From Hymenobacter sp. J193 (GTDB lineage Bacteria; Bacteroidota; Bacteroidia; Cytophagales; Hymenobacteraceae), in contig NZ_JAJONE010000001.1 of the NCBI RefSeq assembly GCF_024700075.1, forward strand, positions 3,619,001 through 3,683,000: a stretch of 64,000 nt of DNA, read 5' to 3'. Positions 1-64,000 of the stretch are shown piece after piece. The notes beneath the pieces are model-generated. The model was not told the DNA's origin and did not search any database. It worked only from the letters and a program-made list of their open reading frames with translations. The position numbers and the translations under genes are program-made. Numbering within the stretch: position 1 is the stretch's first letter; every line of letters begins with the position of its first letter.

Positions 1-5
1 GCCTG

Positions 6-995
6 ATGCTGGCGCTGTCGCTGGGTCTGAGCTTGTTGTTCTGTCGGGGGTGCTCGATTCTGAGCGAGGATTTCCTGGTCACGTTCGGCTACAATTTCTG
101 CTACACGGTGGGGCTGTGGCTGGCCAACGGCTACCCCAGCGAGTGGCTCAACCGCCGCGCCGACTGGACCGCCCAACCCATCCGACGGTTTCTCATCACG
201 CTGGCCTTTTCGCTGGTCGTGTCGCTGCTGGTGATTCTGCTTGTGTCGGGCAGCTTTCTGGTATTCTACCACCACCGCCCGCTTTCCGACCTCTCAGTTC
301 GGCAGTTTGTCGTTCCGTTGCTGATTACCGTGGTTATTTCCCTTTTTATGCACAGCCGCTCGTTTCTGCTGGGCTGGCGCGAAGCCGCCATCCAGACGGA
401 GCGGCTTCAGAAGGAAAACGCCCAGGCCCAGGCCGATTCCCTGCGCCGCCAGCTCGACCCGCACTTTCTGTTCAACTCCCTGAACGCGCTGACCTCCCTG
501 GTGGAGGAAAACGACCCGGCCCGGGCCACGCGCTTTATCCGTCAGCTCAGCCAGGTGTACCGCTACGTGCTCGATGCCCAGGAGCAGGAAGTGGTAACGC
601 TGGCCGAGGAACTGCGCTTTGTGGAGGCCTACCTGTTTCTGCAGCGCACCCGCCTGGGTGAAGGCGTGCAGGTGGAGATGCCGGCCCTGCCCGCCGCGCT
701 GGAAACCCTGCTGGTGCCTCCACTGGCCGTGCAGCTGCTGCTGGAAAATGCCCTCAAGCACAACGCTACGAGTCAGCGCGACCCGCTGCAAATTCAGGTA
801 ACGCTGGATGCAGCCGCTCGCACGCTCACGGTGCGCAACCAGCGCCGCCCGCGCCGCCTCCCGGAAGGCGAGTCGACGGGGCTGGGGCTGCAGAACCTGG
901 GAGCCCGCTACGCTTTCCTCACCAAGCAAACGGTGCAGGTAGCCCAAACCGAAACCGAGTTCTGCGTGACGCTGCCGCTGTTGGAGCTGCAGTAG
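6..995 (+). CDS. LytS/YehU-type membrane sensor histidine kinase (possibly 5'-partial)
   Basis: Inner-membrane sensor kinase that would phosphorylate the LytTR regulator encoded 40 bases downstream. The N-terminal 130 residues are mostly hydrophobic membrane segments. A charged linker leads into the His_kinase-type box DPHFLFNSLNAL, whose phospho-acceptor is His153, and the ATPase part follows with an N box (LLLENALKHN) and a GLGLQNL glycine motif near residue 295. The frame is still open at the window edge and the first membrane segment begins abruptly, so the true start may lie upstream of base 1. The signal sensed cannot be told from the sequence. The kinase pairs with the next gene and mirrors the kinase/regulator pair at 2034-3918. 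Confidence 0.88.
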   Translation: MLALSLGLSLLFCRGCSILSEDFLVTFGYNFCYTVGLWLANGYPSEWLNRRADWTAQPIRRFLITLAFSLVVSLLVILLVSGSFLVFYHHRPLSDLSVRQFVVPLLITVVISLFMHSRSFLLGWREAAIQTERLQKENAQAQADSLRRQLDPHFLFNSLNALTSLVEENDPARATRFIRQLSQVYRYVLDAQEQEVVTLAEELRFVEAYLFLQRTRLGEGVQVEMPALPAALETLLVPPLAVQLLLENALKHNATSQRDPLQIQVTLDAAARTLTVRNQRRPRRLPEGESTGLGLQNLGARYAFLTKQTVQVAQTETEFCVTLPLLELQ

Positions 996-1035
996 TTTTT
1001 CGGGCCGGAATCCACCCGCCGCGTTACTTTCGCTT

Positions 1036-1821
1036 ATGACTACTCCCGTGCGCGCCCTGATTATTGAAGACGAACCCCTGGCCTCCCGCCGCCTCACGGA
1101 GCTGCTGCGCAAGCAGCCGCAGCCGGTGGAGGTGGTCGGCACGGCCGAGTCGGTAGCGGAGGCGGAGGCCCTGCTGCGCGCGTTGCGCCCGGCCCCGGAT
1201 GTGCTGTTTCTGGATATTCACCTGGCCGATGGGCTGAGCTTCGAGCTGTTTGAGCGGCTGGACGTGCAGAGCCCGGTTATCTTCACCACGGCCTACGACA
1301 AGTACGCCCTGCGCGCGTTCAAGGTGAACAGCGTGGACTACCTGCTCAAGCCCATCGACCCGGAGGAACTGACGGCGGCCCTGGACAAGCTGCGCCGCCA
1401 GCGCGAGGCCACCGCCCCGGCTTTTGATGCCACGCTGCTGGCCCAGGTGCTGCGCCAGGCCCAGCCCGCCAAGGAGTACAAGTCGCGCTTTGTGGTGCGG
1501 GTGGGGGAGCACCTGAAGGCCATTCCCGTGGAGCAGATTGCCTACTTCGCCAGCCTGGAAAAAGTGACGCTGCTGCACACCCGCGAAGGCCGGCGCTTCG
1601 TGGTGGACTACACCCTGGAGCAACTGGAAGGCATGCTCGACCCGGCCGAATTCTTTCGCCTCAACCGCGCCTACCTTGCCCACGCCGAGGCCATCCACGA
1701 CATCATACATTACACCAACTCCCGCCTGCAGACCGTCCTCAAGCCCGCCGCCCCCGACAACGACACCGTGCTAGTGAGCCGGGAGAAGGTGTCGGCTTTC
1801 AAGGCCTGGCTGGACAGGTAA
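1036..1821 (+). CDS. LytTR-family response regulator
   Basis: Two-domain transcription regulator of the LytR/AlgR class, partner of the upstream kinase. The N-terminal receiver domain has the acidic pair EDE at 11-13, the phospho-acceptor Asp60 in VLFLDIHLADG, the TTAYD segment and the conserved Lys in LLKPID. The C-terminal LytTR DNA-binding domain (about 155-261) carries the typical FFRLNRAYLAH stretch. It starts 40 bases after the kinase stop. A TACTTTCG sequence lies just before the ATG and resembles the Bacteroidota -7 box with one mismatch, so the gene could also be transcribed on its own. The regulon is unknown. Confidence 0.92.
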   Translation: MTTPVRALIIEDEPLASRRLTELLRKQPQPVEVVGTAESVAEAEALLRALRPAPDVLFLDIHLADGLSFELFERLDVQSPVIFTTAYDKYALRAFKVNSVDYLLKPIDPEELTAALDKLRRQREATAPAFDATLLAQVLRQAQPAKEYKSRFVVRVGEHLKAIPVEQIAYFASLEKVTLLHTREGRRFVVDYTLEQLEGMLDPAEFFRLNRAYLAHAEAIHDIIHYTNSRLQTVLKPAAPDNDTVLVSREKVSAFKAWLDR

Positions 1822-2030
1822 TGTGCTGCGCTTCGCTAATGTGCGGAATGTGCTGGTGAAGGTGTAAGTCGCCACTGCATCCTTGAACGTCATGCTGAGC
1901 GTAGCCGAAGCATCTCTACTGCTTCGTTGAACGATGCAGACGAAGCGGTAGAGATGCTTCGGCTACGCTCAGCATGACACGTTTCACCTCATTAGCACAT
2001 TACCCACATTCTTCACATCAGCACATTACA
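1819..2030. repeat. nested inverted repeat between convergent regulators
   Basis: Inner arms at 1889-1926 and 1941-1978 are 38 bases long with one mismatch around a 14-base loop; each arm begins or ends with GTCATGCTGAGCGTAGCC or its complement. Outside these, an imperfect outer pair built from AATGTGCTG/TTAGCACATT-like blocks lies at about 1820-1865 and 1985-2029. The element fills the whole gap between two convergent genes and could act as a bidirectional terminator. The outer blocks recur at 23690-23960. Confidence 0.85.
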
Positions 2031-2033
2031 AAA

Positions 2034-2834
2034 TCATCCTTCCAGCCAGCTTTTCACCGCCGCCGCTTTTTCCCGGCTCACCAAGACTTCGTCGCTGGGA
2101 GCGGGCTGTAAGTCCAGCAGCAGCTTGCCATTGAAGTGCGGGTGGAGGCGCTGCACGGCCGGCAGCTGGGCAATGAACTGCCGGTTCAGGCGAAAAAACT
2201 GTCGGGGGTCGAGCAGGCTTTCCAGTTGCTCCAGGGTGTAATCCACCACAAAACGGCGGCCGTCGGTGGCGGTGAGGGTAGTGGTTTCGTGCCGGCTCTG
2301 AAACCAGGCCACCTGGGCGGCCGGCAGCGGCAGCAGCTGCTCGCCGCTGCGCACCAGAAAACGGGTTTTGAACTGCCGGTCGGGGCGCGGTAGAGAATCC
2401 GCCAGGCGCTCCAGGCGGTGCACGGAGGCCTCTTCGGGCGGCCCGTTTACTCCGGCCGCGGCCGATTCGCGGAGGGCCAGACGCCAGTCGCGGAGCTTGG
2501 TGAGGGCGGCCGTTAGCTCAGTTAGCTTTACTGGTTTCAGCAGGTAGTCTATGCTGTTGGCTTTGAAGGCCCGAATGGCGTAGGCGTCGTAGGCCGTGGT
2601 GAAGATAACCGGGCTGCGCACCAGCAGCTGGTCGAATATTTCCAGGCTCAGCCCATCGGCCAGCTGAATATCGGAGAGAATCAGGTCGGGAGCGGGGTTG
2701 CTTTCCAGCCACTGCACGGCGCCGGATACGCTGTCGAGCACGGCGGCTACCTGGGCCTCGGGCGCGGCTTGGCGCAGCAGGCGCTGCAGCCGCTCGGCGG
2801 CCGGGTACTCATCTTCGAGCAGCAAAACGGTCAT
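2034..2834 (-). CDS. LytTR-family response regulator (second copy)
   Basis: A 266-residue receiver plus LytTR DNA-binding protein, clearly homologous to the regulator at 1036-1821. The receiver shows LLLEDEYPA at the start, phospho-acceptor Asp55 in LILSDIQLADG, the FTTAYDAYAIRAFKANSIDYLLKPVKL segment (split here by family motifs) and a variable linker around 125-160. The LytTR domain ends with FFRLNRQFIAQ and a VLVSREKAAAVKSWLEG-like tail. It is transcribed after the kinase at 2908-3918 with a 73-base gap, so the two form one operon. The convergent sister pair suggests a duplication of a complete two-component system. Confidence 0.92.
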   Translation of the reverse strand: MTVLLLEDEYPAAERLQRLLRQAAPEAQVAAVLDSVSGAVQWLESNPAPDLILSDIQLADGLSLEIFDQLLVRSPVIFTTAYDAYAIRAFKANSIDYLLKPVKLTELTAALTKLRDWRLALRESAAAGVNGPPEEASVHRLERLADSLPRPDRQFKTRFLVRSGEQLLPLPAAQVAWFQSRHETTTLTATDGRRFVVDYTLEQLESLLDPRQFFRLNRQFIAQLPAVQRLHPHFNGKLLLDLQPAPSDEVLVSREKAAAVKSWLEG

Positions 2835-2907
2835 AGACGGTGAAATAGTGAGCTAGGGAAATGGGGAGTGCCGCAGTCTTCACCAGCTAAGCTGGCAGCA
2901 GCGGCCA

Positions 2908-3918
2908 CTAACTTAACAGCGGCAGCCTCACCCGAAAAAGGCCAGCCTCGGAAGTGACGTCAACTGGGTGCGGGGCGCGGAGCAACTCGTAGCGGTGGCG
3001 CACATTGCGTAGGCCGGTGCCGGTGCCGGGCGCTAACCCGGCGGTGCGCAGCCGCAGCGTATTCTCCACGGTGAAGTGGCCGGCAATAGGGTCGGCCGCG
3101 AGGCGCAGCTGCAGCGGAAACTCCCGCGAAGCCACGTTGTGCTTTAGCGCATTTTCCACCAGCAGCTGCACGCTCAGTGGGGCTACTTGCCGAGTTAAAG
3201 CGGCCGGCGGCACATCGATAGTCACGCGCAGATTGTCGCGGAAGCGGGCCTTGTGCAAGGCTAGGTACGTATCGACGAAGGCCAATTCCTCGCTGAGCGG
3301 AACGGTGGGCCGGTCGCGGGCCAGCAGCACGTAGCGGTATACATCGGAAAGCTGTTCCACGAAGTCCTGAGCTGGCTCGTTTTCGGGCTCAATGAGGGCG
3401 GAAAGAGTGTTGAGGGAGTTGAACAGGAAGTGCGGGTCGAGCTGACTTTGCAGGGCTTCGAGCTGACTTTGCACGCCGGCACTCTGGAGCTGCTCGGCCC
3501 GACGCACGTTCTCTTCCCACTGCTGAAAGAAGTTCATGCTCTCGTAAATCAGCTGAATGACCACCGTGGGCACCATGTTCAGCCCAAACTCCCGCCAGAA
3601 CGAGGCGCTATCCAGCTGCCCACCCTGGGCCCAGGCCGCAATGCTGTCCAGAATAAAGGTGACGGCCGCCGCAATAGCGGTGTTGATGACGGCCAGCCGC
3701 CAGAGCCGCTTGCGGGTCTGGTCGACCCGCGGAAACCGCCGAAATAAGGCCTGCCACAGGGCCCGCCCCGTAAACCAGAAGGCGCAGGTAAAGAGCAGCG
3801 AAATGCCCCAGTTCAGGAAAAAAACCGGCACCGACCGAATGTGCAGCACGCCCCGGGGAATCAGCACCAGCAGCGCCAGAATGGGAATTCCCCAGAGTAG
3901 AAACTTTCGGTCGTTCAT
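2908..3918 (-). CDS. LytS-type sensor histidine kinase (second copy)
   Basis: Inner-membrane kinase of 336 residues pairing with the LytTR regulator downstream. Four hydrophobic segments occupy roughly residues 8-25, 34-55, 75-95 and 108-128. A coiled linker precedes the phospho-acceptor box DPHFLFNSLNTL, then the N box LLVENALKHN and the glycine motif GTGTGLRNV. The start at 3918 (MNDRKFLLWG) was chosen because an upstream in-frame ATG at 4032 would add 38 polar residues running into an intergenic inverted repeat. The closest relative in the window is the kinase at 6-995. Confidence 0.88.
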   Translation of the reverse strand: MNDRKFLLWGIPILALLVLIPRGVLHIRSVPVFFLNWGISLLFTCAFWFTGRALWQALFRRFPRVDQTRKRLWRLAVINTAIAAAVTFILDSIAAWAQGGQLDSASFWREFGLNMVPTVVIQLIYESMNFFQQWEENVRRAEQLQSAGVQSQLEALQSQLDPHFLFNSLNTLSALIEPENEPAQDFVEQLSDVYRYVLLARDRPTVPLSEELAFVDTYLALHKARFRDNLRVTIDVPPAALTRQVAPLSVQLLVENALKHNVASREFPLQLRLAADPIAGHFTVENTLRLRTAGLAPGTGTGLRNVRHRYELLRAPHPVDVTSEAGLFRVRLPLLS

Positions 3919-3996
3919 GGACGGTAAAAGTAGCTTTTTCGCGAAGTGAGTTGGTGATAAGCGCGTTTGCTGAATTTTGTAAAAATAATTCCTGGC

Positions 3997-4036
3997 CGTC
4001 ATGCTTCGACAAGCGGACGCCAGATGAAGCATGACG
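3997..4036. repeat. short inverted repeat, truncated copy of the 22.8-kb family
   Basis: Arms CGTCATGCTTC (3997-4007) and GAAGCATGACG (4026-4036) match perfectly. The interior GCGGACGCCAGAT is shared with the arm of the larger repeat at 22917-22953, so this looks like a shortened member of the same family. It lies between the hydrolase stop and the downstream kinase start and may end the hydrolase transcript. Confidence 0.7.
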
Positions 4037-4063
4037 GGTGGGTAAGTGAGTCAGGATACCTGC

Positions 4064-5023
4064 TTAGCTTTTGCGGGGCAGCTGGCGCACAAAGCGCTGC
4101 ACGGCCTGGTTTAATTCCTGTGGGTTATCGAGGAAAGGGACATGCTTACCGGGCAACACTACCACTTGCTGCTTGGGAAATTGGAAGCTCTTGTAGTGCT
4201 CGGGGCCGGTTACGTAGTCCTGCTGACCGGTGAGCACCAGCACGGGCATAGCGAGACTGGCAGTGGCGGGCGTGTAATCGAGCAGGTAGCTGCCGGGGTT
4301 CTGGAACATGCTGGCGGCAAAGTCGTGGTTGGCAGGCTGGCCTTTCATCGTGCGGCTCACCCGCGCCGCCGAGGAATCGGAAGCGTACTGAAGCTGGTTG
4401 TAGAGGCCCTGGCGCTGGAGCAGGCCCGTTACCATAAAGTAGCGCTGGGGCAGAGGCGCGGCGGCATCGAGCGGCGGGCGGGTAGCGGCGGGCAGCAGGG
4501 TGTAGCCGTAAGCCGTGGTGCTTTCCATCGAAGCCGGCAAATTCAGAATACTGTTGACCAGAATCAGGCTGTGCACGCGGCCGGGATATTTCTGAGCGTA
4601 GGCCACGGCCAGAATACCGCCGAAGGAGTGGGCCATCAGCGTCCATTTTTCCAGGTGCAGCTGCTGGCGTAATTCTTCCATATCCTGCACCTGACGCTCC
4701 AGGGAGTAGTTTTTCTGCGGGTCGCTGGCCGAGCGGCCACTGCCGCGCTGGTCGAGGTAAATCATCTGCAGCTGCTTTTCCAGCGGGGCGCCGGCCAGCA
4801 CTTCCACCGCCTGGCTGCCCGCGCCCGGTCCGCCATGCACAAACAGGCAGGGCTGCCCTTGGCCGGCCACTTTCACGAAAAGCTTCACGCCATCAGAAGT
4901 TTGAAAAGCCGGGGTGCCATTTGTGAGGCCGCCAGCAGTGGCATTTTGCAGGAGCAAGAGCGTGAACAGCAGGCTGCCGAGGCCGCGGAGCAGGAAGGCG
5001 AAGTGGGGGCGAAGCGTTTTCAT
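4064..5023 (-). CDS. secreted alpha/beta hydrolase, proline iminopeptidase-like (S33)
   Basis: A 319-residue alpha/beta hydrolase with an N-terminal signal peptide or membrane anchor (hydrophobic stretch at about 10-27, then AGG). The oxyanion-region motif FVHGGPGAGS and the DQRGSGRS motif are hallmarks of the S33 proline-iminopeptidase group. The nucleophile elbow AHSFGG places Ser133, and a late GKHVPFLDNP supplies the likely catalytic His. Such enzymes remove N-terminal proline or cleave related amides or esters; the substrate here is unknown. The start at 5023 is preferred because the 48 upstream in-frame residues are Arg-rich and would precede the signal peptide. Confidence 0.85.
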   Translation of the reverse strand: MKTLRPHFAFLLRGLGSLLFTLLLLQNATAGGLTNGTPAFQTSDGVKLFVKVAGQGQPCLFVHGGPGAGSQAVEVLAGAPLEKQLQMIYLDQRGSGRSASDPQKNYSLERQVQDMEELRQQLHLEKWTLMAHSFGGILAVAYAQKYPGRVHSLILVNSILNLPASMESTTAYGYTLLPAATRPPLDAAAPLPQRYFMVTGLLQRQGLYNQLQYASDSSAARVSRTMKGQPANHDFAASMFQNPGSYLLDYTPATASLAMPVLVLTGQQDYVTGPEHYKSFQFPKQQVVVLPGKHVPFLDNPQELNQAVQRFVRQLPRKS

Positions 5024-5172
5024 AAGACGAAGCGTGAGGGTTGAGAAGTCAGATTTGATGCTCCAAACTTCCGCACTTTGCCTGCGCGGCCCCAGGCCAA
5101 ACCGGGTGAACCGTCGCCCGCGCCCGGTGAACCGCCAAAACCGCCGGGGCCGACTGCCGCCCGCCAAACGCT

Positions 5173-5216
5173 AAAAAGCCCAAGCATCCGGTCCGGCGAC
5201 CAGATACTCGGGCTTT
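5173..5216 (-). terminator. intrinsic terminator downstream of leuB
   Basis: Read on the minus strand, AAAGCCC pairs with GGGCTTT, with a further paired stretch (GAGTATC against GATGCTT, two G-T wobbles) and GGTC/GACC around a four-base loop. A run of five T follows. It lies about 120 bases past the leuB stop and is the likely end of the leu transcript. Confidence 0.8.
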
Positions 5217-5239
5217 AACCCCACCCCTGAGGTACTTTT

Positions 5240-5335
5240 TAAGTGGTGAATTTGTGAAGTTGTGAGATTGATTTCTGTCCGCACCACTTGCGCAAACTGC
5301 GCCTGCGGAACATCAACTCACCATTTCACCACTTA
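5240..5335. repeat. imperfect inverted repeat of the GGTGAAATGGTGAG family
   Basis: TAAGTGGTGAA at 5240 is matched by TTCACCACTTA ending at 5335, and the inner GTTGTGAG/CTCACC-like blocks pair partly. The right arm overlaps the leuB stop codon (TAA at 5333-5335). Related sequence occurs at 14527-14590 and near 21375. Confidence 0.6.
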
Positions 5336-6457
5336 GATAATCGTGCTCATGCCGAGCCGGATGTTATTGCGGTGCAGCTCGCAGTCAGCAATGTCCAGCA
5401 CGGCGTAGGCAATGAAGCTGCCCACCTGCTCGGTGGTGTGTACCACGACCGGGCTCAGCTCGGGCGTCACTACGCCTTCGTTGAGGGCGTGCTGTACGGC
5501 GTCGCGCACGCAGTCGGCTTCTTCTATCAGACCGAAGTGGTCCAGCAGCATGGCCGCCGAGAGAATGGTGGCAATGGGGTTGGCAATGCCCTTGCCCTTG
5601 GCCTGCGGGTAGGAGCCGTGGATGGGCTCAAACAGCGCCGAACCGTCGCCGATGGAGGCGGAGGGCAGCAAGCCCAGGGAGCCAGCAATAACCGAAGCCT
5701 CGTCGGAAATGATGTCGCCAAACATGTTTTCCGTCAGCATCACGTCAAACTGACGCGGATTCAGGATAATCTGCATGGCGGCGTTGTCCACAAACAGATA
5801 ATCCAGGGCCACGCTGGGGTACTGAGGTGCAATGCTCTGCACCGTTTCGCGCCAGAGGCGGGAAGTTTCCAGCACATTGGCCTTATCAACCAGCGTGAGC
5901 TTGTGGCGGCGCGTTTCGGCGGCCTTGAAGGCCAGGTGCGCAATGCGCAGGATTTCGTCGCGGTGGTAGGTGCAGTGGTCGTAGGCGCTGGCGCGGTCCT
6001 CGCTGCGGCCTTTCTCCCCGAAGTAAATACCACCGGTCAGCTCCCGGAAAATCAGGATATCGGTGCCCTGAATGCGCTCGACTTTCAGCGGGGAGTGTTC
6101 TAGCAGCTGGTCGTAGGCCGTGATGGGGCGAATGTTGGCGTACAGTCCCAGCGACTTGCGCAGCCCCAGCAGCCCCTGCTCAGGACGCACTTTGGCAGTG
6201 GGGTCGTTGTCGTACTTCGGGTCGCCGATGGCGCCTAGCAGCACGGCGTCAGCTTGGCGGCAGGCTTCCAGCGTAACGTCCGGCAGTGGCGTACCCACGG
6301 CGTCGATGGCGCAGGCGCCCATCAGCTGGTAGTCGAAGTGAAACTCGTGGCCGAACCGGTCACCCACTGCCTTAAGCACGCGCACCGCCTCGCTACATAC
6401 TTCCGGCCCGATACCGTCGCCGGGCAACACTACTATTCGTTTGCTTACGCTATCCAT
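5333..6457 (-). CDS. leuB: 3-isopropylmalate dehydrogenase
   Basis: Cytosolic NAD-dependent enzyme that oxidises and decarboxylates 3-isopropylmalate to 2-oxoisocaproate in leucine synthesis. The 374-residue length fits the family. Visible signatures are [10 protein letters not shown] near the N-terminus, [11 protein letters not shown] around 72-82, the [21 protein letters not shown] substrate region, an [12 protein letters not shown] loop, and the metal/NAD site [17 protein letters not shown] followed by [18 protein letters not shown]. Its ATG overlaps the end of leuD by 13 bases, so the two are translationally coupled. It is the last gene of leuACDB. Confidence 0.97.
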
Positions 6458-7044
6458 GACCGTTGCTGTTCGTAGGCCGTAATGGCCGCCTCTTGGCTTA
6501 TGAGAAAATCAATGTCGTCGTACCCGTTTAGCAGGCACTCTTTTTTGTAGGCATCCAGTTCAAAGGGAATGGCTTCCGTCCGTCCGGGCACCGTGAGGGT
6601 TTGCGCGCCCAGGTCCACCGTCAGCGGTAGCTGCGGGTCGGCGGCCACGGCGGCAAACAGCGCCTGCAGCACCTCATCCGACACCTGGAGAGGCAGCAGG
6701 CCGGTGTTCAGGGCATTGCCCCGGAAAATATCGGCGAAGTAGCTGCTGATGACCACCCGAAAACCGGCGTCGTACAGGGCCCAGGCGGCGTGCTCCCGGC
6801 TGGAGCCGCACCCGAAGTTTTTGCCGGCCAGCAGAATCTGGTGGCCCTGGTAGCGCGGGTCGTTGAGCACAAAATCGGCTTTCGGCTGGCCACCGGCGGC
6901 GTAGCGCCAGTCGGCAAATAGATTGGCCCCGAAGCCTTCCCGGGTCGTCGCCTTCAGGAAGCGGGCCGGGATAATCTGGTCGGTGTCCACGTTTTCGATG
7001 GGCAGCGGTACCACGCCGGATTGCAGGGTCTGAAACTTTTCCAT
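6445..7044 (-). CDS. leuD: 3-isopropylmalate dehydratase small subunit
   Basis: Small (swivel) subunit of isopropylmalate isomerase, which with LeuC converts 2- to 3-isopropylmalate. At 199 residues it has the normal bacterial length. It shows the [13 protein letters not shown] start motif, the [21 protein letters not shown] region split around residues 62-80, and [17 protein letters not shown] with the conserved Arg and His. The gene starts 15 bases after leuC ends and overlaps leuB by 13 bases, the usual leuCDB coupling. Confidence 0.97.
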
Positions 7045-7059
7045 GGGGTGGGAGTTGGG

Positions 7060-8454
7060 TTAGTTCAAGTACTGCGTGATGTCAACCAGGCGACCTTCCA
7101 CGGCGGTGATAGCCGCCACCAGCGGGGAGGCCAGCAGCGTGCGGGCGCCGGGCCCCTGGCGGCCTTCGAAATTGCGGTTGGAGGTCGATACGCAGTAGGC
7201 GCCGGCCGGAATCTTGTCGTCGTTCATGGCCAGGCAGGCGCTACAGCCTGGCTCGCGCAGCTCAAAGCCCGCGTCGGCCAGCACTTGGTCAATGCCTTCG
7301 GCAATGGCCTGCAGCTCTACCTGCTTGGAGCCGGGCACGATGATGGCCTCCACGTGGGCGGCTTTGCGCTTGCCCTTCACGTAAGCCGCCACCGTGCGCA
7401 GATCCTCTATGCGGGAGTTGGTGCAGCTGCCAATGAACACGTAGTTGATTTCCTTGCCCAGCAGCGACTCGCCCGCCTCAAAGCCCATGTACCGCAGCGA
7501 CTTGTCGAAGCTGGCGGCCTCGCCCGAATCGGCCAGCATGGGAATGCTGGCGCTGAGCGGAATGCCCATGCCGGGGTTGGTGCCGTAGGTTATCATCGGC
7601 TGAATGGCCGAGGCGTCGAACTGCAGTTCGGCGTCGAACTGGGCATCTTCGTCGGAATAGAGCGTCTGCCAGTAGGCCACGGCCCGGTCCCAGTTCTCGC
7701 CCTGGGGCGCAAAGCGGCGGCCTTCGAGGTAGCTGAACGTAGTAGCATCAGGCGCAATGAGGCCACCGCGGGCGCCCATTTCTATGCTCATGTTGCACAC
7801 CGTCATGCGGCCTTCCATGCTCAGGGCGCGGATGGCGCTGCCAGCATATTCCACAAAGTAGCCCGTGGCCCCGCCGGTACCCAACTGGGAAATAACGTGC
7901 AGAATCAAATCCTTGGCCGACACGCCGGGGCGCAGCTCCCCGTCCAGGGTGATGCGCATGCGCTTGGGCTTGTCGAGCAGCAGGCACTGGGAAGCCATTA
8001 CCTGCGTTACCTGGCTGGTGCCGATGCCGAAGGCAATGGTGCCGAACGCGCCGTGCGTGGAGGTGTGCGAGTCGCCGCACACCATCGTCAGGCCCGGCTG
8101 GGTGATGCCCAGCTCCGGCCCAATGACGTGTACAATGCCCTGGTACTGGTGGCCGAGGCCGTAAAGCTCCACGCCAAACTTGGCGCAGTTCTCGGTGAGC
8201 TTGTCCACCTGGGAGCGGGACAGTGGGTCCTGAATGGGCTGGTCCTGGTGGCGCGTGGGTACGTTGTGGTCGGCGGTGGCTACGATCTGGCCGGGGCGGC
8301 GCAGCGTGAGGCCGCGGGCCGTCAGCTCGTCAAACGCCTGCGGGCTGGTGACTTCATGGATCAGGTGCCGGTCGATATAGAACACGGTGAGGCCACCGGC
8401 TACTTCGCGCACCACGTGGGCGTCCCAGATTTTATCAAATAAGGTCTTAGCCAT
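7060..8454 (-). CDS. leuC: 3-isopropylmalate dehydratase large subunit
   Basis: Large, iron-sulfur subunit of isopropylmalate isomerase (aconitase superfamily). The 464-residue protein begins with [12 protein letters not shown] and has the [12 protein letters not shown] motif, [14 protein letters not shown], the cluster Cys region [11 protein letters not shown] near 345 and the Cys pair in GCSACLAMN near 405. It forms the heterodimer with LeuD encoded immediately after it. A 105-base gap separates it from leuA upstream. Confidence 0.97.
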
Positions 8455-8559
8455 GAGAAGGGTGGGGTGACGGGAACTTGAGGTTCCCGTAGTTCGGGCT
8501 CAGCATAAAATAGAAAACCGCCGTGCCCGGGTGTGTTGGCATGACGGTCCAGCGTTGGG

Positions 8560-9726
8560 TTAGCCGACGGTAACGAGGTTTTCCTGCTCTACCATCACGT
8601 GCAAATCCTCGTCCACGACTTCCTTCTGGCGGTCGGCGAGGGCCACAAATGAGGCGTAGGCTTTGTTGAGGGCCGTGCGGTCGAAGTCGTAGCCGATCTT
8701 TTGGAGGCGGTAGGCGAGGGCCGCGCGGCCAGAGCGGGCCGTGAGCACAATGGCCGAGTCGGGCATGCCCACCTCCAGCGGGTCGATGATTTCGTAGGTT
8801 TGGCGGTGCTTGATTACACCATCCTGGTGAATGCCGCTGGAGTGCGAAAACGCGTTGGCGCCCACAATGGCCTTGTTGGGCTGCACGGGCATCGACATGA
8901 GGTGCGAAACCATAGCCGAAGTTTCGGCCAGCAGCTTGGTGTTGATGCCGGTTTCGAAGTTGAGGTAGGGGTGTTGGCGGAGCACCATCACGGCTTCTTC
9001 CAACGCCGTGTTGCCGGCCCGCTCGCCCACCCCGTTGATGGTGCACTCCACCTGTTGGGCGCCGTTGAGCACGCCCGCAATGGAGTTGGCCGTGGCCATG
9101 CCCAAGTCGTTGTGGCAGTGCGTGGACAGGCGCACGTGCTCGATGCCGCGCACGTTGTCGACCAGGAATTTAATCTTGGCGCCGTACTCGCTCGGCAGGC
9201 AGTAGCCGGTGGTATCAGGAATGTTGAGCACCGTGGCACCAGCCCGGATAGCGGCTTCGCACACGCGCACCAGAAATTCGTTTTCAGTGCGGCCGGCGTC
9301 TTCGGCGTAAAACTCCACGTCTTCCACAAAGCTTTTGGCCAGCTTCACGGCCGCTACCGCCCGCTCAATAATCTTGTCGGGCGTGGTGCAGAGCTTGAAT
9401 TTGATATGCGAGTCGGAAGTACCGATGCCGGTATGAATGCGCGGATATTTGGCCGATTTCAGGGCTTCCGCCGCTGTAATGATGTCGTGTTCCACGGCGC
9501 GGGAGAGGCCGCAGACGGTGGCGTAGCGCGTTTGGGCCGCAATAGCCGCCACGGCGTCAAAGTCGCCGGGGCTGGAAACCGGAAAGCCGGCCTCAATCAC
9601 ATCCACGCCGAGTAGCTCCAGCTGCCGGGCAATGAGCAGTTTCTCGTCCCGGTTGAGCTTGCAGCCCGGCACTTGCTCCCCGTCGCGCAGGGTGGTATCG
9701 AAGATGTGGATTTTCTGAGTAGCCAT
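8560..9726 (-). CDS. leuA: 2-isopropylmalate synthase, short form without regulatory domain
   Basis: Condenses acetyl-CoA with 2-oxoisovalerate, the first committed step to leucine. The TIM-barrel HMGL-like domain has [13 protein letters not shown] at 9-21, the [15 protein letters not shown] metal-binding segment near 200 and the [14 protein letters not shown] motif. The protein is only 388 residues, against roughly 500 or more for enzymes with the C-terminal LeuA dimerisation/allosteric domain, which is not visible. The start at 9726 ([10 protein letters not shown]) is preferred over the ATG eight codons upstream. Loss of leucine feedback at this enzyme would shift control to transcription. 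A related acyl-CoA condensing specificity is less likely given the leuCDB neighbours. Confidence 0.95.
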
Positions 9727-10142
9727 GGCACAGGGGTCTTTCAGCCGCAAAGCACCAAGTACGCTCCCAGGCCAGGGCTTCGGAAACCCTTCATCGGCAA
9801 GCCTACTATTTCTAAAAGTTGAGGTTTAATTTATAAAGAGCTGAAATACAGGAGACAGAAAATAATACAGCTACAATACCTAACCCAGTGTAAATTGGCC
9901 GGAACTTTCTGCTAGCTCATAAGGAAGGGATGATAGTCACAATACCATGTTGGATAATTCCAAGGTAATAATGACTTAGCTGCCTATATTTGGTAATTGT
10001 TTTAAGCAGAACGGCTGTTGTAACGAGGTAGATTTGGATACTTTGTTTTCCAATATACGAAACTGTGTAGGAGCCATGATTACAGTCGAGCATATCAAAG
10101 TATACCGATACTATAGAAGGAGATATTGACATTTGGGCCAGG
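9727..10142. other. AT-richer gap upstream of leuA
   Basis: This 416-base gap between leuA and a small ORF is clearly poorer in GC than its flanks. It contains an isolated TATATTTG (9985-9992) matching the plus-strand Bacteroidota -7 consensus, without a convincing -33 element. No leader peptide or terminator hairpin like the one before ilvE was found upstream of leuA. Otherwise nothing is recognisable. Confidence 0.4.
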
Positions 10143-10406
10143 TTGAACAATCCAAAATGGCCTATGACAGATAGCGTCTGGTATGAGATACAAGATTTGC
10201 TGTATAACGTGTATCTGATTAAGTATACCAATGTTTCCGAACCATTTAGACAGCGGCTTTTAAAACAAATAAAGGAAGCCTGTGAGAACGAGGAAGTAGA
10301 AGAGGAGTTACTGAAGCTCTCCGCAGAAATTAGCGGGCAACTCACCGCCACAATCAAAAAGTCGTGGCGGGAGCAGCTTAAGACACTCTGGAGAGGAGTA
10401 GTTTAG
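10143..10406 (+). CDS. small hypothetical protein
   Basis: An ORF of up to 87 codons, opening with TTG at 10143 or ATG at 10164. The product is acidic and helical, with aromatic residues near the N-terminus (DSVWYEIQDLLYNVYLIKY) and an EEVEEELLKLSAEISG heptad-like stretch. It has no membrane segment or known motif. It lies on the strand opposite to the surrounding ilv/leu genes, in AT-richer sequence, which suggests a later insertion. An overlapping minus-strand ORF (9917-10357) has a less protein-like composition. Function unknown. Confidence 0.4.
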   Translation: MNNPKWPMTDSVWYEIQDLLYNVYLIKYTNVSEPFRQRLLKQIKEACENEEVEEELLKLSAEISGQLTATIKKSWREQLKTLWRGVV

Positions 10407-10535
10407 CTTTTGATAAGAGGAGTCCTGATACCACAACACGAACAGTTGTGCGAAACTCTGTCTGACCAGCAGTAAGCACAGGTCAAAGGTGGGAAGATCC
10501 TTTGGCTACCACCTCAGGATAGTATTTCGCTTACC

Positions 10536-11822
10536 TCACACCAGCAAACTCAGGAAATCCTGCTTGCCGTTCAGGTACTCGTAGCCGAAGCCCTCGGCAG
10601 CCATGCGCTGCTGAATGCCCGCCACGTCGTGCGGGTTCTGCACTTCCAGGCCGATAAAGACGGGCCCTTTTTCCTTGTTATTCTTTTTGATGTACTGAAA
10701 CTGGATGATGTCGTCGCCCTCCTGAAGCACGTGGTTCACAAAGCGGCGCAAAGCCCCAGGCTTTTGGTTGAAGGTGACCAGAAAGTAGTGCTTGCGGCCC
10801 TGGTGGCGCATGGCCCGCTCCTTGATTTCCTCCATCCGGGTGATGTCGTTGTTGGAGCCGCTGAGCACGCACACCACCGTTTTGCCCTGGATCTGGTCGG
10901 CGTACTGGTGCAGGGCCGAGACGCTGAGCGTGCCCGCCGGCTCCAGCACAATGCCTTCCTCGTTGTACATCTTCAGCAGATCCTCGCATACCTGCCCCTC
11001 GGGCACCAGGGCCACCTCATCCAGCAGCTCCTGGCACAGCTGAAACGTCAGCTCGCCGGGGCATTTCACGGCTGCCCCGTCCACGAAGCTCTCAATAGAT
11101 TCCAGGGCCTGGCGCTGCCCGTTGGCAATGGCCCGCTGCATCGAAGGCGCCCCCAGCGGCTGCACCCCAATCAGGCGGGTGCGCGGGCTCAGCTGCCGAA
11201 ACACACTGCTCACCCCCGAAGCCAGCCCCCCGCCGCCGATGGGCATAAACAGAAAATCAATTTGAGCGGGCGCGTCGCGCAGGATTTCCAGGCCCACAGT
11301 AGCCTGGCCTTCCACAATGGCCAGGTCATCGAACGGGTGCACGAAGGTGCTGCCGCGCTGGTCGCAGAAGTTTTTGGCGGCCTGGTACGTATCGTCGAAG
11401 GTGGCGCCTACCAGCACCACGTCCACCTGATCTTTGCCAAACAGACGCACTTTACTTACCTTCTGGGCTGGCGTTTGGGCGGGCATGAAGATGTAGCCGC
11501 GAATCCCAAGCAGCTGGCAGGCATAGGCCACTCCCTGTGCATGGTTGCCGGCCGAAGCGCACACTACATCCCGCGTCACCTGTTCCCGGCTAAGCCCGGC
11601 TATCTTGTTGTAGGCACCCCGGATTTTGTAGGAGCGTACCACCTGCAGGTCTTCGCGTTTGAGGTACACGTTAGCTCCATAGGCATCGGAAAGGCCCAGA
11701 TTGTGCTGCAGCAGGGTTTTGTAGATGACGCCATCCAGGGTGCGGGCGGCGCGCTCCACGTTGGCCAGCTGCACTACCGGAGTAGCGGTAAGCGTGTCTT
11801 CTTGCATAGGTTCAGTGGTCAT
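10536..11822 (-). CDS. ilvA: threonine dehydratase (threonine ammonia-lyase), biosynthetic
   Basis: PLP enzyme turning threonine into 2-oxobutanoate, the entry to isoleucine. The fold-type II catalytic domain shows the PLP lysine in RSYKIRGAYNK, SAGNHAQGVAYAC and the phosphate-binding GGGGLASG. Residues from about 340 on form a single ACT-like regulatory domain (HYFLVTFNQKPGALRRFVN), as in the short IlvA form of about 410-430 residues, so isoleucine feedback is plausible. The start is MTTEPMQED at 11822, or the Met five codons later. It follows a methyltransferase gene on the same strand with a 68-base gap. Confidence 0.95.
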   Translation of the reverse strand: MTTEPMQEDTLTATPVVQLANVERAARTLDGVIYKTLLQHNLGLSDAYGANVYLKREDLQVVRSYKIRGAYNKIAGLSREQVTRDVVCASAGNHAQGVAYACQLLGIRGYIFMPAQTPAQKVSKVRLFGKDQVDVVLVGATFDDTYQAAKNFCDQRGSTFVHPFDDLAIVEGQATVGLEILRDAPAQIDFLFMPIGGGGLASGVSSVFRQLSPRTRLIGVQPLGAPSMQRAIANGQRQALESIESFVDGAAVKCPGELTFQLCQELLDEVALVPEGQVCEDLLKMYNEEGIVLEPAGTLSVSALHQYADQIQGKTVVCVLSGSNNDITRMEEIKERAMRHQGRKHYFLVTFNQKPGALRRFVNHVLQEGDDIIQFQYIKKNNKEKGPVFIGLEVQNPHDVAGIQQRMAAEGFGYEYLNGKQDFLSLLV

Positions 11823-11890
11823 TAAAGGGGGTATTCGTTGCTAGCTATTTGTTTTGGTTGTTGAGTGACTCTGACACTGTCAACGAACAA

Positions 11891-12649
11891 CTAGCTCCCG
11901 GGCTTCTCTGCCACGATGCGCAGGCGCTTGTAATCGGCCCGCCACTGCCCATCCCGGAACAGAACGGGGCGCAGCTCGGCTTCGGTGGCAGCTAAAATGT
12001 CTGCCTGGGTTTCCGGTTCAACGCCCCGGAAGAAATTGTCCCCAAACTGCTCAATCCAGTCCCGGAGTCCGGTATCGGGGTCGGCAAGGGGCGTTTCCCG
12101 GTCGTAGTGCTGGGCCAGGCGCACTTGGAACCCTTGTTGTTCGAGCAGCGCGGTGTACTTGGCCACTGAGGGAAAGTACCACCAGTCGGCGCTGGCGTGT
12201 GGGTAGCCGTGCTGGTGCAGCTGGCGGAGCAGGGTTTCCACAATATGCCCCACATTGCCCTTCCCGCCAAGCTCCGCTACGAAGCGCCCACCCGGCTGCA
12301 GATGTTGATATACCTGCCGCACCACGGCCTCTGCCTGCGGAACCCAGTGCAGCGCCGCATTCGAGAATACGGCATCGAAGCGTTCTGATAGCTCAAACGT
12401 GGCCGCATCGGCTAACCGGAAATCAAGCGCCGGAAACTGCTCCCGGGCCTTGGTCAGCATGTCGGCCGAGGCGTCCAGGCCCACTACGTTAGCGCCCCGG
12501 CTGGCTATTTCCTGCGCCAGCTCCCCAGCCCCGCAGCCTAGGTCCAGCACCCACTCGCCCGGCTGCGGAGAAAGTACTTCCACTAAGCCTGCGCCGTACT
12601 GAGAGACAAAAGCATGCTTTTGGGTATAGGAGTCGGCATTCCAGTGCAT
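11891..12649 (-). CDS. class I SAM-dependent methyltransferase (Tam-like)
   Basis: A 252-residue methyltransfer enzyme with the SAM-binding motif I VLDLGCGAGELA near 33-44, the acidic motif II VVGLDASADML, and FDAVFSNAALHWV, a stretch typical of trans-aconitate 2-methyltransferase and its relatives. The substrate cannot be deduced. The gene sits between ilvC and ilvA on the same strand, so it may be co-transcribed, but a strong hairpin separates it from ilvC. It has no obvious role in branched-chain amino acid synthesis and is probably a passenger. Confidence 0.85.
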   Translation of the reverse strand: MHWNADSYTQKHAFVSQYGAGLVEVLSPQPGEWVLDLGCGAGELAQEIASRGANVVGLDASADMLTKAREQFPALDFRLADAATFELSERFDAVFSNAALHWVPQAEAVVRQVYQHLQPGGRFVAELGGKGNVGHIVETLLRQLHQHGYPHASADWWYFPSVAKYTALLEQQGFQVRLAQHYDRETPLADPDTGLRDWIEQFGDNFFRGVEPETQADILAATEAELRPVLFRDGQWRADYKRLRIVAEKPGS

Positions 12650-12665
12650 AGGTTCAGCGAAAAGC

Positions 12666-12693
12666 GGAAGGCTGGCGTTGCGGCCAGCCTTCC
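12666..12693 (-). terminator. hairpin after ilvC (possible terminator)
   Basis: Perfect 11-base arms GGAAGGCTGGC (12666-12676) and GCCAGCCTTCC (12683-12693) with a six-base loop, 17 bases past the ilvC stop. On the minus strand it is followed by GCTTTTCG, only a weak U tract; on the plus strand the T-rich tail is better. It may end or dampen the ilv transcript before the methyltransferase. Confidence 0.55.
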
Positions 12694-12709
12694 TTTATTT
12701 ATTTTCTGA

Positions 12710-13777
12710 TTAGCTCAATTCTTCCACCTTTTCGGTGGCCTTGGAGCGCAACTCGCGCACAGTGGCGCCGGTCTGCCACAGCTCTGAGTCGCGCACTTCC
12801 TTTAGTTCGGCTTCCAGCTCCTGGCGGTAGCCGGGCGTAGAGCCGCGCTGGATGGTGCGGGCGGCTTCGGCGCCGGAGGCTACGCTGTCGTACAGCTCGT
12901 TGAGCACGGGCAGGGTAGCCTCGCGGAACTTGCCTTTCCAGTCGAGGGCGCCGCGCTGGGCCGTCACAGAGCAGTTGCTGAACATCCAGTCCATGCCGTT
13001 TTCGCCCACCAGCGGCACCAGGCTCTGGGTGAGTTCTTCCACGGTTTCGTTGAAAGCCTCGGAAGGGGAGTGGCCACGCTGGCGCAGCACTTGGTACTGG
13101 GCCTCAATGATGCCGGCCAGGGCACCCATCAGCACGCCCCGCTCGCCCGTAAGGTCAGAGTACACTTCGCGCTTGAAGTCAGTTTCGAACAGGTAGCCCG
13201 AGCCCACTCCGATACCCAAAGCAATGGCCTTTTCGTAGGCGTGGCCAGTGGCATCCTGGTACACGGCAAAGGAAGAGTTCAGGCCGCCGCCAGCCACAAA
13301 CAGGCGGCGCAGGCTGGTGCCGCTGCCCTTAGGCGCTACCAGCACCACGTCCACATCGGCGGGCGGGATGATGTTGGTCTGGTCGTTGAAGGTGATGCCG
13401 AAGCCGTGGGAGAAGTACAGCGTTTTGCCGGCCGTGAGCCGGGCTTTCAGCGTGGGCCACACCGCAATCTGGCCGGCGTCGGAGAGCAAGTTGGCAATGA
13501 TGGTACCGCGCTCCGCGGCTTCCTCGATATCGAACAGGGTTTCGCCCTCCACCCAGCCGTCGGCTTCAGCCTTGTTCCAGGAGGCCGAGTCGCGGCGCTG
13601 CCCGATGATGACGTTGAAGCCGTTGTCGCGCAGGTTCAGGGCCTGGCCGGGGCCCTGCACGCCGTAGCCAATCACGGCAATGGTTTCATCCTTGAGAATC
13701 GTGCGGGCTTTTTCCAGAGGAAATTCGTCGCGGGTTACTACGTGCTCTTCTACGCCGCCGAAGTTGATGGTTGCCAT
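12710..13777 (-). CDS. ilvC: ketol-acid reductoisomerase
   Basis: NADPH- and Mg-dependent enzyme converting acetolactate or acetohydroxybutyrate to the dihydroxy acids. The N-terminal Rossmann domain shows IGYGVQGPGQALNLRDNG and the cofactor-specificity loop IGQRRDSASWNKA. HGFGITF contains the conserved catalytic His region, and the helical C-terminal half carries the acidic metal-ligand segments (DLTGERGVLMGAL, EAQYQVL). At 355 residues it is near the short class I form with a small C-terminal extension. It lies downstream of ilvN in the ilv run. Confidence 0.96.
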   Translation of the reverse strand: MATINFGGVEEHVVTRDEFPLEKARTILKDETIAVIGYGVQGPGQALNLRDNGFNVIIGQRRDSASWNKAEADGWVEGETLFDIEEAAERGTIIANLLSDAGQIAVWPTLKARLTAGKTLYFSHGFGITFNDQTNIIPPADVDVVLVAPKGSGTSLRRLFVAGGGLNSSFAVYQDATGHAYEKAIALGIGVGSGYLFETDFKREVYSDLTGERGVLMGALAGIIEAQYQVLRQRGHSPSEAFNETVEELTQSLVPLVGENGMDWMFSNCSVTAQRGALDWKGKFREATLPVLNELYDSVASGAEAARTIQRGSTPGYRQELEAELKEVRDSELWQTGATVRELRSKATEKVEELS

Positions 13778-13786
13778 GTTGGTTGG

Positions 13787-13898
13787 AGGTTGAGTGGTTT
13801 ATGGTTATTGGTTTCTGGTTTTTTGTTATTCGTTTTTAGTTGTTTGTCTTTGAGAATGCGCTAGGGCCAAAAACCAAAAACAACCAACCAAAAACCTG
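13787..13898. repeat. low-complexity inverted repeat between ilvN and ilvC
   Basis: G/T-rich blocks such as GGTTATTGGTTTCTGG on the left are mirrored by A/C-rich blocks CCAAAAACCAAAAACAACC on the right, so the gap can fold into a long imperfect hairpin. It resembles other imperfect repeats in the gaps of this gene run. Confidence 0.5.
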
Positions 13899-13905
13899 AC
13901 GCAAG

Positions 13906-14502
13906 TCACATCGAAAACACCTTGTCGCGGCTGTTGAGGTAGTCGTTTTCGCTTACTTCGTGGCCGGGCTCAATGCGCTCAAACTCGCGGAGCTTGTGGT
14001 GGAAGCCCTTGCTGTCTTTGATGATGGCAATGCGGGCCGAGCGCACAAACTCGATAAGGCCGTAGGGCTGCAGCACTGCCAGCAGCTTGTCCGTTTCTTC
14101 GCGGTGGCCGGTGGTTTCAAACACCGTATAGTCCTTGCGAATCACCACCGCCCGGGCGCCGTGTTCCCGCAGCAGCCGCTCCACCAGAGCCCGCTCGGCA
14201 ATAACGTCGGTGGGCACTTTGTAGAGGGCCATTTCCTGCCAGATGACGTCCTCATTGGGGTTAAAGTAGACCTTGAGCACTTCCACCTGCTTTTCAATCT
14301 GGCGGGCAATCTTGCGCACCACTTCCTCCGTCTCCACCACCACAATGTTGAAGCGGTGAATACCCTCGATTTCCGAAGGGGAGGTGTTGAGGCTTTCGAT
14401 ATTGATTTTGCGCCGCGAGAAGATGATAGCAATGCGGTTCAGCAGCCCCACCTGGTTCTCGGTATACACCGTGATGTTGTACTCGCACCGGTCTATGGTC
14501 AT
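13906..14502 (-). CDS. ilvN: acetolactate synthase small (regulatory) subunit
   Basis: Regulatory subunit of acetohydroxyacid synthase that binds valine and stimulates the large subunit. The N-terminal ACT domain (about 6-80) has the typical TVYTENQVGLLNRIAIIFSR and RRKINIESLN signature with the Gly/Asn effector positions. The second half (about 90-180) matches the ALS_ss_C domain (LYKVPTDVIAERALVERLL). The 198-residue length is that of the longer IlvH-type subunits. It is encoded just after the large subunit, with a hairpin-forming gap of about 106 bases. Confidence 0.95.
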   Translation of the reverse strand: MTIDRCEYNITVYTENQVGLLNRIAIIFSRRKINIESLNTSPSEIEGIHRFNIVVVETEEVVRKIARQIEKQVEVLKVYFNPNEDVIWQEMALYKVPTDVIAERALVERLLREHGARAVVIRKDYTVFETTGHREETDKLLAVLQPYGLIEFVRSARIAIIKDSKGFHHKLREFERIEPGHEVSENDYLNSRDKVFSM

Positions 14503-14526
14503 AGCGAAGTTGTGAAATGGTGAGAT

Positions 14527-14590
14527 GGTGAAATGGTGAGTTTTGTAAAGAGCAGGATAAGTTGTCAGTTGGAAAACTCACCATTTCACC
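14527..14590. repeat. perfect inverted repeat between ilvB and ilvN
   Basis: Arms GGTGAAATGGTGAGTTTT (14527-14544) and AAAACTCACCATTTCACC (14573-14590) match over 18 bases around a 28-base loop, and partly paired outer sequence extends the stem. The same word family occurs at 5240-5335 and near 21375. On the transcript it would fold between the ilvB and ilvN messages. Confidence 0.75.
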
Positions 14591-14608
14591 ACCTCACAAT
14601 TCTACCGT

Positions 14609-16367
14609 TTATCGCAGCCTTATTTCGCCCACGCCGCAGCCTTGCGGTACCATGGGGAAGATGTTATTTTCGCGGGTCACCATCACCTCCAGCAGAAAGG
14701 AGCCGGGATGAGCCAGCATGTCGCGCAAGGCGGGCTGGAGCTCAGCGCGGGCATCCACACGGCGGCCGGCTATGCTGTAGCCCTGGGCCACGGTCACGTA
14801 GTCGGGGCTGGCAATGTCTACGAAGGAGTAGCGTCGCTCGTGAAACAGCTCCTGCCACTGGCGCACCATGCCCAGAAACTGGTTGTTGAGCAGCAGGATC
14901 TTCACGTTCACGCCAGTTTGCATAATGGTGCCCAGCTCCTGAATCGTCATCTGAATGCCCCCGTCGCCGATAACGGCTACTACCTGCCGTTCCGGTGCCC
15001 CGAACTTGGCCCCGATGGCGGCGGGCAGGGCAAAGCCCATGGTACCCAGGCCCCCGCTGGTGATGTTGCTGCGGGTGTGATTGAAGCGGGCGTAGCGACA
15101 GGCCACCATCTGGTGCTGGCCCACGTCCGTCACGATGATGGCCTCGCCCTGGGTCAGCTCATTCAGCTGCTGAATCACCTCCCCCATAGTCAGCTCGTTG
15201 GAAGTCGGAAACAGCTCGTCCTGAATGACGGCGGCAATTTCCTCGGCATCGTGCTCCGTGAAGCGCTGCCGCCACTCGGGGTAGGTACGCGGCTCTACCA
15301 GTTGCGTGAGCAGGGGCAGGGTTTCCTTGCAGTCACCCCACACCGGCACGGTAGCCTTCAGGTTCTTGTCGATTTCCGTGGGGTCGATGTCGAGGTGAAT
15401 GACCTGGGCCTGGCGGGCGTACTTGTCGAGGCGGCCCGTTACCCGGTCGTCGAAGCGCATGCCGATGGCAATGAGCACGTCGCACTCGTTGGTCAGCACG
15501 TTGGGGCCGTAGTTGCCGTGCATGCCCAGCATGCCCACGTTCAGCGGGTGGCCGGTGGGCAGCACCCCCGCACCTAGGATGGTCCAGGCCGCCGGGATGC
15601 CGCTTTTCTCAATGAACTCCCGGAACTCCTGCTCGGCCTGACCCAGCAACACACCCTGCCCCCAGAGCACGAGGGGCCGCTTGGCCTGGTTGATGAGCTC
15701 GGCGGCCTGCGCTACGTACTCGGGCCGTACAATGGGCTTGGGCCGGTAGCTGCGAATATGAATACAGGGCTGGTAGGGCGCGAAGTCGGCCTTCTGAATC
15801 TGGGCGTTTTTGGTGATGTCAATCAGTACCGGGCCGGGGCGGCCGCTGCGGGCAATGTAGAAGGCCCTGGCCAGCACCTCGGGAATTTCACTGGCGTCCG
15901 TTACCTGGTGGTTCCAGCTTGGTAATGGGCGTGGTGATGTTGATGATGTCGGTTTCCTGGAAGGCATCGGTACCCAGCAAGTGCGCAAACACCTGCCCCG
16001 TAATGCACACCAGCGGGGTGCTGTCGATGAGGGCATCGGCCAGGCCCGTGACGAGGTTGGTAGCACCAGGGCCGCTGGTGGCGAAGACCACGCCCACTTT
16101 GCCCGATGACCGTGCGTAGCCCTGGGCGGCGTGAATGCCGCCCTGCTCGTGGCGCACCAGCACGTGGTTCAGCTGCTCCTTGAAGTCGTAGAGGGCATCA
16201 TAGATCGGGATGATGGCCCCGCCCGGATACCCGAAAATGGTGTCCACGCCCTCGGCCAGCAGGGCGTGCAGCGTAGCCTCAGCGCCGGAAAGCGTGCGGG
16301 TAGCTGGCGCGGCCACGGCCGTTTCAGGCGAGGTCGGCGCGGGCTGGGGTTGCTCTTTCGTGTACAT
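14609..16367 (-). pseudogene. ilvB: acetolactate synthase large subunit, interrupted by a +1 frameshift
   Basis: ThDP-dependent catalytic subunit of acetohydroxyacid synthase. The N-terminal part from 16367 has [14 protein letters not shown], the ThDP-activating Glu in [17 protein letters not shown] and the [18 protein letters not shown] segment, reading correctly to Lys150 (ITTPITK). One extra base near 15917 then throws the frame off and a stop follows nine codons later. The rest, from [19 protein letters not shown] at 15916 down to 14609, is intact and contains the ThDP/Mg motif (VIGDGGIQM) and FLGMVRQWQELF. Skipping one base restores a 585-residue protein of normal length. No slippery sequence is evident. 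It overlaps ilvD by 44 bases. Loss of this step should cause branched-chain amino acid auxotrophy unless a second copy exists, so a sequencing error is quite possible. Confidence 0.93.
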
Positions 16368-18048
16368 GGTCTTCCTCGTAATCGGTGATACAGCCGCGGC
16401 TTGCGTCGCTGACCGTGCGGATATACTTCAGCAATACGCCCTGCTGCACACTCGGCCGGGGCCGCTGCCACTGCTGGCGACGCAGCTCCAGCAGGGCCGC
16501 ATCTACCTGCACATCTATCGTGTTGGTGCCGGCATCCAGCACAATCCAGTCGCCGTCTTCCACCAGGGCAATGGTGCCGCCGTCGTAGGCCTCGGGGCAG
16601 ACGTGGCCGATGACGAAGCCGTGCGTACCGCCCGAAAAGCGCCCGTCGGTAATCAGGGCCACTTTGTCACCCAGGCCCGCGCCGATGATGGCCGAGGTGG
16701 GCTTGAGCATTTCCGGCATGCCCGGTCCACCCTTGGGTCCTACGTAGCGAATCACGACCACGTGGCCGGGCTGAATCTTGCCCTGGGTAATGCCTTCGTT
16801 CAGCTCTTCTTCGGAGTTGAACACCACGGCCGGACCTTCAAACCGCAGCCCTTCCTTGCCCGTGATTTTGGCCACCGCGCCCTTGGTGGCCAAGTTGCCG
16901 TACAGAATCTGAATGTGGCCGTCAGCTTTGATGGGGTTATTCAAGGGGCGCAACAAGTCCTGCTCGGCACCCAGGGGCTGCACGTCGGCCAGGTTTTCGG
17001 CTAGCGTCCGGCCCGTCACCGTGAGCAGGTCGCCGTGGAGCAGGCCCGCGTTGAGCATGGTCTTCATCACGGCCGGCACCCCGCCCAGCGCCGACAAATC
17101 CTCCATCAGGTACTTGCCGCTGGGCTTTAGATCAGCCAGCACCGGCACGCGGTTGCTCACGGCCTGGAAGTCCTCCATCGTCAGGTGCACGCCGGCGGCG
17201 TGGGCAATGGCAATGAGGTGAAGCACGGCGTTGGTGGAGCCGCCGAGCACGGTAGTCATCACCAGGGCGTTTTCGAAGGCCTCGCGCACCAGAATGTCGC
17301 GGGGCTTGAGGTCCAGCTCCAGCAGGCGGCGCAGGTACGCGCCGGCGTCGTGGCACTCCTGCTGCTTTTCGGCGCTTACGGCCGGGGAGGACGAGGAAAA
17401 CGGAACACTCATGCCCAGCGTTTCAATAGCGGCCGCCATCGTATTCGCCGTGTACATGCCTCCACACGCTCCCGGACCCGGGCAGGCGTTGTGGATAATG
17501 CCTTTGTAATCCTCGTCCGATATCTGCCCCTGCAGCTTTTTGCCGTAGGCCTCAAAGCACGAAACAATGTTGAGCTGCTGCCCTTTGAAGGTGCCGCCCT
17601 TGATGGTGCCGCCATATACCATCAGGGAAGGCCGGTTGAGGCGGGCCATGGCAATGAGGGCACCGGGCATGTTCTTGTCGCAGCCCATCACGCAGGCCAG
17701 CGCGTCGTAGTTGTGGGCCCCGGCCATGGCCTCAATGGAATCGGCAATGATTTCGCGCGAAACCAGGGAGTAGCGCATGCCGGCCGTGCCGTTGGTAATG
17801 CCGTCGGATACGCCGATGGTGTTGAAGCGCAGTCCTACCAGGCCCTGCTGCTGCACGCCGGTCTTCACCTGGTCGGCCAGGCCGTTGAGGTGCATGTTGC
17901 AGGTGTTGCCTTCGAAGCCCGTGGAGCAGATGCCCACGAACGGCTTGCGCAAATCCTCATCCGACAGCCCCGAGCCGATGAGCATGGCCTGGGAGGCCGG
18001 CAGGCTGTCGTCTTGGGTGTAGATGCGGCTGTATTTATTCAGAGCCAT
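16324..18048 (-). CDS. ilvD: dihydroxy-acid dehydratase
   Basis: Iron-sulfur enzyme that dehydrates dihydroxy-isovalerate and -methylvalerate to the 2-oxo acids. The cluster cysteines are visible in [27 protein letters not shown] and [37 protein letters not shown] and [21 protein letters not shown] are family signatures. The 574 residues match the usual 550-620. The C-terminal 20 residues, rich in charged residues, overlap the start of ilvB in another frame. It follows ilvE by 75 bases. Confidence 0.97.
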
Positions 18049-18123
18049 TTAGTTGAGAGATTAGAAGTCAGAGCTGAGAACTGAGAGGGAAATAGAAAAC
18101 AAGCAGCAATAAGCTGCCTAGGT

Positions 18124-19026
18124 CTAGGTTCTGACTTCCAGGTGTTCAGCTTTAACTGACTGCCCGGTTACCAGGGCCTGGTAGTGGCTGGCCAGCATAC
18201 CACCGATGGTTTGCTGAAAAGGGGTGGTAAACGTCACGTCATCCACCGAAGCCACGCCGATAACCTCGGCGGCGGTACCCGTCATGAAGGCGGCAGAAGC
18301 GGTGCGCAGCTCCTCGGGCTTGAAGAATTGCTCGTGTACCGTGATGCCGGCCTCGCGGGCCAGGTCGATGATGGTGTTGCGGGTGATGCCACGCAGAATG
18401 CTGCCCTGAGGAGCGGTGTACAGCTCACCTTCCCGCTCGAAAAAGAAGTTGGCTCCCGGACCTTCCGCCACGTAGCCGTTCATATCCAGCAGCAGGGCTT
18501 CGTCGTAGCCCCGGCCCTTGGCCTCGGTGCTGGCAATGATGGAGTTGACGTAGTGGCCGGCGACTTTCGCTTCAATGGGCACGGCCTTGGGGTTGGGCCG
18601 CTCGTAAGGCGAGATGGTGAGGCGCAGGCTCTGGTCGCCGAGGTACTTGCCCCATTCCCACACGGCAATCAGCAGGTTGCCGGAGGAGGCGGCTTTCAGG
18701 CTCATGTTGGGCGTGGCGGCGTACACCAGCGGCCGGAGGTAGGCATCGGTGAGGTGGTTGCGCTCCAGCACTTCGTAGCTGATGCGCGTCAGCTCTTCCA
18801 CCGAGTAAGCCAGCGGCAGCCCAATGGATTTACAGGAATAGTGCAGCCGCTCGTAGTGCTCTTCGGGCTTGAAGATGCGCGTGCCGGCCGGCGTCTGGTA
18901 GGCCCGGATGCCCTCGAACACGGCGTAGCCATAGTGCAAAGACTGGGCGTAGACGCCGCACGTAGCCTGCTCGGCCGGTACGAACTCGCCATCCAGGAAA
19001 GCAACTGTATCAGAGGTGAAGTACAT
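18124..19026 (-). CDS. ilvE: branched-chain amino acid aminotransferase
   Basis: Fold-type IV PLP transaminase doing the last step to leucine, isoleucine and valine. At 300 residues it is the IlvE group I size. Motifs include the start YFTSDTVAFLDGEFVPAEQA region, FEGIRAYQTPAGTRIFKPEEH, the PLP lysine in IEAKVAGHYVNSI, and EALLLDMNGYVAEGPGANFFFE. It is the first structural gene of the ilv run. The ATG lies 33 bases after a leader terminator, so expression likely depends on read-through of that attenuator. Confidence 0.96.
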   Translation of the reverse strand: MYFTSDTVAFLDGEFVPAEQATCGVYAQSLHYGYAVFEGIRAYQTPAGTRIFKPEEHYERLHYSCKSIGLPLAYSVEELTRISYEVLERNHLTDAYLRPLVYAATPNMSLKAASSGNLLIAVWEWGKYLGDQSLRLTISPYERPNPKAVPIEAKVAGHYVNSIIASTEAKGRGYDEALLLDMNGYVAEGPGANFFFEREGELYTAPQGSILRGITRNTIIDLAREAGITVHEQFFKPEELRTASAAFMTGTAAEVIGVASVDDVTFTTPFQQTIGGMLASHYQALVTGQSVKAEHLEVRT

Positions 19027-19059
19027 GCGGAGGACTAGCGGAAAATAACGAATGAAGAC

Positions 19060-19094
19060 AAAAAAGCCTTTCAGAGCACCGGGCTGAGAAAGGC
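19060..19094 (-). terminator. attenuator terminator upstream of ilvE
   Basis: On the minus strand GCCTTTC (19094-19088) pairs with GAAAGGC (19072-19066), an inner AGC/GCT extends the stem, and six T follow (19065-19060). It sits between a leader peptide gene and ilvE. Its 5' arm is also part of an alternative pairing with the end of the leader gene, the hallmark of an attenuator. Confidence 0.82.
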
Positions 19095-19129
19095 TGCTGG
19101 CGTGGCGGATAACGCGGTTCCTTTCAGCC
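19082..19129 (-). promoter_or_regulatory. predicted antiterminator of the ilv leader
   Basis: The end of the leader gene, GGCTGAAAGG (19129-19120, containing the stop TGA), can pair with CCTTTCTCAGCC (19093-19082): GGCTGA with TCAGCC and AAGG with CCTT, leaving a two-base bulge. The second strand overlaps the 5' arm of the terminator at 19088-19094, so the two folds exclude each other. A ribosome stalled earlier on Leu/Ile/Val codons would leave GGCTGAAAGG free and favour read-through; one reaching the stop would mask it and allow termination. Confidence 0.72.
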
Positions 19130-19180
19130 TGGCAGCGGCAGCGTAATGACTGGTCCGACGGAATTGAGAATCAAGGTCAT
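19124..19180 (-). CDS. ilv operon leader peptide
   Basis: An 18-codon ORF from ATG at 19180 to TGA at 19124 encoding MTLILNSVGPVITLPLPG. Ten of 18 residues are Leu, Ile, Val or Thr, the amino acids made by or feeding the downstream ilv pathway. It ends 30 bases before the terminator hairpin and its stop codon lies inside the antiterminator strand. No Shine-Dalgarno is seen, usual for this phylum. The regulatory reading rests on codon content plus the two alternative hairpins; function is inferred. Confidence 0.75.
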   Translation of the reverse strand: MTLILNSVGPVITLPLPG

Positions 19181-19515
19181 GTGAGGCGAAAGGGAAAAAC
19201 AACGGTAGAGGACGGGCGGGGCGCTTGGTTTGATTCTATTCGCTCGACGGAGTAATATGCGGTGGGGCCGGGCTTGGGCGAAGTGGCCGGCTGCATACAC
19301 GGGCGCCAGCCCGCCGCTACCAACGAAATAAATTGTGCCGACCAGGAAGTGGAAAAGTGCTCCGACATGTCATCTTTGCGTTGTTAGGATGATAGCAAGT
19401 ACATCAGCTACAGCACGTAATTAAAACTTTCTCTTCAGCTGCCTACTATTTCTACTATTTGCGCTTTGTTTGGTAAAACATTGTAAAACAGTACGTTGAT
19501 TTTTTTGTAAATACA
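19181..19515. other. divergent promoter region between the ilv leader and the helical-repeat gene
   Basis: This 335-base gap must hold the promoter of the ilv leader (minus) and of the gene starting at 19516 (plus). CAACGGTA at 19200-19207 is the complement of TACCGTTG, one mismatch from the -7 consensus, and lies 20 bases before the leader ATG, but no -33 partner is clear. On the plus side TTTG-rich sequence at 19455-19475 is suggestive only. A 63-codon minus ORF (19177-19368) looks like chance. Confidence 0.4.
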
Positions 19516-21060
19516 ATGCCCAACGAAAACACGGACCCGGTTTTTCAGCTCATCAAGTCCCTGACCCGCACCGAGAAGCGTCATTTCCGTTTGTTTGCCA
19601 ACCGGCAGGGCTCGGCGGACGGCCTTAAGTTCCTGCAATTGTTCGATGCGCTGGATGGGCAGGAGCGCTACGATGAGGAGCGCGTGCTGGCCCAAGTGCC
19701 AGCCATCAAAAAAGTGCAAGTAGCCAACCTCAAGGCCAATCTGTACCGGCAGCTGCTGGCCAGCCTGCGCATGTACCACGCGGGCCACAACACCGATATC
19801 CAGCTGCGCGAGCAGCTCGACTACGCCCGCGTGCTCTACAACCGCGGCCTGTATATCCAGAGCCTGCGGATGCTGGAAAAGGTAAAGCAAGCCGCCCAGC
19901 AGGCCGAAATGCAGCATATCACGCTCATGGCTCTCGACTTCGAGAAGCTGATTGAGGGCCAGTACATCACCCGGAGCCTGCGCGGCCGGGCGCGGGAACT
20001 GTCGGACGAGGCTACGACCACCGTGGCGCACGTGGCGCGGGAGCATGCCCTGTCCAACCTGGCGCTGCGCATGTACGGGCGCTACCTCAAAATCGGGCAC
20101 ACCCGCAACCAGCAGGACTACGACAAGATTACCGATTACTTCCGCCAGGACCTGCCGCTGCTGGACCCCCGGCAGGCCACGTTCTTCGAGCAGCTGTACT
20201 ACTACCAGGCCCATGTGTGGTACTACACCATCACGCAAAACTTCCGGCTCTGCTTCCGCTATGCCCAGAAGTGGGTGGATTTGTTTGAGGCCAACCCCCT
20301 GATGCGCGAGCAGCAGGCCATGCTCTACATCAAGGGCCTGCACAACCTGCTAGTGACGGCCTACAACATGCTTTACTACAGCAAGTTTGAGGAGGTGCTA
20401 ACCCTGCTGGAGGCCTACGCCGCCGACCCGGAGCGCCGCACCAGCCCCAACATCGACATGCTGCTGTTCCTGTACATTTACACCAACCGCATCAACGGCT
20501 ACTTCATGCGCGGGCAGTTCACGGAGGGGCTGAAGATCGTGCCGGAGCTGCTCGAAAACCTCGACCACTTCCGCCTGCAACTCGACTCGCACCGGCGCCT
20601 GGTGTTCTACTACAAAATTGCCAGCCTGTACTTCGGCAGCGGCCAGCCCGATAAGGCCATTGAGTACCTCAACAAGGTTATCTATTTCAAGGAAGCCAGC
20701 CTGCGCGAAGACATTCAGTGCTTTGCCCGAATCCTCAACCTAATTGCCCACTACGAAGCCGGCCGCGACGAATCCCTGGACTACCAGATCCGGTCGGTGT
20801 ACCGCTTCCTGGGCAAGATGAACGACCAGCAGCAGATGCAGGAGGCCATCTTCAAGTTCCTGCGCAGCCTTGGCGACGTGGCTCCGTCTCAGCTCAAGGA
20901 GTCCTTCCTCAAACTCAAAAACAAGCTTATTGTCATTGCCGAAAACCCTTACGAGCGGCGCCCCTTCCTCTACCTCGACATCATTTCCTGGCTGGAAAGC
21001 AAGATTGAGAACGTGCCCGTGCAGGATATCATCCGCCGTAAGTTCCCCAAGCTCAAGTAG
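19516..21060 (+). CDS. conserved all-helical repeat protein (TPR-like)
   Basis: A 514-residue soluble protein without signal peptide. It opens with NTDPVFQLIKSLTRTEKRHFRLFANRQ and continues as alternating amphipathic helices rich in Tyr, Leu and Arg, resembling degenerate TPR units (for example the block around YFGSGQPDKAIEYLNKVIYFKEASLRED, written here as a family-type match). The C-terminus has a long helix ending in FPKLK. I recognise it as a type of conserved hypothetical found in Cytophagales, with no known enzyme motif; scaffold or protein-interaction roles are possible. It is transcribed away from the ilv leader. Confidence 0.75.
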   Translation: MPNENTDPVFQLIKSLTRTEKRHFRLFANRQGSADGLKFLQLFDALDGQERYDEERVLAQVPAIKKVQVANLKANLYRQLLASLRMYHAGHNTDIQLREQLDYARVLYNRGLYIQSLRMLEKVKQAAQQAEMQHITLMALDFEKLIEGQYITRSLRGRARELSDEATTTVAHVAREHALSNLALRMYGRYLKIGHTRNQQDYDKITDYFRQDLPLLDPRQATFFEQLYYYQAHVWYYTITQNFRLCFRYAQKWVDLFEANPLMREQQAMLYIKGLHNLLVTAYNMLYYSKFEEVLTLLEAYAADPERRTSPNIDMLLFLYIYTNRINGYFMRGQFTEGLKIVPELLENLDHFRLQLDSHRRLVFYYKIASLYFGSGQPDKAIEYLNKVIYFKEASLREDIQCFARILNLIAHYEAGRDESLDYQIRSVYRFLGKMNDQQQMQEAIFKFLRSLGDVAPSQLKESFLKLKNKLIVIAENPYERRPFLYLDIISWLESKIENVPVQDIIRRKFPKLK

Positions 21061-21078
21061 GAAATTGGTGAGTGCGGA

Positions 21079-21247
21079 GAAGCTGTCATGGCGAGCAGTG
21101 CGAAGTAATCCGTCCTGAACAACGCACCCAGCCCGAAGACGTGAAAAGCCCCTGATGCCAGCACGGACGTCAGGTGCTTTCTGGTAGAAGAACGTATCTG
21201 GTTTTGTACAGGACGGATTGCTTCGCACTGCTCGCCATGACAGCTTC
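21079..21247. repeat. 169-bp nested inverted repeat, copy 1 (MITE-like)
   Basis: Terminal arms of 39 bases at 21079-21117 and 21209-21247 differ at one position; they contain TGTCATGGCGAGCAGTGCGA. Inside is a second hairpin (AAAGCCCCTGA against TCAGGTGCTTT) followed by CTGGTAGAAGAACGTATCTG. A clearly related copy lies at about 23730-23893. The element fills the gap between two convergent genes and has no ORF of its own. Confidence 0.85.
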
Positions 21248-21386
21248 TTCGCACCCCGAAGCAGGCGTAGTGCACTCCCGAGGCAAAAGTCTATTACTCT
21301 TGCCGCAAGAGTGGCAGACTTTTTCCGCATAAGGAGCACGACTACCGGAAAGACGCATTATGCCGTTAGAACGTCAACTCACCATC

Positions 21387-22241
21387 TCACAACTTCACCA
21401 CGGGCTGGCCTTGCAGGGCCTGAGCGAAAAGCAGGGCCACCAATCCCGCGTACAGCAGCGCCCCCAGCCAGGTGAGTAGCGCGGCCCGGCGCGGCAGGCG
21501 GCGGCTCAGCCACCAGCCCAGCAGCGGCACCACCTGCAGGGCGTGCATGCCCAGGAAGTGGGCAATGCGCAGGTCGCCGGCGCGGGTGCTCCAGCCCAGG
21601 CCGGGCAGACCGGTGCCGCCGTCGGGGGCGCCTACCGTGTGCTGGTTGAGGTGAATCATCATGCCGCCCAGCACCGAGCCCACCAGAAATAGCAGCAGCC
21701 CGAGGCGCACGCCCCACACGTAGCCGGCCGGGCCGTGGGGCCGGTAGCGCCACCCCAGGTACACGGCGGCTATGGTGGCCCCGGTATTCACCATAATGGC
21801 TACGCCCATCAGGTTGAAGACAAGGCCGTCCAGCGGCGTAGCAATATTGTAGTGCGAGGAGGTGCCGCGGGCGGCCTGCAGCACAATGCAGGCAATTTCG
21901 GCCACCATGCAGACAGCTACTACCCGGCTTACGCGCCGTACCCCGCGTTGCGCCGGAGCGGGCAGGTCAGCCAGTAGCCAGCCCAGCGTCCAGACAAAAG
22001 CCAGCACCGACAGGCAAAACTTAATGGGCTTCAGCCAGACCAGGGCGCCCGTAACCAGGCGGGCATCCAGCGGCAGCAGCACCAGGGCTACTCCCAGCAA
22101 GGCTACGTGCAGCCAACCCGTCCAGGAAAGCACAGGGTTTACGCGGTGCAGGATCCGCAGCCAGCCGCCTATGCTGCTCGTGGGAGCCGGCTTTGGGGAC
22201 AGGTCAAACGACGGGGGCAGAGAAAGGGAAGATGAGTTCAT
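21387..22241 (-). CDS. multi-pass membrane protein, unknown function
   Basis: A 284-residue integral membrane protein with about seven hydrophobic segments, including 41-60, 64-88, 105-125, 145-165, 180-200, 232-250 and 260-278. The N-terminal 25 residues are Ser/Pro-rich and cytosolic in appearance. Short motifs such as WLKPIKFCLSVLAFVWTLGW and HFLGMHALQVVPLLGWWL (a conserved His pair) recall small conserved membrane proteins of unknown role. It starts 12 bases after the DUF4281-type gene ends, so the two form an operon. Confidence 0.75.
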   Translation of the reverse strand: MNSSSLSLPPSFDLSPKPAPTSSIGGWLRILHRVNPVLSWTGWLHVALLGVALVLLPLDARLVTGALVWLKPIKFCLSVLAFVWTLGWLLADLPAPAQRGVRRVSRVVAVCMVAEIACIVLQAARGTSSHYNIATPLDGLVFNLMGVAIMVNTGATIAAVYLGWRYRPHGPAGYVWGVRLGLLLFLVGSVLGGMMIHLNQHTVGAPDGGTGLPGLGWSTRAGDLRIAHFLGMHALQVVPLLGWWLSRRLPRRAALLTWLGALLYAGLVALLFAQALQGQPVVKL

Positions 22242-22253
22242 AGCGGTAGGAGG

Positions 22254-22712
22254 TTAGGAGGCAAGATCAGCAGGGGAAGAAACGGGGCGCAGCTGGCGCA
22301 ACCCGGCGTAGAGCAGCAGGCCTATCGGCCCCACCAAAAAAGTGAGCAGAAGGCAGGGCACGCGCAGATACCAAGCCAGCCCGCGCCGCTCGGCATCCTG
22401 CGTTTCCCAGATGCCTACGGCCAGATCAAAGCACAGGTAGTGCACCCAGCCGGCCGTGAGGGCCCACGGATCCTGAAACAGGGCCCTCACCTCGGCCAGG
22501 GAGCTGAAGCCGCCTTCCGTAGCATGAGGGCTAAAATAATGCATCGTAAGCAAGGCGGCGTAAGTGGCAGCTAGCAGCAAGGGCCACACGCCGCTGCGTA
22601 CCAGCCGGCGCGTAACCACCCAGCGGGGCGCGGCCATCAGCAGGAGCCAGGCGGGCAGCACGGCGGTGTTAGCCACGGAAAACACGAATTCGGGAGTGAG
22701 GAAGGCGGGCAT
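22254..22712 (-). CDS. ABA4-like membrane protein (DUF4281 type)
   Basis: A 152-residue protein with four membrane helices. The segment WVHYLCFDLAVGIWETQDA near 88-106 and the final LTFLVGPIGLLLY helix match the ABA4-like family, named after a plant protein needed for neoxanthin synthesis. In bacteria the role is unsettled, but a carotenoid link is conceivable for a pigmented Hymenobacter-like organism. It lies first in a two-gene operon with the membrane protein at 21387. Confidence 0.75.
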   Translation of the reverse strand: MPAFLTPEFVFSVANTAVLPAWLLLMAAPRWVVTRRLVRSGVWPLLLAATYAALLTMHYFSPHATEGGFSSLAEVRALFQDPWALTAGWVHYLCFDLAVGIWETQDAERRGLAWYLRVPCLLLTFLVGPIGLLLYAGLRQLRPVSSPADLAS

Positions 22713-22846
22713 ACAAACGGGCAGAAGTACAGCCGTAAAAGTATCAGCCGCCCGGCCAGCTGGCTAACCCATCCGGGGTGAAGCGTAGAATAGCCGGGGC
22801 GAAGTGTCTGGCGTCCGTTGCCAGTTGATAGCAGCTAAAAGGAACT

Positions 22847-22953
22847 GTCGTGCTCTATCTGGCGTCCGCGCAGCCGAAGCATCGCGCTAGTATGGTAAAC
22901 TCACCGAAGCGGTAGAGATGCTTCGGCTGTGCGGACGCCAGATAAAGCATGAC
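22847..22953. repeat. 37-bp-arm inverted repeat
   Basis: Arms at 22847-22883 and 22917-22953 pair over 37 bases with three mismatches and include CTGGCGTCCGCGCAGCCGAA. The sequence is related to the inner arms at 1889-1978 (both contain AGCCGAAGCATC) and to the short copy at 3997-4036. It lies between divergent genes, just upstream of a -7 box. Confidence 0.8.
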
Positions 22954-22996
22954 GCCTTACTATCAACAGATAACCAACAACTGACGAGTAGCTGCG

Positions 22997-23004
22997 TACT
23001 TTTG
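22997..23004 (+). promoter_or_regulatory. -7 box TACTTTTG directly before an ATG
   Basis: TACTTTTG fits the Bacteroidota -7 consensus TAnnTTTG exactly and ends only six bases before the ATG at 23011. No clear -33 TTG is present at the usual spacing. If used, transcription would begin at or next to the start codon, giving a leaderless message. Confidence 0.5.
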
Positions 23005-23010
23005 CAGCGT

Positions 23011-23685
23011 ATGACGGCTTTGCGTGGAATTCTGCTGGGAGTGCTGGGCTGCGGGTGGCTGGCAACGGCTGCTGGTGCGGAGCCGCTACCGCCCGATTCC
23101 AGCCGCGTGCGTCAGTCGCACCGGCGGCTGGTGTTTCAGTTCGACCAGCGCTACTCGGTGCTCAATGGCAGCGTGGTGGGCATCAACGGGCTGAAGGTGG
23201 GCGTGGAATTCCGGGGGCGGGTGCGTACGGGCCTGGGCCTGTACCTGCTCTCCGATGGCGTGCCCACCGATGTGGCTTTGCCCGCCCACCTGCCCGCTGG
23301 CACCCGCGACGAGCTGCGCTTCCGCTACGTGGCGGCCTACGGCGAATATGTGGTGAAGGGCACGCCCCGCTGGGAGCTGAGCACACCCACGCAGCTGGGC
23401 ATCGGCCGCTACTACGCCCGCTACGAAAAGCCCGATGGCGAAGTGGAGCGTACCCCTCGGCGGCTGATTTACATGTTTGAGCCTTCCGTGGCCGGACACG
23501 TGCGCGTGTTCCGGTGGGTGGGCGTGGGTGCCGGTGGCGGCTACCGTCAGATGCTGTTCATGAACAATGCACTCGAAAGCGAGTTGAACGGCCCCATTTT
23601 CTTCGGCCGCGTCAAACTGTTCCTGGGCGACCTATACAAAATCGTGCGCGGCCGCCAGCGCCTGTTCTCCCAGCAGGGGCTTTGA
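23011..23685 (+). CDS. secreted protein, probable outer-membrane beta-barrel type
   Basis: A 224-residue protein with a signal peptide (MTALRGILLGVLGCGW, cleaved after AAGA). The mature part has alternating hydrophobic and aromatic beta-strand patterns, for example FQFDQRYSVLNGSVVG, RTGLGLYLLSD, RYVAAYGEYVVKG and HVRVFRWVGVGAGGGYR, with Gly-rich turns, suggesting an eight-strand barrel or similar envelope protein. No catalytic motif is seen. The start at 23011 was taken because the signal peptide begins there; the upstream ATG at 22918 falls inside an inverted repeat. Confidence 0.7.
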   Translation: MTALRGILLGVLGCGWLATAAGAEPLPPDSSRVRQSHRRLVFQFDQRYSVLNGSVVGINGLKVGVEFRGRVRTGLGLYLLSDGVPTDVALPAHLPAGTRDELRFRYVAAYGEYVVKGTPRWELSTPTQLGIGRYYARYEKPDGEVERTPRRLIYMFEPSVAGHVRVFRWVGVGAGGGYRQMLFMNNALESELNGPIFFGRVKLFLGDLYKIVRGRQRLFSQQGL

Positions 23686-23729
23686 GGTAATGTGCTGATG
23701 TGGGGAATGTGCTGATGTGCTAATATCTC

Positions 23730-23893
23730 CTGGCATTGCGGGGCGGAACCGAAGTCATCCGTCCTGAGTAACGTGCCAAACCTTGAAATGCGAAAAGCCC
23801 TTACCCGTGCGCAACGAGTAAGGGCTTTCTGGTAGAAGAGCGGGTCTGGTTTTGTGCAGAACGGATGGCTTCGCGCTGCTCGCCATGACACGT
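23730..23893. repeat. nested inverted repeat, copy 2 of the 21-kb element
   Basis: Imperfect outer arms (right arm near 23857-23893) share words such as CATCCGTCCTG, CTGGTAGAAGA and TCTGGTTTTGTGCAG with the copy at 21079-21247. The inner hairpin AAAGCCCTTAC/GTAAGGGCTTT has 11 perfect pairs but a different sequence from copy 1, so pairing is conserved while bases change. It again lies between convergent genes. Confidence 0.75.
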
Positions 23894-23913
23894 CAGTCAC
23901 CATTTTACTGCCT

Positions 23914-23945
23914 CACATTAGCACATTAGCACATTAGCACATTCT
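23914..23945 (+). repeat. short tandem repeat CACATTAG
   Basis: Three perfect 8-base units CACATTAG followed by CACATTCT. The complementary word CTAATGTG-like sequence occurs at 23690-23725, so together they form the outer arms around copy 2 of the nested repeat. The same words flank the repeat at 1819-2030. Confidence 0.75.
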
Positions 23946-23964
23946 CCACATTAGTACATTACAT

Positions 23965-24333
23965 TCAGTTTCCCCGGGCGGGGCGGCGCAGCACGAACAG
24001 CGTGTGGGCGGGACGCTTGTCGGTTTGCTGATACATCTGTACCACTTCCCAGCCCAGCTTGCCCATGTAGGTGAGGGCACTCACATGGGTGGCAAACACC
24101 TGCAGCTTGCCCGCCTCGCGCTGGGAAAGGGAGCCGCCGCCCAGCTTCTCGAAACCGTAGCCAAAGTCCACGAAGATGTCGCCGGTTTTGGCTTTATTGT
24201 CGGGAGAAAACAGGTTGTCGGTCGTCAGCAGCTCGCAGTACTCGTAGCGCTGGGTGTCGATGGTTTGGGCCTGGGCGCGGCCGGTCCAGCTCAGGAGCGG
24301 CAGGAAGAAAGCTAGGAAGAGAAGGCGTTTCAT
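23965..24333 (-). CDS. small secreted hypothetical protein
   Basis: A 122-residue exported protein with a clear signal peptide (MKRLLFLAFFLPLLSW, cleavage after AQA). The mature part includes TQRYEYCELLTTDNLFSPDNKAKTGD (quoted in part: RYEYCELL) and ends with a MGKLGWEVVQMYQQ segment, an arrangement common to small conserved Bacteroidota periplasmic proteins. No catalytic motif is visible. The Met at 24333 was preferred over one four codons upstream because it starts the signal peptide. Confidence 0.7.
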   Translation of the reverse strand: MKRLLFLAFFLPLLSWTGRAQAQTIDTQRYEYCELLTTDNLFSPDNKAKTGDIFVDFGYGFEKLGGGSLSQREAGKLQVFATHVSALTYMGKLGWEVVQMYQQTDKRPAHTLFVLRRPARGN

Positions 24334-24448
24334 AAGAGGGCGCAAGAATTTGGGGAAGCATGAAAAAGGGCTGGCCGGATGCGGGAATTGATGCCATGCA
24401 TTTTCCCCTCATCCGGCCAGCCGCTTCGGTAATATACGAGGACCGGCG

Positions 24449-26602
24449 CTAATTCACGTTCGGCAGAAACGAGTACTTGCGGCCGTACTCCAGCATCTGC
24501 TGGGCAAAGTCAGTGGGGTATTCCAGCTTCACGTCGATGATTTTGCCTTCCTGCTCCACCGGCACCAGCTTGGGCTGAATGAAGCCCGCGTAGGGCGCAA
24601 TGCCCAGCTTCTGGTAGCGGGCCAGCACCTGCTTGTGCAAGTCGGCATCTACCTTAACGCCGTAGGTTTCAATCAGGTTTTTGGCCGCGTTGTAGTCGCC
24701 CTCGCTCGTGATGCGCTGGGTTTCGCGCAGCAGTTGCCCAAACAGACCGCGCAGCTTCTGGTAGTCGTTGATGTGGAAGAAGGTTTTGCCGTTGCGCGTT
24801 ACCTGCTCAACCACCTTGTCTTTCTTGCCTTTCTCAAACACCCAGCGGGCCACCATCTGGCGGTTGCGCATGTGGGCTTCCTCCACAGTTTCGCCGGGCT
24901 GCAGGCGCACCAGCTGGGTCATCAGCCCGCCGCGGATGTAGCTGTCGTACTCCGCTTTGCCCACTTCCAGGCTCGGCATCACCCCCAGCTGCACCAGTTT
25001 ATCGTCCATCAGGTAGTACAGGGCCACCAGGTCGGCGCGGCCTTCCTCAATGGCGGAGGCGTAGCTTTTCAGGGTTTCCTTGGTGGTGCCCACGCCTTTG
25101 TTGATCTGCCCAGAAGCGTGCCCGATTACCTCGTGCATATCGGTGTGGAGCTTGCCGGCCAGGGCGCCGTATTGCTTGGCGCGCTTCTTCTCGGCTTCAT
25201 CGAAGGCAAACTCGTCGAGCATGCCGCCGGCCGAGGCGCGGTCGTAAGCCTCTACAATGTTGCCCAGGTTCACCGACTTCGAGCCGTGCTCCTTGCGAAT
25301 CCAGGTGGCATTGGGCAGGTTGATGCCGATAGGGGTGCTCGGGGCCGCGTCGCCGGCTTCTACTACCGTGGTAATGACTTTGGCCGTGATGCCCACCACG
25401 TTTTTCTTCCGGTGCTCGGCCTTGATGGGCGAGTGGTTCTCAAACCACTGAGCCTGGTCGCCGATGGTTTTGATGCGCTTGGTGGCCTCCACATCCTTGA
25501 ACGACACCACCGACTCGTAGGCAGCGCGGTAGCCCAGCGGGTCGCCGTATACCTCAATAAAGCCGTTCACCACGTCGGTATCCGAGTTGGTGTCGTGTAC
25601 CCAGGCAATGTTGTATTCGTCCCACAGCTTCAGGTCGCCGGTGCTGTAGTATTGAATGAGCTTGGTAAGGGCGGCGCGCTGCTCGGGCGTTTCGGCCACG
25701 TCCAGGGCCTTGTTCAGCCAGAAGGCCACCTGCGTGAGGGCTTCGCCGTAGAGGCCGCCCACTTTCCAGGGCTGCTCCACGATGTTGCCCTGCTTGTCCT
25801 TAGTCAGCCGCGAGTTGAGGCCGTAGGAAATGGGGCGCTGGTCGTTTTTGTCGATTTTCTTGGCGTAGAACGCCTCGGCTTCCGCCTGCGTCACTCCCTG
25901 GTAGTAGTTGTTGGCCGATGTTGTGAGCAAGTCCTGGCCGGACTCCTGGTTGACGCGCTTGGGCGCCACCTTGGGGTCGAAGAGGACGGAAGTCATCGTC
26001 TCCGCGAACTGCTTTACCGTCTGGCCGGGCAGCAGGGGCAGGCTGCGCTCTGGCGTGCTCAGCACCAGCTCCCGGAAGTAGGCCGGCGAGAATTCCGGCA
26101 GCAGCTTGCGGGTGGAGTAGTGGTGGTGGATGCCGTTGGAAAACCACACGCGCTTGGCGTAGGTGTTGAACTGCTGGGCCTGCTCCACCTGCTGGGTGTT
26201 GGTGGTAGCGGCGCGGCGCTCCTGGTTGGTTTCCCAGAGGGCTTCCAGGGTGCGGCGCACGCGTAGGTTGTAGGCGTAGTTCTGGTCGTAAATGATGTCG
26301 CGCCCGCTCAGGGCTGCTTCGTACAGATAATATAGCAGCTCTTTCTGCTTGGGCTCCAGGGCCTCGAAGCCGGGCACCTCGTAGCGCAGAATGCGCAGAT
26401 CGGCAAACTGCTCACTGACTACCTGAAAGGGCCCGGCAGCGGGAGCGGAGGCAGCGGGTGTATTGGGCGTGGTAACGGCGGTGGAGACGGTAGCGTCGGT
26501 GGGTGGGGTGGAGGCACTTACGCTGGCCGGGGTGGTGCTGGCGCAGCCGCTAAGCTGGGCAGCCAGCAGCAGGGCCGCCGCCGGGAAAAGCAAACGGGAC
26601 AT
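24449..26602 (-). CDS. dipeptidyl-peptidase III (M49), lipoprotein
   Basis: Zinc metallopeptidase releasing dipeptides from peptide N-termini. The 717-residue protein starts with a lipoprotein signal peptide whose lipobox is LSGC (Cys20) followed by a Ser/Thr/Ala-rich tether, so it is probably anchored in the periplasm or outer membrane. The zinc motif HEVIGH lies at 490-495 and the third ligand in EEGRAD about 25 residues later, the M49 signature. Upstream the YYQGVTQAEAEAFY and NLPNATWIRKEHGSKSV regions fit the family. A -7/-33 promoter lies 45 bases before the start. Confidence 0.93.
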   Translation of the reverse strand: MSRLLFPAAALLLAAQLSGCASTTPASVSASTPPTDATVSTAVTTPNTPAASAPAAGPFQVVSEQFADLRILRYEVPGFEALEPKQKELLYYLYEAALSGRDIIYDQNYAYNLRVRRTLEALWETNQERRAATTNTQQVEQAQQFNTYAKRVWFSNGIHHHYSTRKLLPEFSPAYFRELVLSTPERSLPLLPGQTVKQFAETMTSVLFDPKVAPKRVNQESGQDLLTTSANNYYQGVTQAEAEAFYAKKIDKNDQRPISYGLNSRLTKDKQGNIVEQPWKVGGLYGEALTQVAFWLNKALDVAETPEQRAALTKLIQYYSTGDLKLWDEYNIAWVHDTNSDTDVVNGFIEVYGDPLGYRAAYESVVSFKDVEATKRIKTIGDQAQWFENHSPIKAEHRKKNVVGITAKVITTVVEAGDAAPSTPIGINLPNATWIRKEHGSKSVNLGNIVEAYDRASAGGMLDEFAFDEAEKKRAKQYGALAGKLHTDMHEVIGHASGQINKGVGTTKETLKSYASAIEEGRADLVALYYLMDDKLVQLGVMPSLEVGKAEYDSYIRGGLMTQLVRLQPGETVEEAHMRNRQMVARWVFEKGKKDKVVEQVTRNGKTFFHINDYQKLRGLFGQLLRETQRITSEGDYNAAKNLIETYGVKVDADLHKQVLARYQKLGIAPYAGFIQPKLVPVEQEGKIIDVKLEYPTDFAQQMLEYGRKYSFLPNVN

Positions 26603-26646
26603 AGAAAGGAAATGAGCAATCGGCTAGTCAGACTACTAGCTACCTA

Positions 26647-26678
26647 CAAAGCTAACGTATTCCGCCCCCCGAAAACAA
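26647..26678 (-). promoter_or_regulatory. Bacteroidota-type promoter for the DPP III gene
   Basis: On the minus strand TTG (26678-26676) and TAGCTTTG (26654-26647) are separated by 21 bases, matching the -33/-7 arrangement of sigma-ABfr promoters. The -7 box ends 44 bases before the DPP III start codon at 26602. The -33 element lies just outside the menE stop. Confidence 0.6.
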
Positions 26679-26680
26679 CC

Positions 26681-27814
26681 TCAGCGGCCGGCCGGGGGCG
26701 CGGGCGCCAGGGAGCGGACGGTGTTGAGCCGATCCAGCTTGCCGGAGGCCGTGGTGCGGAACTGCGGCGCATACACCAGGGCGCGGGGCCGCTCGTATTT
26801 GTCGAGGCGCTGGGCTAGCAGCTCGTGCAGCTGCTGCTCCTGGGCGGCGGTCAGCGGCTTGCCTTCCAGCACGGCCGTCACCTGCTCGCCTAGGCGGGCA
26901 TCGGGGCGGCCCGTTACGAATGCACGACGGCCCAGACCCAGCTCCGTGAGGGCCACTTCCAGCACTTGCTCCACTTTCTCGGCCTGCACCTTCACGCCCC
27001 CGCTGTTTATCACGAAGTCGGCCCGGCCCAGCCACTCGAACGTGTGCGCATCCAGCAGCTGCACCCGGTCGTTGGTGATGATGAGCTGGTCCAGGGTCAC
27101 GTCGGCGCGCACGGTCAGGCAGCCGCGCGCGTCCTGGGCCACCGTAATGCCGGGCAGCACGTGGTAAGCCGTACCGGGCTGGGCACCGTTGAGGCGGCGC
27201 AGGGCAATGTGCGAGGCCGTTTCCGTCATGCCGTAGGTGAGGTATACCGGCACGCGCAGCTGCTGCAGGTCCTTTTCCAGCCGGCGCTCCACGGCGGCGC
27301 CCCCTACCAGAATGCCTTTCATGCGGTTGAGGCGCGGGGCGTGGCCGGCATCCAGCACGGCCCGTAGCTGCAGGGGCACGAAGGAAGCAAAGTCGAACTC
27401 GGCGGAGGTGGGCACCAACGCCAGCGGGTCGGCGTGGGGCTCCACAATGGTGAGGTGCATACGACGCTCAAAGCCCCGCACCAGCATCATGAGCCCGCCC
27501 ACAAACTCGCAGTTCAGGCACACCAGCATCCGGTCGCCGGGGCCCAGGTCGAAGTAGTCGCCGGTGCGGGCCGCCGAGGCTTCCAGCTGCCGCCGCTTCA
27601 TAGTCACGAGCTGGGGCTTGCCCGTGGAGCCGGAAGTGCGCAGGCCGAATTCCTGGGCCCCGTTCAGCCACTGCCGGCAGAAGTCAAGCACGCGGGCCTC
27701 GTAGCCGTTGAGGTCGGTGGGGGCGTGGGCCGGGTACTGCTGAATGTCGGCGTAGCGAAACGTGCGGCCGTTGAGGGAAAGCGAATCGGGCAGGAGAGAA
27801 GCGTCGGCAGCCAT
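26681..27814 (-). CDS. menE: o-succinylbenzoate--CoA ligase (AMP-binding)
   Basis: Adenylate-forming ligase activating o-succinylbenzoate with CoA for menaquinone synthesis. At 377 residues it is the compact form typical of Bacteroidota. It shows the P-loop-like LRTSGSTGKPQ near 57-67, a YGMTETASHIA motif near 200, and the hinge/ATP motif around LGRADFVINSGGVKVQ with a late TASGKLDR lysine segment. The presence of menB, menD, menF and a thioesterase nearby supports this substrate over a general acyl-CoA ligase. Confidence 0.88.
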   Translation of the reverse strand: MAADASLLPDSLSLNGRTFRYADIQQYPAHAPTDLNGYEARVLDFCRQWLNGAQEFGLRTSGSTGKPQLVTMKRRQLEASAARTGDYFDLGPGDRMLVCLNCEFVGGLMMLVRGFERRMHLTIVEPHADPLALVPTSAEFDFASFVPLQLRAVLDAGHAPRLNRMKGILVGGAAVERRLEKDLQQLRVPVYLTYGMTETASHIALRRLNGAQPGTAYHVLPGITVAQDARGCLTVRADVTLDQLIITNDRVQLLDAHTFEWLGRADFVINSGGVKVQAEKVEQVLEVALTELGLGRRAFVTGRPDARLGEQVTAVLEGKPLTAAQEQQLHELLAQRLDKYERPRALVYAPQFRTTASGKLDRLNTVRSLAPAPPAGR

Positions 27815-27961
27815 GTAGCAGGAAGTAGCGCGGCAAAGATTTCAACTAAAAACCGCAACTACATACGAACCCCCGGCGGCCGCGGCCGGAAACTATGCGG
27901 GAGGCTTGACAGTGAGAATATTAAAAACGTACATTGAGTTTCTCACCAGCTGCTTCCTGCC

Positions 27962-28165
27962 ATGCAACCCACCAGCCCGTTCACCGCCGTGCGCACGTTC
28001 CGGTTCCTGCCCCTGGGTTTACCTGAGGACAAAACGGCCAAGCTTCGGCAACTGGCCGAAGAAAAGGCCCGGCGCAAAGCCCGGAAAAAAGCCGCCAAGC
28101 ACGAGCGGCTCCGCAACTTCTTCGGCTGGTGCGCCGGCTGCGAGGCCTACGGGTCGATATTCTGA
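27962..28165 (+). CDS. small basic hypothetical protein
   Basis: A 67-codon ORF on the strand opposite to its neighbours. The product has a hydrophobic start (FTAVRTFRFLPLGL), a Lys/Arg/Ala-rich middle (EEKARRKARKKAAKHERL) and a C-terminal FFGWCAGCEAYGSIF with two Cys in a CxxC spacing. The overlapping longer ORF in another frame has poor composition. No family is recognised; a real gene is plausible but unproven. Confidence 0.4.
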   Translation: MQPTSPFTAVRTFRFLPLGLPEDKTAKLRQLAEEKARRKARKKAAKHERLRNFFGWCAGCEAYGSIF

Positions 28166-28211
28166 AGCGGGCCAACTGCTTTTTCGAGAAGCTGCCGCTA
28201 TGCCCAACGTG

Positions 28212-28235
28212 GCCCTTGCGCTGAAGCGCAAGGGC
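28212..28235. repeat. perfect 11-bp hairpin
   Basis: GCCCTTGCGCT and AGCGCAAGGGC flank a two-base centre. It lies between two genes, 26 bases beyond the stop of the lipoprotein gene on the minus strand, but has no T tract on either side. It may be a transcript-end hairpin. Confidence 0.45.
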
Positions 28236-28261
28236 GCTACTGAACCGGACGACGTCAGGAG

Positions 28262-28825
28262 CTAGGGCATATTCTGCTCCTCCTGTACTCCATCAGTAAA
28301 GAAGGAAAACGTCTTGAACAGCTGCCACTGCGGCAGCGGGGTGCCCTCATTTTCCGGCGTTGTTTCCTCCAGCAGCTTGCGGTACACGCGCAGGCGGTTG
28401 TTTTCTGCCACGGCGTAGTAATAGTAGCCCGCCCCCGCCTGATAGGTTTGAAATACACTAACGGCGCCGGCTGGCACGCCCTGCTTGGCCCACCGGTCCC
28501 GGTCGAGCTCCGAAGGCTCCGCGTCCTGGGCTATCAGTACGCTGTCGGGGCGCTGGCTTGGGTAGAGGTAAATGCCAAAGCGCAGATCATCGGCGGAGGC
28601 CTTCCCCTTCAGCGGAAACGATTTAAGGCGAAACGTCTGGCCCGTTAGCGGGGCGGGCGGGCCCTGCGCGGTGGCCGGGCGGGGCTCAGTAACTGATTCG
28701 GAAGAAGTTGCGGGTTGGCTGCCGGTATCGGGAGTTGAAGCGGGCTGTTCGGCCGGGCCGTTGCAGCTGCCCAAAGTCAGCAGGCCCGTTGTGCAGGCGA
28801 AAGTAAGGAAGACAGGAAAACGCAT
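28262..28825 (-). CDS. hypothetical lipoprotein
   Basis: A 187-residue protein with a lipoprotein signal peptide (lipobox LGSC, Cys21) and a Pro/Ser/Thr-rich tether to about residue 60. The globular part contains FRLKSFPLKGKASADDLRFG (partly) and repeated Tyr-rich strands such as AGAGYYYYAVAENNRLRVYRKLLEE, ending near a FFTDGV segment. No family is recognised. It would sit in the periplasm or on the outer membrane. It lies between menE and menB on the same strand without evident link to menaquinone. Confidence 0.65.
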   Translation of the reverse strand: MRFPVFLTFACTTGLLTLGSCNGPAEQPASTPDTGSQPATSSESVTEPRPATAQGPPAPLTGQTFRLKSFPLKGKASADDLRFGIYLYPSQRPDSVLIAQDAEPSELDRDRWAKQGVPAGAVSVFQTYQAGAGYYYYAVAENNRLRVYRKLLEETTPENEGTPLPQWQLFKTFSFFTDGVQEEQNMP

Positions 28826-28846
28826 GGAAGCAGATAGTTGAATAAG

Positions 28847-28990
28847 GCGGCGCCAAGGTTTGGGCAGCGGGTCAAGCTTGTTGGCAATAAGCGCTACTAC
28901 GAGAAGCTGGAGTATTTCGATAAGTCGGGCTTATGCATTGTCACCAAGCCAGAACGATCCGCTACAGCTTCCGCTGAAGCGGGCAGCTGA
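28847..28990 (+). pseudogene. possible remnant of a coding sequence
   Basis: An open stretch of 47 codons without a start codon reads GAKVGQRVKLVGNKRYYEKL and on to EYFDKSGLCIVTKPE, then stops at 28988. The composition is strongly protein-like, with well-mixed charged and aromatic residues, unlike the shadow frames around it. It may be the C-terminal end of a decayed gene. No family is assigned. Confidence 0.25.
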
Positions 28991-29058
28991 ATGCGGCCGA
29001 CAAGCTCCTGAGAGTTCGGGTTATTCAGTACTCAGATTAGGCTTGCGAGCTTAAGGTA

Positions 29059-29421
29059 CTACCTGCCCGCCTGGCCCTCGGGTAGTAGCTTGAAATACGT
29101 GGCCACAAAGCGGTTATTCATTACCTCACCCTGCACTTCGGCCCGGCGGATGGCGTTGCAGAAACCATCCTGCGCGTGGGCGTCGCCGTGCGAGTCGATG
29201 CCGGTGCCCTCCATAAAGTAGGCTTTATCCTTGATGCGCACGGCCAGGTCGCAGCTTTTGCCTGGCAGGCCCAGCCGGCACTGCCCGCAGGCGGCTTCCA
29301 CTACCTGCACGGGCCTGGCTTTGTCGGGCGCGTCGGCCACCGGGGCCGGTGCAACCGACTGAGCCTGGGCGGTGGCAACGCTGGCGAAAGTCAGCAGCAG
29401 AAGGAAGAGCAAGGATTTCAT
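29059..29421 (-). CDS. small periplasmic Cys-containing protein (DUF6370-like)
   Basis: A 120-residue exported protein: signal peptide MKSLLFLLLLTFASVATAQA, then a domain with VEAACGQCRLGLPGKSCDLAVRI, split here as CGQC and KSCDLAVRI, followed by GTGIDSHGDAHAQDGFCNAI. The four conserved Cys and the HGDAHA block resemble the DUF6370 family as I recall it. The Cys arrangement suggests disulfides or metal binding; function is unknown. The start at 29421 begins the signal peptide, preferred to an ATG twelve codons upstream. Confidence 0.68.
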   Translation of the reverse strand: MKSLLFLLLLTFASVATAQAQSVAPAPVADAPDKARPVQVVEAACGQCRLGLPGKSCDLAVRIKDKAYFMEGTGIDSHGDAHAQDGFCNAIRRAEVQGEVMNNRFVATYFKLLPEGQAGR

Positions 29422-29483
29422 ACCGGGAAAAGCTGAGGAAAAACGTTGGGTAGGCAAGATAGTCAGGGCCCCGTAAAGCCAAC

Positions 29484-29521
29484 AAAAAAGCGGCCCGTAC
29501 CCTCAAGGCACGAGCCGCTTT
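29484..29521 (-). terminator. intrinsic terminator after menB
   Basis: AAAGCGGC and GCCGCTTT, extended by CGT/ACG, form a strong stem. On the minus strand it is followed by TTTTTT (complement of 29484-29489). It lies 26 bases past the menB stop and probably separates menB from the small secreted protein gene. Confidence 0.85.
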
Positions 29522-29547
29522 CGGGGCCGAAACAGCGCAACGAGGCG

Positions 29548-30360
<813 letters not shown>

Positions 30361-30400
30361 AGGTAAGTCGTTGGTTTCTGCGTCTTCGGCGTTTTCTTCG

Positions 30401-30451
30401 GCGTCCTCTGCGGGCTTCGTCGTTGTGATAGATTAAGCCCGCAGAGGACGC
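30401..30451. repeat. perfect 17-bp inverted repeat between menD and menB
   Basis: GCGTCCTCTGCGGGCTT (30401-30417) is matched exactly by its complement at 30435-30451 around a 17-base loop. Outer sequence (GCGTTTTCTTCGGCG, GCGCAGAAGGCGC) pairs partly. No T tract follows on the minus strand. It may influence menD-menB read-through. Confidence 0.75.
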
Positions 30452-30480
30452 GGATGATTGCGCAGAAGGCGCTGAGTGCT

Positions 30481-32367
30481 TTAGGAAAAAGAAGTGCGGA
30501 CCGCAGCCCGGTACTGTTCAAAGAATTCGGCGTTGGTGGGGCTGTCGGTGGTGATTTCGAGCAGCCCGGCGCCGGATTCCGCTGCAAAGAAAACCGGTAG
30601 CGCCGACTCTAGTTCAGCAAATGTTGAAACGGCCAGGTAGCGCAGGCCAAAGTCGCGGGCCGTATTCTCGCCTCGCAGGGGCTGGCGCGTCTCAAAAAAC
30701 TCTTCTAGCTCCGGCTGCTGGCGCGGCCCGTCAATCAGCCGGAAAATGCCCCCGGCGTGGTTATTCAGCAGAATCACGCGTAGGTTGGTTGTAGGGTAGT
30801 TGTGCCAGAAGGCGTTGCGGTCGTAAAAGAAAGCCACGTCGCCGGTAAGCAGCACCACCGGCCGCGCGGGCTGAGCCAGGGCCGCGCCCACGGCCGTGCT
30901 GGTGCAGCCGTCGATGCCGCTGGTGCCGCGGTTGGCAAACACTTCCACGAAGCGCTCCGGCGGCAGTCCCAGAATGTTGGCGTAGCGCACGGCCATGCTG
31001 TTGGCCAGGTGCAGGGCCGTGCGGTCGGGCAAGTGCTGCAGGGCGCGGTAGATAGCCGTAAACTCGTTAAAAGGCTGATTGGGCTTTTGCATGAATTCGC
31101 GCAGAAACCCCATGGCCCAGTTTTCCGCCGCCAGCCACGGCCGCAGGTAAGCCGCCTTGGCCAAGTCCGACTCAGTAGCGGTCCAGGTCAGGCGGGCGGG
31201 TTGCCCCAGCGGCTGGGGCACCGGTGCCACGCGGGTAGCATCGGGCTGGGCAGCTTGGCTGGATGCGGTAATGGTTGGAATCGAACCATCAGAAGCCAGG
31301 GCCGCATAAGAAGTTGAACCTTCCCCACTCAGCGCCGCAAAGAAATCGGCCGGCCCCATCCGCACCACCTTCGTTAAGGCCTGGAAGGTATCGGCCACTG
31401 CCCCGGCGGGTTGCACGTGCCAGTGCTGGGCAGGTTTGGCGTTGCGCAGATACAGCTTCAGGGCTTTGGAAATGAGCGACTGGCCGAAGGTGATGAGCAG
31501 CTCCGGTTTCAGGGCTTCCTTCAGGCCCGGCTCCGGCACGGCCATAAATACGTCCTGGCGGCCCAGGGGGCGTCGGCGCTGTTCGTAGCCGGGAGCAGCG
31601 GGCAGGTGCAGGTTGGCAATTACGTCGCCCACCACGGGCGCCTGCCAGGCCGCCGCAAACCGGTGCAAGGCCAGCAGCAGCTCCGTATCGGCGGGGTGCT
31701 GGCCGGCCACTACCAGCACGCGGCTGGTATTACGGATAGCGTCGCGCAGCTCTGCCAGCGTGGAGGCGGGCAGCTGCGGCCGGCCGGGCAGCTCACGGGT
31801 TACGCGTACTGGCCCGAACTGCAGCTCCTCGCCTTGCTGGGGGTAAAATGGCTCCCGCAGCGGCACGTTCACCTGCACCGGCCCGGCCGGAAACTGCTCG
31901 GCCAGCCCAATGGCTTCCGACACGAGGCGCGTCGCGTGCCAATGCGCGTCGGCGTGAGTGGTATCGGCCGGGAACTGGAAGGAGCCTTTGGCATGCGCCC
32001 CGTACAGGTCGGCCTGGCGGATGGTTTGGCCATCGAGTTGGTCTATCCACTCCGGGGGGCGGTCGGCGGTGAAAACCACCAGCGGAATTTGCTGAAAATA
32101 GGCTTCCGCCACGGCCGGGGCGTAGTTCAGGCCGGCGGTGCCGGAGGTGCAAACCAGCGCCACGGCCCGCTTTTGCGCCTGGGCCAGCCCCAGCGCGATG
32201 AAGGCGGCGGCCCGCTCGTCGGGCACCGTGCGCACCTGAATCCCGGGGTGGCGGGCAAAAGCAATGGTAAGCGGCGCGCACCGGGAGCCGGGCGACAGCA
32301 CCACGTCCGTAATGCCCAGCTGAGCGCAGATTTCGGGAATGTTATGAACCGCTTGGAGGGAAGCCAT
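30481..32367 (-). CDS. menD: SEPHCHC synthase (MenD)
   Basis: ThDP-dependent enzyme joining isochorismate and 2-oxoglutarate-derived succinic semialdehyde in menaquinone synthesis. The 628 residues contain the MenD start motif LSPGSRCAPLTIAFARHP near 24-41, ALVCTSGTAGLNYAPAVAEAYF, TADRPPEWIDQLDGQTIRQ and the C-terminal ThDP/Mg region (LLTGDVAFFYDRNAFWH). It is somewhat longer than the usual 550-580, with an Ala/Pro/Gln-rich insertion near 345-400. It is followed by menB. Confidence 0.96.
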   Translation of the reverse strand: MASLQAVHNIPEICAQLGITDVVLSPGSRCAPLTIAFARHPGIQVRTVPDERAAAFIALGLAQAQKRAVALVCTSGTAGLNYAPAVAEAYFQQIPLVVFTADRPPEWIDQLDGQTIRQADLYGAHAKGSFQFPADTTHADAHWHATRLVSEAIGLAEQFPAGPVQVNVPLREPFYPQQGEELQFGPVRVTRELPGRPQLPASTLAELRDAIRNTSRVLVVAGQHPADTELLLALHRFAAAWQAPVVGDVIANLHLPAAPGYEQRRRPLGRQDVFMAVPEPGLKEALKPELLITFGQSLISKALKLYLRNAKPAQHWHVQPAGAVADTFQALTKVVRMGPADFFAALSGEGSTSYAALASDGSIPTITASSQAAQPDATRVAPVPQPLGQPARLTWTATESDLAKAAYLRPWLAAENWAMGFLREFMQKPNQPFNEFTAIYRALQHLPDRTALHLANSMAVRYANILGLPPERFVEVFANRGTSGIDGCTSTAVGAALAQPARPVVLLTGDVAFFYDRNAFWHNYPTTNLRVILLNNHAGGIFRLIDGPRQQPELEEFFETRQPLRGENTARDFGLRYLAVSTFAELESALPVFFAAESGAGLLEITTDSPTNAEFFEQYRAAVRTSFS

Positions 32368-32436
32368 AGGTGGAAGGTAGCGCGAGTCTGAGGTCCGGTA
32401 CGTCGGAACAGGTATAGGGGAGGCTGTAAATGGACG

Positions 32437-32763
32437 TTAGAGTTGAATGTGCGCCGGGTTTACGCCGGCTTCGCGCATAATGGTACAGGCTACATCATAG
32501 AGAAAGTCCCGTTCCTCCGTGTCAAAATCGTCGGTGTCCCATTCCTCCAAAAACGACTGCACGCTGGCCGTCAGCTCCGGGCTGCCCGGGGCGGCGGTAG
32601 GCAGCGCGGCCTGCAGGTGGCGTACAAAGTCGATAATAGCCTGCTGCATATCCTGCTGTACTTCCTCATCAGATGGGTTAAGGCCTCTGGCCGGCCAACT
32701 CTCCGCCGGAAAGTTATTGCGGGTGACGTAGGTTTCGAGCTGTTGGTGAAGGCTGGTTTCCAT
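32437..32763 (-). CDS. small hypothetical protein in the men region
   Basis: A 108-residue acidic soluble protein (QQDMQQAIIDFVRHLQAAL, EEWDTDDFDTEERDFLYDVA) ending in CTIMREAGVNPAHIQL. The pattern of helices with a late Asp-rich loop resembles small DUF4844-type proteins, but I am not certain. It lies between menF and menD on the same strand with gaps of 54 and 69 bases and is probably in the same transcript. Function unknown. Confidence 0.65.
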   Translation of the reverse strand: METSLHQQLETYVTRNNFPAESWPARGLNPSDEEVQQDMQQAIIDFVRHLQAALPTAAPGSPELTASVQSFLEEWDTDDFDTEERDFLYDVACTIMREAGVNPAHIQL

Positions 32764-32817
32764 AAGGAGAAAAATAAGTGAATGATATGCTCGGGGTAGG
32801 CTGAAGCCCGGGCGTAT

Positions 32818-34038
32818 TTACTCCAGAATAGCGCCTACGGTGCGCAGCTTCAGCTCGGTTTCCTGCCACTCCCGGGCCGGGTCGGAGTCGATGGTGAGGC
32901 CGGTGCCGGCGTAGAGGATGGCTTCGGTGGGCCGCAGCTGCAGGCAGCGCAGATTTACAAACAACCGCGTGACGCCCGCGTTAGGTAGGTTTACGGGCCC
33001 CAGGAACCCCGCGTAGTAGGCCCGGTCATAGTTTTCGTGTTGGCGCAGAAAATCCAGGGCCGGCTGCCGGGGCACACCGCCCACGGCCGGGGTGGGGTGG
33101 AGCAGGCGCAGCATATCGGTACCCAAAGATGGAAAAGGAACCTGGTCGAGGTGCACGGCAAAATCGGTGCGCAGGTGCAGGAGCTGCCCGGCCACTACCG
33201 TGCGCGGCCCCTGCTCGTCGTACTCGCGCAGGCGCAGCTGCTTAAAGCAGTTCACGATGTAGCGGGCCACCAGCGCGTGCTCTTCGATGTCTTTGTGCGC
33301 CCACTTGGCCGTGGCGGGTTTCATGCCCGGCAGCAGCGGCTGGGTGCCGGCCAGCGCCATTGTCCGGAACGTGTTGCTTTCGTCGATTTCGGCCAGCACT
33401 TCCGGCGTAGCGCCCAGCCAGGTGCCCGCGCCCGGCGCACTCACCAACGACACGAAGGCGTTGGGGTAGCGCGTCTGAAGCTCCTCAAACGCGGCCAAGG
33501 CATCAAACCCCGGCGGCAGGGGCCGAAGCACGGCCCGGCTCGATACCACTTTGCGCACGGTGCCGGCCTCAATGGCCTCCACGCCCGCTGCCACCAGGGT
33601 TTCATACTCGGGGCGGGAGGCGGTGGCCGGTGCGGGCTGCGGACTCACGTGCCAGGTTAGCGGGGCCTCGGCCGGCAGGGCGGCAAACCGCTGCCGCAGC
33701 TCCGGCAGTCGGGCCGCGGCCGCCGCGCTCACCTGGATTTCCTCGGGCCGGGCCAGGTCAAAGAATAAGTCGGCGGGGAAAAAGAACGGCGGGTTGTGGT
33801 CGGAGTCCCGGAACGGGAAAAAGGCAAAGCCCGCCGGGGCCGTAGGCTCCAGCGCGGGCGGCAGGCCGGCGTAGGCCGCGTCTACCTTCAAACTCAGGCA
33901 AAGGCGGGCATGGGCAGCACCGGGCAGCCGCCACAAAGCCACTGGTCGGCCGCTGCTCAGGGCCAAAGCCACCAGCTGGCGCAGCCGGACCGCTACGGGC
34001 AAAGCCGGGTTCCAGGTTATCTGCTGCAAGCTGCTCAT
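32818..34038 (-). CDS. menF: isochorismate synthase
   Basis: Converts chorismate to isochorismate, the first committed menaquinone step. The chorismate-binding domain fills the last 270 residues: VRKVVSSRAVLRPLP with the catalytic Lys region, TYP-equivalent YPNAFVSLVSAPGAGTWLGATPE, the MALAGTQPL motif, and HPTPAVGGVPRQPALDFL followed by DRAYYAGFLGP. The protein has 406 residues. Its neighbours favour isochorismate synthase over anthranilate or aminodeoxychorismate synthase. Its start overlaps the thioesterase stop by four bases. Confidence 0.93.
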   Translation of the reverse strand: MSSLQQITWNPALPVAVRLRQLVALALSSGRPVALWRLPGAAHARLCLSLKVDAAYAGLPPALEPTAPAGFAFFPFRDSDHNPPFFFPADLFFDLARPEEIQVSAAAAARLPELRQRFAALPAEAPLTWHVSPQPAPATASRPEYETLVAAGVEAIEAGTVRKVVSSRAVLRPLPPGFDALAAFEELQTRYPNAFVSLVSAPGAGTWLGATPEVLAEIDESNTFRTMALAGTQPLLPGMKPATAKWAHKDIEEHALVARYIVNCFKQLRLREYDEQGPRTVVAGQLLHLRTDFAVHLDQVPFPSLGTDMLRLLHPTPAVGGVPRQPALDFLRQHENYDRAYYAGFLGPVNLPNAGVTRLFVNLRCLQLRPTEAILYAGTGLTIDSDPAREWQETELKLRTVGAILE

Positions 34039-34466
34039 GCCTTATCCGGGGCTGCGGGAAGGTCGATGACGGCCATGGTAATGCGGCTGATGCACACCAG
34101 CGCGCCGGTTTCTTCATGGGTAATGCGGATTTCCCAGACCTGCGTGCTGCGCCCCACGTGCAGCGCCGTGGCCCGCCCAACTACGTACCCCTCGCGCACG
34201 CCCTTGATGTGGTTGGCGTTGATTTCCAGGCCTACGCAGGCTTGCTTGGTGGGGTCGATTTTGGTGGCGGCCCCGATGCTGCCCAGCGTTTCGGCCAACG
34301 CCACGGAGGCGCCGCCGTGCAGCAAACCCATCGGCTGGTGGGTGCGGCCGTCTACGGGCATGCGGCCTTCGAGGTAGTCGGGGGTGAGGGCAGTCAGTTC
34401 AATTCCGAGCGTATCGGCCAGAGTCGGGCGCTTGCGTACCCAGTGCTGCAGTTGTTCGAGCGTCAT
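34035..34466 (-). CDS. hotdog-fold acyl-CoA thioesterase (MenI-like)
   Basis: A 143-residue PaaI/YdiI-type thioesterase. The signature MGLLHGGASVALAETLGSIGA contains the catalytic acidic residue (Glu in AETLGS), and GLEINANHIKGVREGYVVG forms the central helix-strand block. In menaquinone synthesis such an enzyme hydrolyses DHNA-CoA. The ATGA overlap with menF strongly suggests this MenI role, though direct proof is lacking. The Met at 34466 was chosen because the 27 residues upstream are Arg-rich and atypical. Confidence 0.88.
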   Translation of the reverse strand: MTLEQLQHWVRKRPTLADTLGIELTALTPDYLEGRMPVDGRTHQPMGLLHGGASVALAETLGSIGAATKIDPTKQACVGLEINANHIKGVREGYVVGRATALHVGRSTQVWEIRITHEETGALVCISRITMAVIDLPAAPDKA

Positions 34467-34630
34467 ATAAAGAAAGAGGCCAGAGGAAAGACCGTCGGAA
34501 CGGTATAACCGCAAACGCCGCCTCAAGGATGCCGCGAAGCTAGCCAACGCCCCGGAAAAGATGCCGCCCGATGCGCAAAGCCCGGCGGAAAGCGTGTATT
34601 TTAACGGCTCATAGCAAATGCAGCGGGCCA

Positions 34631-35257
34631 GTGAGCGTCAAAAAAATTTACCTTATCCGACACGGACAAACCGATTTCAACGTGCAGGGCATCGTGCAGG
34701 GCAGCGGCGTCGACTCCGACCTGAACGCGGCCGGGCGGCGGCAGGCAACCCAGTTTTTTGCCGCCTATCAGCACGTGCCGTTCGCCAAAGTGTATACATC
34801 GGGGCTGCGGCGCACCCATCAATCGGTACAGGGGTTTCTGGAACTGGGTTTGCCGCACGAGCAGCACCCAGGCCTCAACGAAATCAGCTGGGGCGTGCGC
34901 GAAGGCACCCGCATCACACCCGAAGAAGATGAAGAGTACCACTACGTGCTGCAGCAATGGCGCCTGGGCAATACCAGCCTGGCCATGCTGGGCGGCGAAA
35001 GTCCCGACGAGGTGGCGGCCCGGCAGCGCCCGGTAATTGACTTGCTCGTTTCCCGGCCCGAGGAAGAAACCGTGCTGGTGTGCATGCATGGCCGGGCCAT
35101 GCGGGTGCTGCTGTGCCAGCTGCTGGGCTATCCGCTGAGCCAGATGGATTCCTTCGAGCACCACAACCTCTGCCTCTACAAGCTGCACTATACCGGCAGC
35201 CTGTTTACGGTGCGCAGCTTTCTGGATCTGCGGCACCTGCAGGAAACACGTTTCTAG
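34631..35257 (+). CDS. histidine phosphatase family protein
   Basis: Phosphoglycerate-mutase-like phosphatase. Starting with VSVKKIYLIRHGQTDFN, the RHG motif carries the phospho-accepting His; SGLRRTHQSV, the Glu in LNEISWGVREG, and VLVCMHGRAMRVLL with the second His complete the active site. The GTG at 34631 gives a normal N-terminus; an in-frame ATG at 34571 would add 20 unusual residues. The product is 208 residues and cytosolic. The substrate is unknown; alpha-ribazole phosphatase or a general sugar phosphatase are options. Confidence 0.87.
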   Translation: MSVKKIYLIRHGQTDFNVQGIVQGSGVDSDLNAAGRRQATQFFAAYQHVPFAKVYTSGLRRTHQSVQGFLELGLPHEQHPGLNEISWGVREGTRITPEEDEEYHYVLQQWRLGNTSLAMLGGESPDEVAARQRPVIDLLVSRPEEETVLVCMHGRAMRVLLCQLLGYPLSQMDSFEHHNLCLYKLHYTGSLFTVRSFLDLRHLQETRF

Positions 35258-35362
35258 TCAGACTGGCCGCTACCAGGCTCACTTACGTTAGCAGAACCAG
35301 CAGGCCAGGATTTCAGGGCGAATTTTCGCCGGGCTTTCCGGGCCTACAAGATAAAAGCGTAG

Positions 35363-35394
35363 TTTGCGCCCCCCAAAAATCCGGTCTATTTTTG
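35363..35394 (+). promoter_or_regulatory. Bacteroidota-type promoter for pdhC
   Basis: TTTG (35363-35366) and TATTTTTG (35387-35394) are spaced by 20 bases, matching the -33/-7 consensus closely. The -7 box ends 25 bases before the ATG at 35420, leaving room for a short leader. It is the best promoter match seen in the window. Confidence 0.7.
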
Positions 35395-35419
35395 ACCCTC
35401 AACTCAACCGAAGACGCTG

Positions 35420-37142
35420 ATGGCCGAAGTCATAAAAATGCCCAAAATGAGCGACACAATGACCGAAGGGGTCATTGCCTCGTGGCTCAAGAAAGTGGGA
35501 GATAAAGTAAAATCCGGGGATATTCTGGCCGAAGTCGAAACCGACAAAGCCACCATGGAGCTGGAAAATTACGAGGACGGCACCCTGCTGCATATCGGCC
35601 CCAAACAAGGCGAATCTGTGCCCGTGGATGGTCTGCTGGCTATTGTGGGCAAGGAAGGCGAAGATATTTCGGCCCTGCTAAGTGGGGGGGCGGCCCCAGC
35701 CCCGGCCCCCCGCGGCCGAAGCTCCCAAGCCCGAAGCAGCTCCGGCCCCTGTGCCTGCACCTACTCCCGCGCCTGCACCGGCTCCAGCCCCGGCAGCTGC
35801 GGTACCCGTCGCCCCGGCGGCTGGCAATGGCAAGAAAGCCACCGTCATCCGGATGCCCAAAATGAGCGACACGATGACGGAAGGTACTATTGCCGCCTGG
35901 CTTAAGAAAGTAGGCGACAAGGTGAAGTCTGGCGACGTGCTGGCGGAAGTGGAAACCGACAAGGCAACCATGGAGCTGGACAACTACGAGGACGGTACCG
36001 TGCTATACATCGGCCCGAAGGAAGGCGAAGCCATTCCCGTTGACGGCATTCTGGCCATCATTGGCGAGGAAGGCGCCGACGTACAGGCCCTGCTGGGCGG
36101 GCAAAGCGGCGGCGCGGCTCCGGCTGCGGCCGACGCTGCTCCGGCAGCTGCTACCACCTCGGCCCCCGCTCCGGCTCCTGAAGCTGCACCGGCTGCTCCC
36201 GCCGCTGGTGGCCGCATCTTCGCCTCCCCGCTGGCCAAGAGCATTGCCAAAGACAAAGGCATCGACCTGAATACCATCAAAGGCTCGGGCGAAAACGGCC
36301 GCATCGTGTCCCGCGACCTGGAAGCTGCTCCAGCCGGGGCTGCTGCCGCACAGCCCGCTCCACAAGCCGCGTCAGCTGCCCCGGCCGCCGAAGCTCCCAA
36401 AGCTGCGGCGCCCGCGCCGGCAACTACCGGCGGCCTGGCCCCGGCGGTGGCTGCTTCTCCCGACACGTACACTGACACGCCGGTGTCGCAGATGCGCAAG
36501 GTTATTGCCCGCCGTCTGTCGGAAAGCCTGTTTACGGCCCCGCATTTCTATCTGACGATGGAAATCCTGATGGACCGGGCCATGGAAGTGCGCACCCAGC
36601 TCAACGCGCTGTCGCCGGTGAAGCTGTCGTTCAACGACCTGGTGGTTAAAGCCGCCGCCGTGGCGCTGAAGCAGCACCCAGCCGTCAACTCCTCCTGGCT
36701 GGGCGACAAAATCCGCGTCAACAAGCTGGTGAATATTGGGGTAGCCGTAGCCGTAGAAGATGGCCTGCTGGTGCCCGTGGTGCGCAACGCCGACGGCAAA
36801 GGTCTGTCGACCATTGCCACGGAAGTGAAGAGCCTGGCTGAAAAAGCCAAAACCAAGAAGCTGCAGCCCAGCGAGTGGGAGGGCAGCACCTTCACCATCT
36901 CCAACCTGGGCATGTTTGGCATCGAGGAGTTCACGGCCATCATCAACCCGCCGGATGCCTGCATCCTGGCGGTGGGCGGCATCAAGCAAACGGCTGTGGT
37001 GAAGGACGGCCAGCTGGCCATCGGCAACGTGATGAAGGTGACCTTGAGCTGCGACCACCGCGTGGTGGATGGCGCCACCGGCGCTGCCTTCCTCCAGACG
37101 CTGAAGAGCCTGCTGGAAGACCCCATGCGCATGCTCATCTGA
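35420..37142 (+). pseudogene. pdhC: pyruvate dehydrogenase E2 with two lipoyl domains, frameshifted
   Basis: Dihydrolipoamide acetyltransferase core of the pyruvate dehydrogenase complex. Two lipoyl domains each carry the lipoylated Lys in EVETDKATMEL (first near residue 46, second about 140 residues on). Ala/Pro-rich linkers, an E3-binding domain (FASPLAKSIAKDKGIDLN) and the catalytic domain with SCDHRVVDGATGAAFL follow. After the first lipoyl domain the frame changes: a run of six C at 35706-35711 contains one base too many, so the first frame (from 35420) and the second (from 35712) do not join. Removing one C gives a smooth 573-residue protein. E1 genes are not adjacent. A homopolymer indel in an essential gene may be a sequence error. 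Confidence 0.92.
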
Positions 37143-37168
37143 TAAGAGCGTCAGTTGTGCTTACGTAG

Positions 37169-37201
37169 ACCCTGGTTGAGCTTTGCTCGGCCAGGGTTTT
37201 T
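37169..37201 (+). terminator. intrinsic terminator after pdhC
   Basis: ACCCTGG pairs with CCAGGGT, with GAGC/GCTC nested inside around TTT, followed by TTTTT. It lies 27 bases after the pdhC stop. Confidence 0.88.
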
Positions 37202-37335
37202 CGTGCTCCTGAGGCTCAACGGCTGGCCCTCTTTGTTTGGGCGGGCTCCCGGGCCGGCGGTGCGCGTTTCGGGGATTGGTGCTACCTTCCGTCCCCCGTC
37301 CGGGTCGGGCGGATACGTCACGTTTTTCACCCCCT

Positions 37336-39666
37336 ATGCGCAAGTATTTACTGGCCTTCACCGCCGCCGCTTTCTGCGTCTCGGTGGCCTCGGCCCAGCA
37401 GCGGCCCGCTCTCACCGCCCAGGACTACGCCCGGGCCGAGCGGTTTCTGAGCTACAACACCCAAGCGCTGGTAGATGGCAGCGCTGGCCAGCCCAACTGG
37501 CTGGACAATGACCGGTTCTGGTACCGCGTGCTCACGGCCCGGGGCAGCGAGTTTATCCTGGTAGACCCGGCCCGCAAAACCCGTAAGCCGGCTTTCGACC
37601 AAGCCAAGCTAGCGGCTGCGCTGTCGGCAGCCAGTGGCAAGACGTACGAGGCCAATCGGTTGCCTTTCCGCACGCTCTCGTTTTCGCCCGATGCGAAGAC
37701 CATATCCTTCGCCGCCAACGGCAAAGCCTGGAAGTACAGCGTAGGAAGTGGCCAGCTGAGTCCCGACGCGGCCCCGGCAGCGCCTTATGCCAACGCCGGC
37801 AACGAAATTGAGTCGCCCGACGGCAAGCTGGCCGCCTTCATCAAGGACGATAACCTGTGGGTGCGCGACACCAACACCAACCACCTAACCCAGCTCACCA
37901 CCGACGGCGCCAAGGACTACGGCTACGCCACCGACAACGCCGGCTGGACCCACAGCGACAAGCCCGTGCTGCGCTGGTCGCCCGACTCGCGCAAGATTGC
38001 CACCTTCCGCCAGGACCAGCGCCGCGTGGGCGACATGTATCTGGTGACCACCAACGTAGGCCATCCGAAGCTGGAGGCGTGGAAGTACCCGCTGCCCGGC
38101 GACCAGGACATTGCCACCATCGAGCGGGTGGTCATCGAAGTGAACAGCCCCAAAGTGGTGCGCTTCCAGATGCCCCCCGACCCGCACCGCGGCACGCTCT
38201 CCGACGACATTTCCAGCAGCGGCACCTTCGACGACGTGGACTGGAGCCCTGATACCCGGGAGCTGGCCTTCGTATCAACTTCCCGCGACCATAAGGAGGA
38301 GAAATTCCGCATTGCCGATGCCACCACCGGCGCGGTGCGGGACGTGTTTTCGGAAACCGTAGCCACGCAGTACGAGTCGGGGCAGGGTGCCATCAACTGG
38401 CGCTACCTGCCCAAAAGCAAGGAAATTATCTGGTACTCGGAGCGTGATAACTGGGGCCACCTCTACCTCTACGATGCTACCAGCGGCAAGGTAAAGCAGC
38501 AGATTACCAAGGGGAATTTTGTTGTTACGCAGCTGGTAAAGGTAGATGAAAAGCGGCGCGAAGTTTATTTCCTGGCCGACGGCCGGGAACCGGGCAACCC
38601 CTACTTCACGCACCTCTACCGCATCGGGCTGGATGGCAAAAACCTGAAGCTGCTCACGCCCGAGCCCGGCAACCACCAGGTGACTTTCTCGCCCTCGGGC
38701 CAGTACTTCATCGATACCTACTCCCAGCCCGACCGCCCCGGCGTGACGGTGCTGCGCGCCACCGATGGCAAGCTGCTCTCGACCCTGGAAAAAACCGACG
38801 TTTCCCGCCTCACGGCCACCGGCTGGAAAGCGCCTACGCCCGTCACGGTGAAAGCCGCCGACGGGCAGACCGACCTCTACGGGCTGATGTTTACGCCCAC
38901 CACGCTGGACCCCGGCAAAAAGTACCCCATCATCAACTACATCTACCCCGGCCCGCAGGGTGGAGGCGTAGGCAGCTGGTCGTTCAGTTCGGCCCGCAAC
39001 GACAACCAGGCCCTGGCCGAGCTGGGCTTCGTGGTGGTGGTGATTGAGGGCAGCTGCAACCCGCTGCGCTCCAAGAGCTACCACGATGCCTGTTACGGCA
39101 ACATGGCCGAAAACACGCTGTCGGACCAGATAACCGGCATGCGCCAGCTAGCCCAGAAGTACCCCTACATCGACCTGGAGCGGGCCGGCATCTGGGGGCA
39201 CTCGGGTGGGGGCTACGCCACGGCAGCAGCTATGTTCCGCTACCCCGAGTTCTTCAAAGTAGGCATTTCGGAGTCCGGCAACCACGAAAACCGCAACTAC
39301 GAGGACGACTGGGCGGAGCGCTACATCGGCCTGCTCAAAACCAACCCCGACGGCACCACCAACTACGACAACCAAGCTAACGTGCCCTTCGCCAAAAACC
39401 TCCAGGGCAAGCTCCTGCTGGCCCACGGCCTGATGGACGACAACGTGCCGCCCTACAACACCTGGCTGGTGGTGGATGCCCTCACCAAAGCCAACAAAAG
39501 CTACGACCTGGTGGTATTCCCGCAGGCCCGCCACGGCTACGGTTCCTCCTCGTACTACATGATGCGCCGCCGCTGGGACTACTTTGTGCAGCACTTGGCC
39601 GGCGCCGTGCCACCGCACGACTACGAACTGAAGTCCAAGCCCGACCCGCGCAACGCGGTGCAGTAG
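37336..39666 (+). CDS. dipeptidyl-peptidase IV family serine peptidase (S9B)
   Basis: Exported prolyl-type peptidase of 776 residues that removes X-Pro or X-Ala dipeptides. Signal peptide MRKYLLAFTAAAFCVSVASA. The N-terminal half is the DPPIV beta-propeller (repeats such as SPDAKTISFAANGKAW and LRWSPDSRKIATFRQD). The alpha/beta hydrolase domain has Ser623 in GHSGGGYA, Asp701 in HGLMDDNVP and His733 in ARHGYG. A typical Glu pair region precedes the catalytic domain. The start at 37336 was chosen at the signal peptide; the earlier in-frame ATG at 37237 adds 33 residues that hide it. Confidence 0.95.
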   Translation: MRKYLLAFTAAAFCVSVASAQQRPALTAQDYARAERFLSYNTQALVDGSAGQPNWLDNDRFWYRVLTARGSEFILVDPARKTRKPAFDQAKLAAALSAASGKTYEANRLPFRTLSFSPDAKTISFAANGKAWKYSVGSGQLSPDAAPAAPYANAGNEIESPDGKLAAFIKDDNLWVRDTNTNHLTQLTTDGAKDYGYATDNAGWTHSDKPVLRWSPDSRKIATFRQDQRRVGDMYLVTTNVGHPKLEAWKYPLPGDQDIATIERVVIEVNSPKVVRFQMPPDPHRGTLSDDISSSGTFDDVDWSPDTRELAFVSTSRDHKEEKFRIADATTGAVRDVFSETVATQYESGQGAINWRYLPKSKEIIWYSERDNWGHLYLYDATSGKVKQQITKGNFVVTQLVKVDEKRREVYFLADGREPGNPYFTHLYRIGLDGKNLKLLTPEPGNHQVTFSPSGQYFIDTYSQPDRPGVTVLRATDGKLLSTLEKTDVSRLTATGWKAPTPVTVKAADGQTDLYGLMFTPTTLDPGKKYPIINYIYPGPQGGGVGSWSFSSARNDNQALAELGFVVVVIEGSCNPLRSKSYHDACYGNMAENTLSDQITGMRQLAQKYPYIDLERAGIWGHSGGGYATAAAMFRYPEFFKVGISESGNHENRNYEDDWAERYIGLLKTNPDGTTNYDNQANVPFAKNLQGKLLLAHGLMDDNVPPYNTWLVVDALTKANKSYDLVVFPQARHGYGSSSYYMMRRRWDYFVQHLAGAVPPHDYELKSKPDPRNAVQ

Positions 39667-39715
39667 ACTCTAAGTACTCTGAGCAGTCAACACCAGGTCG
39701 TCATTCCGTCTAACC

Positions 39716-39807
39716 GTCATTCCGAGCGCAGCCGAGGAATCTTGCGTGCTGATGTTGTGATAGTAATTACCACACTAGCAAGATTCCTCGGCTGCGCTCG
39801 GAATGAC
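39716..39807. repeat. perfect 30-bp-arm inverted repeat
   Basis: Arms at 39716-39745 and 39778-39807 are exactly complementary over 30 bases, beginning GTCATTCCGAGCGCAGCCGA, with a 32-base AT-rich loop. A partial word GTCATTCCGTC at 39700 precedes it. It lies between DPP IV and hslV, both on the plus strand. Confidence 0.85.
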
Positions 39808-39852
39808 AGTCTTCTTGGAATGATCAGTCTGGGCGTTGCCGGCAGATTCGCG

Positions 39853-39860
39853 TAGCTTTG
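39853..39860 (+). promoter_or_regulatory. -7 box TAGCTTTG upstream of hslV
   Basis: TAGCTTTG matches the TAnnTTTG consensus and is followed by GCGCC, as at other promoters in this window. No TTG lies at the expected spacing. The box ends 46 bases before the hslV ATG. Confidence 0.45.
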
Positions 39861-39906
39861 CGCCTTCTCCGCCGAAAAACCTGTTTTTCCTCTTCGTATT
39901 GCTGCT

Positions 39907-40443
39907 ATGAGAATTCGCTCGACTACCGTGCTGGGTGTACGCCACAATGGGCAGATTGCCCTCGGCGCCGACGGCCAGGCCACTATGGACAAGCACGTGG
40001 CCAAGAGCAACGTGCGCAAAGTACGTAAGCTCCACGAGGGCAAAGTGGTAACGGGCTTTGCTGGCTCCACCGCCGATGCCTTTATGTTGCTCGATAAGTT
40101 TGAGGAAAAGCTGGGCGGCTACGGCGGGCAGCTGCGCCGCGCGGCCATTGAGCTGGCCAAAGAGTGGCGCAAAGACCAGTACCTGCGCAAGCTCGAAGCC
40201 ATGATGGTGGTCTGCGATAAAGACGAGCTGCTCATCATTGCCGGCACCGGCGACGTGCTGGAGCCCGATTACGACGTCGCCGCTATCGGCTCGGGCGCTA
40301 TGTACGCCCAGGCTGCGGCCCTGGCCCTGAAGAAGCACGCCCCCCACCTCACGGCCCGCCAGATGGTGGAGGAAGCCCTGCACATTGCCGCCGACATCTG
40401 CATTTACACCAACCACAACCTGATGATTGAGCAGCCCGAATAA
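39907..40443 (+). CDS. hslV: ATP-dependent protease subunit HslV
   Basis: Proteasome-like peptidase subunit forming a double ring with the HslU ATPase. The nucleophile Thr is in RSTTVLGV (Thr6 or Thr7, exposed after processing), with LGADGQATMD and VTGFAGSTADAFMLLDKFE as family markers; Gly-Ser-Gly in AAIGSGAMYAQAAA completes the site. At 178 residues it has the normal size. hslU is not next to it, so the ATPase must be elsewhere. Confidence 0.95.
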   Translation: MRIRSTTVLGVRHNGQIALGADGQATMDKHVAKSNVRKVRKLHEGKVVTGFAGSTADAFMLLDKFEEKLGGYGGQLRRAAIELAKEWRKDQYLRKLEAMMVVCDKDELLIIAGTGDVLEPDYDVAAIGSGAMYAQAAALALKKHAPHLTARQMVEEALHIAADICIYTNHNLMIEQPE

Positions 40444-40575
40444 GCCTGCTTTTGCAAGCAACCCAGCCGCAATAGTACGCTATTCGGAATCTTCGATATA
40501 CGAGTTCCGTATTGAACGATTCCCGGTTGCTAGTTGATTGTACACCGCACACCCACCACTGAAACCTCGATTTCG

Positions 40576-41547
40576 ATGAACGTAACGAACTTCCTTAAGC
40601 ACCACTACCGCCACTTCAACGCCGCTGCTTTGATTGATGCCGCCGAAGGCTACAACAAGCACCTGGCCGATGGAGGCAAGATGATGATAACGCTGGCCGG
40701 CGCCATGAGCACCGCCGAAATGGGCATCCAGCTGGCCGAGCTTATCCGTCAGGACAAGGTGCAAATCATCAGCTGCACGGGTGCCAACCTGGAAGAGGAT
40801 ATCTTCAACCTGGTAGCCCACGACTTCTACGAGCGGGTACCCAACTACCGCGACCTGACGGCGGCCGACGAGCAGGCCCTGCTGGAGCGCCACATGAACC
40901 GCGTAACCGATACCTGCATCCCCGAAGAAGAGGCCATGCGCCGCCTGGAGCACTCGGTGCTTAAGTTCTGGGAGCAGGCCGACAAAGCCGGGGAGCGGTA
41001 CTTCCCCCACGAGTTCTTCTACCAGATCCTGAAGTCGGGCGAGCTGGAGCAGTACTACCAGATTGACCCCAAGGACTCCTGGATGCTGGCCGCCGCCGAG
41101 AAAAACCTGCCCATCATCTGCCCCGGTTGGGAAGACTCCACGCTCGGCAACATCTTCGCCGGCCACGTCATCTCGGGCGACATTCAGAACGTGCACACCG
41201 TGCGCACCGGCATCGAGTACATGATTTACTTGGCCGACTGGTACACCAAGCAGGCGACCGAGGAAAGCAAAGTGGGCTTCTTCCAGATTGGCGGCGGCAT
41301 TGCCGGTGACTTCCCCATCTGCGTGGTGCCGATGTTGCACCAGGACCTTGGCCGCACCTCGGTGCCGCTGTGGGGCTACTTCTGCCAGATTTCGGACTCT
41401 ACCACGTCCTACGGCTCCTACTCCGGTGCTGTGCCCAACGAGAAAATCACCTGGGGCAAGCTGGGTCAGGACACGCCCAAGTACATCATCGAATCAGACG
41501 CGACCATCGTGGCCCCGCTGGTGTTTGCCATGGTACTGGGGCAGTAG
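40576..41547 (+). CDS. deoxyhypusine synthase-like enzyme
   Basis: A 323-residue NAD-dependent DHS-fold protein. The NAD-binding IISCTGANLEEDIFN, the HEFFYQIL stretch and EDSTLGNIFAGHVISGDI match the family, and the active-site lysine is present (Lys295 in ITWGKLGQ). Eukaryotic and archaeal DHS modifies eIF5A, which bacteria lack; bacterial relatives make homospermidine or other polyamines, so a polyamine role is more likely here. The Met at 40576 is chosen over an ATG fourteen codons upstream. A terminator follows. Confidence 0.88.
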   Translation: MNVTNFLKHHYRHFNAAALIDAAEGYNKHLADGGKMMITLAGAMSTAEMGIQLAELIRQDKVQIISCTGANLEEDIFNLVAHDFYERVPNYRDLTAADEQALLERHMNRVTDTCIPEEEAMRRLEHSVLKFWEQADKAGERYFPHEFFYQILKSGELEQYYQIDPKDSWMLAAAEKNLPIICPGWEDSTLGNIFAGHVISGDIQNVHTVRTGIEYMIYLADWYTKQATEESKVGFFQIGGGIAGDFPICVVPMLHQDLGRTSVPLWGYFCQISDSTTSYGSYSGAVPNEKITWGKLGQDTPKYIIESDATIVAPLVFAMVLGQ

Positions 41548-41575
41548 TCCTTGCGGAGCCTAACGTTTCTGAAAC

Positions 41576-41602
41576 GGGCCGACAGTTCGTCGGCCCATTT
41601 CT
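41576..41602 (+). terminator. terminator after the DHS-like gene
   Basis: GGGCCGAC (41576-41583) pairs with GTCGGCCC (41589-41596) around a five-base loop, followed by ATTTCTTT. It lies 29 bases after the stop codon. Confidence 0.75.
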
Positions 41603-41618
41603 TTAGTTTTAGAGCAGG

Positions 41619-41780
41619 ATGAAAAACACGGTTGAATACATTACCAACGAGGCTGGGCAGCGCACGTCGGTAGTTGTACTGGTTGCAGAGTGAGAGAAGA
41701 TGCGCCAGAAGCTGAACCGTCTGCAGCAGAAAGTGCGGGTGCTGCAACCGCGCCGGTTTGGAGGCAGTGAGGCCGTGTGT
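41619..41780 (+). pseudogene. antitoxin-like gene broken by a nonsense codon
   Basis: ATG at 41619 opens a frame reading MKNTVEYITNEAGQRTSVVV, then LVAE and a TGA at 41691. After the stop the same frame goes on as EKMRQKLNRLQQKVRVLQ, a natural helical continuation. Small antitoxin-type proteins with a YITDEkGqRTAVVVPlaEWE start are common in this group, where a Trp stands at the position of this stop (TGG to TGA). It is therefore read as a decayed antitoxin-like gene. No partner toxin is visible. Confidence 0.55.
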
Positions 41781-41825
41781 CCAAGGTACGCCGTTACCCA
41801 CTTTCAGCGCTTTTCTGAATGACTT

Positions 41826-42321
41826 ATGAAACGAATAATAGTATTTCTTCCTGCTCTGCTACTGTATATTAACTGCCAGGCACAGATTATTGAGTTCTGC
41901 GAGAATTCGCAACCAGATACTTCTGCCTGTGCCAGAATTGTTGCCAATTCTTTCAGAATCGAGAGGGGTGAAATAATGTATAAAAATGCTCCATTATTAG
42001 AGCTTTGCTCATTAGATGGCGCTTTTATTATTTGTTTCGGAAATTGTGAGTTGTATTAAAAAAGCTGGATTTCAATTAATCTGTGAAGAGGTATCAGCTA
42101 CGAAACCCTTCAATAACAAGCAGGAGGGGCTAAAGAGTGGAATATGGTTTAAAGTTAGTATACTAGGTAGATTAAAAAGCGCTATTCAGTACGACTCTGG
42201 GCAGGTTAGAAAAGTGCTTACTTTCTGGCCAAATGGTTTGCCTCGTAAGGCTATTAAATACAAGCCTAATGGTAAGCCCGTACTAGGAAGTAGTATTTAT
42301 TATCCAAAAGCAGGTAAATAA
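41826..42321 (+). pseudogene. small secreted protein, frameshifted
   Basis: The first frame from ATG 41826 encodes a signal peptide (MKRIIVFLPALLLYINCQA) and runs to a stop at 42057. A second frame, shifted by one base, covers KKAGFQLICEEVSATKPFNN onward to 42321 and ends with YDSGQVRKVLTFWPNGLPRK and KPNGKPV, a pattern like YwqK/MORN-type repeats. A single extra base around the T/A-rich stretch at 42055-42063 would explain the break. The DNA is AT-rich compared with the flanks, suggesting acquisition. Function unknown. Confidence 0.55.
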
Positions 42322-42425
42322 ATACTGAATATCTGTCCGAATGAAGTTCCCGCTGTCGCTCAGCGGTGCGGAGTAACTTCTACGCCTCACATAGAGAATT
42401 GCTGGGGCTGCTTCAGGCAACAATG

Positions 42426-42463
42426 AAAAGCCCCGCCGCTGACGTTCAGCGGCGGGGCTTTTT
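42426..42463. terminator. strong bidirectional terminator
   Basis: AAAAGCCCCGCCGCTGA and TCAGCGGCGGGGCTTTT form a 17-base-pair stem around a four-base loop, with A and T tracts on both sides. It lies between the frameshifted secreted protein (plus) and the immunity-like gene (minus), which converge. Confidence 0.9.
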
Positions 42464-42484
42464 GTATGGTTTACAGGGGTGAAT

Positions 42485-43045
42485 TTACGAATCGAAAAAT
42501 GTTAAGAAATCCTTGAGAACTTGTGAAAAGTAGAGTATCGGCACTGTTTGAGCAAATAACTTCCCAAATTCCTGAGGTGAGCAATTGTGCTTGTCGGCGC
42601 ATTTCCAAAGCACAGTTAATGACTGCTCATCTGATAGTAGAAAAATATAGTATGGGTCTATCGTTTCGTCCAACCGAAGTAAATGCTTGAAATAAACGGA
42701 ATCATCAAGCCCTCCTAAGATAGGATTTGGTGTGCCCATTGTCCACTTGGCATTCACTATACTGCGGCCTTGCATAAGCATCTTATATATCTCTTGCGCT
42801 GACTTCCCTTCAAAGCGGCTGGTGTGAAATGTCGTTGGATTTAGGAGAATTTTATCGAGAACATATTTTATGGAAGATCTAAAACTTGGTAGGTAACATA
42901 CTTCGTCTTCGTTGATAATGGGTTTTTGCCCTAGCCAGAGTCTTACGTAGCCGTACTTGGGAAAAGGTGATTCCAGTGAGGGTGTGAACTCAATAGCAAA
43001 GGAGGACTTATCCCCGAATACTTGCGTCTGATTGAGTGCTCTCAT
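42485..43045 (-). CDS. hypothetical protein, possible Imm42-type immunity protein
   Basis: A 186-residue soluble protein encoded in AT-rich DNA. Its start (QVFGDKSSFAIEFTPSLESP) and the strand pattern GYVRLWLGQKPI resemble the immunity-protein 42 family as I remember it, where GDxSxFAIE opens the domain. The rest is helical with no motif seen. No polymorphic toxin gene is next to it, so if correct it would be an orphan immunity gene. This assignment is tentative. Confidence 0.6.
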   Translation of the reverse strand: MRALNQTQVFGDKSSFAIEFTPSLESPFPKYGYVRLWLGQKPIINEDEVCYLPSFRSSIKYVLDKILLNPTTFHTSRFEGKSAQEIYKMLMQGRSIVNAKWTMGTPNPILGGLDDSVYFKHLLRLDETIDPYYIFLLSDEQSLTVLWKCADKHNCSPQEFGKLFAQTVPILYFSQVLKDFLTFFDS

Positions 43046-43138
43046 TAGGAAAAATAACTGCCTGCGATGGTGTTCGATCTGATTTGTAATACCGCGCCGC
43101 TCTGCCTAATAGATTGAAAACGTGCGGGAAGTAGAAAG

Positions 43139-43471
43139 TTATTCTTCTATCACGTAGGTGTGATGCACATGAGTGGTTGTATCGAATATGACACTGCAGC
43201 TTGCTGAGGAACCGGGAGGAATCGAGTAAGAATACCAAATTTTCTTAGTGCGCCCATCAAGTACAGTGTCTATCGATTCTGGATGGCCCATGATGGCAAG
43301 CACCGTTGGGCTTGTCATGCCTTGGTGTATTCTTTTGATGTTTATGAGGTTAGTTCTGCCTGTTTGAGCCTCTCTACTCCAACTTGTTTCGTACTTGATT
43401 ATGATATTATAAACGAAAGCCAGGATAACTGCTATGAAGAGGAAGTGCCCGAAAGAAAAGCGCTTTTTCAT
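43139..43471 (-). CDS. small membrane-anchored protein with SmpA/BamE-like domain
   Basis: A 110-residue protein with one N-terminal membrane helix (FGHFLFIAVILAFVYNIII). Outside it the segment INIKRIHQGMTSPTVLAIMG and HPESID follow the pattern of SmpA/OmlA (BamE-like) domains (I-x-x-G-M-x-x-x-x-V-x-x-x-x-G-x-P). The C-terminal half has beta strands with KIWYSYSIPPG. It starts at 43471 where the membrane helix begins; the longer frame from 43606 adds a low-complexity stretch. The gene is AT-rich, as are its neighbours. Confidence 0.62.
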   Translation of the reverse strand: MKKRFSFGHFLFIAVILAFVYNIIIKYETSWSREAQTGRTNLINIKRIHQGMTSPTVLAIMGHPESIDTVLDGRTKKIWYSYSIPPGSSASCSVIFDTTTHVHHTYVIEE

Positions 43472-43790
43472 ATAGATCTTAGATCTGCCTGCTTGCTGCC
43501 TTCCGCCGTCACTCGATATAGCCGCGTGACGCCTGAGAGCCTGGGGAGCCAAGTTACCAACCATTGCTTCCCCACTAGCCTTTTTGCCCTTCTTCGCAAT
43601 GAACAATTTGGGGACGTAGTCCTCTCAAGGTAGAAAGAAAGGCTAAGCAATAAAGCAAGATACTAACATTGCAGAAAGCACATTTAGACCATAGACAGAA
43701 AGCCGGGTGGAGCCATCCGACCGGAAGCTTCCGCCCCTCGCCACCCCCGGAACCCCTACCTTCGGCCCGAACTTGCCCACGCCCCGCGCC

Positions 43791-44129
43791 ATGCCCCTCG
43801 ACCTCGCCACCTTTCTGCTGCACACCCCCGAAGCCGAGAAAACCACCGTGTACCTGCACGCCGACGATGAGGACGACGACACGCTGCGCACCTGCGCGGC
43901 CCTGCTCGTGGCCCAAACGCAGGATCAGAAGCTGTTCATTACCCTGGAAACGCCGCGCCGCTACCTGGCCCATACCCAGCACCCCGACGAAGACGAGCCC
44001 GAAATCGAATTCCTCCGCGACTACGAAGAGGTAGAAGCCCTGCTGGAAGACGCCGGCCTCGACGGCCTCCACGACGGCGAGCGGGGTATCCTCTACCACA
44101 ATCTGCTGTATCTGCTGATGAACGCGTAG
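43791..44129 (+). CDS. small acidic hypothetical protein
   Basis: A 112-residue very acidic soluble protein (HADDEDDDTLRTC, PDEDEPEIEFLRDYEEVEAL) beginning MPLDLATFLLHTPEAEK and ending in GILYHNLLYLLMNA. TACCTTCG 30 bases upstream is close to the -7 consensus. The longer ORF from 43707 has a Pro-rich, unlikely extension. It converges with the ATP-grasp gene eight bases away. No family recognised. Confidence 0.6.
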   Translation: MPLDLATFLLHTPEAEKTTVYLHADDEDDDTLRTCAALLVAQTQDQKLFITLETPRRYLAHTQHPDEDEPEIEFLRDYEEVEALLEDAGLDGLHDGERGILYHNLLYLLMNA

Positions 44130-44137
44130 GCGGTGCG

Positions 44138-44872
44138 CTAGAAATTACACGCGTCCGGGGTGCCCGTCAGCTCGGCCCAGCGGGCACTCAGAAACTTGGC
44201 ATAGCGCAGGGGCGGCAGGCCGTAGCTGCCAATGGCGTAGCCCTCATTTACCTCGATAACCAGCGTAGCACCGGTGGAGGTCAGCCCAACATCAAGGGCG
44301 TAGGCATGCGGGGCCGGGATGTAGGCCGCCACGGCGGCTTCTACCACGGCGGGGTCGAAATGGGCGCGCCAGTCGCCGCGGTAGGGCTGGGCCGCCAGCA
44401 CTTCCCCGTACCGCACAAAGCAGCGCCACTCAGCCACGAAGCGCACTGGCTCGGCGCACCACACGGGCGTGTTTTCGGCCTGGTCGCCGCAGCCGGCCAG
44501 GTCGCGGAAGTGGCGCACCAGCACGCCGGTAAACTTTTTGCGGGCCAGCAGGGGCTTCACAAACACCGGCCACTGGGCCGGGTCGGCCGCCACGGCATTG
44601 ATGGTTGACTGCCACATGCGCCGCCCCAGAAACGGCTGCAGCTGCGACGGGTAGTCAACCGCCGGGGGCACTGGCCGTCCCAGGGCGCGCAGCGTATCCT
44701 CCACGTGGTCGATGTGGCTTACCACGATGTCGGCCGGGTCGTCGTGGGGTAGTTCGGCAAAGTGGTGAAAGGGCACGATTTCCCAGCCCATCTGCCGGAA
44801 TCCGTCGGCCGCGGCAAAGCAGTTGGTACTGGCCCACTCTCCGGTGGAGTCCTGGTTGATATAAGCCCGCAT
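44138..44872 (-). CDS. ATP-grasp domain protein (DUF4343-like)
   Basis: A 244-residue protein of the ATP-grasp fold in its short, poorly characterised form. It starts MRAYINQDSTGEW and shows VFVKPLLARKKFTGVLVRHF (ATP-binding lysines), WCAEPVRFVAEWRCFVRYGE and the metal-site region ALDVGLTSTGATLVIEVNEGYAIG near the C-terminus. Such proteins ligate carboxylates to amines, often with unknown substrates. It is encoded next to the amidase gene on the same strand, 24 bases downstream. Confidence 0.8.
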   Translation of the reverse strand: MRAYINQDSTGEWASTNCFAAADGFRQMGWEIVPFHHFAELPHDDPADIVVSHIDHVEDTLRALGRPVPPAVDYPSQLQPFLGRRMWQSTINAVAADPAQWPVFVKPLLARKKFTGVLVRHFRDLAGCGDQAENTPVWCAEPVRFVAEWRCFVRYGEVLAAQPYRGDWRAHFDPAVVEAAVAAYIPAPHAYALDVGLTSTGATLVIEVNEGYAIGSYGLPPLRYAKFLSARWAELTGTPDACNF

Positions 44873-44896
44873 AGCAATACAGCGTAGAAATTGACG

Positions 44897-45964
44897 TTAG
44901 CGCCGCCCGGCGTAGTCGGCAATCAGGCCCTCACAAATCCAGTTGGCCAGGGCCTGGCGGTTGTCGGGCACCACAAAGCGGCGCTGGTCTTTCTGGTTGC
45001 GGATGTTGCCCAGCTCCATAAAAACCGCCGGAGCGTGGCTGTTGCGCACCTCGTAGAGCGTGCCGCGCTCCGACACGTTGCCGGAGTAGGGCCGGTTGGG
45101 CTGGGCGCGCTTATAGCGGGCGGTGAACACCTTATGGATGTTCTTGGCCAGGCGCAAACCCAGGGCGTTGTTGGGGTGGTGGTAGAAAAACACGTCGATG
45201 TTCTGGCCCACGCTGCGGCTGTCCACGTGCAAGGCCAGCAGGCGCTGGTAGCTTCGGCCGTGGCGGCTGTGCAGGCGGTTTACCTCGGCAATGCGCTGGC
45301 GCAGGCGCTGCACCTGGCTGAGCGGAATGCGGCGGTTGGGGTGCTGCACCTCGTCGTAGTCGGTGGCCAGCACGGCCTGGTCGCGGATGCCGTCGTTAGG
45401 GTCCTGCACCATCACGTACACCGTGGCCCCGTGTTCCAGCAGCACGCGGGCCAAGCGCACCGTCACGTCGTAGGCGTACTCATCTTCGGCCAGCTTGTAG
45501 GTGCCGTACTGCCCGATGGCGCCGGGGTCGGGGCCGCCGTGCCCGGAGGAAAGGTAGTACACGGCCCCACGCAGGGCCTGGTCGCGCGCCCGCACCCCGG
45601 CATAGGCCGGGCCAAACAGCGCGGCCCGCGTCACGGGGGCGGTTTTGGCGGCTACTGGCGGGGCCGTTTTGGTTTTGGAGACGTTGCGGGCGGGGCGGCC
45701 CACCGGGGGCAACACGTAGGCGCGGCCGGCAACGAGCCCCTTGGAGCCCAGCCGGGCTTTGTTCAGCTGCCGGAACTGGCGCACGTGCTCAGCAGAACGC
45801 AGGCCGTGGCGGCGCAGTAGGGTCTGGACGACGTCGCCGCGCTTGGCCACCACCCGACGGGCGCGCTGGGCCAGGGCGGCGGTGGAAAGCAGGACCAGGC
45901 AAAGAAGGAGAAGAACTGTTCGCAACGGCAGCAGGGGCAAGGCGGGTAAGAAGAGAAGTACCAA
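44897..45964 (-). CDS. N-acetylmuramoyl-L-alanine amidase (Amidase_3)
   Basis: Zinc enzyme cleaving the lactyl-amide bond of peptidoglycan, acting in the periplasm. A signal peptide covers the first 33 residues (LVLLSTAALAQ), followed by a LysM-like segment (KRGDVVQTLLRRHGLRSAEHV). The Amidase_3 domain has the first zinc His in LSSGHGGPDPGAIG, Glu in LAEDEYAYDV, the second His in LALHVDSRSV and the catalytic Glu in VFMELGNIRNQKD. It totals 355 residues. The ATP-grasp gene follows closely. Confidence 0.92.
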   Translation of the reverse strand: MVLLFLPALPLLPLRTVLLLLCLVLLSTAALAQRARRVVAKRGDVVQTLLRRHGLRSAEHVRQFRQLNKARLGSKGLVAGRAYVLPPVGRPARNVSKTKTAPPVAAKTAPVTRAALFGPAYAGVRARDQALRGAVYYLSSGHGGPDPGAIGQYGTYKLAEDEYAYDVTVRLARVLLEHGATVYVMVQDPNDGIRDQAVLATDYDEVQHPNRRIPLSQVQRLRQRIAEVNRLHSRHGRSYQRLLALHVDSRSVGQNIDVFFYHHPNNALGLRLAKNIHKVFTARYKRAQPNRPYSGNVSERGTLYEVRNSHAPAVFMELGNIRNQKDQRRFVVPDNRQALANWICEGLIADYAGRR

Positions 45965-46115
45965 CTACGGGAAAAGCCGCGGGAAATATGCAATCGGCCT
46001 ATATATCGGGCAAAAAGAGTACGAAAGGCGCCGCAAAACCCTCTGCCAGCCCATGCCGGAGACGAACCTTCCGGCAAGCTCGTCGTAAGAACGCCCCAAC
46101 CTTTCCCACAGACCC

Positions 46116-46739
46116 ATGAAAACTCCTTTTCTCTCCCTGCTCACCCTCTCGGCCCTCACGCTGGCCAGCTGCGACAGTCTCAACAAGCCCGCCGCCAAAG
46201 ACGAGCCTCAGGAAGCTACTGCCGATACCGCCGTGGTGTACCGCGACGGTAAAACTGCCGGCGACGTGGCCGATGATGCCGCCAACGGCGCGGAAAATGC
46301 CTTCGACATTGCCTCGGCCAAGCTCACCGATACCACTTTCCCCGAAATCAAAACCAAGGGCGTGACCGTGCGCGGCAACGAGGATTACCAGGTGTACTCC
46401 GTGGATGAAACCGTGCTCTTCGACACCGACAAGGCCACCATTAAGCCCTCGGCCGCCGCTACCCTGCAGGAAGTTGTTGGCTCCATTGGCCAGCGCCATG
46501 CCGACAAGGATGTGCGCGTAATGGGCTTTGCCGACTCGCGTGGCGACGCCAGCTACAATAAAGACCTGGCCCAGCAGCGCGCCAACGCCGTGAAGAGCTA
46601 CCTCGTGGACACCGGCAAGATGCCCGCCGCCAAAATCAGCACCGAGAGTTTCGGCGAGCAGCAGCCTGCCGCCACCAACGCCACCGCCGCCGGCCGCAAG
46701 GAAAACCGCCGCGTAGAGCTGGTGGTGCGCGTACGCTAG
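46116..46739 (+). CDS. OmpA-family lipoprotein
   Basis: A 207-residue outer-membrane lipoprotein: signal MKTPFLSLLTLSALTLASC with lipobox LASC (Cys19), a 70-residue spacer, then an OmpA/MotB-type domain. The peptidoglycan-binding features are DTDKATIKPSAAATLQEVVG, the GFADSRGDASYNKDLAQQRA block with the conserved Asp and Arg, and KENRRVELVVRVR at the end. It tethers the outer membrane to the wall. A terminator follows directly. Confidence 0.92.
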   Translation: MKTPFLSLLTLSALTLASCDSLNKPAAKDEPQEATADTAVVYRDGKTAGDVADDAANGAENAFDIASAKLTDTTFPEIKTKGVTVRGNEDYQVYSVDETVLFDTDKATIKPSAAATLQEVVGSIGQRHADKDVRVMGFADSRGDASYNKDLAQQRANAVKSYLVDTGKMPAAKISTESFGEQQPAATNATAAGRKENRRVELVVRVR

Positions 46740-46758
46740 ACAACCCCGATTTTCTTAC

Positions 46759-46794
46759 AAAGCCTGCCCTTCCGCGCTGTAAGGGCAGGCTTTT
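46759..46794 (+). terminator. intrinsic terminator after the OmpA lipoprotein
   Basis: AAAGCCTGCCCTT and AAGGGCAGGCTTT form a 13-base-pair stem around nine bases, followed by a T-rich tract. It lies 20 bases past the stop codon. Confidence 0.9.
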
Positions 46795-46831
46795 GTTTTG
46801 GATCGGAGGCTGTTTGTCTTGGTAGAGTACT

Positions 46832-46927
46832 GTAGAGACGCATACTTGCGTCTCGTCGTTGAACGACAATGGTTGGCGCCGCGCGGCCTGTGTAGTTCAA
46901 CGACGAGACGCAAGTATGCGTCTCTAC
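46832..46927. repeat. perfect 33-bp-arm inverted repeat with nested palindromes
   Basis: Arms at 46832-46864 and 46895-46927 are exactly complementary over 33 bases. Each arm itself holds a small palindrome, GAGACGCA-TACT-TGCGTCTC, so alternative cruciform-like folds are possible. The loop of 30 bases is GC-rich. It lies between an OmpA-type gene and an AraC-type regulator gene on the same strand. Confidence 0.88.
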
Positions 46928-46998
46928 ATCGGGCTAATAGTTAAAACGAGTCCAACCTTCTGCTTGGCTTAGAGTTGACAAACGCAAAAAAACCGCTT

Positions 46999-47418
46999 AT
47001 GCCTACGCCCATCCCCAAAAAGCTCCTGGCCCGCCAGCACGAAATCACGGCCGACTTCACCCGCCTCGTGTACGCCCACGTGGACGACCTGGCCACCGGA
47101 CGGGCTACGGAAGCGCTGGAAATCCGGGACTTTGCCAGCCAGCTGTGCATTCATCCCACCCACCTGAGCAACACGCTCAAGCTCACCACCGGCGAGGCAC
47201 CCTGCGCCATTTATGAGCGCAAGCTGGTGGAAGTATCGAAAGAGCTGCTCCGGGACCCGCACCAGAGCATAGCCACGGTGGCCGCCCGCCTCACCTACGA
47301 CCCATCCAATTTCACCAAGTTCTTCAAGCGCTTCGTGGGCACTACGCCCCGCCAGTACCGGGAGGAGGCGCTACTGGCGCAGCTTGCTCCTGAAAAAACG
47401 GAAGCTGTCACCAGTTAA
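46999..47418 (+). CDS. AraC-family HTH regulator
   Basis: A 139-residue DNA-binding protein with only a short N-terminal part and an AraC-type double helix-turn-helix. The first HTH covers IRDFASQLCIHPTHLSNTLK and the second SIATVAARLTYDPSNFTKFF, followed by the family signature FKRFVGTTPRQYR. No effector-binding domain is present. The ATG at 46999 is used; a TTG eight codons upstream is less likely. The SDR gene lies 72 bases downstream in the same direction and may be a target. Confidence 0.9.
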   Translation: MPTPIPKKLLARQHEITADFTRLVYAHVDDLATGRATEALEIRDFASQLCIHPTHLSNTLKLTTGEAPCAIYERKLVEVSKELLRDPHQSIATVAARLTYDPSNFTKFFKRFVGTTPRQYREEALLAQLAPEKTEAVTS

Positions 47419-47490
47419 ACTGAACTACTCACCAGAGCGCGACGCAGCCGGGGCCAGACCTTTGCGGAGTATTTAACCTACTTCGTTTTT

Positions 47491-48252
47491 ATGAGCACTC
47501 GCAAAATAGCGCTGGTAACCGGCGGCAGCCGGGGCCTGGGCAAAAACATGGCCCTGCACCTGGCCCAGAAAGGCATCGGCGTTCTGCTGACCTACCACAG
47601 CCAGCAGGCCGACGCCGACCAGGTAGTGGCCGAAATTGAGGAGCAGGGAGGCCAGGCCGCCGCGCTGCCGCTGGATGCCACCAACGTAGCCTCTTTCGAC
47701 GGCTTTCTGGCGCAGGTGCAGCACACGTTGCGCACCACCTTCGGGGCCGAGAAGTTCGACTTTCTCATCAACAACGCCGGCACGGCCCTGTACGCGCCCT
47801 TTGCCGACACCACGGAGGCGCAGTTTGATGAGATGATGAACATCCACCTCAAAGGCCCCTTCTTCCTCACCCAGAAAGCACTACCTCTTATCAACCACGG
47901 CGGCCGCATCATCAACATCTCCTCCGGGCTGGCGCGGTTTGCCAACCCCGGCTCTTCCACCTACGCCAGCATGAAGGGCGCAATCGAGGTGCTCACGCGC
48001 TACCAGGCCAGGGAGCTGGGCAGCCGCGGTATTGCCGCCAACGTGGTAGCGCCCGGTCCTATTGCCACCGACTTTGGCGGGGGCCGCGTACGCGACAACG
48101 AGGAGTTGAACCAGCACCTGGCCGCCGCTACGGCCCTGGGCCGCGTGGGCCTGCCCGACGATATCGGCCCCATCGTAGCCTTCCTCTGCACCGAGGATGC
48201 CCGCTGGATCAATGCCCAGCGCATTGAGGGCTCCGGGGGCATATTCGTGTAG
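47491..48252 (+). CDS. short-chain dehydrogenase/reductase
   Basis: NAD(P)-dependent SDR of 253 residues. The cofactor motif TGGSRGLGKNMALHLA (TGxxxGxG) lies near residue 11, NNAG in FLINNAGTALY near 91-94, the catalytic Ser in INISSGLARF, and Tyr/Lys in STYASMKGAIEVL (YxxxK). It ends with the typical INAQRIEGSGGIFV. The substrate is unknown. The AraC-type regulator upstream may control it. A strong terminator follows. Confidence 0.92.
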   Translation: MSTRKIALVTGGSRGLGKNMALHLAQKGIGVLLTYHSQQADADQVVAEIEEQGGQAAALPLDATNVASFDGFLAQVQHTLRTTFGAEKFDFLINNAGTALYAPFADTTEAQFDEMMNIHLKGPFFLTQKALPLINHGGRIINISSGLARFANPGSSTYASMKGAIEVLTRYQARELGSRGIAANVVAPGPIATDFGGGRVRDNEELNQHLAAATALGRVGLPDDIGPIVAFLCTEDARWINAQRIEGSGGIFV

Positions 48253-48281
48253 CTTCACCAGAAGGCAACTAGCCACCAAAC

Positions 48282-48316
48282 AAAACGCCCGTACGGATTT
48301 CGTACGGGCGTTTTTT
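48282..48316. terminator. bidirectional terminator after the SDR gene
   Basis: AAAACGCCCGTACG and CGTACGGGCGTTTT form a 14-base-pair stem with loop GATTT and six T on the plus strand. It separates the SDR gene from the convergent DUF3667 gene. Confidence 0.9.
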
Positions 48317-48331
48317 ATAAAAACTATCAGG

Positions 48332-49195
48332 CTACCGAGGGATGACCGGCTGCGCGGAATGCTGGGTTTTGTGCTTGATGAAGGCCTGGATCTGCTCCCG
48401 GTTGAGCATGATCATGATGAACGTAGCTATAGTCAGCGTGATGAGGTAGCCACCCATAGCCGCTGCCCAGCCGCGCAGGTAGCGCCCCACTGCCGACAGC
48501 CCGGTGCCTTGCAACAAGCTGCCGTAGGCCCAGCTTTGGTAAGCCAGCGTAAGAAATGTCACGCTCATCATCAGCATCTGCCCGCTGCGGGTGCCATTCA
48601 GCAAATACAGCACCGGCAGTACCAGCAAGGTCAGAAAGTGGGAGGTGCCCGTCACGAACGTAGCTACCGTGATGGACTCGGCGTAGTTAAAACCGCCGCG
48701 CCGCAGAAACAGACGCACTACCGCCGAGGTGAGGGGCAACAGGGCCACCGCAAACCAGTTGATGTATTTCGAGAAGAACCCAATGAAGCGCTCCTGTGCT
48801 ATCCGTAGCGCAGCCGGAATGGAAGGGTCGTGGGTATTGTAGGGCCGCAGGTGCAGCACCACGTACAGAAACGTGATAAGCCCGGTAATAATGAGCAGGT
48901 AGGAAAGCGGCCGGAAAAACGGCGCCCGTTGCCCCGCCAAGTACCGCTGCAACGTAGGACCCGGTCGGCGCAGCATCTGCTGCAGGGTGTAGGGCAGCCC
49001 CTTATCCACGTGCCAGATGCTGTGCGGAATGTCGTGCAGCCAGTGGCCCAGGGTAATGCGCCGGTGCGTGCTGGCTGCCTGCCCGCAGTGGGCGCAGAAC
49101 TCGTCGTGCAGGGTGGTGCCGCAGTTCAGGCAGGCGTGCGGCGCGGGCTCGATGAGGGCAGCCGTAGCCGGGCTGGAGGCAGAAGTAGCGTGCAT
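48332..49195 (-). CDS. DUF3667 membrane protein with zinc ribbon
   Basis: A 287-residue membrane protein. The N-terminal zinc ribbon is CLNCGTTLHDEFCAHCGQ (two CxxC pairs near 22-39), followed by the DUF3667 pattern RITLGHWLHDIPHSIWHVDKG and LRRPGPTLQRYLAGQRAPFFRPLSYLL. Four to five membrane helices fill the rest. The family is widespread in Bacteroidota with unknown function. Confidence 0.85.
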   Translation of the reverse strand: MHATSASSPATAALIEPAPHACLNCGTTLHDEFCAHCGQAASTHRRITLGHWLHDIPHSIWHVDKGLPYTLQQMLRRPGPTLQRYLAGQRAPFFRPLSYLLIITGLITFLYVVLHLRPYNTHDPSIPAALRIAQERFIGFFSKYINWFAVALLPLTSAVVRLFLRRGGFNYAESITVATFVTGTSHFLTLLVLPVLYLLNGTRSGQMLMMSVTFLTLAYQSWAYGSLLQGTGLSAVGRYLRGWAAAMGGYLITLTIATFIMIMLNREQIQAFIKHKTQHSAQPVIPR

Positions 49196-49255
49196 AGCAA
49201 AGGCCTACGGAAAATGAACCGGCCTAAAAATACAGAATGCCCTGGCACGCTAGGC

Positions 49256-49284
49256 AAAAAAATAGCCGGTCAGTAAGACCGGCT
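49256..49284 (-). terminator. terminator after the 54-codon gene
   Basis: AGCCGGT and ACCGGCT pair around CTTACTG, and seven T follow on the minus strand (complement of 49256-49262). It lies about 30 bases past the small gene's stop. Confidence 0.85.
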
Positions 49285-49313
49285 GGTATCATCAGGGGAA
49301 AGCGGGCAATTTA

Positions 49314-49478
49314 CTACCGGCTGATGGGCTGCAGCTCCGAAGCGTTTTTGCGCAGCTCCATTAGCAGCGGCGCATACGCCTGAGCTCCTTGCCGGGCCGC
49401 CAGCTGCTGCAGGCGCGTGAGCACGTGCTGTTTGAACTCAATAGGAGAGAAGCGGGGCGAAGACGTGGGCGACTTCAT
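49314..49478 (-). CDS. small conserved-looking hypothetical protein (54 aa)
   Basis: ATG at 49478 to TAG at 49314 encodes 54 residues: MKSPTSSPRFSPIEFKQHVL, then helix-forming TRLQQLAARQGAQAYAPLLM and ELRKNASELQPISR. It is too short for routine ORF cut-offs. Support comes from the balanced, helical composition, high-GC codon use like the neighbours, and a strong terminator just downstream. Function unknown. Confidence 0.6.
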   Translation of the reverse strand: MKSPTSSPRFSPIEFKQHVLTRLQQLAARQGAQAYAPLLMELRKNASELQPISR

Positions 49479-49655
49479 AGGGCAAGCGGCAATAGGAGCG
49501 GGCGGGAGGTTAGGCGGAAGCTACAGGCTTGTACGCGGCACCTAATAGAAAGGTGTGGTAGTCTGGCCGGAATTTAACTGCGTAAAAACCAGAAAATTCC
49601 GGTGGCAGTCCTGATATGCCGCCACCGGAATCCTGTACGTCAATAATACGCCGAA

Positions 49656-50117
49656 TTACGTGTGAAACAAGGGCCGGGCCGGGTTCCAGATGCCCCACGG
49701 AATCATGAGCAGCACCAGCAGCAGGGCCACAGCAAACCATATAAACGCCTTTTTGTGCTTGAGCTCCGGGTCGGTGGCTTTTTTGGAGAGCGTGCGGCCT
49801 ACCTGTGCGGCTACTACGGCCAGCAGCATGCCTACCAGGTGCTCCACGGCAAAAAAGCGGCCGGTGGGGTCTTTCATCACGGCGCTGCCGGCCGTTTCAA
49901 ACGCCTTGGCACCCCAGGGGCTGATGAAGTACAGAATGATGCCCAGCAGCAGCTGCAGATGCATAGAGCCCACAAAGGCGGCGCCCATGCCATTGTCGGC
50001 ACCAACGTAGGGCTTGCGGCCCTGCCAGCCACTCAGGGCGCGGAACAAGGCTATCAGCCCGAAGATGAGGACGAGCCAGCGCGTCCAGGAGTGTAACAGC
50101 AGTACGGTTGAGTACAT
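49656..50117 (-). CDS. four-helix membrane protein, possibly cytochrome b561-like
   Basis: A 153-residue membrane protein with helices near 5-25, 48-66, 88-106 and 122-142. Conserved-looking His residues (HSWTRWLVLIFG, GSMHLQLLLGIILYFISPWG, AVEHLVGMLLAVVAAQ) stand near helix ends, the arrangement seen in small di-haem-type membrane proteins, but haem binding is not shown. The start gives MYSTVLLLHSWTRW. The 2'-5' RNA ligase-like gene is upstream on the same strand. Confidence 0.75.
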   Translation of the reverse strand: MYSTVLLLHSWTRWLVLIFGLIALFRALSGWQGRKPYVGADNGMGAAFVGSMHLQLLLGIILYFISPWGAKAFETAGSAVMKDPTGRFFAVEHLVGMLLAVVAAQVGRTLSKKATDPELKHKKAFIWFAVALLLVLLMIPWGIWNPARPLFHT

Positions 50118-50195
50118 AGCGCGGAAAAAGAGGTGAAGTAGAAGCGGTAAAGGTCGGGGCGCAAAGCCAGATTACAAGCCAAGCGGCTGCAAGCC

Positions 50196-50786
50196 CTAAC
50201 GCGCCGCCGCGCCGGAGGCCGCAAACAGGGTAGGCGCGGCCTCGTGCTTGTGGCCCTCAAACGGAAATATCTTCTCCGGCACAAACTTTTCGTCTTCCTG
50301 CCGCAGAATCGCCAGGTTGTTGATGCTGAGCTTGAGGTTGAAGGTTTGCTGGTTGAGGTACTGCAGCACCGGCCCCAGCAAATCGGGCGTGGTGTCGTGC
50401 AAGGCCAGGGAAATATGCGGCAGCCAGCAGTCGGGCCCGCTGAACTTATCGGTGCGCAAACACAGTGGCGCGGTGGTGCGCAGAATACGCCGATGCAGCT
50501 GGTTGAGGCCATCGGAGCGCAGCACCGGGATGTAGATAACCGGGTTAGGTCCCGGAAACACGCCCAGCCCGGTCGTGAAGGCCGCAAACGGCGCCGTAGT
50601 GCGCGCCACCTCCTGCAGCACCGCCTTCAGCGACGAGAGCTTGCGTACTCCTGCCAGCTGGTAGGTGATGTGCGGGTCGGGCGTGGCCTGCACGTCGTCG
50701 AGCCCGAACTCCGCCTCCAGGCTCTTGATGATGCCATTGATGCGGGCGGCGCTCTGCGGGTTCAGAATGGAGGTGATGGCGAGCAT
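50196..50786 (-). CDS. 2'-5' RNA ligase superfamily protein
   Basis: A 196-residue member of the 2H phosphoesterase/ligase fold with both HxT/S motifs: PDPHITYQL near 38-46 and LPHISLALH about 80 residues later. Bacterial relatives act on RNA or small nucleotides (2'-5' ligase, ThpR, CPDase). The substrate is unknown here. The Met at 50786 starts a clean domain; the upstream 24 residues from 50858 are Ser/Cys-rich and unlikely. Confidence 0.83.
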   Translation of the reverse strand: MLAITSILNPQSAARINGIIKSLEAEFGLDDVQATPDPHITYQLAGVRKLSSLKAVLQEVARTTAPFAAFTTGLGVFPGPNPVIYIPVLRSDGLNQLHRRILRTTAPLCLRTDKFSGPDCWLPHISLALHDTTPDLLGPVLQYLNQQTFNLKLSINNLAILRQEDEKFVPEKIFPFEGHKHEAAPTLFAASGAAAR

Positions 50787-50919
50787 AGAGGAAGATACGC
50801 AGCTAGTCTCAGCAGCCGCCTGGGAGGGTTGGCTGCAAGATAAAGGCATTTTGGACATCGGAAGGAGCAGAGACGGAAGCGAAAGAAGGGCGGCGAAGCG
50901 CCAGAAAGAAACGGCGGGC

Positions 50920-51471
50920 TTAGCGGCCGGCCGCCAGCTGCATTTGCTGGTTGAACTGGTGGCTCTGCCCGCGCGGGATGCTGAGCGTTTGCCACTGCGG
51001 GCCGCGCCAGAGCTTGGCCAGCACCACCACTTGGCCCACGTGCGCGGCGTAGTGCGCCACCTGCCGCTGCAAAGCCCCCAGCGCCGTGTAGACCTCCCCC
51101 CGAATTGTCACGGGCCGCAGCAAATCGGCGGGCTGCATAGCGTCCAGCAGGTCGAACAGAATCTGCCAGGCAGCTTCCCATTCGGCCAGGAGCACGGTGG
51201 GCTCGGCCGTGGCGGGCTGCTCAAACTCCTGGTCGCGGCGGCGGGTGGGCTTTTCCCCGTCAGTGATCCAGAAATCGGTAAAGCGGGAGCGGAGGTTGCC
51301 CACCATGTGCTGCACCAGCACCGCTACGCTGTTGCTTTCGGGGCCGGGCACCGCCAGCCAGTCGGTGGGCGAGAGTTGAGCCAGGGCACGGTCGGCCAGG
51401 GCTTTGTAGCTGGTGAAGGCGTGGCGGATGCTGATCAGCACCGCCGGTCCCAACGCGTCGAGTTCAGCCAT
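50920..51471 (-). CDS. DinB/DUF1572-family protein
   Basis: A 183-residue four-helix-bundle protein of the DinB/YfiT superfamily. The metal-ligand histidines are in VLVQHMVGNLRSRFTDF and ALQRQVAHYAAHVGQVVVLAK, the DUF1572 arrangement. Such proteins are often thiol-dependent transferases or hydrolases of unknown substrate. The start at 51471 is the first Met of a regular N-terminus; the longer frame adds a 34-residue Ser/Pro-rich leader. It is divergently transcribed from the AsmA-like gene. Confidence 0.8.
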   Translation of the reverse strand: MAELDALGPAVLISIRHAFTSYKALADRALAQLSPTDWLAVPGPESNSVAVLVQHMVGNLRSRFTDFWITDGEKPTRRRDQEFEQPATAEPTVLLAEWEAAWQILFDLLDAMQPADLLRPVTIRGEVYTALGALQRQVAHYAAHVGQVVVLAKLWRGPQWQTLSIPRGQSHQFNQQMQLAAGR

Positions 51472-51627
51472 AGAGTACGGTACGCAAGGTGTGGTAGCAG
51501 GTAAAAGTAGGGGTTCTACGCTACTCCCGCCAGTAGGGTCGTCCGATTTGCGGGTGGGCCCGTCGCAGCTCAACTATTTGCCGGCCTTCACGTTCAGCCT
51601 TCGTTTGTCGCCGCTTTTTCCGCTGCT

Positions 51628-53838
51628 GTGTCCTTATCCGTTCCTGCTACCGTTGCGCCCTCACTGGAGCCACCGGCCGGCCGCCGGCCGCGCTGGCCGT
51701 GGTGGGTGGGTGGCTTCCTGCTGCTGCTGGCTGGCCTGGCCCTGGCGGTTCACTTTCTGCTCGACCCCTGGCTGCGCCGCCAGGCCGAGCAGCAGGTAGC
51801 CCGGCGCACCCACGGGCGCTACCAGCTGCAGCTCGGGGCACTGCACACCAGCCTCTGGCGCCGCACCCTCACCCTGCACGACATCCGCCTGCGCCCCAGC
51901 CGGCAGCTATTGGCATCCGATTCGCTGGCCGTGCAGCTCGCTGCGGCCCGCCTGCGCGTGGCGGGCATTGGCCTCTGGGATTTGGTACGCCGCCGCGTAG
52001 TGCCCATCGACAGCATCGTGCTGCAAGCTCCCCACCTGCGCCTGCGGGGCCACCTGCTGCCCTCCCCCGATCCTAGACCCCTGCACCAGCGCCTGCCCCA
52101 GGATGGCTTGCGCATTGCGCACCTGGCCGTGCAGGATGCCCGGGCCATCTACCGCCGCAATAGGCAGGACTCGGTGGCCATCGGGCAGGCCCGGGTTATC
52201 GGGCAGGATGTGCTGCTAAGCGCGGCCGGCGCCCTCGATACCCAGCGCGTGGCCTACGCCGCTGCCTGGCAGCTGCAGGCCGCTCAGGCCCGGGCGTCGG
52301 GCCTGGCGCACCAGCTGCGGCTGGGCAGGCTCACGTTTTCCACCCGTACCGGTCAGCTTCGGCTCGATTCGCTGGGTGTGCAGCCGCTGGTGCCGGTCAG
52401 CGCCCGCCGCACGCCGGGCGTGCGGGTTTCGCTGGTGCTGCCCACGGGCACACTTACCGGCCTGCGGGCCCGGCCGCTCAGCCAGGGCACGTTTCGGGCC
52501 GACACCCTGCGGCTGCAGCGCCCCACGCTGGCCCTCACCCTGCCCGCGGTGCCCCCGCCGCCCGTGTATGAGGTGCTGGCCGACGTTTTTCCCCGCTTTC
52601 AGCTCTCGGCTTTTGCCGTGGACGGGGGGCAAGTGCGGATAGGGGGGCTGGAGAGGGCACCGCAGGCCCGGCAGGTACGCATCCTGGGCCAGCAACTGCG
52701 TATCGACAAAGCTGCCGCCGCTGCCCCCGACCGAATCCTGTATGCCCGCAGCTGGGAGGTACGCACCGGGCCGGGCTCGGTACTGTTTGATGCGCCTTTC
52801 TACCGCCTGAGCTACCAGCAGCTGGCCTTATCTACCGTGACCCGCAGCCTGAAGCTCAGTACCCTTTTTCTGACGCCCACTATGCCGCTGCGGGAGCTAA
52901 GCCAGCGCAAGCGACACCAGATTTCGCACATCCGCGTTTGGGCGCCCCGGCTGCAGGCCACTGGCATCGACTGGGGCCGGCTAACCCGCAGCGGCTACTG
53001 GCGCGCCCAGGAGCTGACTCTGACGCGCCCCATAATGCGCGTGGCCGGAGACGGGCGCTACCCCCTTAACCCCAACCGCTCATTGGTGACGCCGGAGCAG
53101 CTGCGCCGCCTGCCCGGGCGCTTTGATTTGCGCCGCCTGCGCATCACCGGGGGCAATATCTGGTTTGCGTACCGCTCCCCGCGCAGCCCGCAGCTGGGCC
53201 ACGTCAGCATCACCGGGCTTACGGGTACCTTCGATAATATCAGCAACGACCCCGCCCGGGTGCGCATGGCGCCGGTAGCGGAGGCCCGGGCCTCCGCCTG
53301 GTTTCAGCAGCGTAGTTTCGTGCGGGCCACCATCCGGGTGCCGCTGCTCCGGGCCGACGGACGCCATACCGTGACGGGCTCCTTTGGCCGGGCTCCGTTC
53401 AGCATTCTGAACCCGATTACGGTGCCGGGCCGCTCGGCCCGGTTTCGGAGCGGCACGGTGGAACAGGTGCGGTTTGCCTTCACCGCCGACCAGCGGGGCG
53501 TAGAGGGGCAGATGTGGGCCCGCTACTCCGACCTGCATCTGAAGCTCCTCACCGAGCATAGGGACCGGGGCCTGAAGAAGGTGCTGGTGAAGGCTAAGTC
53601 GAAGCTGGTGGATGGGCTGCTGATTCGCAACAACAACCCGCGCCGGCCTGGCCAGGAGCTGAAAGTGGGCACCATTCAGTCGAGCCGCGACGGGCGCCTG
53701 TCGGTATTTGCCATCTGGCAGCAGGCGCTTATCAGCGGGATGCTGCACAGCCTGGGGGTGCCGCTGAAAATAGCCCGGCAGACCAGCGAAACATCCTCGG
53801 CGCCCGCCACCATGCCCGCACCCGGCACCGTGCGCTAA
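51628..53838 (+). CDS. AsmA/DUF748-like single-pass envelope protein
   Basis: A 736-residue protein starting with GTG at 51628. After 30 residues a strong membrane anchor (WVGGFLLLLAGLALAVHFLL) is followed by YQLQLGALHTSLWRRTLTLH and DIRLRP, the usual entry of AsmA-like proteins. The rest is a long beta-rich repeat region facing the periplasm, typical for proteins that bridge or move lipids between membranes. Arg and Leu content is high because of GC-rich codons. The DUF2256 gene follows 13 bases later in the same operon. Confidence 0.75.
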   Translation: MSLSVPATVAPSLEPPAGRRPRWPWWVGGFLLLLAGLALAVHFLLDPWLRRQAEQQVARRTHGRYQLQLGALHTSLWRRTLTLHDIRLRPSRQLLASDSLAVQLAAARLRVAGIGLWDLVRRRVVPIDSIVLQAPHLRLRGHLLPSPDPRPLHQRLPQDGLRIAHLAVQDARAIYRRNRQDSVAIGQARVIGQDVLLSAAGALDTQRVAYAAAWQLQAAQARASGLAHQLRLGRLTFSTRTGQLRLDSLGVQPLVPVSARRTPGVRVSLVLPTGTLTGLRARPLSQGTFRADTLRLQRPTLALTLPAVPPPPVYEVLADVFPRFQLSAFAVDGGQVRIGGLERAPQARQVRILGQQLRIDKAAAAAPDRILYARSWEVRTGPGSVLFDAPFYRLSYQQLALSTVTRSLKLSTLFLTPTMPLRELSQRKRHQISHIRVWAPRLQATGIDWGRLTRSGYWRAQELTLTRPIMRVAGDGRYPLNPNRSLVTPEQLRRLPGRFDLRRLRITGGNIWFAYRSPRSPQLGHVSITGLTGTFDNISNDPARVRMAPVAEARASAWFQQRSFVRATIRVPLLRADGRHTVTGSFGRAPFSILNPITVPGRSARFRSGTVEQVRFAFTADQRGVEGQMWARYSDLHLKLLTEHRDRGLKKVLVKAKSKLVDGLLIRNNNPRRPGQELKVGTIQSSRDGRLSVFAIWQQALISGMLHSLGVPLKIARQTSETSSAPATMPAPGTVR

Positions 53839-53851
53839 CCTCTGCTTCACT

Positions 53852-54043
53852 ATGCCCCGCGCTTCTTCCCTGCCCACCAAACTCATCAAAGGCAACCTGC
53901 CCAGCAAAACCTGCCTGACCTGCGGCCGGCCCTTCGAGTACCGCAAGAAGTGGCGCAGCTGCTGGGATGAGGTGAAGTACTGCGGGGAGAAATGTCAGCG
54001 CAACAAGAAAAGGCTATTTCCAGCTAATGGAGAGGGTTTCTGA
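53852..54043 (+). CDS. DUF2256 small zinc-finger protein
   Basis: A 63-residue basic protein with the DUF2256 pattern: NLPSKTCLTCGRPFEYRKKW, then WDEVKYCGEKCQRNKKR. Four Cys in CxxC and CxxxC spacing suggest one zinc site. It is often encoded near cryptochrome or photolyase genes in other bacteria; here it follows the AsmA-like gene. It is the last gene before the AT-rich island. Confidence 0.88.
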   Translation: MPRASSLPTKLIKGNLPSKTCLTCGRPFEYRKKWRSCWDEVKYCGEKCQRNKKRLFPANGEGF

Positions 54044-54252
54044 AGGTGAAAAGCTGCTGTGTATCAATTTTAGCCTGCTGGGCTAATTTAAGCCTGCTAA
54101 GGAAGCGACTTTAGTGGTGGTTCCTGAAATTGCACTTATTAGCGAAGCTTCTGTGTAATATACGAAAATGACAGAACATAAGGGAGGATGATTTAGGTTG
54201 ATATAGATTACTAGTAGTTTCAGCTTTCTAAGCCTTAATACTACTCTCCATA

Positions 54253-54822
54253 ATGCTCCTTGATCTAATAGATAGATATTCAACAGCTACTATCTCTGTT
54301 GCTCAAACTACATACATGATCTTGGAGGTTGAAGGAGGTAAGATCAGGGTTGACTTCCGAGAGAAAGCAGAAGCTATCCTTAAGCCAGGTAGGGGAGGGG
54401 CATTAACCTATTACACCCATCATCCTCTGCTTGACCATTACAATGAGGATAAGACAACAATCTATATTAACTCTCCTCCCAATGATCCAGAGGCGCTGTA
54501 TATAGAGCTTCAGCAGGCTATTGCTAGCAGTCCTCAAAAATGGGTAGATACACAGAGTGCTTACGCCAACCTTGATTTCAAATCACTCTCAATAGATTAC
54601 ACGATAGGGAAGGGGACTATTAAAGAGGTGCTGATACAGGGCAAAGGAATGCTTCTCAGTTCAGTTCCTCCCTCAATAGCTAATAGGGTACTTGCAGCAT
54701 GTGAGAAGCATAGACTAGCTACTAAGACCTTCTCTGAGCCAAATCCTAATCAGTATTCTCTTCTGTCTATTGGACCAAGCTATGTGATTGCGAAAGGCTT
54801 TGCAGTCCATCAACTCCAATAG
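54253..54822 (+). CDS. hypothetical protein in the island
   Basis: A 189-residue soluble protein with no recognisable family. It has an N-terminal alpha/beta stretch (MLLDLIDRYSTATISVAQTT), a middle with DHYNEDKTTIYINSPPNDPE, and a C-terminal block ending in YSLLSIGPSYVIAKGF. AT-rich codons set it apart from the upstream DUF2256 gene. It lies on the same strand as the Hachiman genes but 250 bases or more away from the next gene, separated by a terminator-like hairpin. Confidence 0.6.
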   Translation: MLLDLIDRYSTATISVAQTTYMILEVEGGKIRVDFREKAEAILKPGRGGALTYYTHHPLLDHYNEDKTTIYINSPPNDPEALYIELQQAIASSPQKWVDTQSAYANLDFKSLSIDYTIGKGTIKEVLIQGKGMLLSSVPPSIANRVLAACEKHRLATKTFSEPNPNQYSLLSIGPSYVIAKGFAVHQLQ

Positions 54823-54984
54823 TATAGGCTTCTACAAACTCATATCTCCTCTCTGTTGGCCTGCTAATCAATCTGAGTAAGAAAGTCCACTCTATTAGGA
54901 GAGGTCTCTCAGATGCTTTCTTTTGTGCACTCTAAAAGGAATCATTACATTAGTCTCCTGCAATGTTTCTTAGCTACACAAACA

Positions 54985-55027
54985 GGCCCCCGTACCTGAT
55001 TCTCGAAGCTTAGACGGGGCCTTTCTT
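54985..55027 (+). terminator. terminator-like hairpin upstream of the island membrane gene
   Basis: GGCCCC-CGT pairs with ACG-GGGCC (one bulged C) across a 20-base loop, followed by TTTCTT. It lies 54 bases before the ATG at 55081. It may end the transcript of the 54253 gene. Confidence 0.6.
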
Positions 55028-55080
55028 GGATGTAAGCTAAAGAAAGCACTTGTATTAAAATTTTTATTAAAAAATCAATA

Positions 55081-55737
55081 ATGGATAACATCACGATCTG
55101 GATTGCAATTCTATCATTTGCTAGTTCGTTGGTAGTTGTTTTAATCACTTCGTGTGTAACACTTGTTTCAAAAAGGATAGATGCTCAGCAAAAAAGGGAT
55201 GAACATCTATTAGCTCTACAGAAAATTTACTTAACCAGGAAAATAGAGGTAGCTGAAAAGACGGTAGGTCGTTGGAATCTGCATATTAGTAAATTGAACT
55301 GGGCACATAATTATTACAGTAATTTAGATTTAAGTAAAAATGTGACAGATACTGAATTTCAAATTCAGGAAAATATTGCAAATGTAATAAATGCTAAAGT
55401 TATTGATATTCAATTTTCATCTGATGATTATCAAAATGTCTATTTTGATAATATTGTATTAGTGGAGGATAGTAATATTATTGTAATTGCTTTAAACAAA
55501 GTTTATGAAGAATTAAATTCGTTAATTATCGAAATATCAAGGTTGGCTGAATCTTACTTGTCGGAGGAAGATGTTGCTGAAAAGCGTATTATTCTTAATG
55601 CATATAATATTGCTGAAGATAGTTTTGAAGCCAAGCGAACAGAGTATCTTCGAATGAATATTGAATTAAAAAACATATTTGAAGAAAGTGCTAAACATAT
55701 AAGGCAGCAATTGCTGGCATCTTATGATCCTGTGTAA
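55081..55737 (+). CDS. membrane-anchored helical protein upstream of Hachiman
   Basis: A 218-residue protein with one N-terminal membrane helix (IWIAILSFASSLVVVLITSC) and a long mainly helical, charged body with heptad-like spacing (KRIDAQQKRDEHLLALQKIY, and later NKVYEELNSLIIEISRLAES). No enzyme motif is visible. It lies 229 bases upstream of hamA in the same direction within the AT-rich island, so it may be an accessory membrane component of the defence locus or an unrelated passenger. No known Hachiman subunit of this type is familiar to me. Confidence 0.6.
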   Translation: MDNITIWIAILSFASSLVVVLITSCVTLVSKRIDAQQKRDEHLLALQKIYLTRKIEVAEKTVGRWNLHISKLNWAHNYYSNLDLSKNVTDTEFQIQENIANVINAKVIDIQFSSDDYQNVYFDNIVLVEDSNIIVIALNKVYEELNSLIIEISRLAESYLSEEDVAEKRIILNAYNIAEDSFEAKRTEYLRMNIELKNIFEESAKHIRQQLLASYDPV

Positions 55738-55966
55738 ATTAAAGTTTAACGGTTGTATTTTCTGAAAGAGAAACGACTTAAAGCTATATAATAGAGAGAA
55801 GAGGCTATTATTGAAATGGTGTTCACAGAATTCATAGGCCTTGAACATAGGTTCGCCCTTTTACTAATTGACCTTGCTAATAATAGATGACTGCTGATTT
55901 GGATCGTTCAAAAAAAGCAATAAAATTTACTAAACGGGTGATAAATCCATTTCTCTTAATGAAAAT

Positions 55967-56896
55967 ATGAGCGCCATAGACTGGAATAAATTAATTAAGA
56001 TTGAAGATAAGTGGATAGAGAAACACTTGCTCTCTCAAACAACATCTAGAGATACCAAAGTGGTAGTCAGAGGCTATTCGATTCCCTTTTCAGGAACAAA
56101 GAATAGTTATAAGAACTTTGCGGTAGCATTAAGCGAAATAATAGGAGAGTTTACACATGATAAGTCTCAGTTATCAAGATTAGGAATTCTGAAAGCAAAT
56201 AAAAATGCTCAAAAGATATTTGGTAATATAGATCCGTCTAAGGATGGCCGTTATGGAGAGTTGATTTTGTTTGCTATAGTAGAGAGTATATTAAGATGCC
56301 CTATGGTATCACATAAGATCCCATCTAGTTTTCATGATCAAGTCAAGGGAGGTGATGGTATTTTTATTGGTGATTATGAATATAAGAAAGGCGAATATAA
56401 TACTGCAATACTTATTGGCGAGTCAAAAATTTGGCAAAATTACTCAGCTGCACTTGATGATTCACTTGCTTCAGTAGATAGATTTCATGATAGTACCTCT
56501 GGTCCAAGATTTAATTCTCAGGAATTCTTAGTGGCAAAAAGAGGAATAGCGTTGAGTGATGATTTTGATCCAGAAGTCCTTTATAATTATCTGTCGCCAG
56601 AAACTACTGAGCATCGAAGTTGTATTATGGTGCATCCTACTTTTATTATGTACGAGACTAATACAATTAATACTATAGAAAGAAAAGCGCTTACTGCTAT
56701 TGAAGCTGAAACATTAATAAAGAATTATATTTCGAGTAGACATTCAGATCATATTAATTTAATAAATGAGAAGCTTGCTCTCTTCTCTAATCTAAATGCT
56801 GTGTACTTAGACTTCTTTATACTTCCTGTAAAGAGTGTTGATGATTTTAGAAAAGAAGTATTCTATGAAATTCACGGAATAAACTACACGAAATAA
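55967..56896 (+). CDS. hamA: Hachiman effector HamA (DUF1837 nuclease)
   Basis: Effector subunit of the Hachiman anti-phage system. The 309-residue protein shows the DUF1837 layout: GRYGELILFAIVE with Glu98, KGGDGIFIG with Asp130 and ILIGESKIW with Glu152 and Lys154, together a D-ExK nuclease site as reported for HamA. In the known system HamA is held in check by the helicase HamB and is released to degrade DNA when genome damage is sensed. Its stop codon TAA overlaps the hamB ATG (TAATG), so the two are translated together. AT-rich codons match the island. Confidence 0.87.
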   Translation: MSAIDWNKLIKIEDKWIEKHLLSQTTSRDTKVVVRGYSIPFSGTKNSYKNFAVALSEIIGEFTHDKSQLSRLGILKANKNAQKIFGNIDPSKDGRYGELILFAIVESILRCPMVSHKIPSSFHDQVKGGDGIFIGDYEYKKGEYNTAILIGESKIWQNYSAALDDSLASVDRFHDSTSGPRFNSQEFLVAKRGIALSDDFDPEVLYNYLSPETTEHRSCIMVHPTFIMYETNTINTIERKALTAIEAETLIKNYISSRHSDHINLINEKLALFSNLNAVYLDFFILPVKSVDDFRKEVFYEIHGINYTK

Positions 56897-59565
56897 TGAC
56901 GAACTCACTAGCAGTAGATAAATTAAGTGTAAGTCATTCAATAACCTCTGTTATTCATGACTTGACTCGTGCTTTCGTGTATAAAAAATTTCTTTCAAAA
57001 AGAATAGACATTGATTTCAGTCGATTAAAAAAAGCTGGTTGGATATGCTCAATATTAGCTGAGAGTGAGAATGAAGTTCATAAACAGCAAGCTCAGGTCT
57101 TTGCGATTCTTCTTCACCTATATGGGGGTGATAAAGAAGAGTATGATAAATTGAGTTATGTGATACTTTCCAGAGTTGGCAACTTGTTATCCACAAAATT
57201 TCTTACTAGTCTTTTTAACAATAACATTATTGCTTCAAATAACTTTAGATATGAGTTTGGGCAACTATTGAATATCGAATTGGCTTCAGATAGAATAGGT
57301 AAGATTATACAAATAAATGACAACGAAGTATTGACAACATCATTTCAGTTGGATTTGTGGAATAAGCTGTATTCTGACAAGAATATATCAATTTCTGCTC
57401 CTACTTCGGCGGGCAAATCATACATTATACAAAATTTTATTCAAGACTATTATTTTAGTAATGCAAATGCACAAGGGTTGTATATTGTTCCTACAAAAGC
57501 TCTGATCAATCAAGCAAGTGATGACTTGAGGAGGATGCTTAAGGAGACAAATGTAAGGACTTCATTTATTGAAGATGAATCAATTGAGAATCCGGAAGGC
57601 GAGTCTTTATATCAACCTATCCCATCTGGGAGAATAATTTATGTATTAACTCCAGAAAGGTGCCTCAGGCTTCTGGAAAAATCAGAAAAAGCTAAGTTCT
57701 CGCCTAATATAATATTTATTGATGAAATTCAAAATATCGAAGATACAGGCGGGCATGGTGCATTATTTGAGTTTGTATTAGAGTCAATTTCTGTTTCGTT
57801 TCCTAGTGCTAAAATAATAACAGCAGGGCCGTTTATTAACAATGAAAAGGCTGTATTTGAAGAGATATTTAATCTTCCTGTTACGTCTTGCGTAACATCT
57901 TTGCCTCCTGTTTTTCAGCTCCAAACAATAATTCGTAATACTAAGTCAGATAATAAATTAGATCTCTTTGTTAATGATACAGCAAAAAGCGAACAATTTA
58001 AAATATCTATTGATGTTGATTTTAGTTTAGCATATGAGCTAAGCCTGAACAAAGGTGTAGCGTTTGCAAAGACTATTAGAGCGTTAGTCCCTAGCTCTTC
58101 ACAGCAAAGCTTGGTATACTGCCCTAAGACTAACCTGGCGGAGTCTTGGGCACTCAAGCTGGAAGAGTACTCTCAAGCTGAAACAGAACTCTCAGATGAA
58201 CTTCAGGAGTTAATTGATTTCATAGCTACAGAAATACATCCAAAGTACTATTTGATTAAATGCCTCAAAAAGAATATTGCTTTCCATCATAGCCGTCTAC
58301 CTGATATTGTAAGGAAAGAAGTAGAGGATTTATTTAAACAAGGTGATATAAGTGTATTGTATTGTACTGCGACTTTATTGCAGGGAGTTAATCTGCCAGC
58401 GCATAATCTTTTTATTACATCGCCTAAAAAGCGAACCTTAGATTTGTCCTCTTTTGAATTCGGCAACCTTATAGGAAGAGCAGGAAGGATTAGGGACTCT
58501 CTTTATGGGGTAGTATATTGTATAGAGGATAATGAAGATGCCAAGCAGTGGGCTGAAACATTTTATAATGCTTCTTACACAAAGGATATCATCCCAGCTA
58601 CAAGGAAGGCTTTACAGAACACTGTATCTATAGTGGATAATGCTGATAAAAGCAGTGTTGATATAAGAGATGAACAGGTGGCTTCTGTGTTAACCACTCT
58701 GAGGCATAAATACATTCATTTGCCAGAAGGTTTTAGCTCATATTTGTATGCTAAAAAGTTAAATCAAGAAGATATACTAAAGTTGTTAGTTCCTATTAGA
58801 GCGAGTTTAGAATCGGTTACTTTGCCAAGAGAAATTTTGAGATTAAATCCTGGTATTGATCCTTTATTGCAGAGTGTTCTATATGAAGTAATTAAAAAGG
58901 AAGGTATTGTAAACTGGGTAATTGTTTATAATGGATCTAATTTCTACAAAAGAATTAAGCAGGAAAATATTGTTGGTTATAAATACGATGAGTTGAGTTT
59001 CTATTGGCAATTCAATGCTCTTTGCGAGAAGTTAGATTATATTTTTCAATTATCTTCAGAGTCTTTTTTTAAGCATGATATTGGTTTGCCAATAAAGGTT
59101 ATTGCTTATTCAGGATATAGATGGTTGACTAGCACGCCATTGAAAGAAATAATTTCTAGTGATATTAATTACCATGTAGATCGGTTTGGTCTTGATGCTA
59201 ATGATGATAAAGCAGTAAACAAGCGTATCAGTGCGGTTATAAATATTCAGTCTAAAATTGTTACATTTATGTTGGCTAAATATTTTAAGTTATTATCGGA
59301 TTTGCTGAATTACATAATGAATGATGAAGAAAGAGAAAAATATAAGTTTACTTTGTCTTTGCCATTGATGATTGAGCTTGGTACTACTGAGCCATATGTA
59401 ATACAATTGATTTCTGCTGGAATTACACGTAGCGTAGCTTTGCAAATTTTTAATGAATTTAAAAAGATTAGAGGGTTTAAGGAGCTTGATATTATTTTAT
59501 GGATTCAAGATTCTTCTAATTTAATTGGTATCAGTAAGGTATCTGAAGAAGCAAGGGTTTGTTAA
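56896..59565 (+). CDS. hamB: Hachiman helicase HamB (SF2)
   Basis: An 889-residue superfamily 2 helicase that forms the sensor half of Hachiman. Motif I APTSAGKS is at 168-175, motif II IDEIQN (DEIQ) at 276-279, a TAGPF motif III near 309-313, motif V TATLLQGVNLPA at 491-502 and motif VI GRAGRIRD at 527-534. The order and the VNLPA/GRAGR motifs are Ski2/Brr2-like. The N-terminal 150 and C-terminal 300 residues are helical and without other domains. It follows hamA with a one-base overlap. Together they are a complete two-gene system of usual size. Confidence 0.88.
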   Translation: MTNSLAVDKLSVSHSITSVIHDLTRAFVYKKFLSKRIDIDFSRLKKAGWICSILAESENEVHKQQAQVFAILLHLYGGDKEEYDKLSYVILSRVGNLLSTKFLTSLFNNNIIASNNFRYEFGQLLNIELASDRIGKIIQINDNEVLTTSFQLDLWNKLYSDKNISISAPTSAGKSYIIQNFIQDYYFSNANAQGLYIVPTKALINQASDDLRRMLKETNVRTSFIEDESIENPEGESLYQPIPSGRIIYVLTPERCLRLLEKSEKAKFSPNIIFIDEIQNIEDTGGHGALFEFVLESISVSFPSAKIITAGPFINNEKAVFEEIFNLPVTSCVTSLPPVFQLQTIIRNTKSDNKLDLFVNDTAKSEQFKISIDVDFSLAYELSLNKGVAFAKTIRALVPSSSQQSLVYCPKTNLAESWALKLEEYSQAETELSDELQELIDFIATEIHPKYYLIKCLKKNIAFHHSRLPDIVRKEVEDLFKQGDISVLYCTATLLQGVNLPAHNLFITSPKKRTLDLSSFEFGNLIGRAGRIRDSLYGVVYCIEDNEDAKQWAETFYNASYTKDIIPATRKALQNTVSIVDNADKSSVDIRDEQVASVLTTLRHKYIHLPEGFSSYLYAKKLNQEDILKLLVPIRASLESVTLPREILRLNPGIDPLLQSVLYEVIKKEGIVNWVIVYNGSNFYKRIKQENIVGYKYDELSFYWQFNALCEKLDYIFQLSSESFFKHDIGLPIKVIAYSGYRWLTSTPLKEIISSDINYHVDRFGLDANDDKAVNKRISAVINIQSKIVTFMLAKYFKLLSDLLNYIMNDEEREKYKFTLSLPLMIELGTTEPYVIQLISAGITRSVALQIFNEFKKIRGFKELDIILWIQDSSNLIGISKVSEEARVC

Positions 59566-59752
59566 ACACTGATATAGAGCAGTTATAGGTGTATTTAATA
59601 GTTCTAAATTGTTTATGAGGTGTTAAAAGGCTTGCGTAATCTGGGTAAACTAGGGCTGACAAAAACTTATGACACTTGACAAAAATGAGTAGTAACCTTT
59701 GTGAGGGATGCAATATCTTACCTCCCCTCTAGGATTCTCAATGTCTTTGTAC

Positions 59753-61135
59753 TCAGAAAACTATTTCATCTCCTGCTTCAAAAGACTCTTTCTGCTGGTC
59801 ATTCTTAACCATATAGAATAAAGGTGGAGAAACAAGCACTCTTACAGGTTTTGATTCTGCTTTATCACTTTGGACAATATCCTCAGACACTTGACTAGCC
59901 TTTGCAATAGCAGCAGGCTCAGCTTCAATCTGCTTAGTAGCAGCCTTTGCAAAAGAACCTGAAACCTTAACCATAGCAGCAGCAACAGCATCAGCTTGCC
60001 TCTTAGATTCATCATTGGAATCTTCTGATACCTCAATAACTGGTTTAGGCTTAGGTCGAAATGCACCAGCGGCCTTAGCTATGATGTAATCATCTACCCT
60101 TTTCCTATTAGCAATAAGCTTGCTCAATAATTCCTCATTATCAGGAGCAATACTCTGTGCCAAATTTATAGCAACTTCAAAGCTAATGCCTGCATCAGTA
60201 GGCTTATCTAATGCTAACTGGCTCTCACCTAAAGCATTAATTAACATGGGTTTCAATAGCTTTTCACCCATTAACTCACCCTTTGCTAGCATCCCAATAG
60301 TATCTGATATTAGCGTGAGTGCTTCCTTATGCTGATTGTTTGCAGCTAATTCATCTGCTTGGACCAAGTAGTCTTTAGCACTCATTTCAGGCTTAACAGC
60401 AGGCAGAACACCAAATGAAGCCATCGCTTTAGTACTTGCTTCTAATAATGCTTGAGCATTCATCTTGACTTTATTCTCAATACCCCCTGAATGCTCATTT
60501 ACTGGCTTATCATTAACCCTACGGACTTTATTATATTTATCAAAGTACATATATAGCGCCTTATCTTCGTTTGCTTTGATTTTATTCCATATAACAATGT
60601 TGGTAGGCTCAAATAAAGCTACATTGTACGAAGCATCCTTAAAACAGTCAATTGCTTTATGTTCAATGTTCAATGCTAAATAATATTCTCCAATTGAATT
60701 TTGCAGATAATGACGTGATTTTTTATCTGTGTGAAGTAGTGCCTTTTCTAATAACTGAATGGCTTCTTTATGATTATTTTTAGATATAGCCTCACTAGCT
60801 TGGTCTAAATAATGCTTAGCACTTGTATTAGCAACGATATTAGGACCAAACTCATCTAACACTTCCTGACTCCACAATTCCATAAGTCCAGCCGGTGTGT
60901 CAGATGGATTAAATTTCATTTTAGCAGCCTGAATATGTTTCTGAGCATTTAGTTCATCCATTGCCCTTTCAGCTTGACTTCGAGAGCCTAAGCCAGTAAC
61001 TAGGGCTTTCATTTGGAATGATTTATAAAAATCTTCTACCTCTATTGATTTGCAGTTATAGGCAGTTGCGATTATCCTCAAGCTCTCTTGTTTATGAGCT
61101 GGTTTACTGGATGAAGTTTTTTTGTTCCAAAACAT
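59753..61135 (-). CDS. TPR-like hypothetical protein
   Basis: A 460-residue soluble protein of two related helical blocks: AKHYLDQASEAISKNNHKEA with IQLLEKALLH near 105-135, and AKDYLVQADELAANNQHKEA with LTLISDTIG near 249-280. Both look like TPR pairs, so it likely binds other proteins. The C-terminal 120 residues are Ala/Lys-rich, low-complexity. It is transcribed toward hamB and divergently from the helicase-like gene at 61405. Function unknown. Confidence 0.65.
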   Translation of the reverse strand: MFWNKKTSSSKPAHKQESLRIIATAYNCKSIEVEDFYKSFQMKALVTGLGSRSQAERAMDELNAQKHIQAAKMKFNPSDTPAGLMELWSQEVLDEFGPNIVANTSAKHYLDQASEAISKNNHKEAIQLLEKALLHTDKKSRHYLQNSIGEYYLALNIEHKAIDCFKDASYNVALFEPTNIVIWNKIKANEDKALYMYFDKYNKVRRVNDKPVNEHSGGIENKVKMNAQALLEASTKAMASFGVLPAVKPEMSAKDYLVQADELAANNQHKEALTLISDTIGMLAKGELMGEKLLKPMLINALGESQLALDKPTDAGISFEVAINLAQSIAPDNEELLSKLIANRKRVDDYIIAKAAGAFRPKPKPVIEVSEDSNDESKRQADAVAAAMVKVSGSFAKAATKQIEAEPAAIAKASQVSEDIVQSDKAESKPVRVLVSPPLFYMVKNDQQKESFEAGDEIVF

Positions 61136-61249
61136 GAGGCTAGTTTGCTAAATGGACAAACACTCTATTGAGTGGCTTTTGAACCTCAGGAATGTAATAA
61201 GTGCCTAACATATTATCACTATTTACTAGGAATATTGATATTTTATACC

Positions 61250-61257
61250 TATATTTG
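61250..61257 (+). promoter_or_regulatory. -7 box TATATTTG before the helicase-like gene
   Basis: TATATTTG matches TAnnTTTG exactly. No -33 TTG lies at the usual spacing. The box is 148 bases upstream of the ATG at 61405, and two terminator-like hairpins lie in between. Confidence 0.4.
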
Positions 61258-61274
61258 TATAACAAAAACAAGAA

Positions 61275-61302
61275 AGGCAGCCTAGTGGATTGCCTCTTTT
61301 TT
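61275..61302 (+). terminator. leader terminator 1
   Basis: AGGCA (61275-61279) and TGCCT (61291-61295) pair around 11 bases, followed by CTTTTTT. The stem is short but the T tract is good. It lies between the -7 box and the helicase-like gene. Confidence 0.5.
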
Positions 61303-61311
61303 GAGTTGATG

Positions 61312-61367
61312 ATAGACATTTTATAATTCAAGGTGTTCTAACCAATATTAAATGTCTATTATTTTTT
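61312..61367 (+). terminator. leader terminator 2
   Basis: ATAGACATTT (61312-61321) pairs perfectly with AAATGTCTAT (61350-61359), followed by TATTTTTT. The 28-base loop is long. It is the second terminator-like hairpin in the leader of the helicase-like gene. Confidence 0.5.
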
Positions 61368-61404
61368 ACGTATTTAAATTTTATTTAATAAAAAACACAA
61401 CGTC

Positions 61405-63156
61405 ATGAATACAAAAACAATTATTATTCCAGCAGGAACTGAGTATCTGTCTGAAATTATAAAATCACTTCCTGCAAATTGCTTATTTGACAAAGGAAAG
61501 GTAGGCTGCGGAGGAACAACTATAGCAATTAAAGACGAAAAACCTACTGTTATAGCAGTACCCTTTATTTCACTGATTGAGAGCAAGGTTAACCAACACG
61601 AGAATGTCTTAGGTGTAACTGCTGAGGTAACCGCTACAGAAATTGATAAGTATGTCAAATCTGCTAAGGTTCCTAAGATTATAGTTACTTATGATAGCTT
61701 GCCCAAAGTAATAGATCATATCACACCATCTGAATATAATTTACTGGTTGATGAATACCACTTGTTGTTTACACAATATTCCTTTAGAGGTGATTCTGCT
61801 ATCAAGGCAGTCCTTAAATCTTATAAGGAGTTTAGGGAATACTGCTTTATGACTGCAACAGTATTAGAAGAGGAGTTTGTTTTAGATGAATTATCAGATA
61901 TTCCTTTAGTGTCAGCAGTATGGGAAGATGCAAGAGAGGTTACTGTTAATTCTACCAAATGTGAGAAAGGTATAAAATCAACAGTAATAAACCGAATTAA
62001 CGAATTTTTAAGCGGATCTACTGATGGCAATGCTTATTTTTTTGTTAACTCTGTAGACTTTATTAAAGAGATGGTTAAAGCATGCAACTTAAATGATGAT
62101 AATACTAGAGCGATCTGGGGTAAGAGTAATAGAAAAAATCCTGGATTAAATAGAGGTTCATCTATTGATAAGCCAAAGAAAATCAATTTTTTGACTAGCA
62201 CTTGCTTTGAAGGGTGTGACTTTTATGATGAAGATGCTAAGATTCACATAGTGTCTGATGGATCAAAAGCACACACATTAATAGATATTTCAACCTCTTT
62301 GCAACAGATAGCAGGGCGAGTTAGAAATACAAAGCATTGGCAGGATATAAGTCACATCTTTACAACCACTAGATATAGCGGAAATATGACTTATGAAGAA
62401 TATAAGTTATCAACTGAAAAGTCGATAAAGGATGATAAGAAAGATGTGGAGATACTTAATGAATTAACTGAAAGAAATAAGAAGAATTTCAATGAGAATG
62501 AAAACTATATCACTAAATCCCATGGAAAATTCGTATTTGATGCAAATAAAGTTAAAGTAGATTTATACAATTTTAAGCAGACTCATTTTCTTTACAAAGC
62601 AAGAATCAACGTTACTAACGCTTTAGTCACTAATGGCTTTAGAGTAGTAGAACGCACTACTAATATTAAGAATGAAGTAGTTAATATGGATAACGTAGAT
62701 GCTAGCTTCAAGGAGGTTGTAATAAAGCTTAAAGAGTTGGAAAATTCGGATGAATATGATATTATAGATGTAACCATGCTAAATACTACATTGCATGAAG
62801 CAGCATTTATAAAATATCCATTCTTAAAACAAATTCTTTCCGATAAAGCGTTAGGGTTTAAATTCGTAGAGGATAATAAATACATTCAAACAAATATCAA
62901 AAATAAGTTAATTGCTTTGTCTGACAGATCGGAATATAATAAGGTTTTCAAACTCCTTGTCAATTCTGGCAAAGTAGCTATTGGTAGCTTTATTAGCTCA
63001 GAAGATGCAAAGAAACTAATTGCGAAAGTATACAGTAGTTTGGATATCAAGATCTCTCCTAAAGGAACTGAGATTAATAAGTATTTCGAGACTAAGCCCA
63101 AAACGAATAGAGTAAGAGGGTATGTAATAGTGAGGGCAAGGGCACTATTCTTATAG
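61405..63156 (+). CDS. mobile-element DEAD-like helicase with altered P-loop
   Basis: A 583-residue SF2-helicase-like protein. The region equivalent to Walker A reads FDKGKVGCGGTT (31-39), where the usual GKT lysine is absent. Motif II is VDEYH (115-119), motif III FMTATV (148-153), and motif VI QQIAGRVRN (300-308) is intact. I associate proteins of this type with Bacteroidota plasmids, phages and integrative elements. Without the P-loop Lys it may bind ATP differently or work as an inactive remodeller. It is the last complete gene before the integrase and runs toward it. Confidence 0.7.
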   Translation: MNTKTIIIPAGTEYLSEIIKSLPANCLFDKGKVGCGGTTIAIKDEKPTVIAVPFISLIESKVNQHENVLGVTAEVTATEIDKYVKSAKVPKIIVTYDSLPKVIDHITPSEYNLLVDEYHLLFTQYSFRGDSAIKAVLKSYKEFREYCFMTATVLEEEFVLDELSDIPLVSAVWEDAREVTVNSTKCEKGIKSTVINRINEFLSGSTDGNAYFFVNSVDFIKEMVKACNLNDDNTRAIWGKSNRKNPGLNRGSSIDKPKKINFLTSTCFEGCDFYDEDAKIHIVSDGSKAHTLIDISTSLQQIAGRVRNTKHWQDISHIFTTTRYSGNMTYEEYKLSTEKSIKDDKKDVEILNELTERNKKNFNENENYITKSHGKFVFDANKVKVDLYNFKQTHFLYKARINVTNALVTNGFRVVERTTNIKNEVVNMDNVDASFKEVVIKLKELENSDEYDIIDVTMLNTTLHEAAFIKYPFLKQILSDKALGFKFVEDNKYIQTNIKNKLIALSDRSEYNKVFKLLVNSGKVAIGSFISSEDAKKLIAKVYSSLDIKISPKGTEINKYFETKPKTNRVRGYVIVRARALFL

Positions 63157-63317
63157 GCCAGAACAATGGTCCAATACATTTTCATATACATTACACACCA
63201 TAAATTAAAAAATGTCTTATATATTATATATAAAAATAATCATACTTTTATAAGGCCATGGGGGCCATTAGTAGGCTTGATAGGTTGAGACTACTCATAT
63301 CATATAACAGAGAGTGT

Positions 63318-63351
63318 AGCACAGAGTCAGGAGTGATCCTTTCCCTGTGCT
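63318..63351. terminator. hairpin between helicase-like gene and integrase
   Basis: AGCACAG and CTGTGCT pair over seven bases with GGA/TCC inside. The flanking T tracts are weak. The two genes converge on this gap, so it may end either transcript. Confidence 0.4.
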
Positions 63352-63366
63352 TCTCGTCTTTCATGG

Positions 63367-64000
63367 CTATACAAATACCTTGGCTATCTCCTCAGTTTGG
63401 TTTGAAGTCAAATGAGCATAATGCTCCATAATCATCTTTAAGTCTGAATGACCTACCCACCCCTTAATAGTGGCTGGGTTAACACCATTCTGTAAGCATA
63501 GATTTATGAAGGTTTTACGGCCTGCATGAGCACTTATTAGCTCTGCTTTAGGTCTGACCTCTCTTTGCCTGTTGGTGCCTGTATAGTGGATAATTTCTTC
63601 TAACACATTTAAGGAAGGAATCAAGGCACATACTTTCTTGATTTGGGTATTGAACTCGCTGACTGCTACTCTCTTCAATGAGTAGTTGTTTCTCTCAAGT
63701 ATCTCAATTGCTTGGCTAGATAGAGGAATGCTTACAGTAGTATTGGTTTTGTTGGTAGTCAGGCTAACCATTCCATTCCTGACATTGGCCTTAGTAAAGA
63801 AAACATCAGACCATCGCAATCCAGTAAGGCACATTATAGCTAATATGTCCCTCACTCTTTGATGCCTTGGATTATCAAGCTCCAAGCTCAATAAATCTGC
63901 TAATTCATTCTTAGTAAGATAAATAAGATTCTTATTTTTGAGCTTTTTAACATTTACAAACTTGGTTAGCTCTTTGGTATTAAGCTCAAGTGCCTCTGCA
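63367..64000 (-). CDS. tyrosine recombinase (integrase), 5'-partial
   Basis: Site-specific recombinase of the phage-integrase family, probably moving the AT-rich island. The frame is open from the window edge at 64000, so the N-terminus is missing. Visible catalytic residues: Arg in LTGLRWSDV, a Lys-bearing strand (TTNKTNTTVSIPL), His and Arg in SAHAGRKTFI, His in IKGWVGHSD, and the nucleophile Tyr in MIMEHYAHL, followed by a short tail. The sequence fits the Bacteroidota integrase group with a SAM-like core-binding domain upstream. It lies at or near one end of the element. Confidence 0.9.
   Translation of the reverse strand, partial: AEALELNTKELTKFVNVKKLKNKNLIYLTKNELADLLSLELDNPRHQRVRDILAIMCLTGLRWSDVFFTKANVRNGMVSLTTNKTNTTVSIPLSSQAIEILERNNYSLKRVAVSEFNTQIKKVCALIPSLNVLEEIIHYTGTNRQREVRPKAELISAHAGRKTFINLCLQNGVNPATIKGWVGHSDLKMIMEHYAHLTSNQTEEIAKVFV

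Follow-up and report, generated by a model that had tools for sequence, protein, structure and literature searches.

Leader-peptide attenuators of the ilv, leu and thr operons of E. coli and Salmonella (Leu_leader and Thr_leader in Rfam) are well known in principle. In Bacteroidota, Shine-Dalgarno sequences are rarely used. Amino-acid attenuators were reportedly predicted in some Bacteroidetes/Chlorobi by Vitreschak et al. in 2004.

In a 2010 article, leader-peptide systems were described as shown only in Proteobacteria and Actinobacteria, and the word Bacteroid is absent from its accessible text (PMC2965389). For Flavobacterium psychrophilum, the main text of PMC9723704 describes strong hints of attenuation by leader peptides in front of amino-acid biosynthesis operons, together with conserved 5' elements without Rfam hits. 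Leader-like sORFs are mentioned in B. thetaiotaomicron in the accessible text of PMC7366714. The Corynebacterium ilvBNC operon has an attenuator/uORF as outlined in PMC10272879 and PMC11857589, one of which assumes three hairpins, and the accessible text of PMC3641672 describes tandem attenuators in the mgtCBR operon of Salmonella, which encodes a virulence protein and a Mg2+ transporter. Among titles and the first parts of abstracts, with subscription literature largely outside this scope, no report of an ilv attenuator in Bacteroidota was found.

The locus described here lies in the window, which is the whole 64,000-nucleotide stretch of Hymenobacter sp. J193 that was analyzed. Its ilv-leu operon is very probably controlled by a ribosome-mediated transcription attenuator located before ilvE. 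The features of the locus are as follows.

5333..18048, minus strand: ilvD, ilvB (two frames), ilvN, ilvC, a methyltransferase-like gene, ilvA, leuA, leuC, leuD and leuB (ORFs)
18124..19026, minus strand: ilvE, first structural gene of the operon (ORF call and orthologues)
19060..19095, minus strand: intrinsic terminator, hairpin AGCCTTTCTCAGCCCGGTGCTCTGAAAGGC (19095-19066) followed by six T (19065-19060)
19079..19093, minus strand: antiterminator 3' strand CCTTTCTCAGCCCGG, which is the terminator 5' arm plus loop
19120..19133, minus strand: antiterminator 5' strand GCC.GGCTGAAAGG, the end of the leader gene including its stop codon
19124..19180, minus strand: leader peptide gene MTLILNSVGPVITLPLPG, ATG at 19180, TGA ending at 19124, 18 codons
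19142..19150, minus strand: putative core control codons GTC ATT ACG (Val-Ile-Thr), marked by conservation, codon bias and closeness to the switch point of the model
19177..19368, minus strand: conserved upstream ORF of 63 aa, its TGA overlapping the leader ATG as ATGA (19180-19177)
19395..19430, minus strand: promoter-like motif AAAGTTTT-N21-TACTTGC, upstream of the 63-aa ORF
19516-21060, plus strand: divergent neighbour gene, upstream of the leader region and pointing away

The gene names in the cluster are by-eye readings of the translations. The order read was ilvE-ilvD-ilvB-ilvN-ilvC-(methyltransferase-like)-ilvA-leuA-leuC-leuD-leuB, all codirectional on the minus strand, and ilvE was preceded by the promoter-like motif, the 63-aa ORF, the 18-codon leader and the terminator, in that order. 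Because the gene at 19516-21060 diverges, the terminator at 19095-19060 can act solely on the ilvE transcript in the minus direction. As a separate observation, ilvB (14609-16367, minus strand) was split into overlapping frames at 16367-15888 and 16066-14609, owing either to a genuine frameshift or to an error in sequencing.

The initial annotation had described an 18-codon leader with ten Leu/Ile/Val/Thr codons and no Shine-Dalgarno, followed by a terminator hairpin with six T whose 5' arm pairs alternatively with the leader end and its stop codon. On the minus-strand sequence, the leader, its coordinates and its peptide were correct; the ten codons were counted (8 of 17 being L/I/V), and the terminator was found with a hairpin energy of -14.1 kcal/mol. 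A duplex of -18.6 kcal/mol, mutually exclusive with the terminator, is possible between the leader end GGCTGAAAGG (19129-19120) and CCTTTC..CAGCC (19093-19082), and no GGAGG-like site was present before the leader ATG in the window. Such a composition is not rare by itself: among the window's 197 ATG ORFs encoding 14-21 aa, 9 have an L/I/V content of at least 8/17. Small ATG ORFs ending 4-70 nt before terminator-like sites, of which the window has 123, were then compared. Only one of 34, the ilvE leader, combined at least 40% L/I/V with a duplex of -16 or lower. The folding energy of the whole stretch was ordinary (z 0.34) and uninformative.

The case for an attenuator is strong because of the comparison across relatives. 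An IlvE search (E <= 1e-60) of 101 genomes of the genus gave matches in 45, including the window's genome, and leader, antiterminator and terminator were complete in 36 of these 45 ilvE loci. The 36 leaders were 14-19 codons long, and L/I/V accounted for 4 to 12 of the 13 to 18 codons that follow Met. Their core was Val-Ile or Ile-Ile in 35 cases and Val-Ser-Met in L012, and Val-Ile-Ile predominated among the 36 relatives that make up the genus alignment A1. The leader stop (TGA, TAG or TAA) lay inside or adjoining the antiterminator strand in all 36 loci. A T-run after a terminator-like hairpin and a potential antiterminator were likewise present in each, although the hairpin of L012 was imperfect. 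A lack of conservation of the leader or the stems in relatives had been named beforehand as evidence against attenuation; leader, stop position, terminator and antiterminator were all conserved in the genus.

Nine of the 45 ilvE loci were without the full unit. In L007 and L008 the terminator was kept while the leader and antiterminator strand were missing, and these loci are expected to be natural mutants locked in termination. L035 had the terminator alone, without a leader, and L016 had neither hairpin nor attenuator. In the other five (L011, L013, L014, L015 and L028), the interval from the upstream ORF to ilvE held a different hairpin, strong, GC-rich and potentially able to pair in alternative ways, which is perhaps another regulatory element.

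A covariance model (R1) was built from the 36 complete loci and searched over the same 101 genomes. Full-length matches (E <= 6e-11) were obtained in 57 genomes, comprising the 36 loci, 20 further loci with the leader upstream of ilvD (L078-L080 and L103-L119) and the degenerate L120. In 15 of the 17 loci L103-L119, leuB was directly upstream, and the ilvD start was about 0.8 kb more distant in L111, L113 and L117 than in the others. The leader of L080 would have 30 codons from an in-frame ATG and 18 from a TTG start. The R1 match G041 (3e-9) was the terminator-only locus L035. The weak matches L121, L122, L093 and L094 were inspected, and L121 (E 1e-6) and L122 (E 3e-5) were rejected as units, being plain terminators of the GCCTTTC type.

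A complete unit was therefore present in 56 of the 101 genomes. IlvD was found (E <= 1e-150) in 66 genomes, and 55 of these had a complete unit, compared to 1 of the 35 without ilvD. The remaining 11 genomes with ilvD included eight leaderless ilvE loci and three genomes (G035, G058 and G083) without a strong R1 match. The sole unit among the ilvD-less genomes was that of G009, whose ilvE match holds two internal stops; in genomes without ilvD, the leader was degenerate in L120 and gone in L035.

Codon usage was compared between 56 Hymenobacter leaders (955 codons) and nine operon genes of the window, with ilvB left out. L, I and V made up 50% of leader codons compared to 23% in the operon genes. 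The choice of codon was also biased: GTC accounted for 72% of 146 Val codons in the leaders and 9% of 253 in the operon genes, and ATT for 92% of 146 and 46% of 205 Ile codons, respectively.

The effect of ribosome position was calculated for 66 sequences, with the ribosome edge set 12 nt past the start of the A site. With the ribosome stalled between 16 and 7 codons ahead of the stop, the mean P(terminator) was 0.39-0.51 (0.48 at 7 codons); it rose to 0.74 at 6 and 0.92 at 5 codons, and reached 0.95 at the stop. When the model was repeated with a 15-nt edge, this step came one codon earlier. The conserved core, which in leaders of 18 codons lies 8 to 6 codons ahead of the stop, coincides with the edge of the predicted switch. 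In the window, a stall 7 codons short of the stop gave a probability of 0.54 for the terminator and 0.28 for the antiterminator, and from 5 codons on the values were 0.98 and 0.00. The terminator of the window was favoured at equilibrium at every ribosome position (P at least 0.52, antiterminator at most 0.28), and the mean antiterminator probability over the 66 sequences never exceeded 0.44. Since the antiterminator is never dominant at equilibrium in the window, it must win by forming first, following the order of synthesis.

Base pairing was analyzed at two depths. Pairing of the terminator in the genus alignment A1 was 98.1%, and its covariation score was 0.109, compared to at most 0.091 for slid versions. 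The antiterminator scored 0.089, below partners slid by 1-3 columns (0.100-0.123), and this result counts against the attenuator reading at genus-only depth. Alignment A3 contained 40 diverse sequences, including other families, and covered the terminator and five antiterminator pairs; 94.8% of its cells were paired and 8 pairs were changed on both sides. Its covariation score was 0.260, compared to 0.161 for shuffled (0/500) and at most 0.117 for slid versions, with the structure drawn from the consensus of A3 itself, which favours the real over the slid versions. Thus, the compensatory changes that the initial annotation had proposed to look for were seen in both stems with several families, but the antiterminator did not rise above slid partners in the genus-only alignment. 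The attenuation reading of that annotation gains support from conservation in the genus and from compensatory changes beyond it.

The duplex between leader end and terminator arm was calculated for 66 sequences of 67 units, excluding L120, which is without a leader. A leader and its own arm gave a mean of -20.9 kcal/mol, and z was below -2 in 56 of the 66 against mononucleotide shuffles of the leader end. Out-group leaders paired at -22.3 with their own arms, compared to -14.7 and -12.3 with the arms of the two Hymenobacter groups and -15.3 with other out-group arms, while 5 of the 10 out-group leaders paired at least equally well with some other out-group arm. Within the two Hymenobacter groups, own pairs were slightly better than cross pairs (-19.9 vs -18.7 and -22.0 vs -20.3). 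Where the leader ends, a local CCN..GGG hairpin that corresponds to the 1:2 pause or protector hairpin was weak (mean z -0.73; z below -2 in 5 of 66).

The window locus has three features of this regulatory class, namely an L/I/V-rich leader ORF, an intrinsic terminator before the first structural gene and a mutually exclusive antiterminator. In silico, across the 66 sequences, a ribosome at the stop favours the terminator and one at the control codons permits the antiterminator. We infer the start site, leader translation, stalling and amino acid response as follows. Transcription would begin upstream, in this clade before the 63-aa ORF, and a ribosome would translate the leader. If charged tRNA is plentiful, the ribosome would proceed to the leader stop and cover GGCTGAAAGG, so that the terminator forms and transcription ends before ilvE. 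When charged Val- and Ile-tRNA (and Leu- and Thr-tRNA) are scarce, the ribosome would stall at or before the Val-Ile-Thr core and leave the leader tail free. The tail could then pair with the terminator 5' arm once this is transcribed, and with the antiterminator formed, RNA polymerase would continue into ilvE.

A different sensor was also considered, in which the 5' region senses tRNA, a metabolite or a protein directly, as a T-box, a riboswitch or the target of an RNA-binding protein, and the ORF is incidental. T-boxes and riboswitches also use terminator/antiterminator pairs. No Rfam family matched in the window at the gathering threshold. In 16 relative loci searched up to E 0.5, a single tRNA gene was detected; the other hits, to Phe_leader, Thr_leader and STnc230, all fell below gathering, the best leader hits being Phe_leader at 41.9 and Thr_leader at 38.2 of 55 bits. 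No T-box match was found in the window at gathering or among the 16 loci up to E 0.5. Conservation was centred on the codons and on the stop adjoining the antiterminator strand. With these points against it, direct sensing is extremely unlikely.

The analysis added to the initial annotation an upstream ORF overlapping the leader start and a wide spread of the arrangement. The upstream ORF was seen in 13 loci with a length of 62-68 aa. An alignment of 12 loci, excluding L008 in which the frame continues past the lost leader, gave a median dN/dS of 0.42, and all 65 usable pairs of 66 were below 1. The ATGA overlap occurred in 6/6 loci having both upstream ORF and leader, despite varying ORF length; the six loci are not independent because they are related. 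Searching proteins with the L011 copy of this ORF returned only four domainless proteins of 62-64 aa, three of them named Hymenobacter hypothetical proteins. Besides the window, the ORF was present in 4 of 38 relatives, and one of these four was weak, with a stop. The upstream ORF is presumably translated and would hand ribosomes to the leader. Reinitiation from leader genes to downstream genes has been argued for several phyla including Bacteroidetes, at distances of 11-14 bp and not at overlaps according to the accessible text of PMC4833913.

Upstream of this ORF, TACTTGC was conserved in 12 of the 13 loci (TACTTAG in L016) and AGTTT in 13 of 13, and the AGTTT..TACTTGC motif is a putative promoter. 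In the window, a search for the canonical TAnnTTTG promoter found none up to 250 nt from the leader.

The overlap and the purifying selection on the upstream ORF would also suit a role in ilvE translation or RNA stability and not in termination, the ribosome passing from the 63-aa ORF to the leader. The ORF is moreover kept in genomes without the attenuator (L011, L013-L016 and L028), including all five with the substitute hairpin. However, all 36 complete loci have kept a terminator-like hairpin, its T-run and a potential antiterminator, and the attenuator was kept without the upstream ORF in 28 of the 34 complete ilvE loci scanned. An action of the overlapping ORFs mainly at translation is thus very improbable, and transcription attenuation is preferred.

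The same plan was found before ilv genes in other Cytophagales and in Tenacibaculum, Chryseobacterium and Pedobacter. R1 was searched over 148 genomes of the order, and ten out-of-genus loci were inspected (L081-L084, L086-L089, L093 and L094). Nine of these precede ilvE or ilvB (L086 and L088 by eye), and L094 had no ilv gene in the inspected stretch. A second model (R2), searched with strict filters over 395 genomes of the class, gave matches (E <= 1e-6) in 20 genomes, four of them within the window's order. An ilv gene was present in the stretch of 18 of the 20 inspected R2 loci and was not found in those of L128 and L137; three of the loci were second units of the same genomes. In L137, at about 1485-1550, a Phe/Tyr/Asn-rich leader MMNFYFNNNFNYATPPGGD was seen by eye before a terminator, perhaps a phe/tyr attenuator. 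Loci were also drawn blind to the unit by IlvE (E <= 1e-80), which matched in 15 of 149 genomes and gave 13 loci outside the genus. A plausible unit was present in seven (L147, L148, L153 and L155-L158) and absent in six (L149-L152, L154 and L159), and the genome of L151 has a unit before ilvB instead (L142).

Two units in series were found in ten genomes (L082, L093, L127, L128, L129, L131, L132/L155, L134, L139 and L140), the first unit of L093 having a weak antiterminator (-6.3). A detector was further applied to named genomes, in the 78 loci with at least 300 nt upstream. This sample is biased because it holds the best 80 loci among the matches listed, and the IlvE alignment was headed by a tandem-bearing lineage. 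Among these best 80, at least one unit preceded ilvE in 57 of the 78 loci, at least two in 20 and three in one (L198). The first units of L237 and L204 were doubtful (duplexes of -2.0 and -3.4), and without them the tandem count was 18 of 78 among the matches listed. Tandem loci upstream of ilvE included L164, L169, L181, L186, L188, L191, L192, L193, L197, L198 (three units), L205, L207, L213, L216, L224 and others. Among the matches listed, two units were found in 8 of 9 Tenacibaculum loci, in Roseivirga, and in 1 of 3 Flavobacterium and 1 of 4 Pedobacter loci. Among the same matches, five Chitinophaga isolate genomes (L208, L222, L225, L226 and L233) had no unit, and three metagenome genomes labelled Chitinophaga pinensis had one each.

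As controls on the same named loci, the detector found units in 3 loci on the reverse complement (42 terminators vs 118) and in none after shuffling. It also found none in the DNA 800-1600 nt upstream and one downstream of ilvE (L194). The reverse complement is the fairest control, since the distant upstream and downstream stretches hold few terminators (6 and 2). The downstream case is itself leader-like, with a leader MILTAAIIITVNIIVIVIKT and a terminator within 800 nt after ilvE, and an attenuator may therefore also sit inside the operon.

These counts bear on another alternative, namely that the hairpin is an ordinary terminator that constitutively lowers ilv expression and the leader is a chance ORF. 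L007 and L008, which retain the terminator without a leader, would fit it, as would the 9 of 197 short L/I/V-rich ORFs and the GCCTTTC-type terminators elsewhere (L121 and L122). However, the leader, the place of its stop and the antiterminator are all conserved, and outside the genus this conservation comes with compensatory changes; the codon choice of the leader is biased, and the unit occurred in 57 of 78 loci among the matches listed compared to 0 to 3 in the controls. A chance ORF before a constitutive terminator is accordingly very unlikely, and ribosome-mediated attenuation remains the preferred reading.

Other amino-acid operons of the source genome alone were also inspected. Before trpE (L246 1276-1353), a Trp-rich leader MTFSSTQQAWWWPFGNSGRDSLCVR with three consecutive Trp codons is followed 27 nt on by a GC-rich terminator (L246 1381-1407), probably a trp attenuator. 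Before hisG (L245, reverse complement 952-1140), a His-rich ORF of 62 codons ends in QHHHHHGHHSSF with a hairpin and T-run downstream, probably a his attenuator with a long leader. These two leaders add to the case for attenuation before ilvE. No leader/terminator unit was seen before homoserine dehydrogenase in two loci inspected.

Taken jointly, the results may point to widespread, uncatalogued ilv attenuators in Bacteroidota that are often doubled, giving two amino-acid checks, and to a leader in the window's clade that is loaded without a Shine-Dalgarno through the ATGA from the 63-aa ORF. We hold this combined reading tentatively, as nearly evenly balanced. If it is true, ribosome and RNA polymerase are kinetically coupled in Bacteroidota. 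The units would provide natural, testable reporters of transcription-translation coupling for a phylum with rare Shine-Dalgarno use. An attenuator also explains the conserved region before ilv operons, and the work would supply a covariance model for elements below every Rfam family threshold.

Like the ilv, leu and thr attenuators of E. coli and Salmonella, the unit has a short leader ORF with codons for the pathway products, an intrinsic terminator and an antiterminator that would be formed upon stalling. It differs from those attenuators in that the last part of the leader gene, stop codon included, serves as the antiterminator strand, in having a 1:2 hairpin that is weak or missing, and in showing neither a Shine-Dalgarno nor an Rfam match at gathering; in the window's clade, an overlapping ORF also precedes the leader. 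The F. psychrophilum elements belong to the same phylum and also suggest leader-peptide attenuation, but they lie at pheA, hisG and others, and ilv is absent from the main text (PMC9723704). Corynebacterium ilvBNC likewise has a uORF/attenuator upstream of an ilv operon and, compared by description alone, differs in being actinobacterial (PMC10272879, PMC11857589). In mgtCBR, two short ORFs are anticipated to steer stem-loops, according to the accessible text of PMC3641672, which resembles the tandem units of Tenacibaculum and others; unlike mgtCBR, the operon here is for amino acid biosynthesis, and the window has one attenuator only. Leader-peptide attenuation is a known kind of regulation that was already suggested for a flavobacterium; the doubled units in front of an amino-acid operon and the ORF that overlaps the leader start are variants worth testing.
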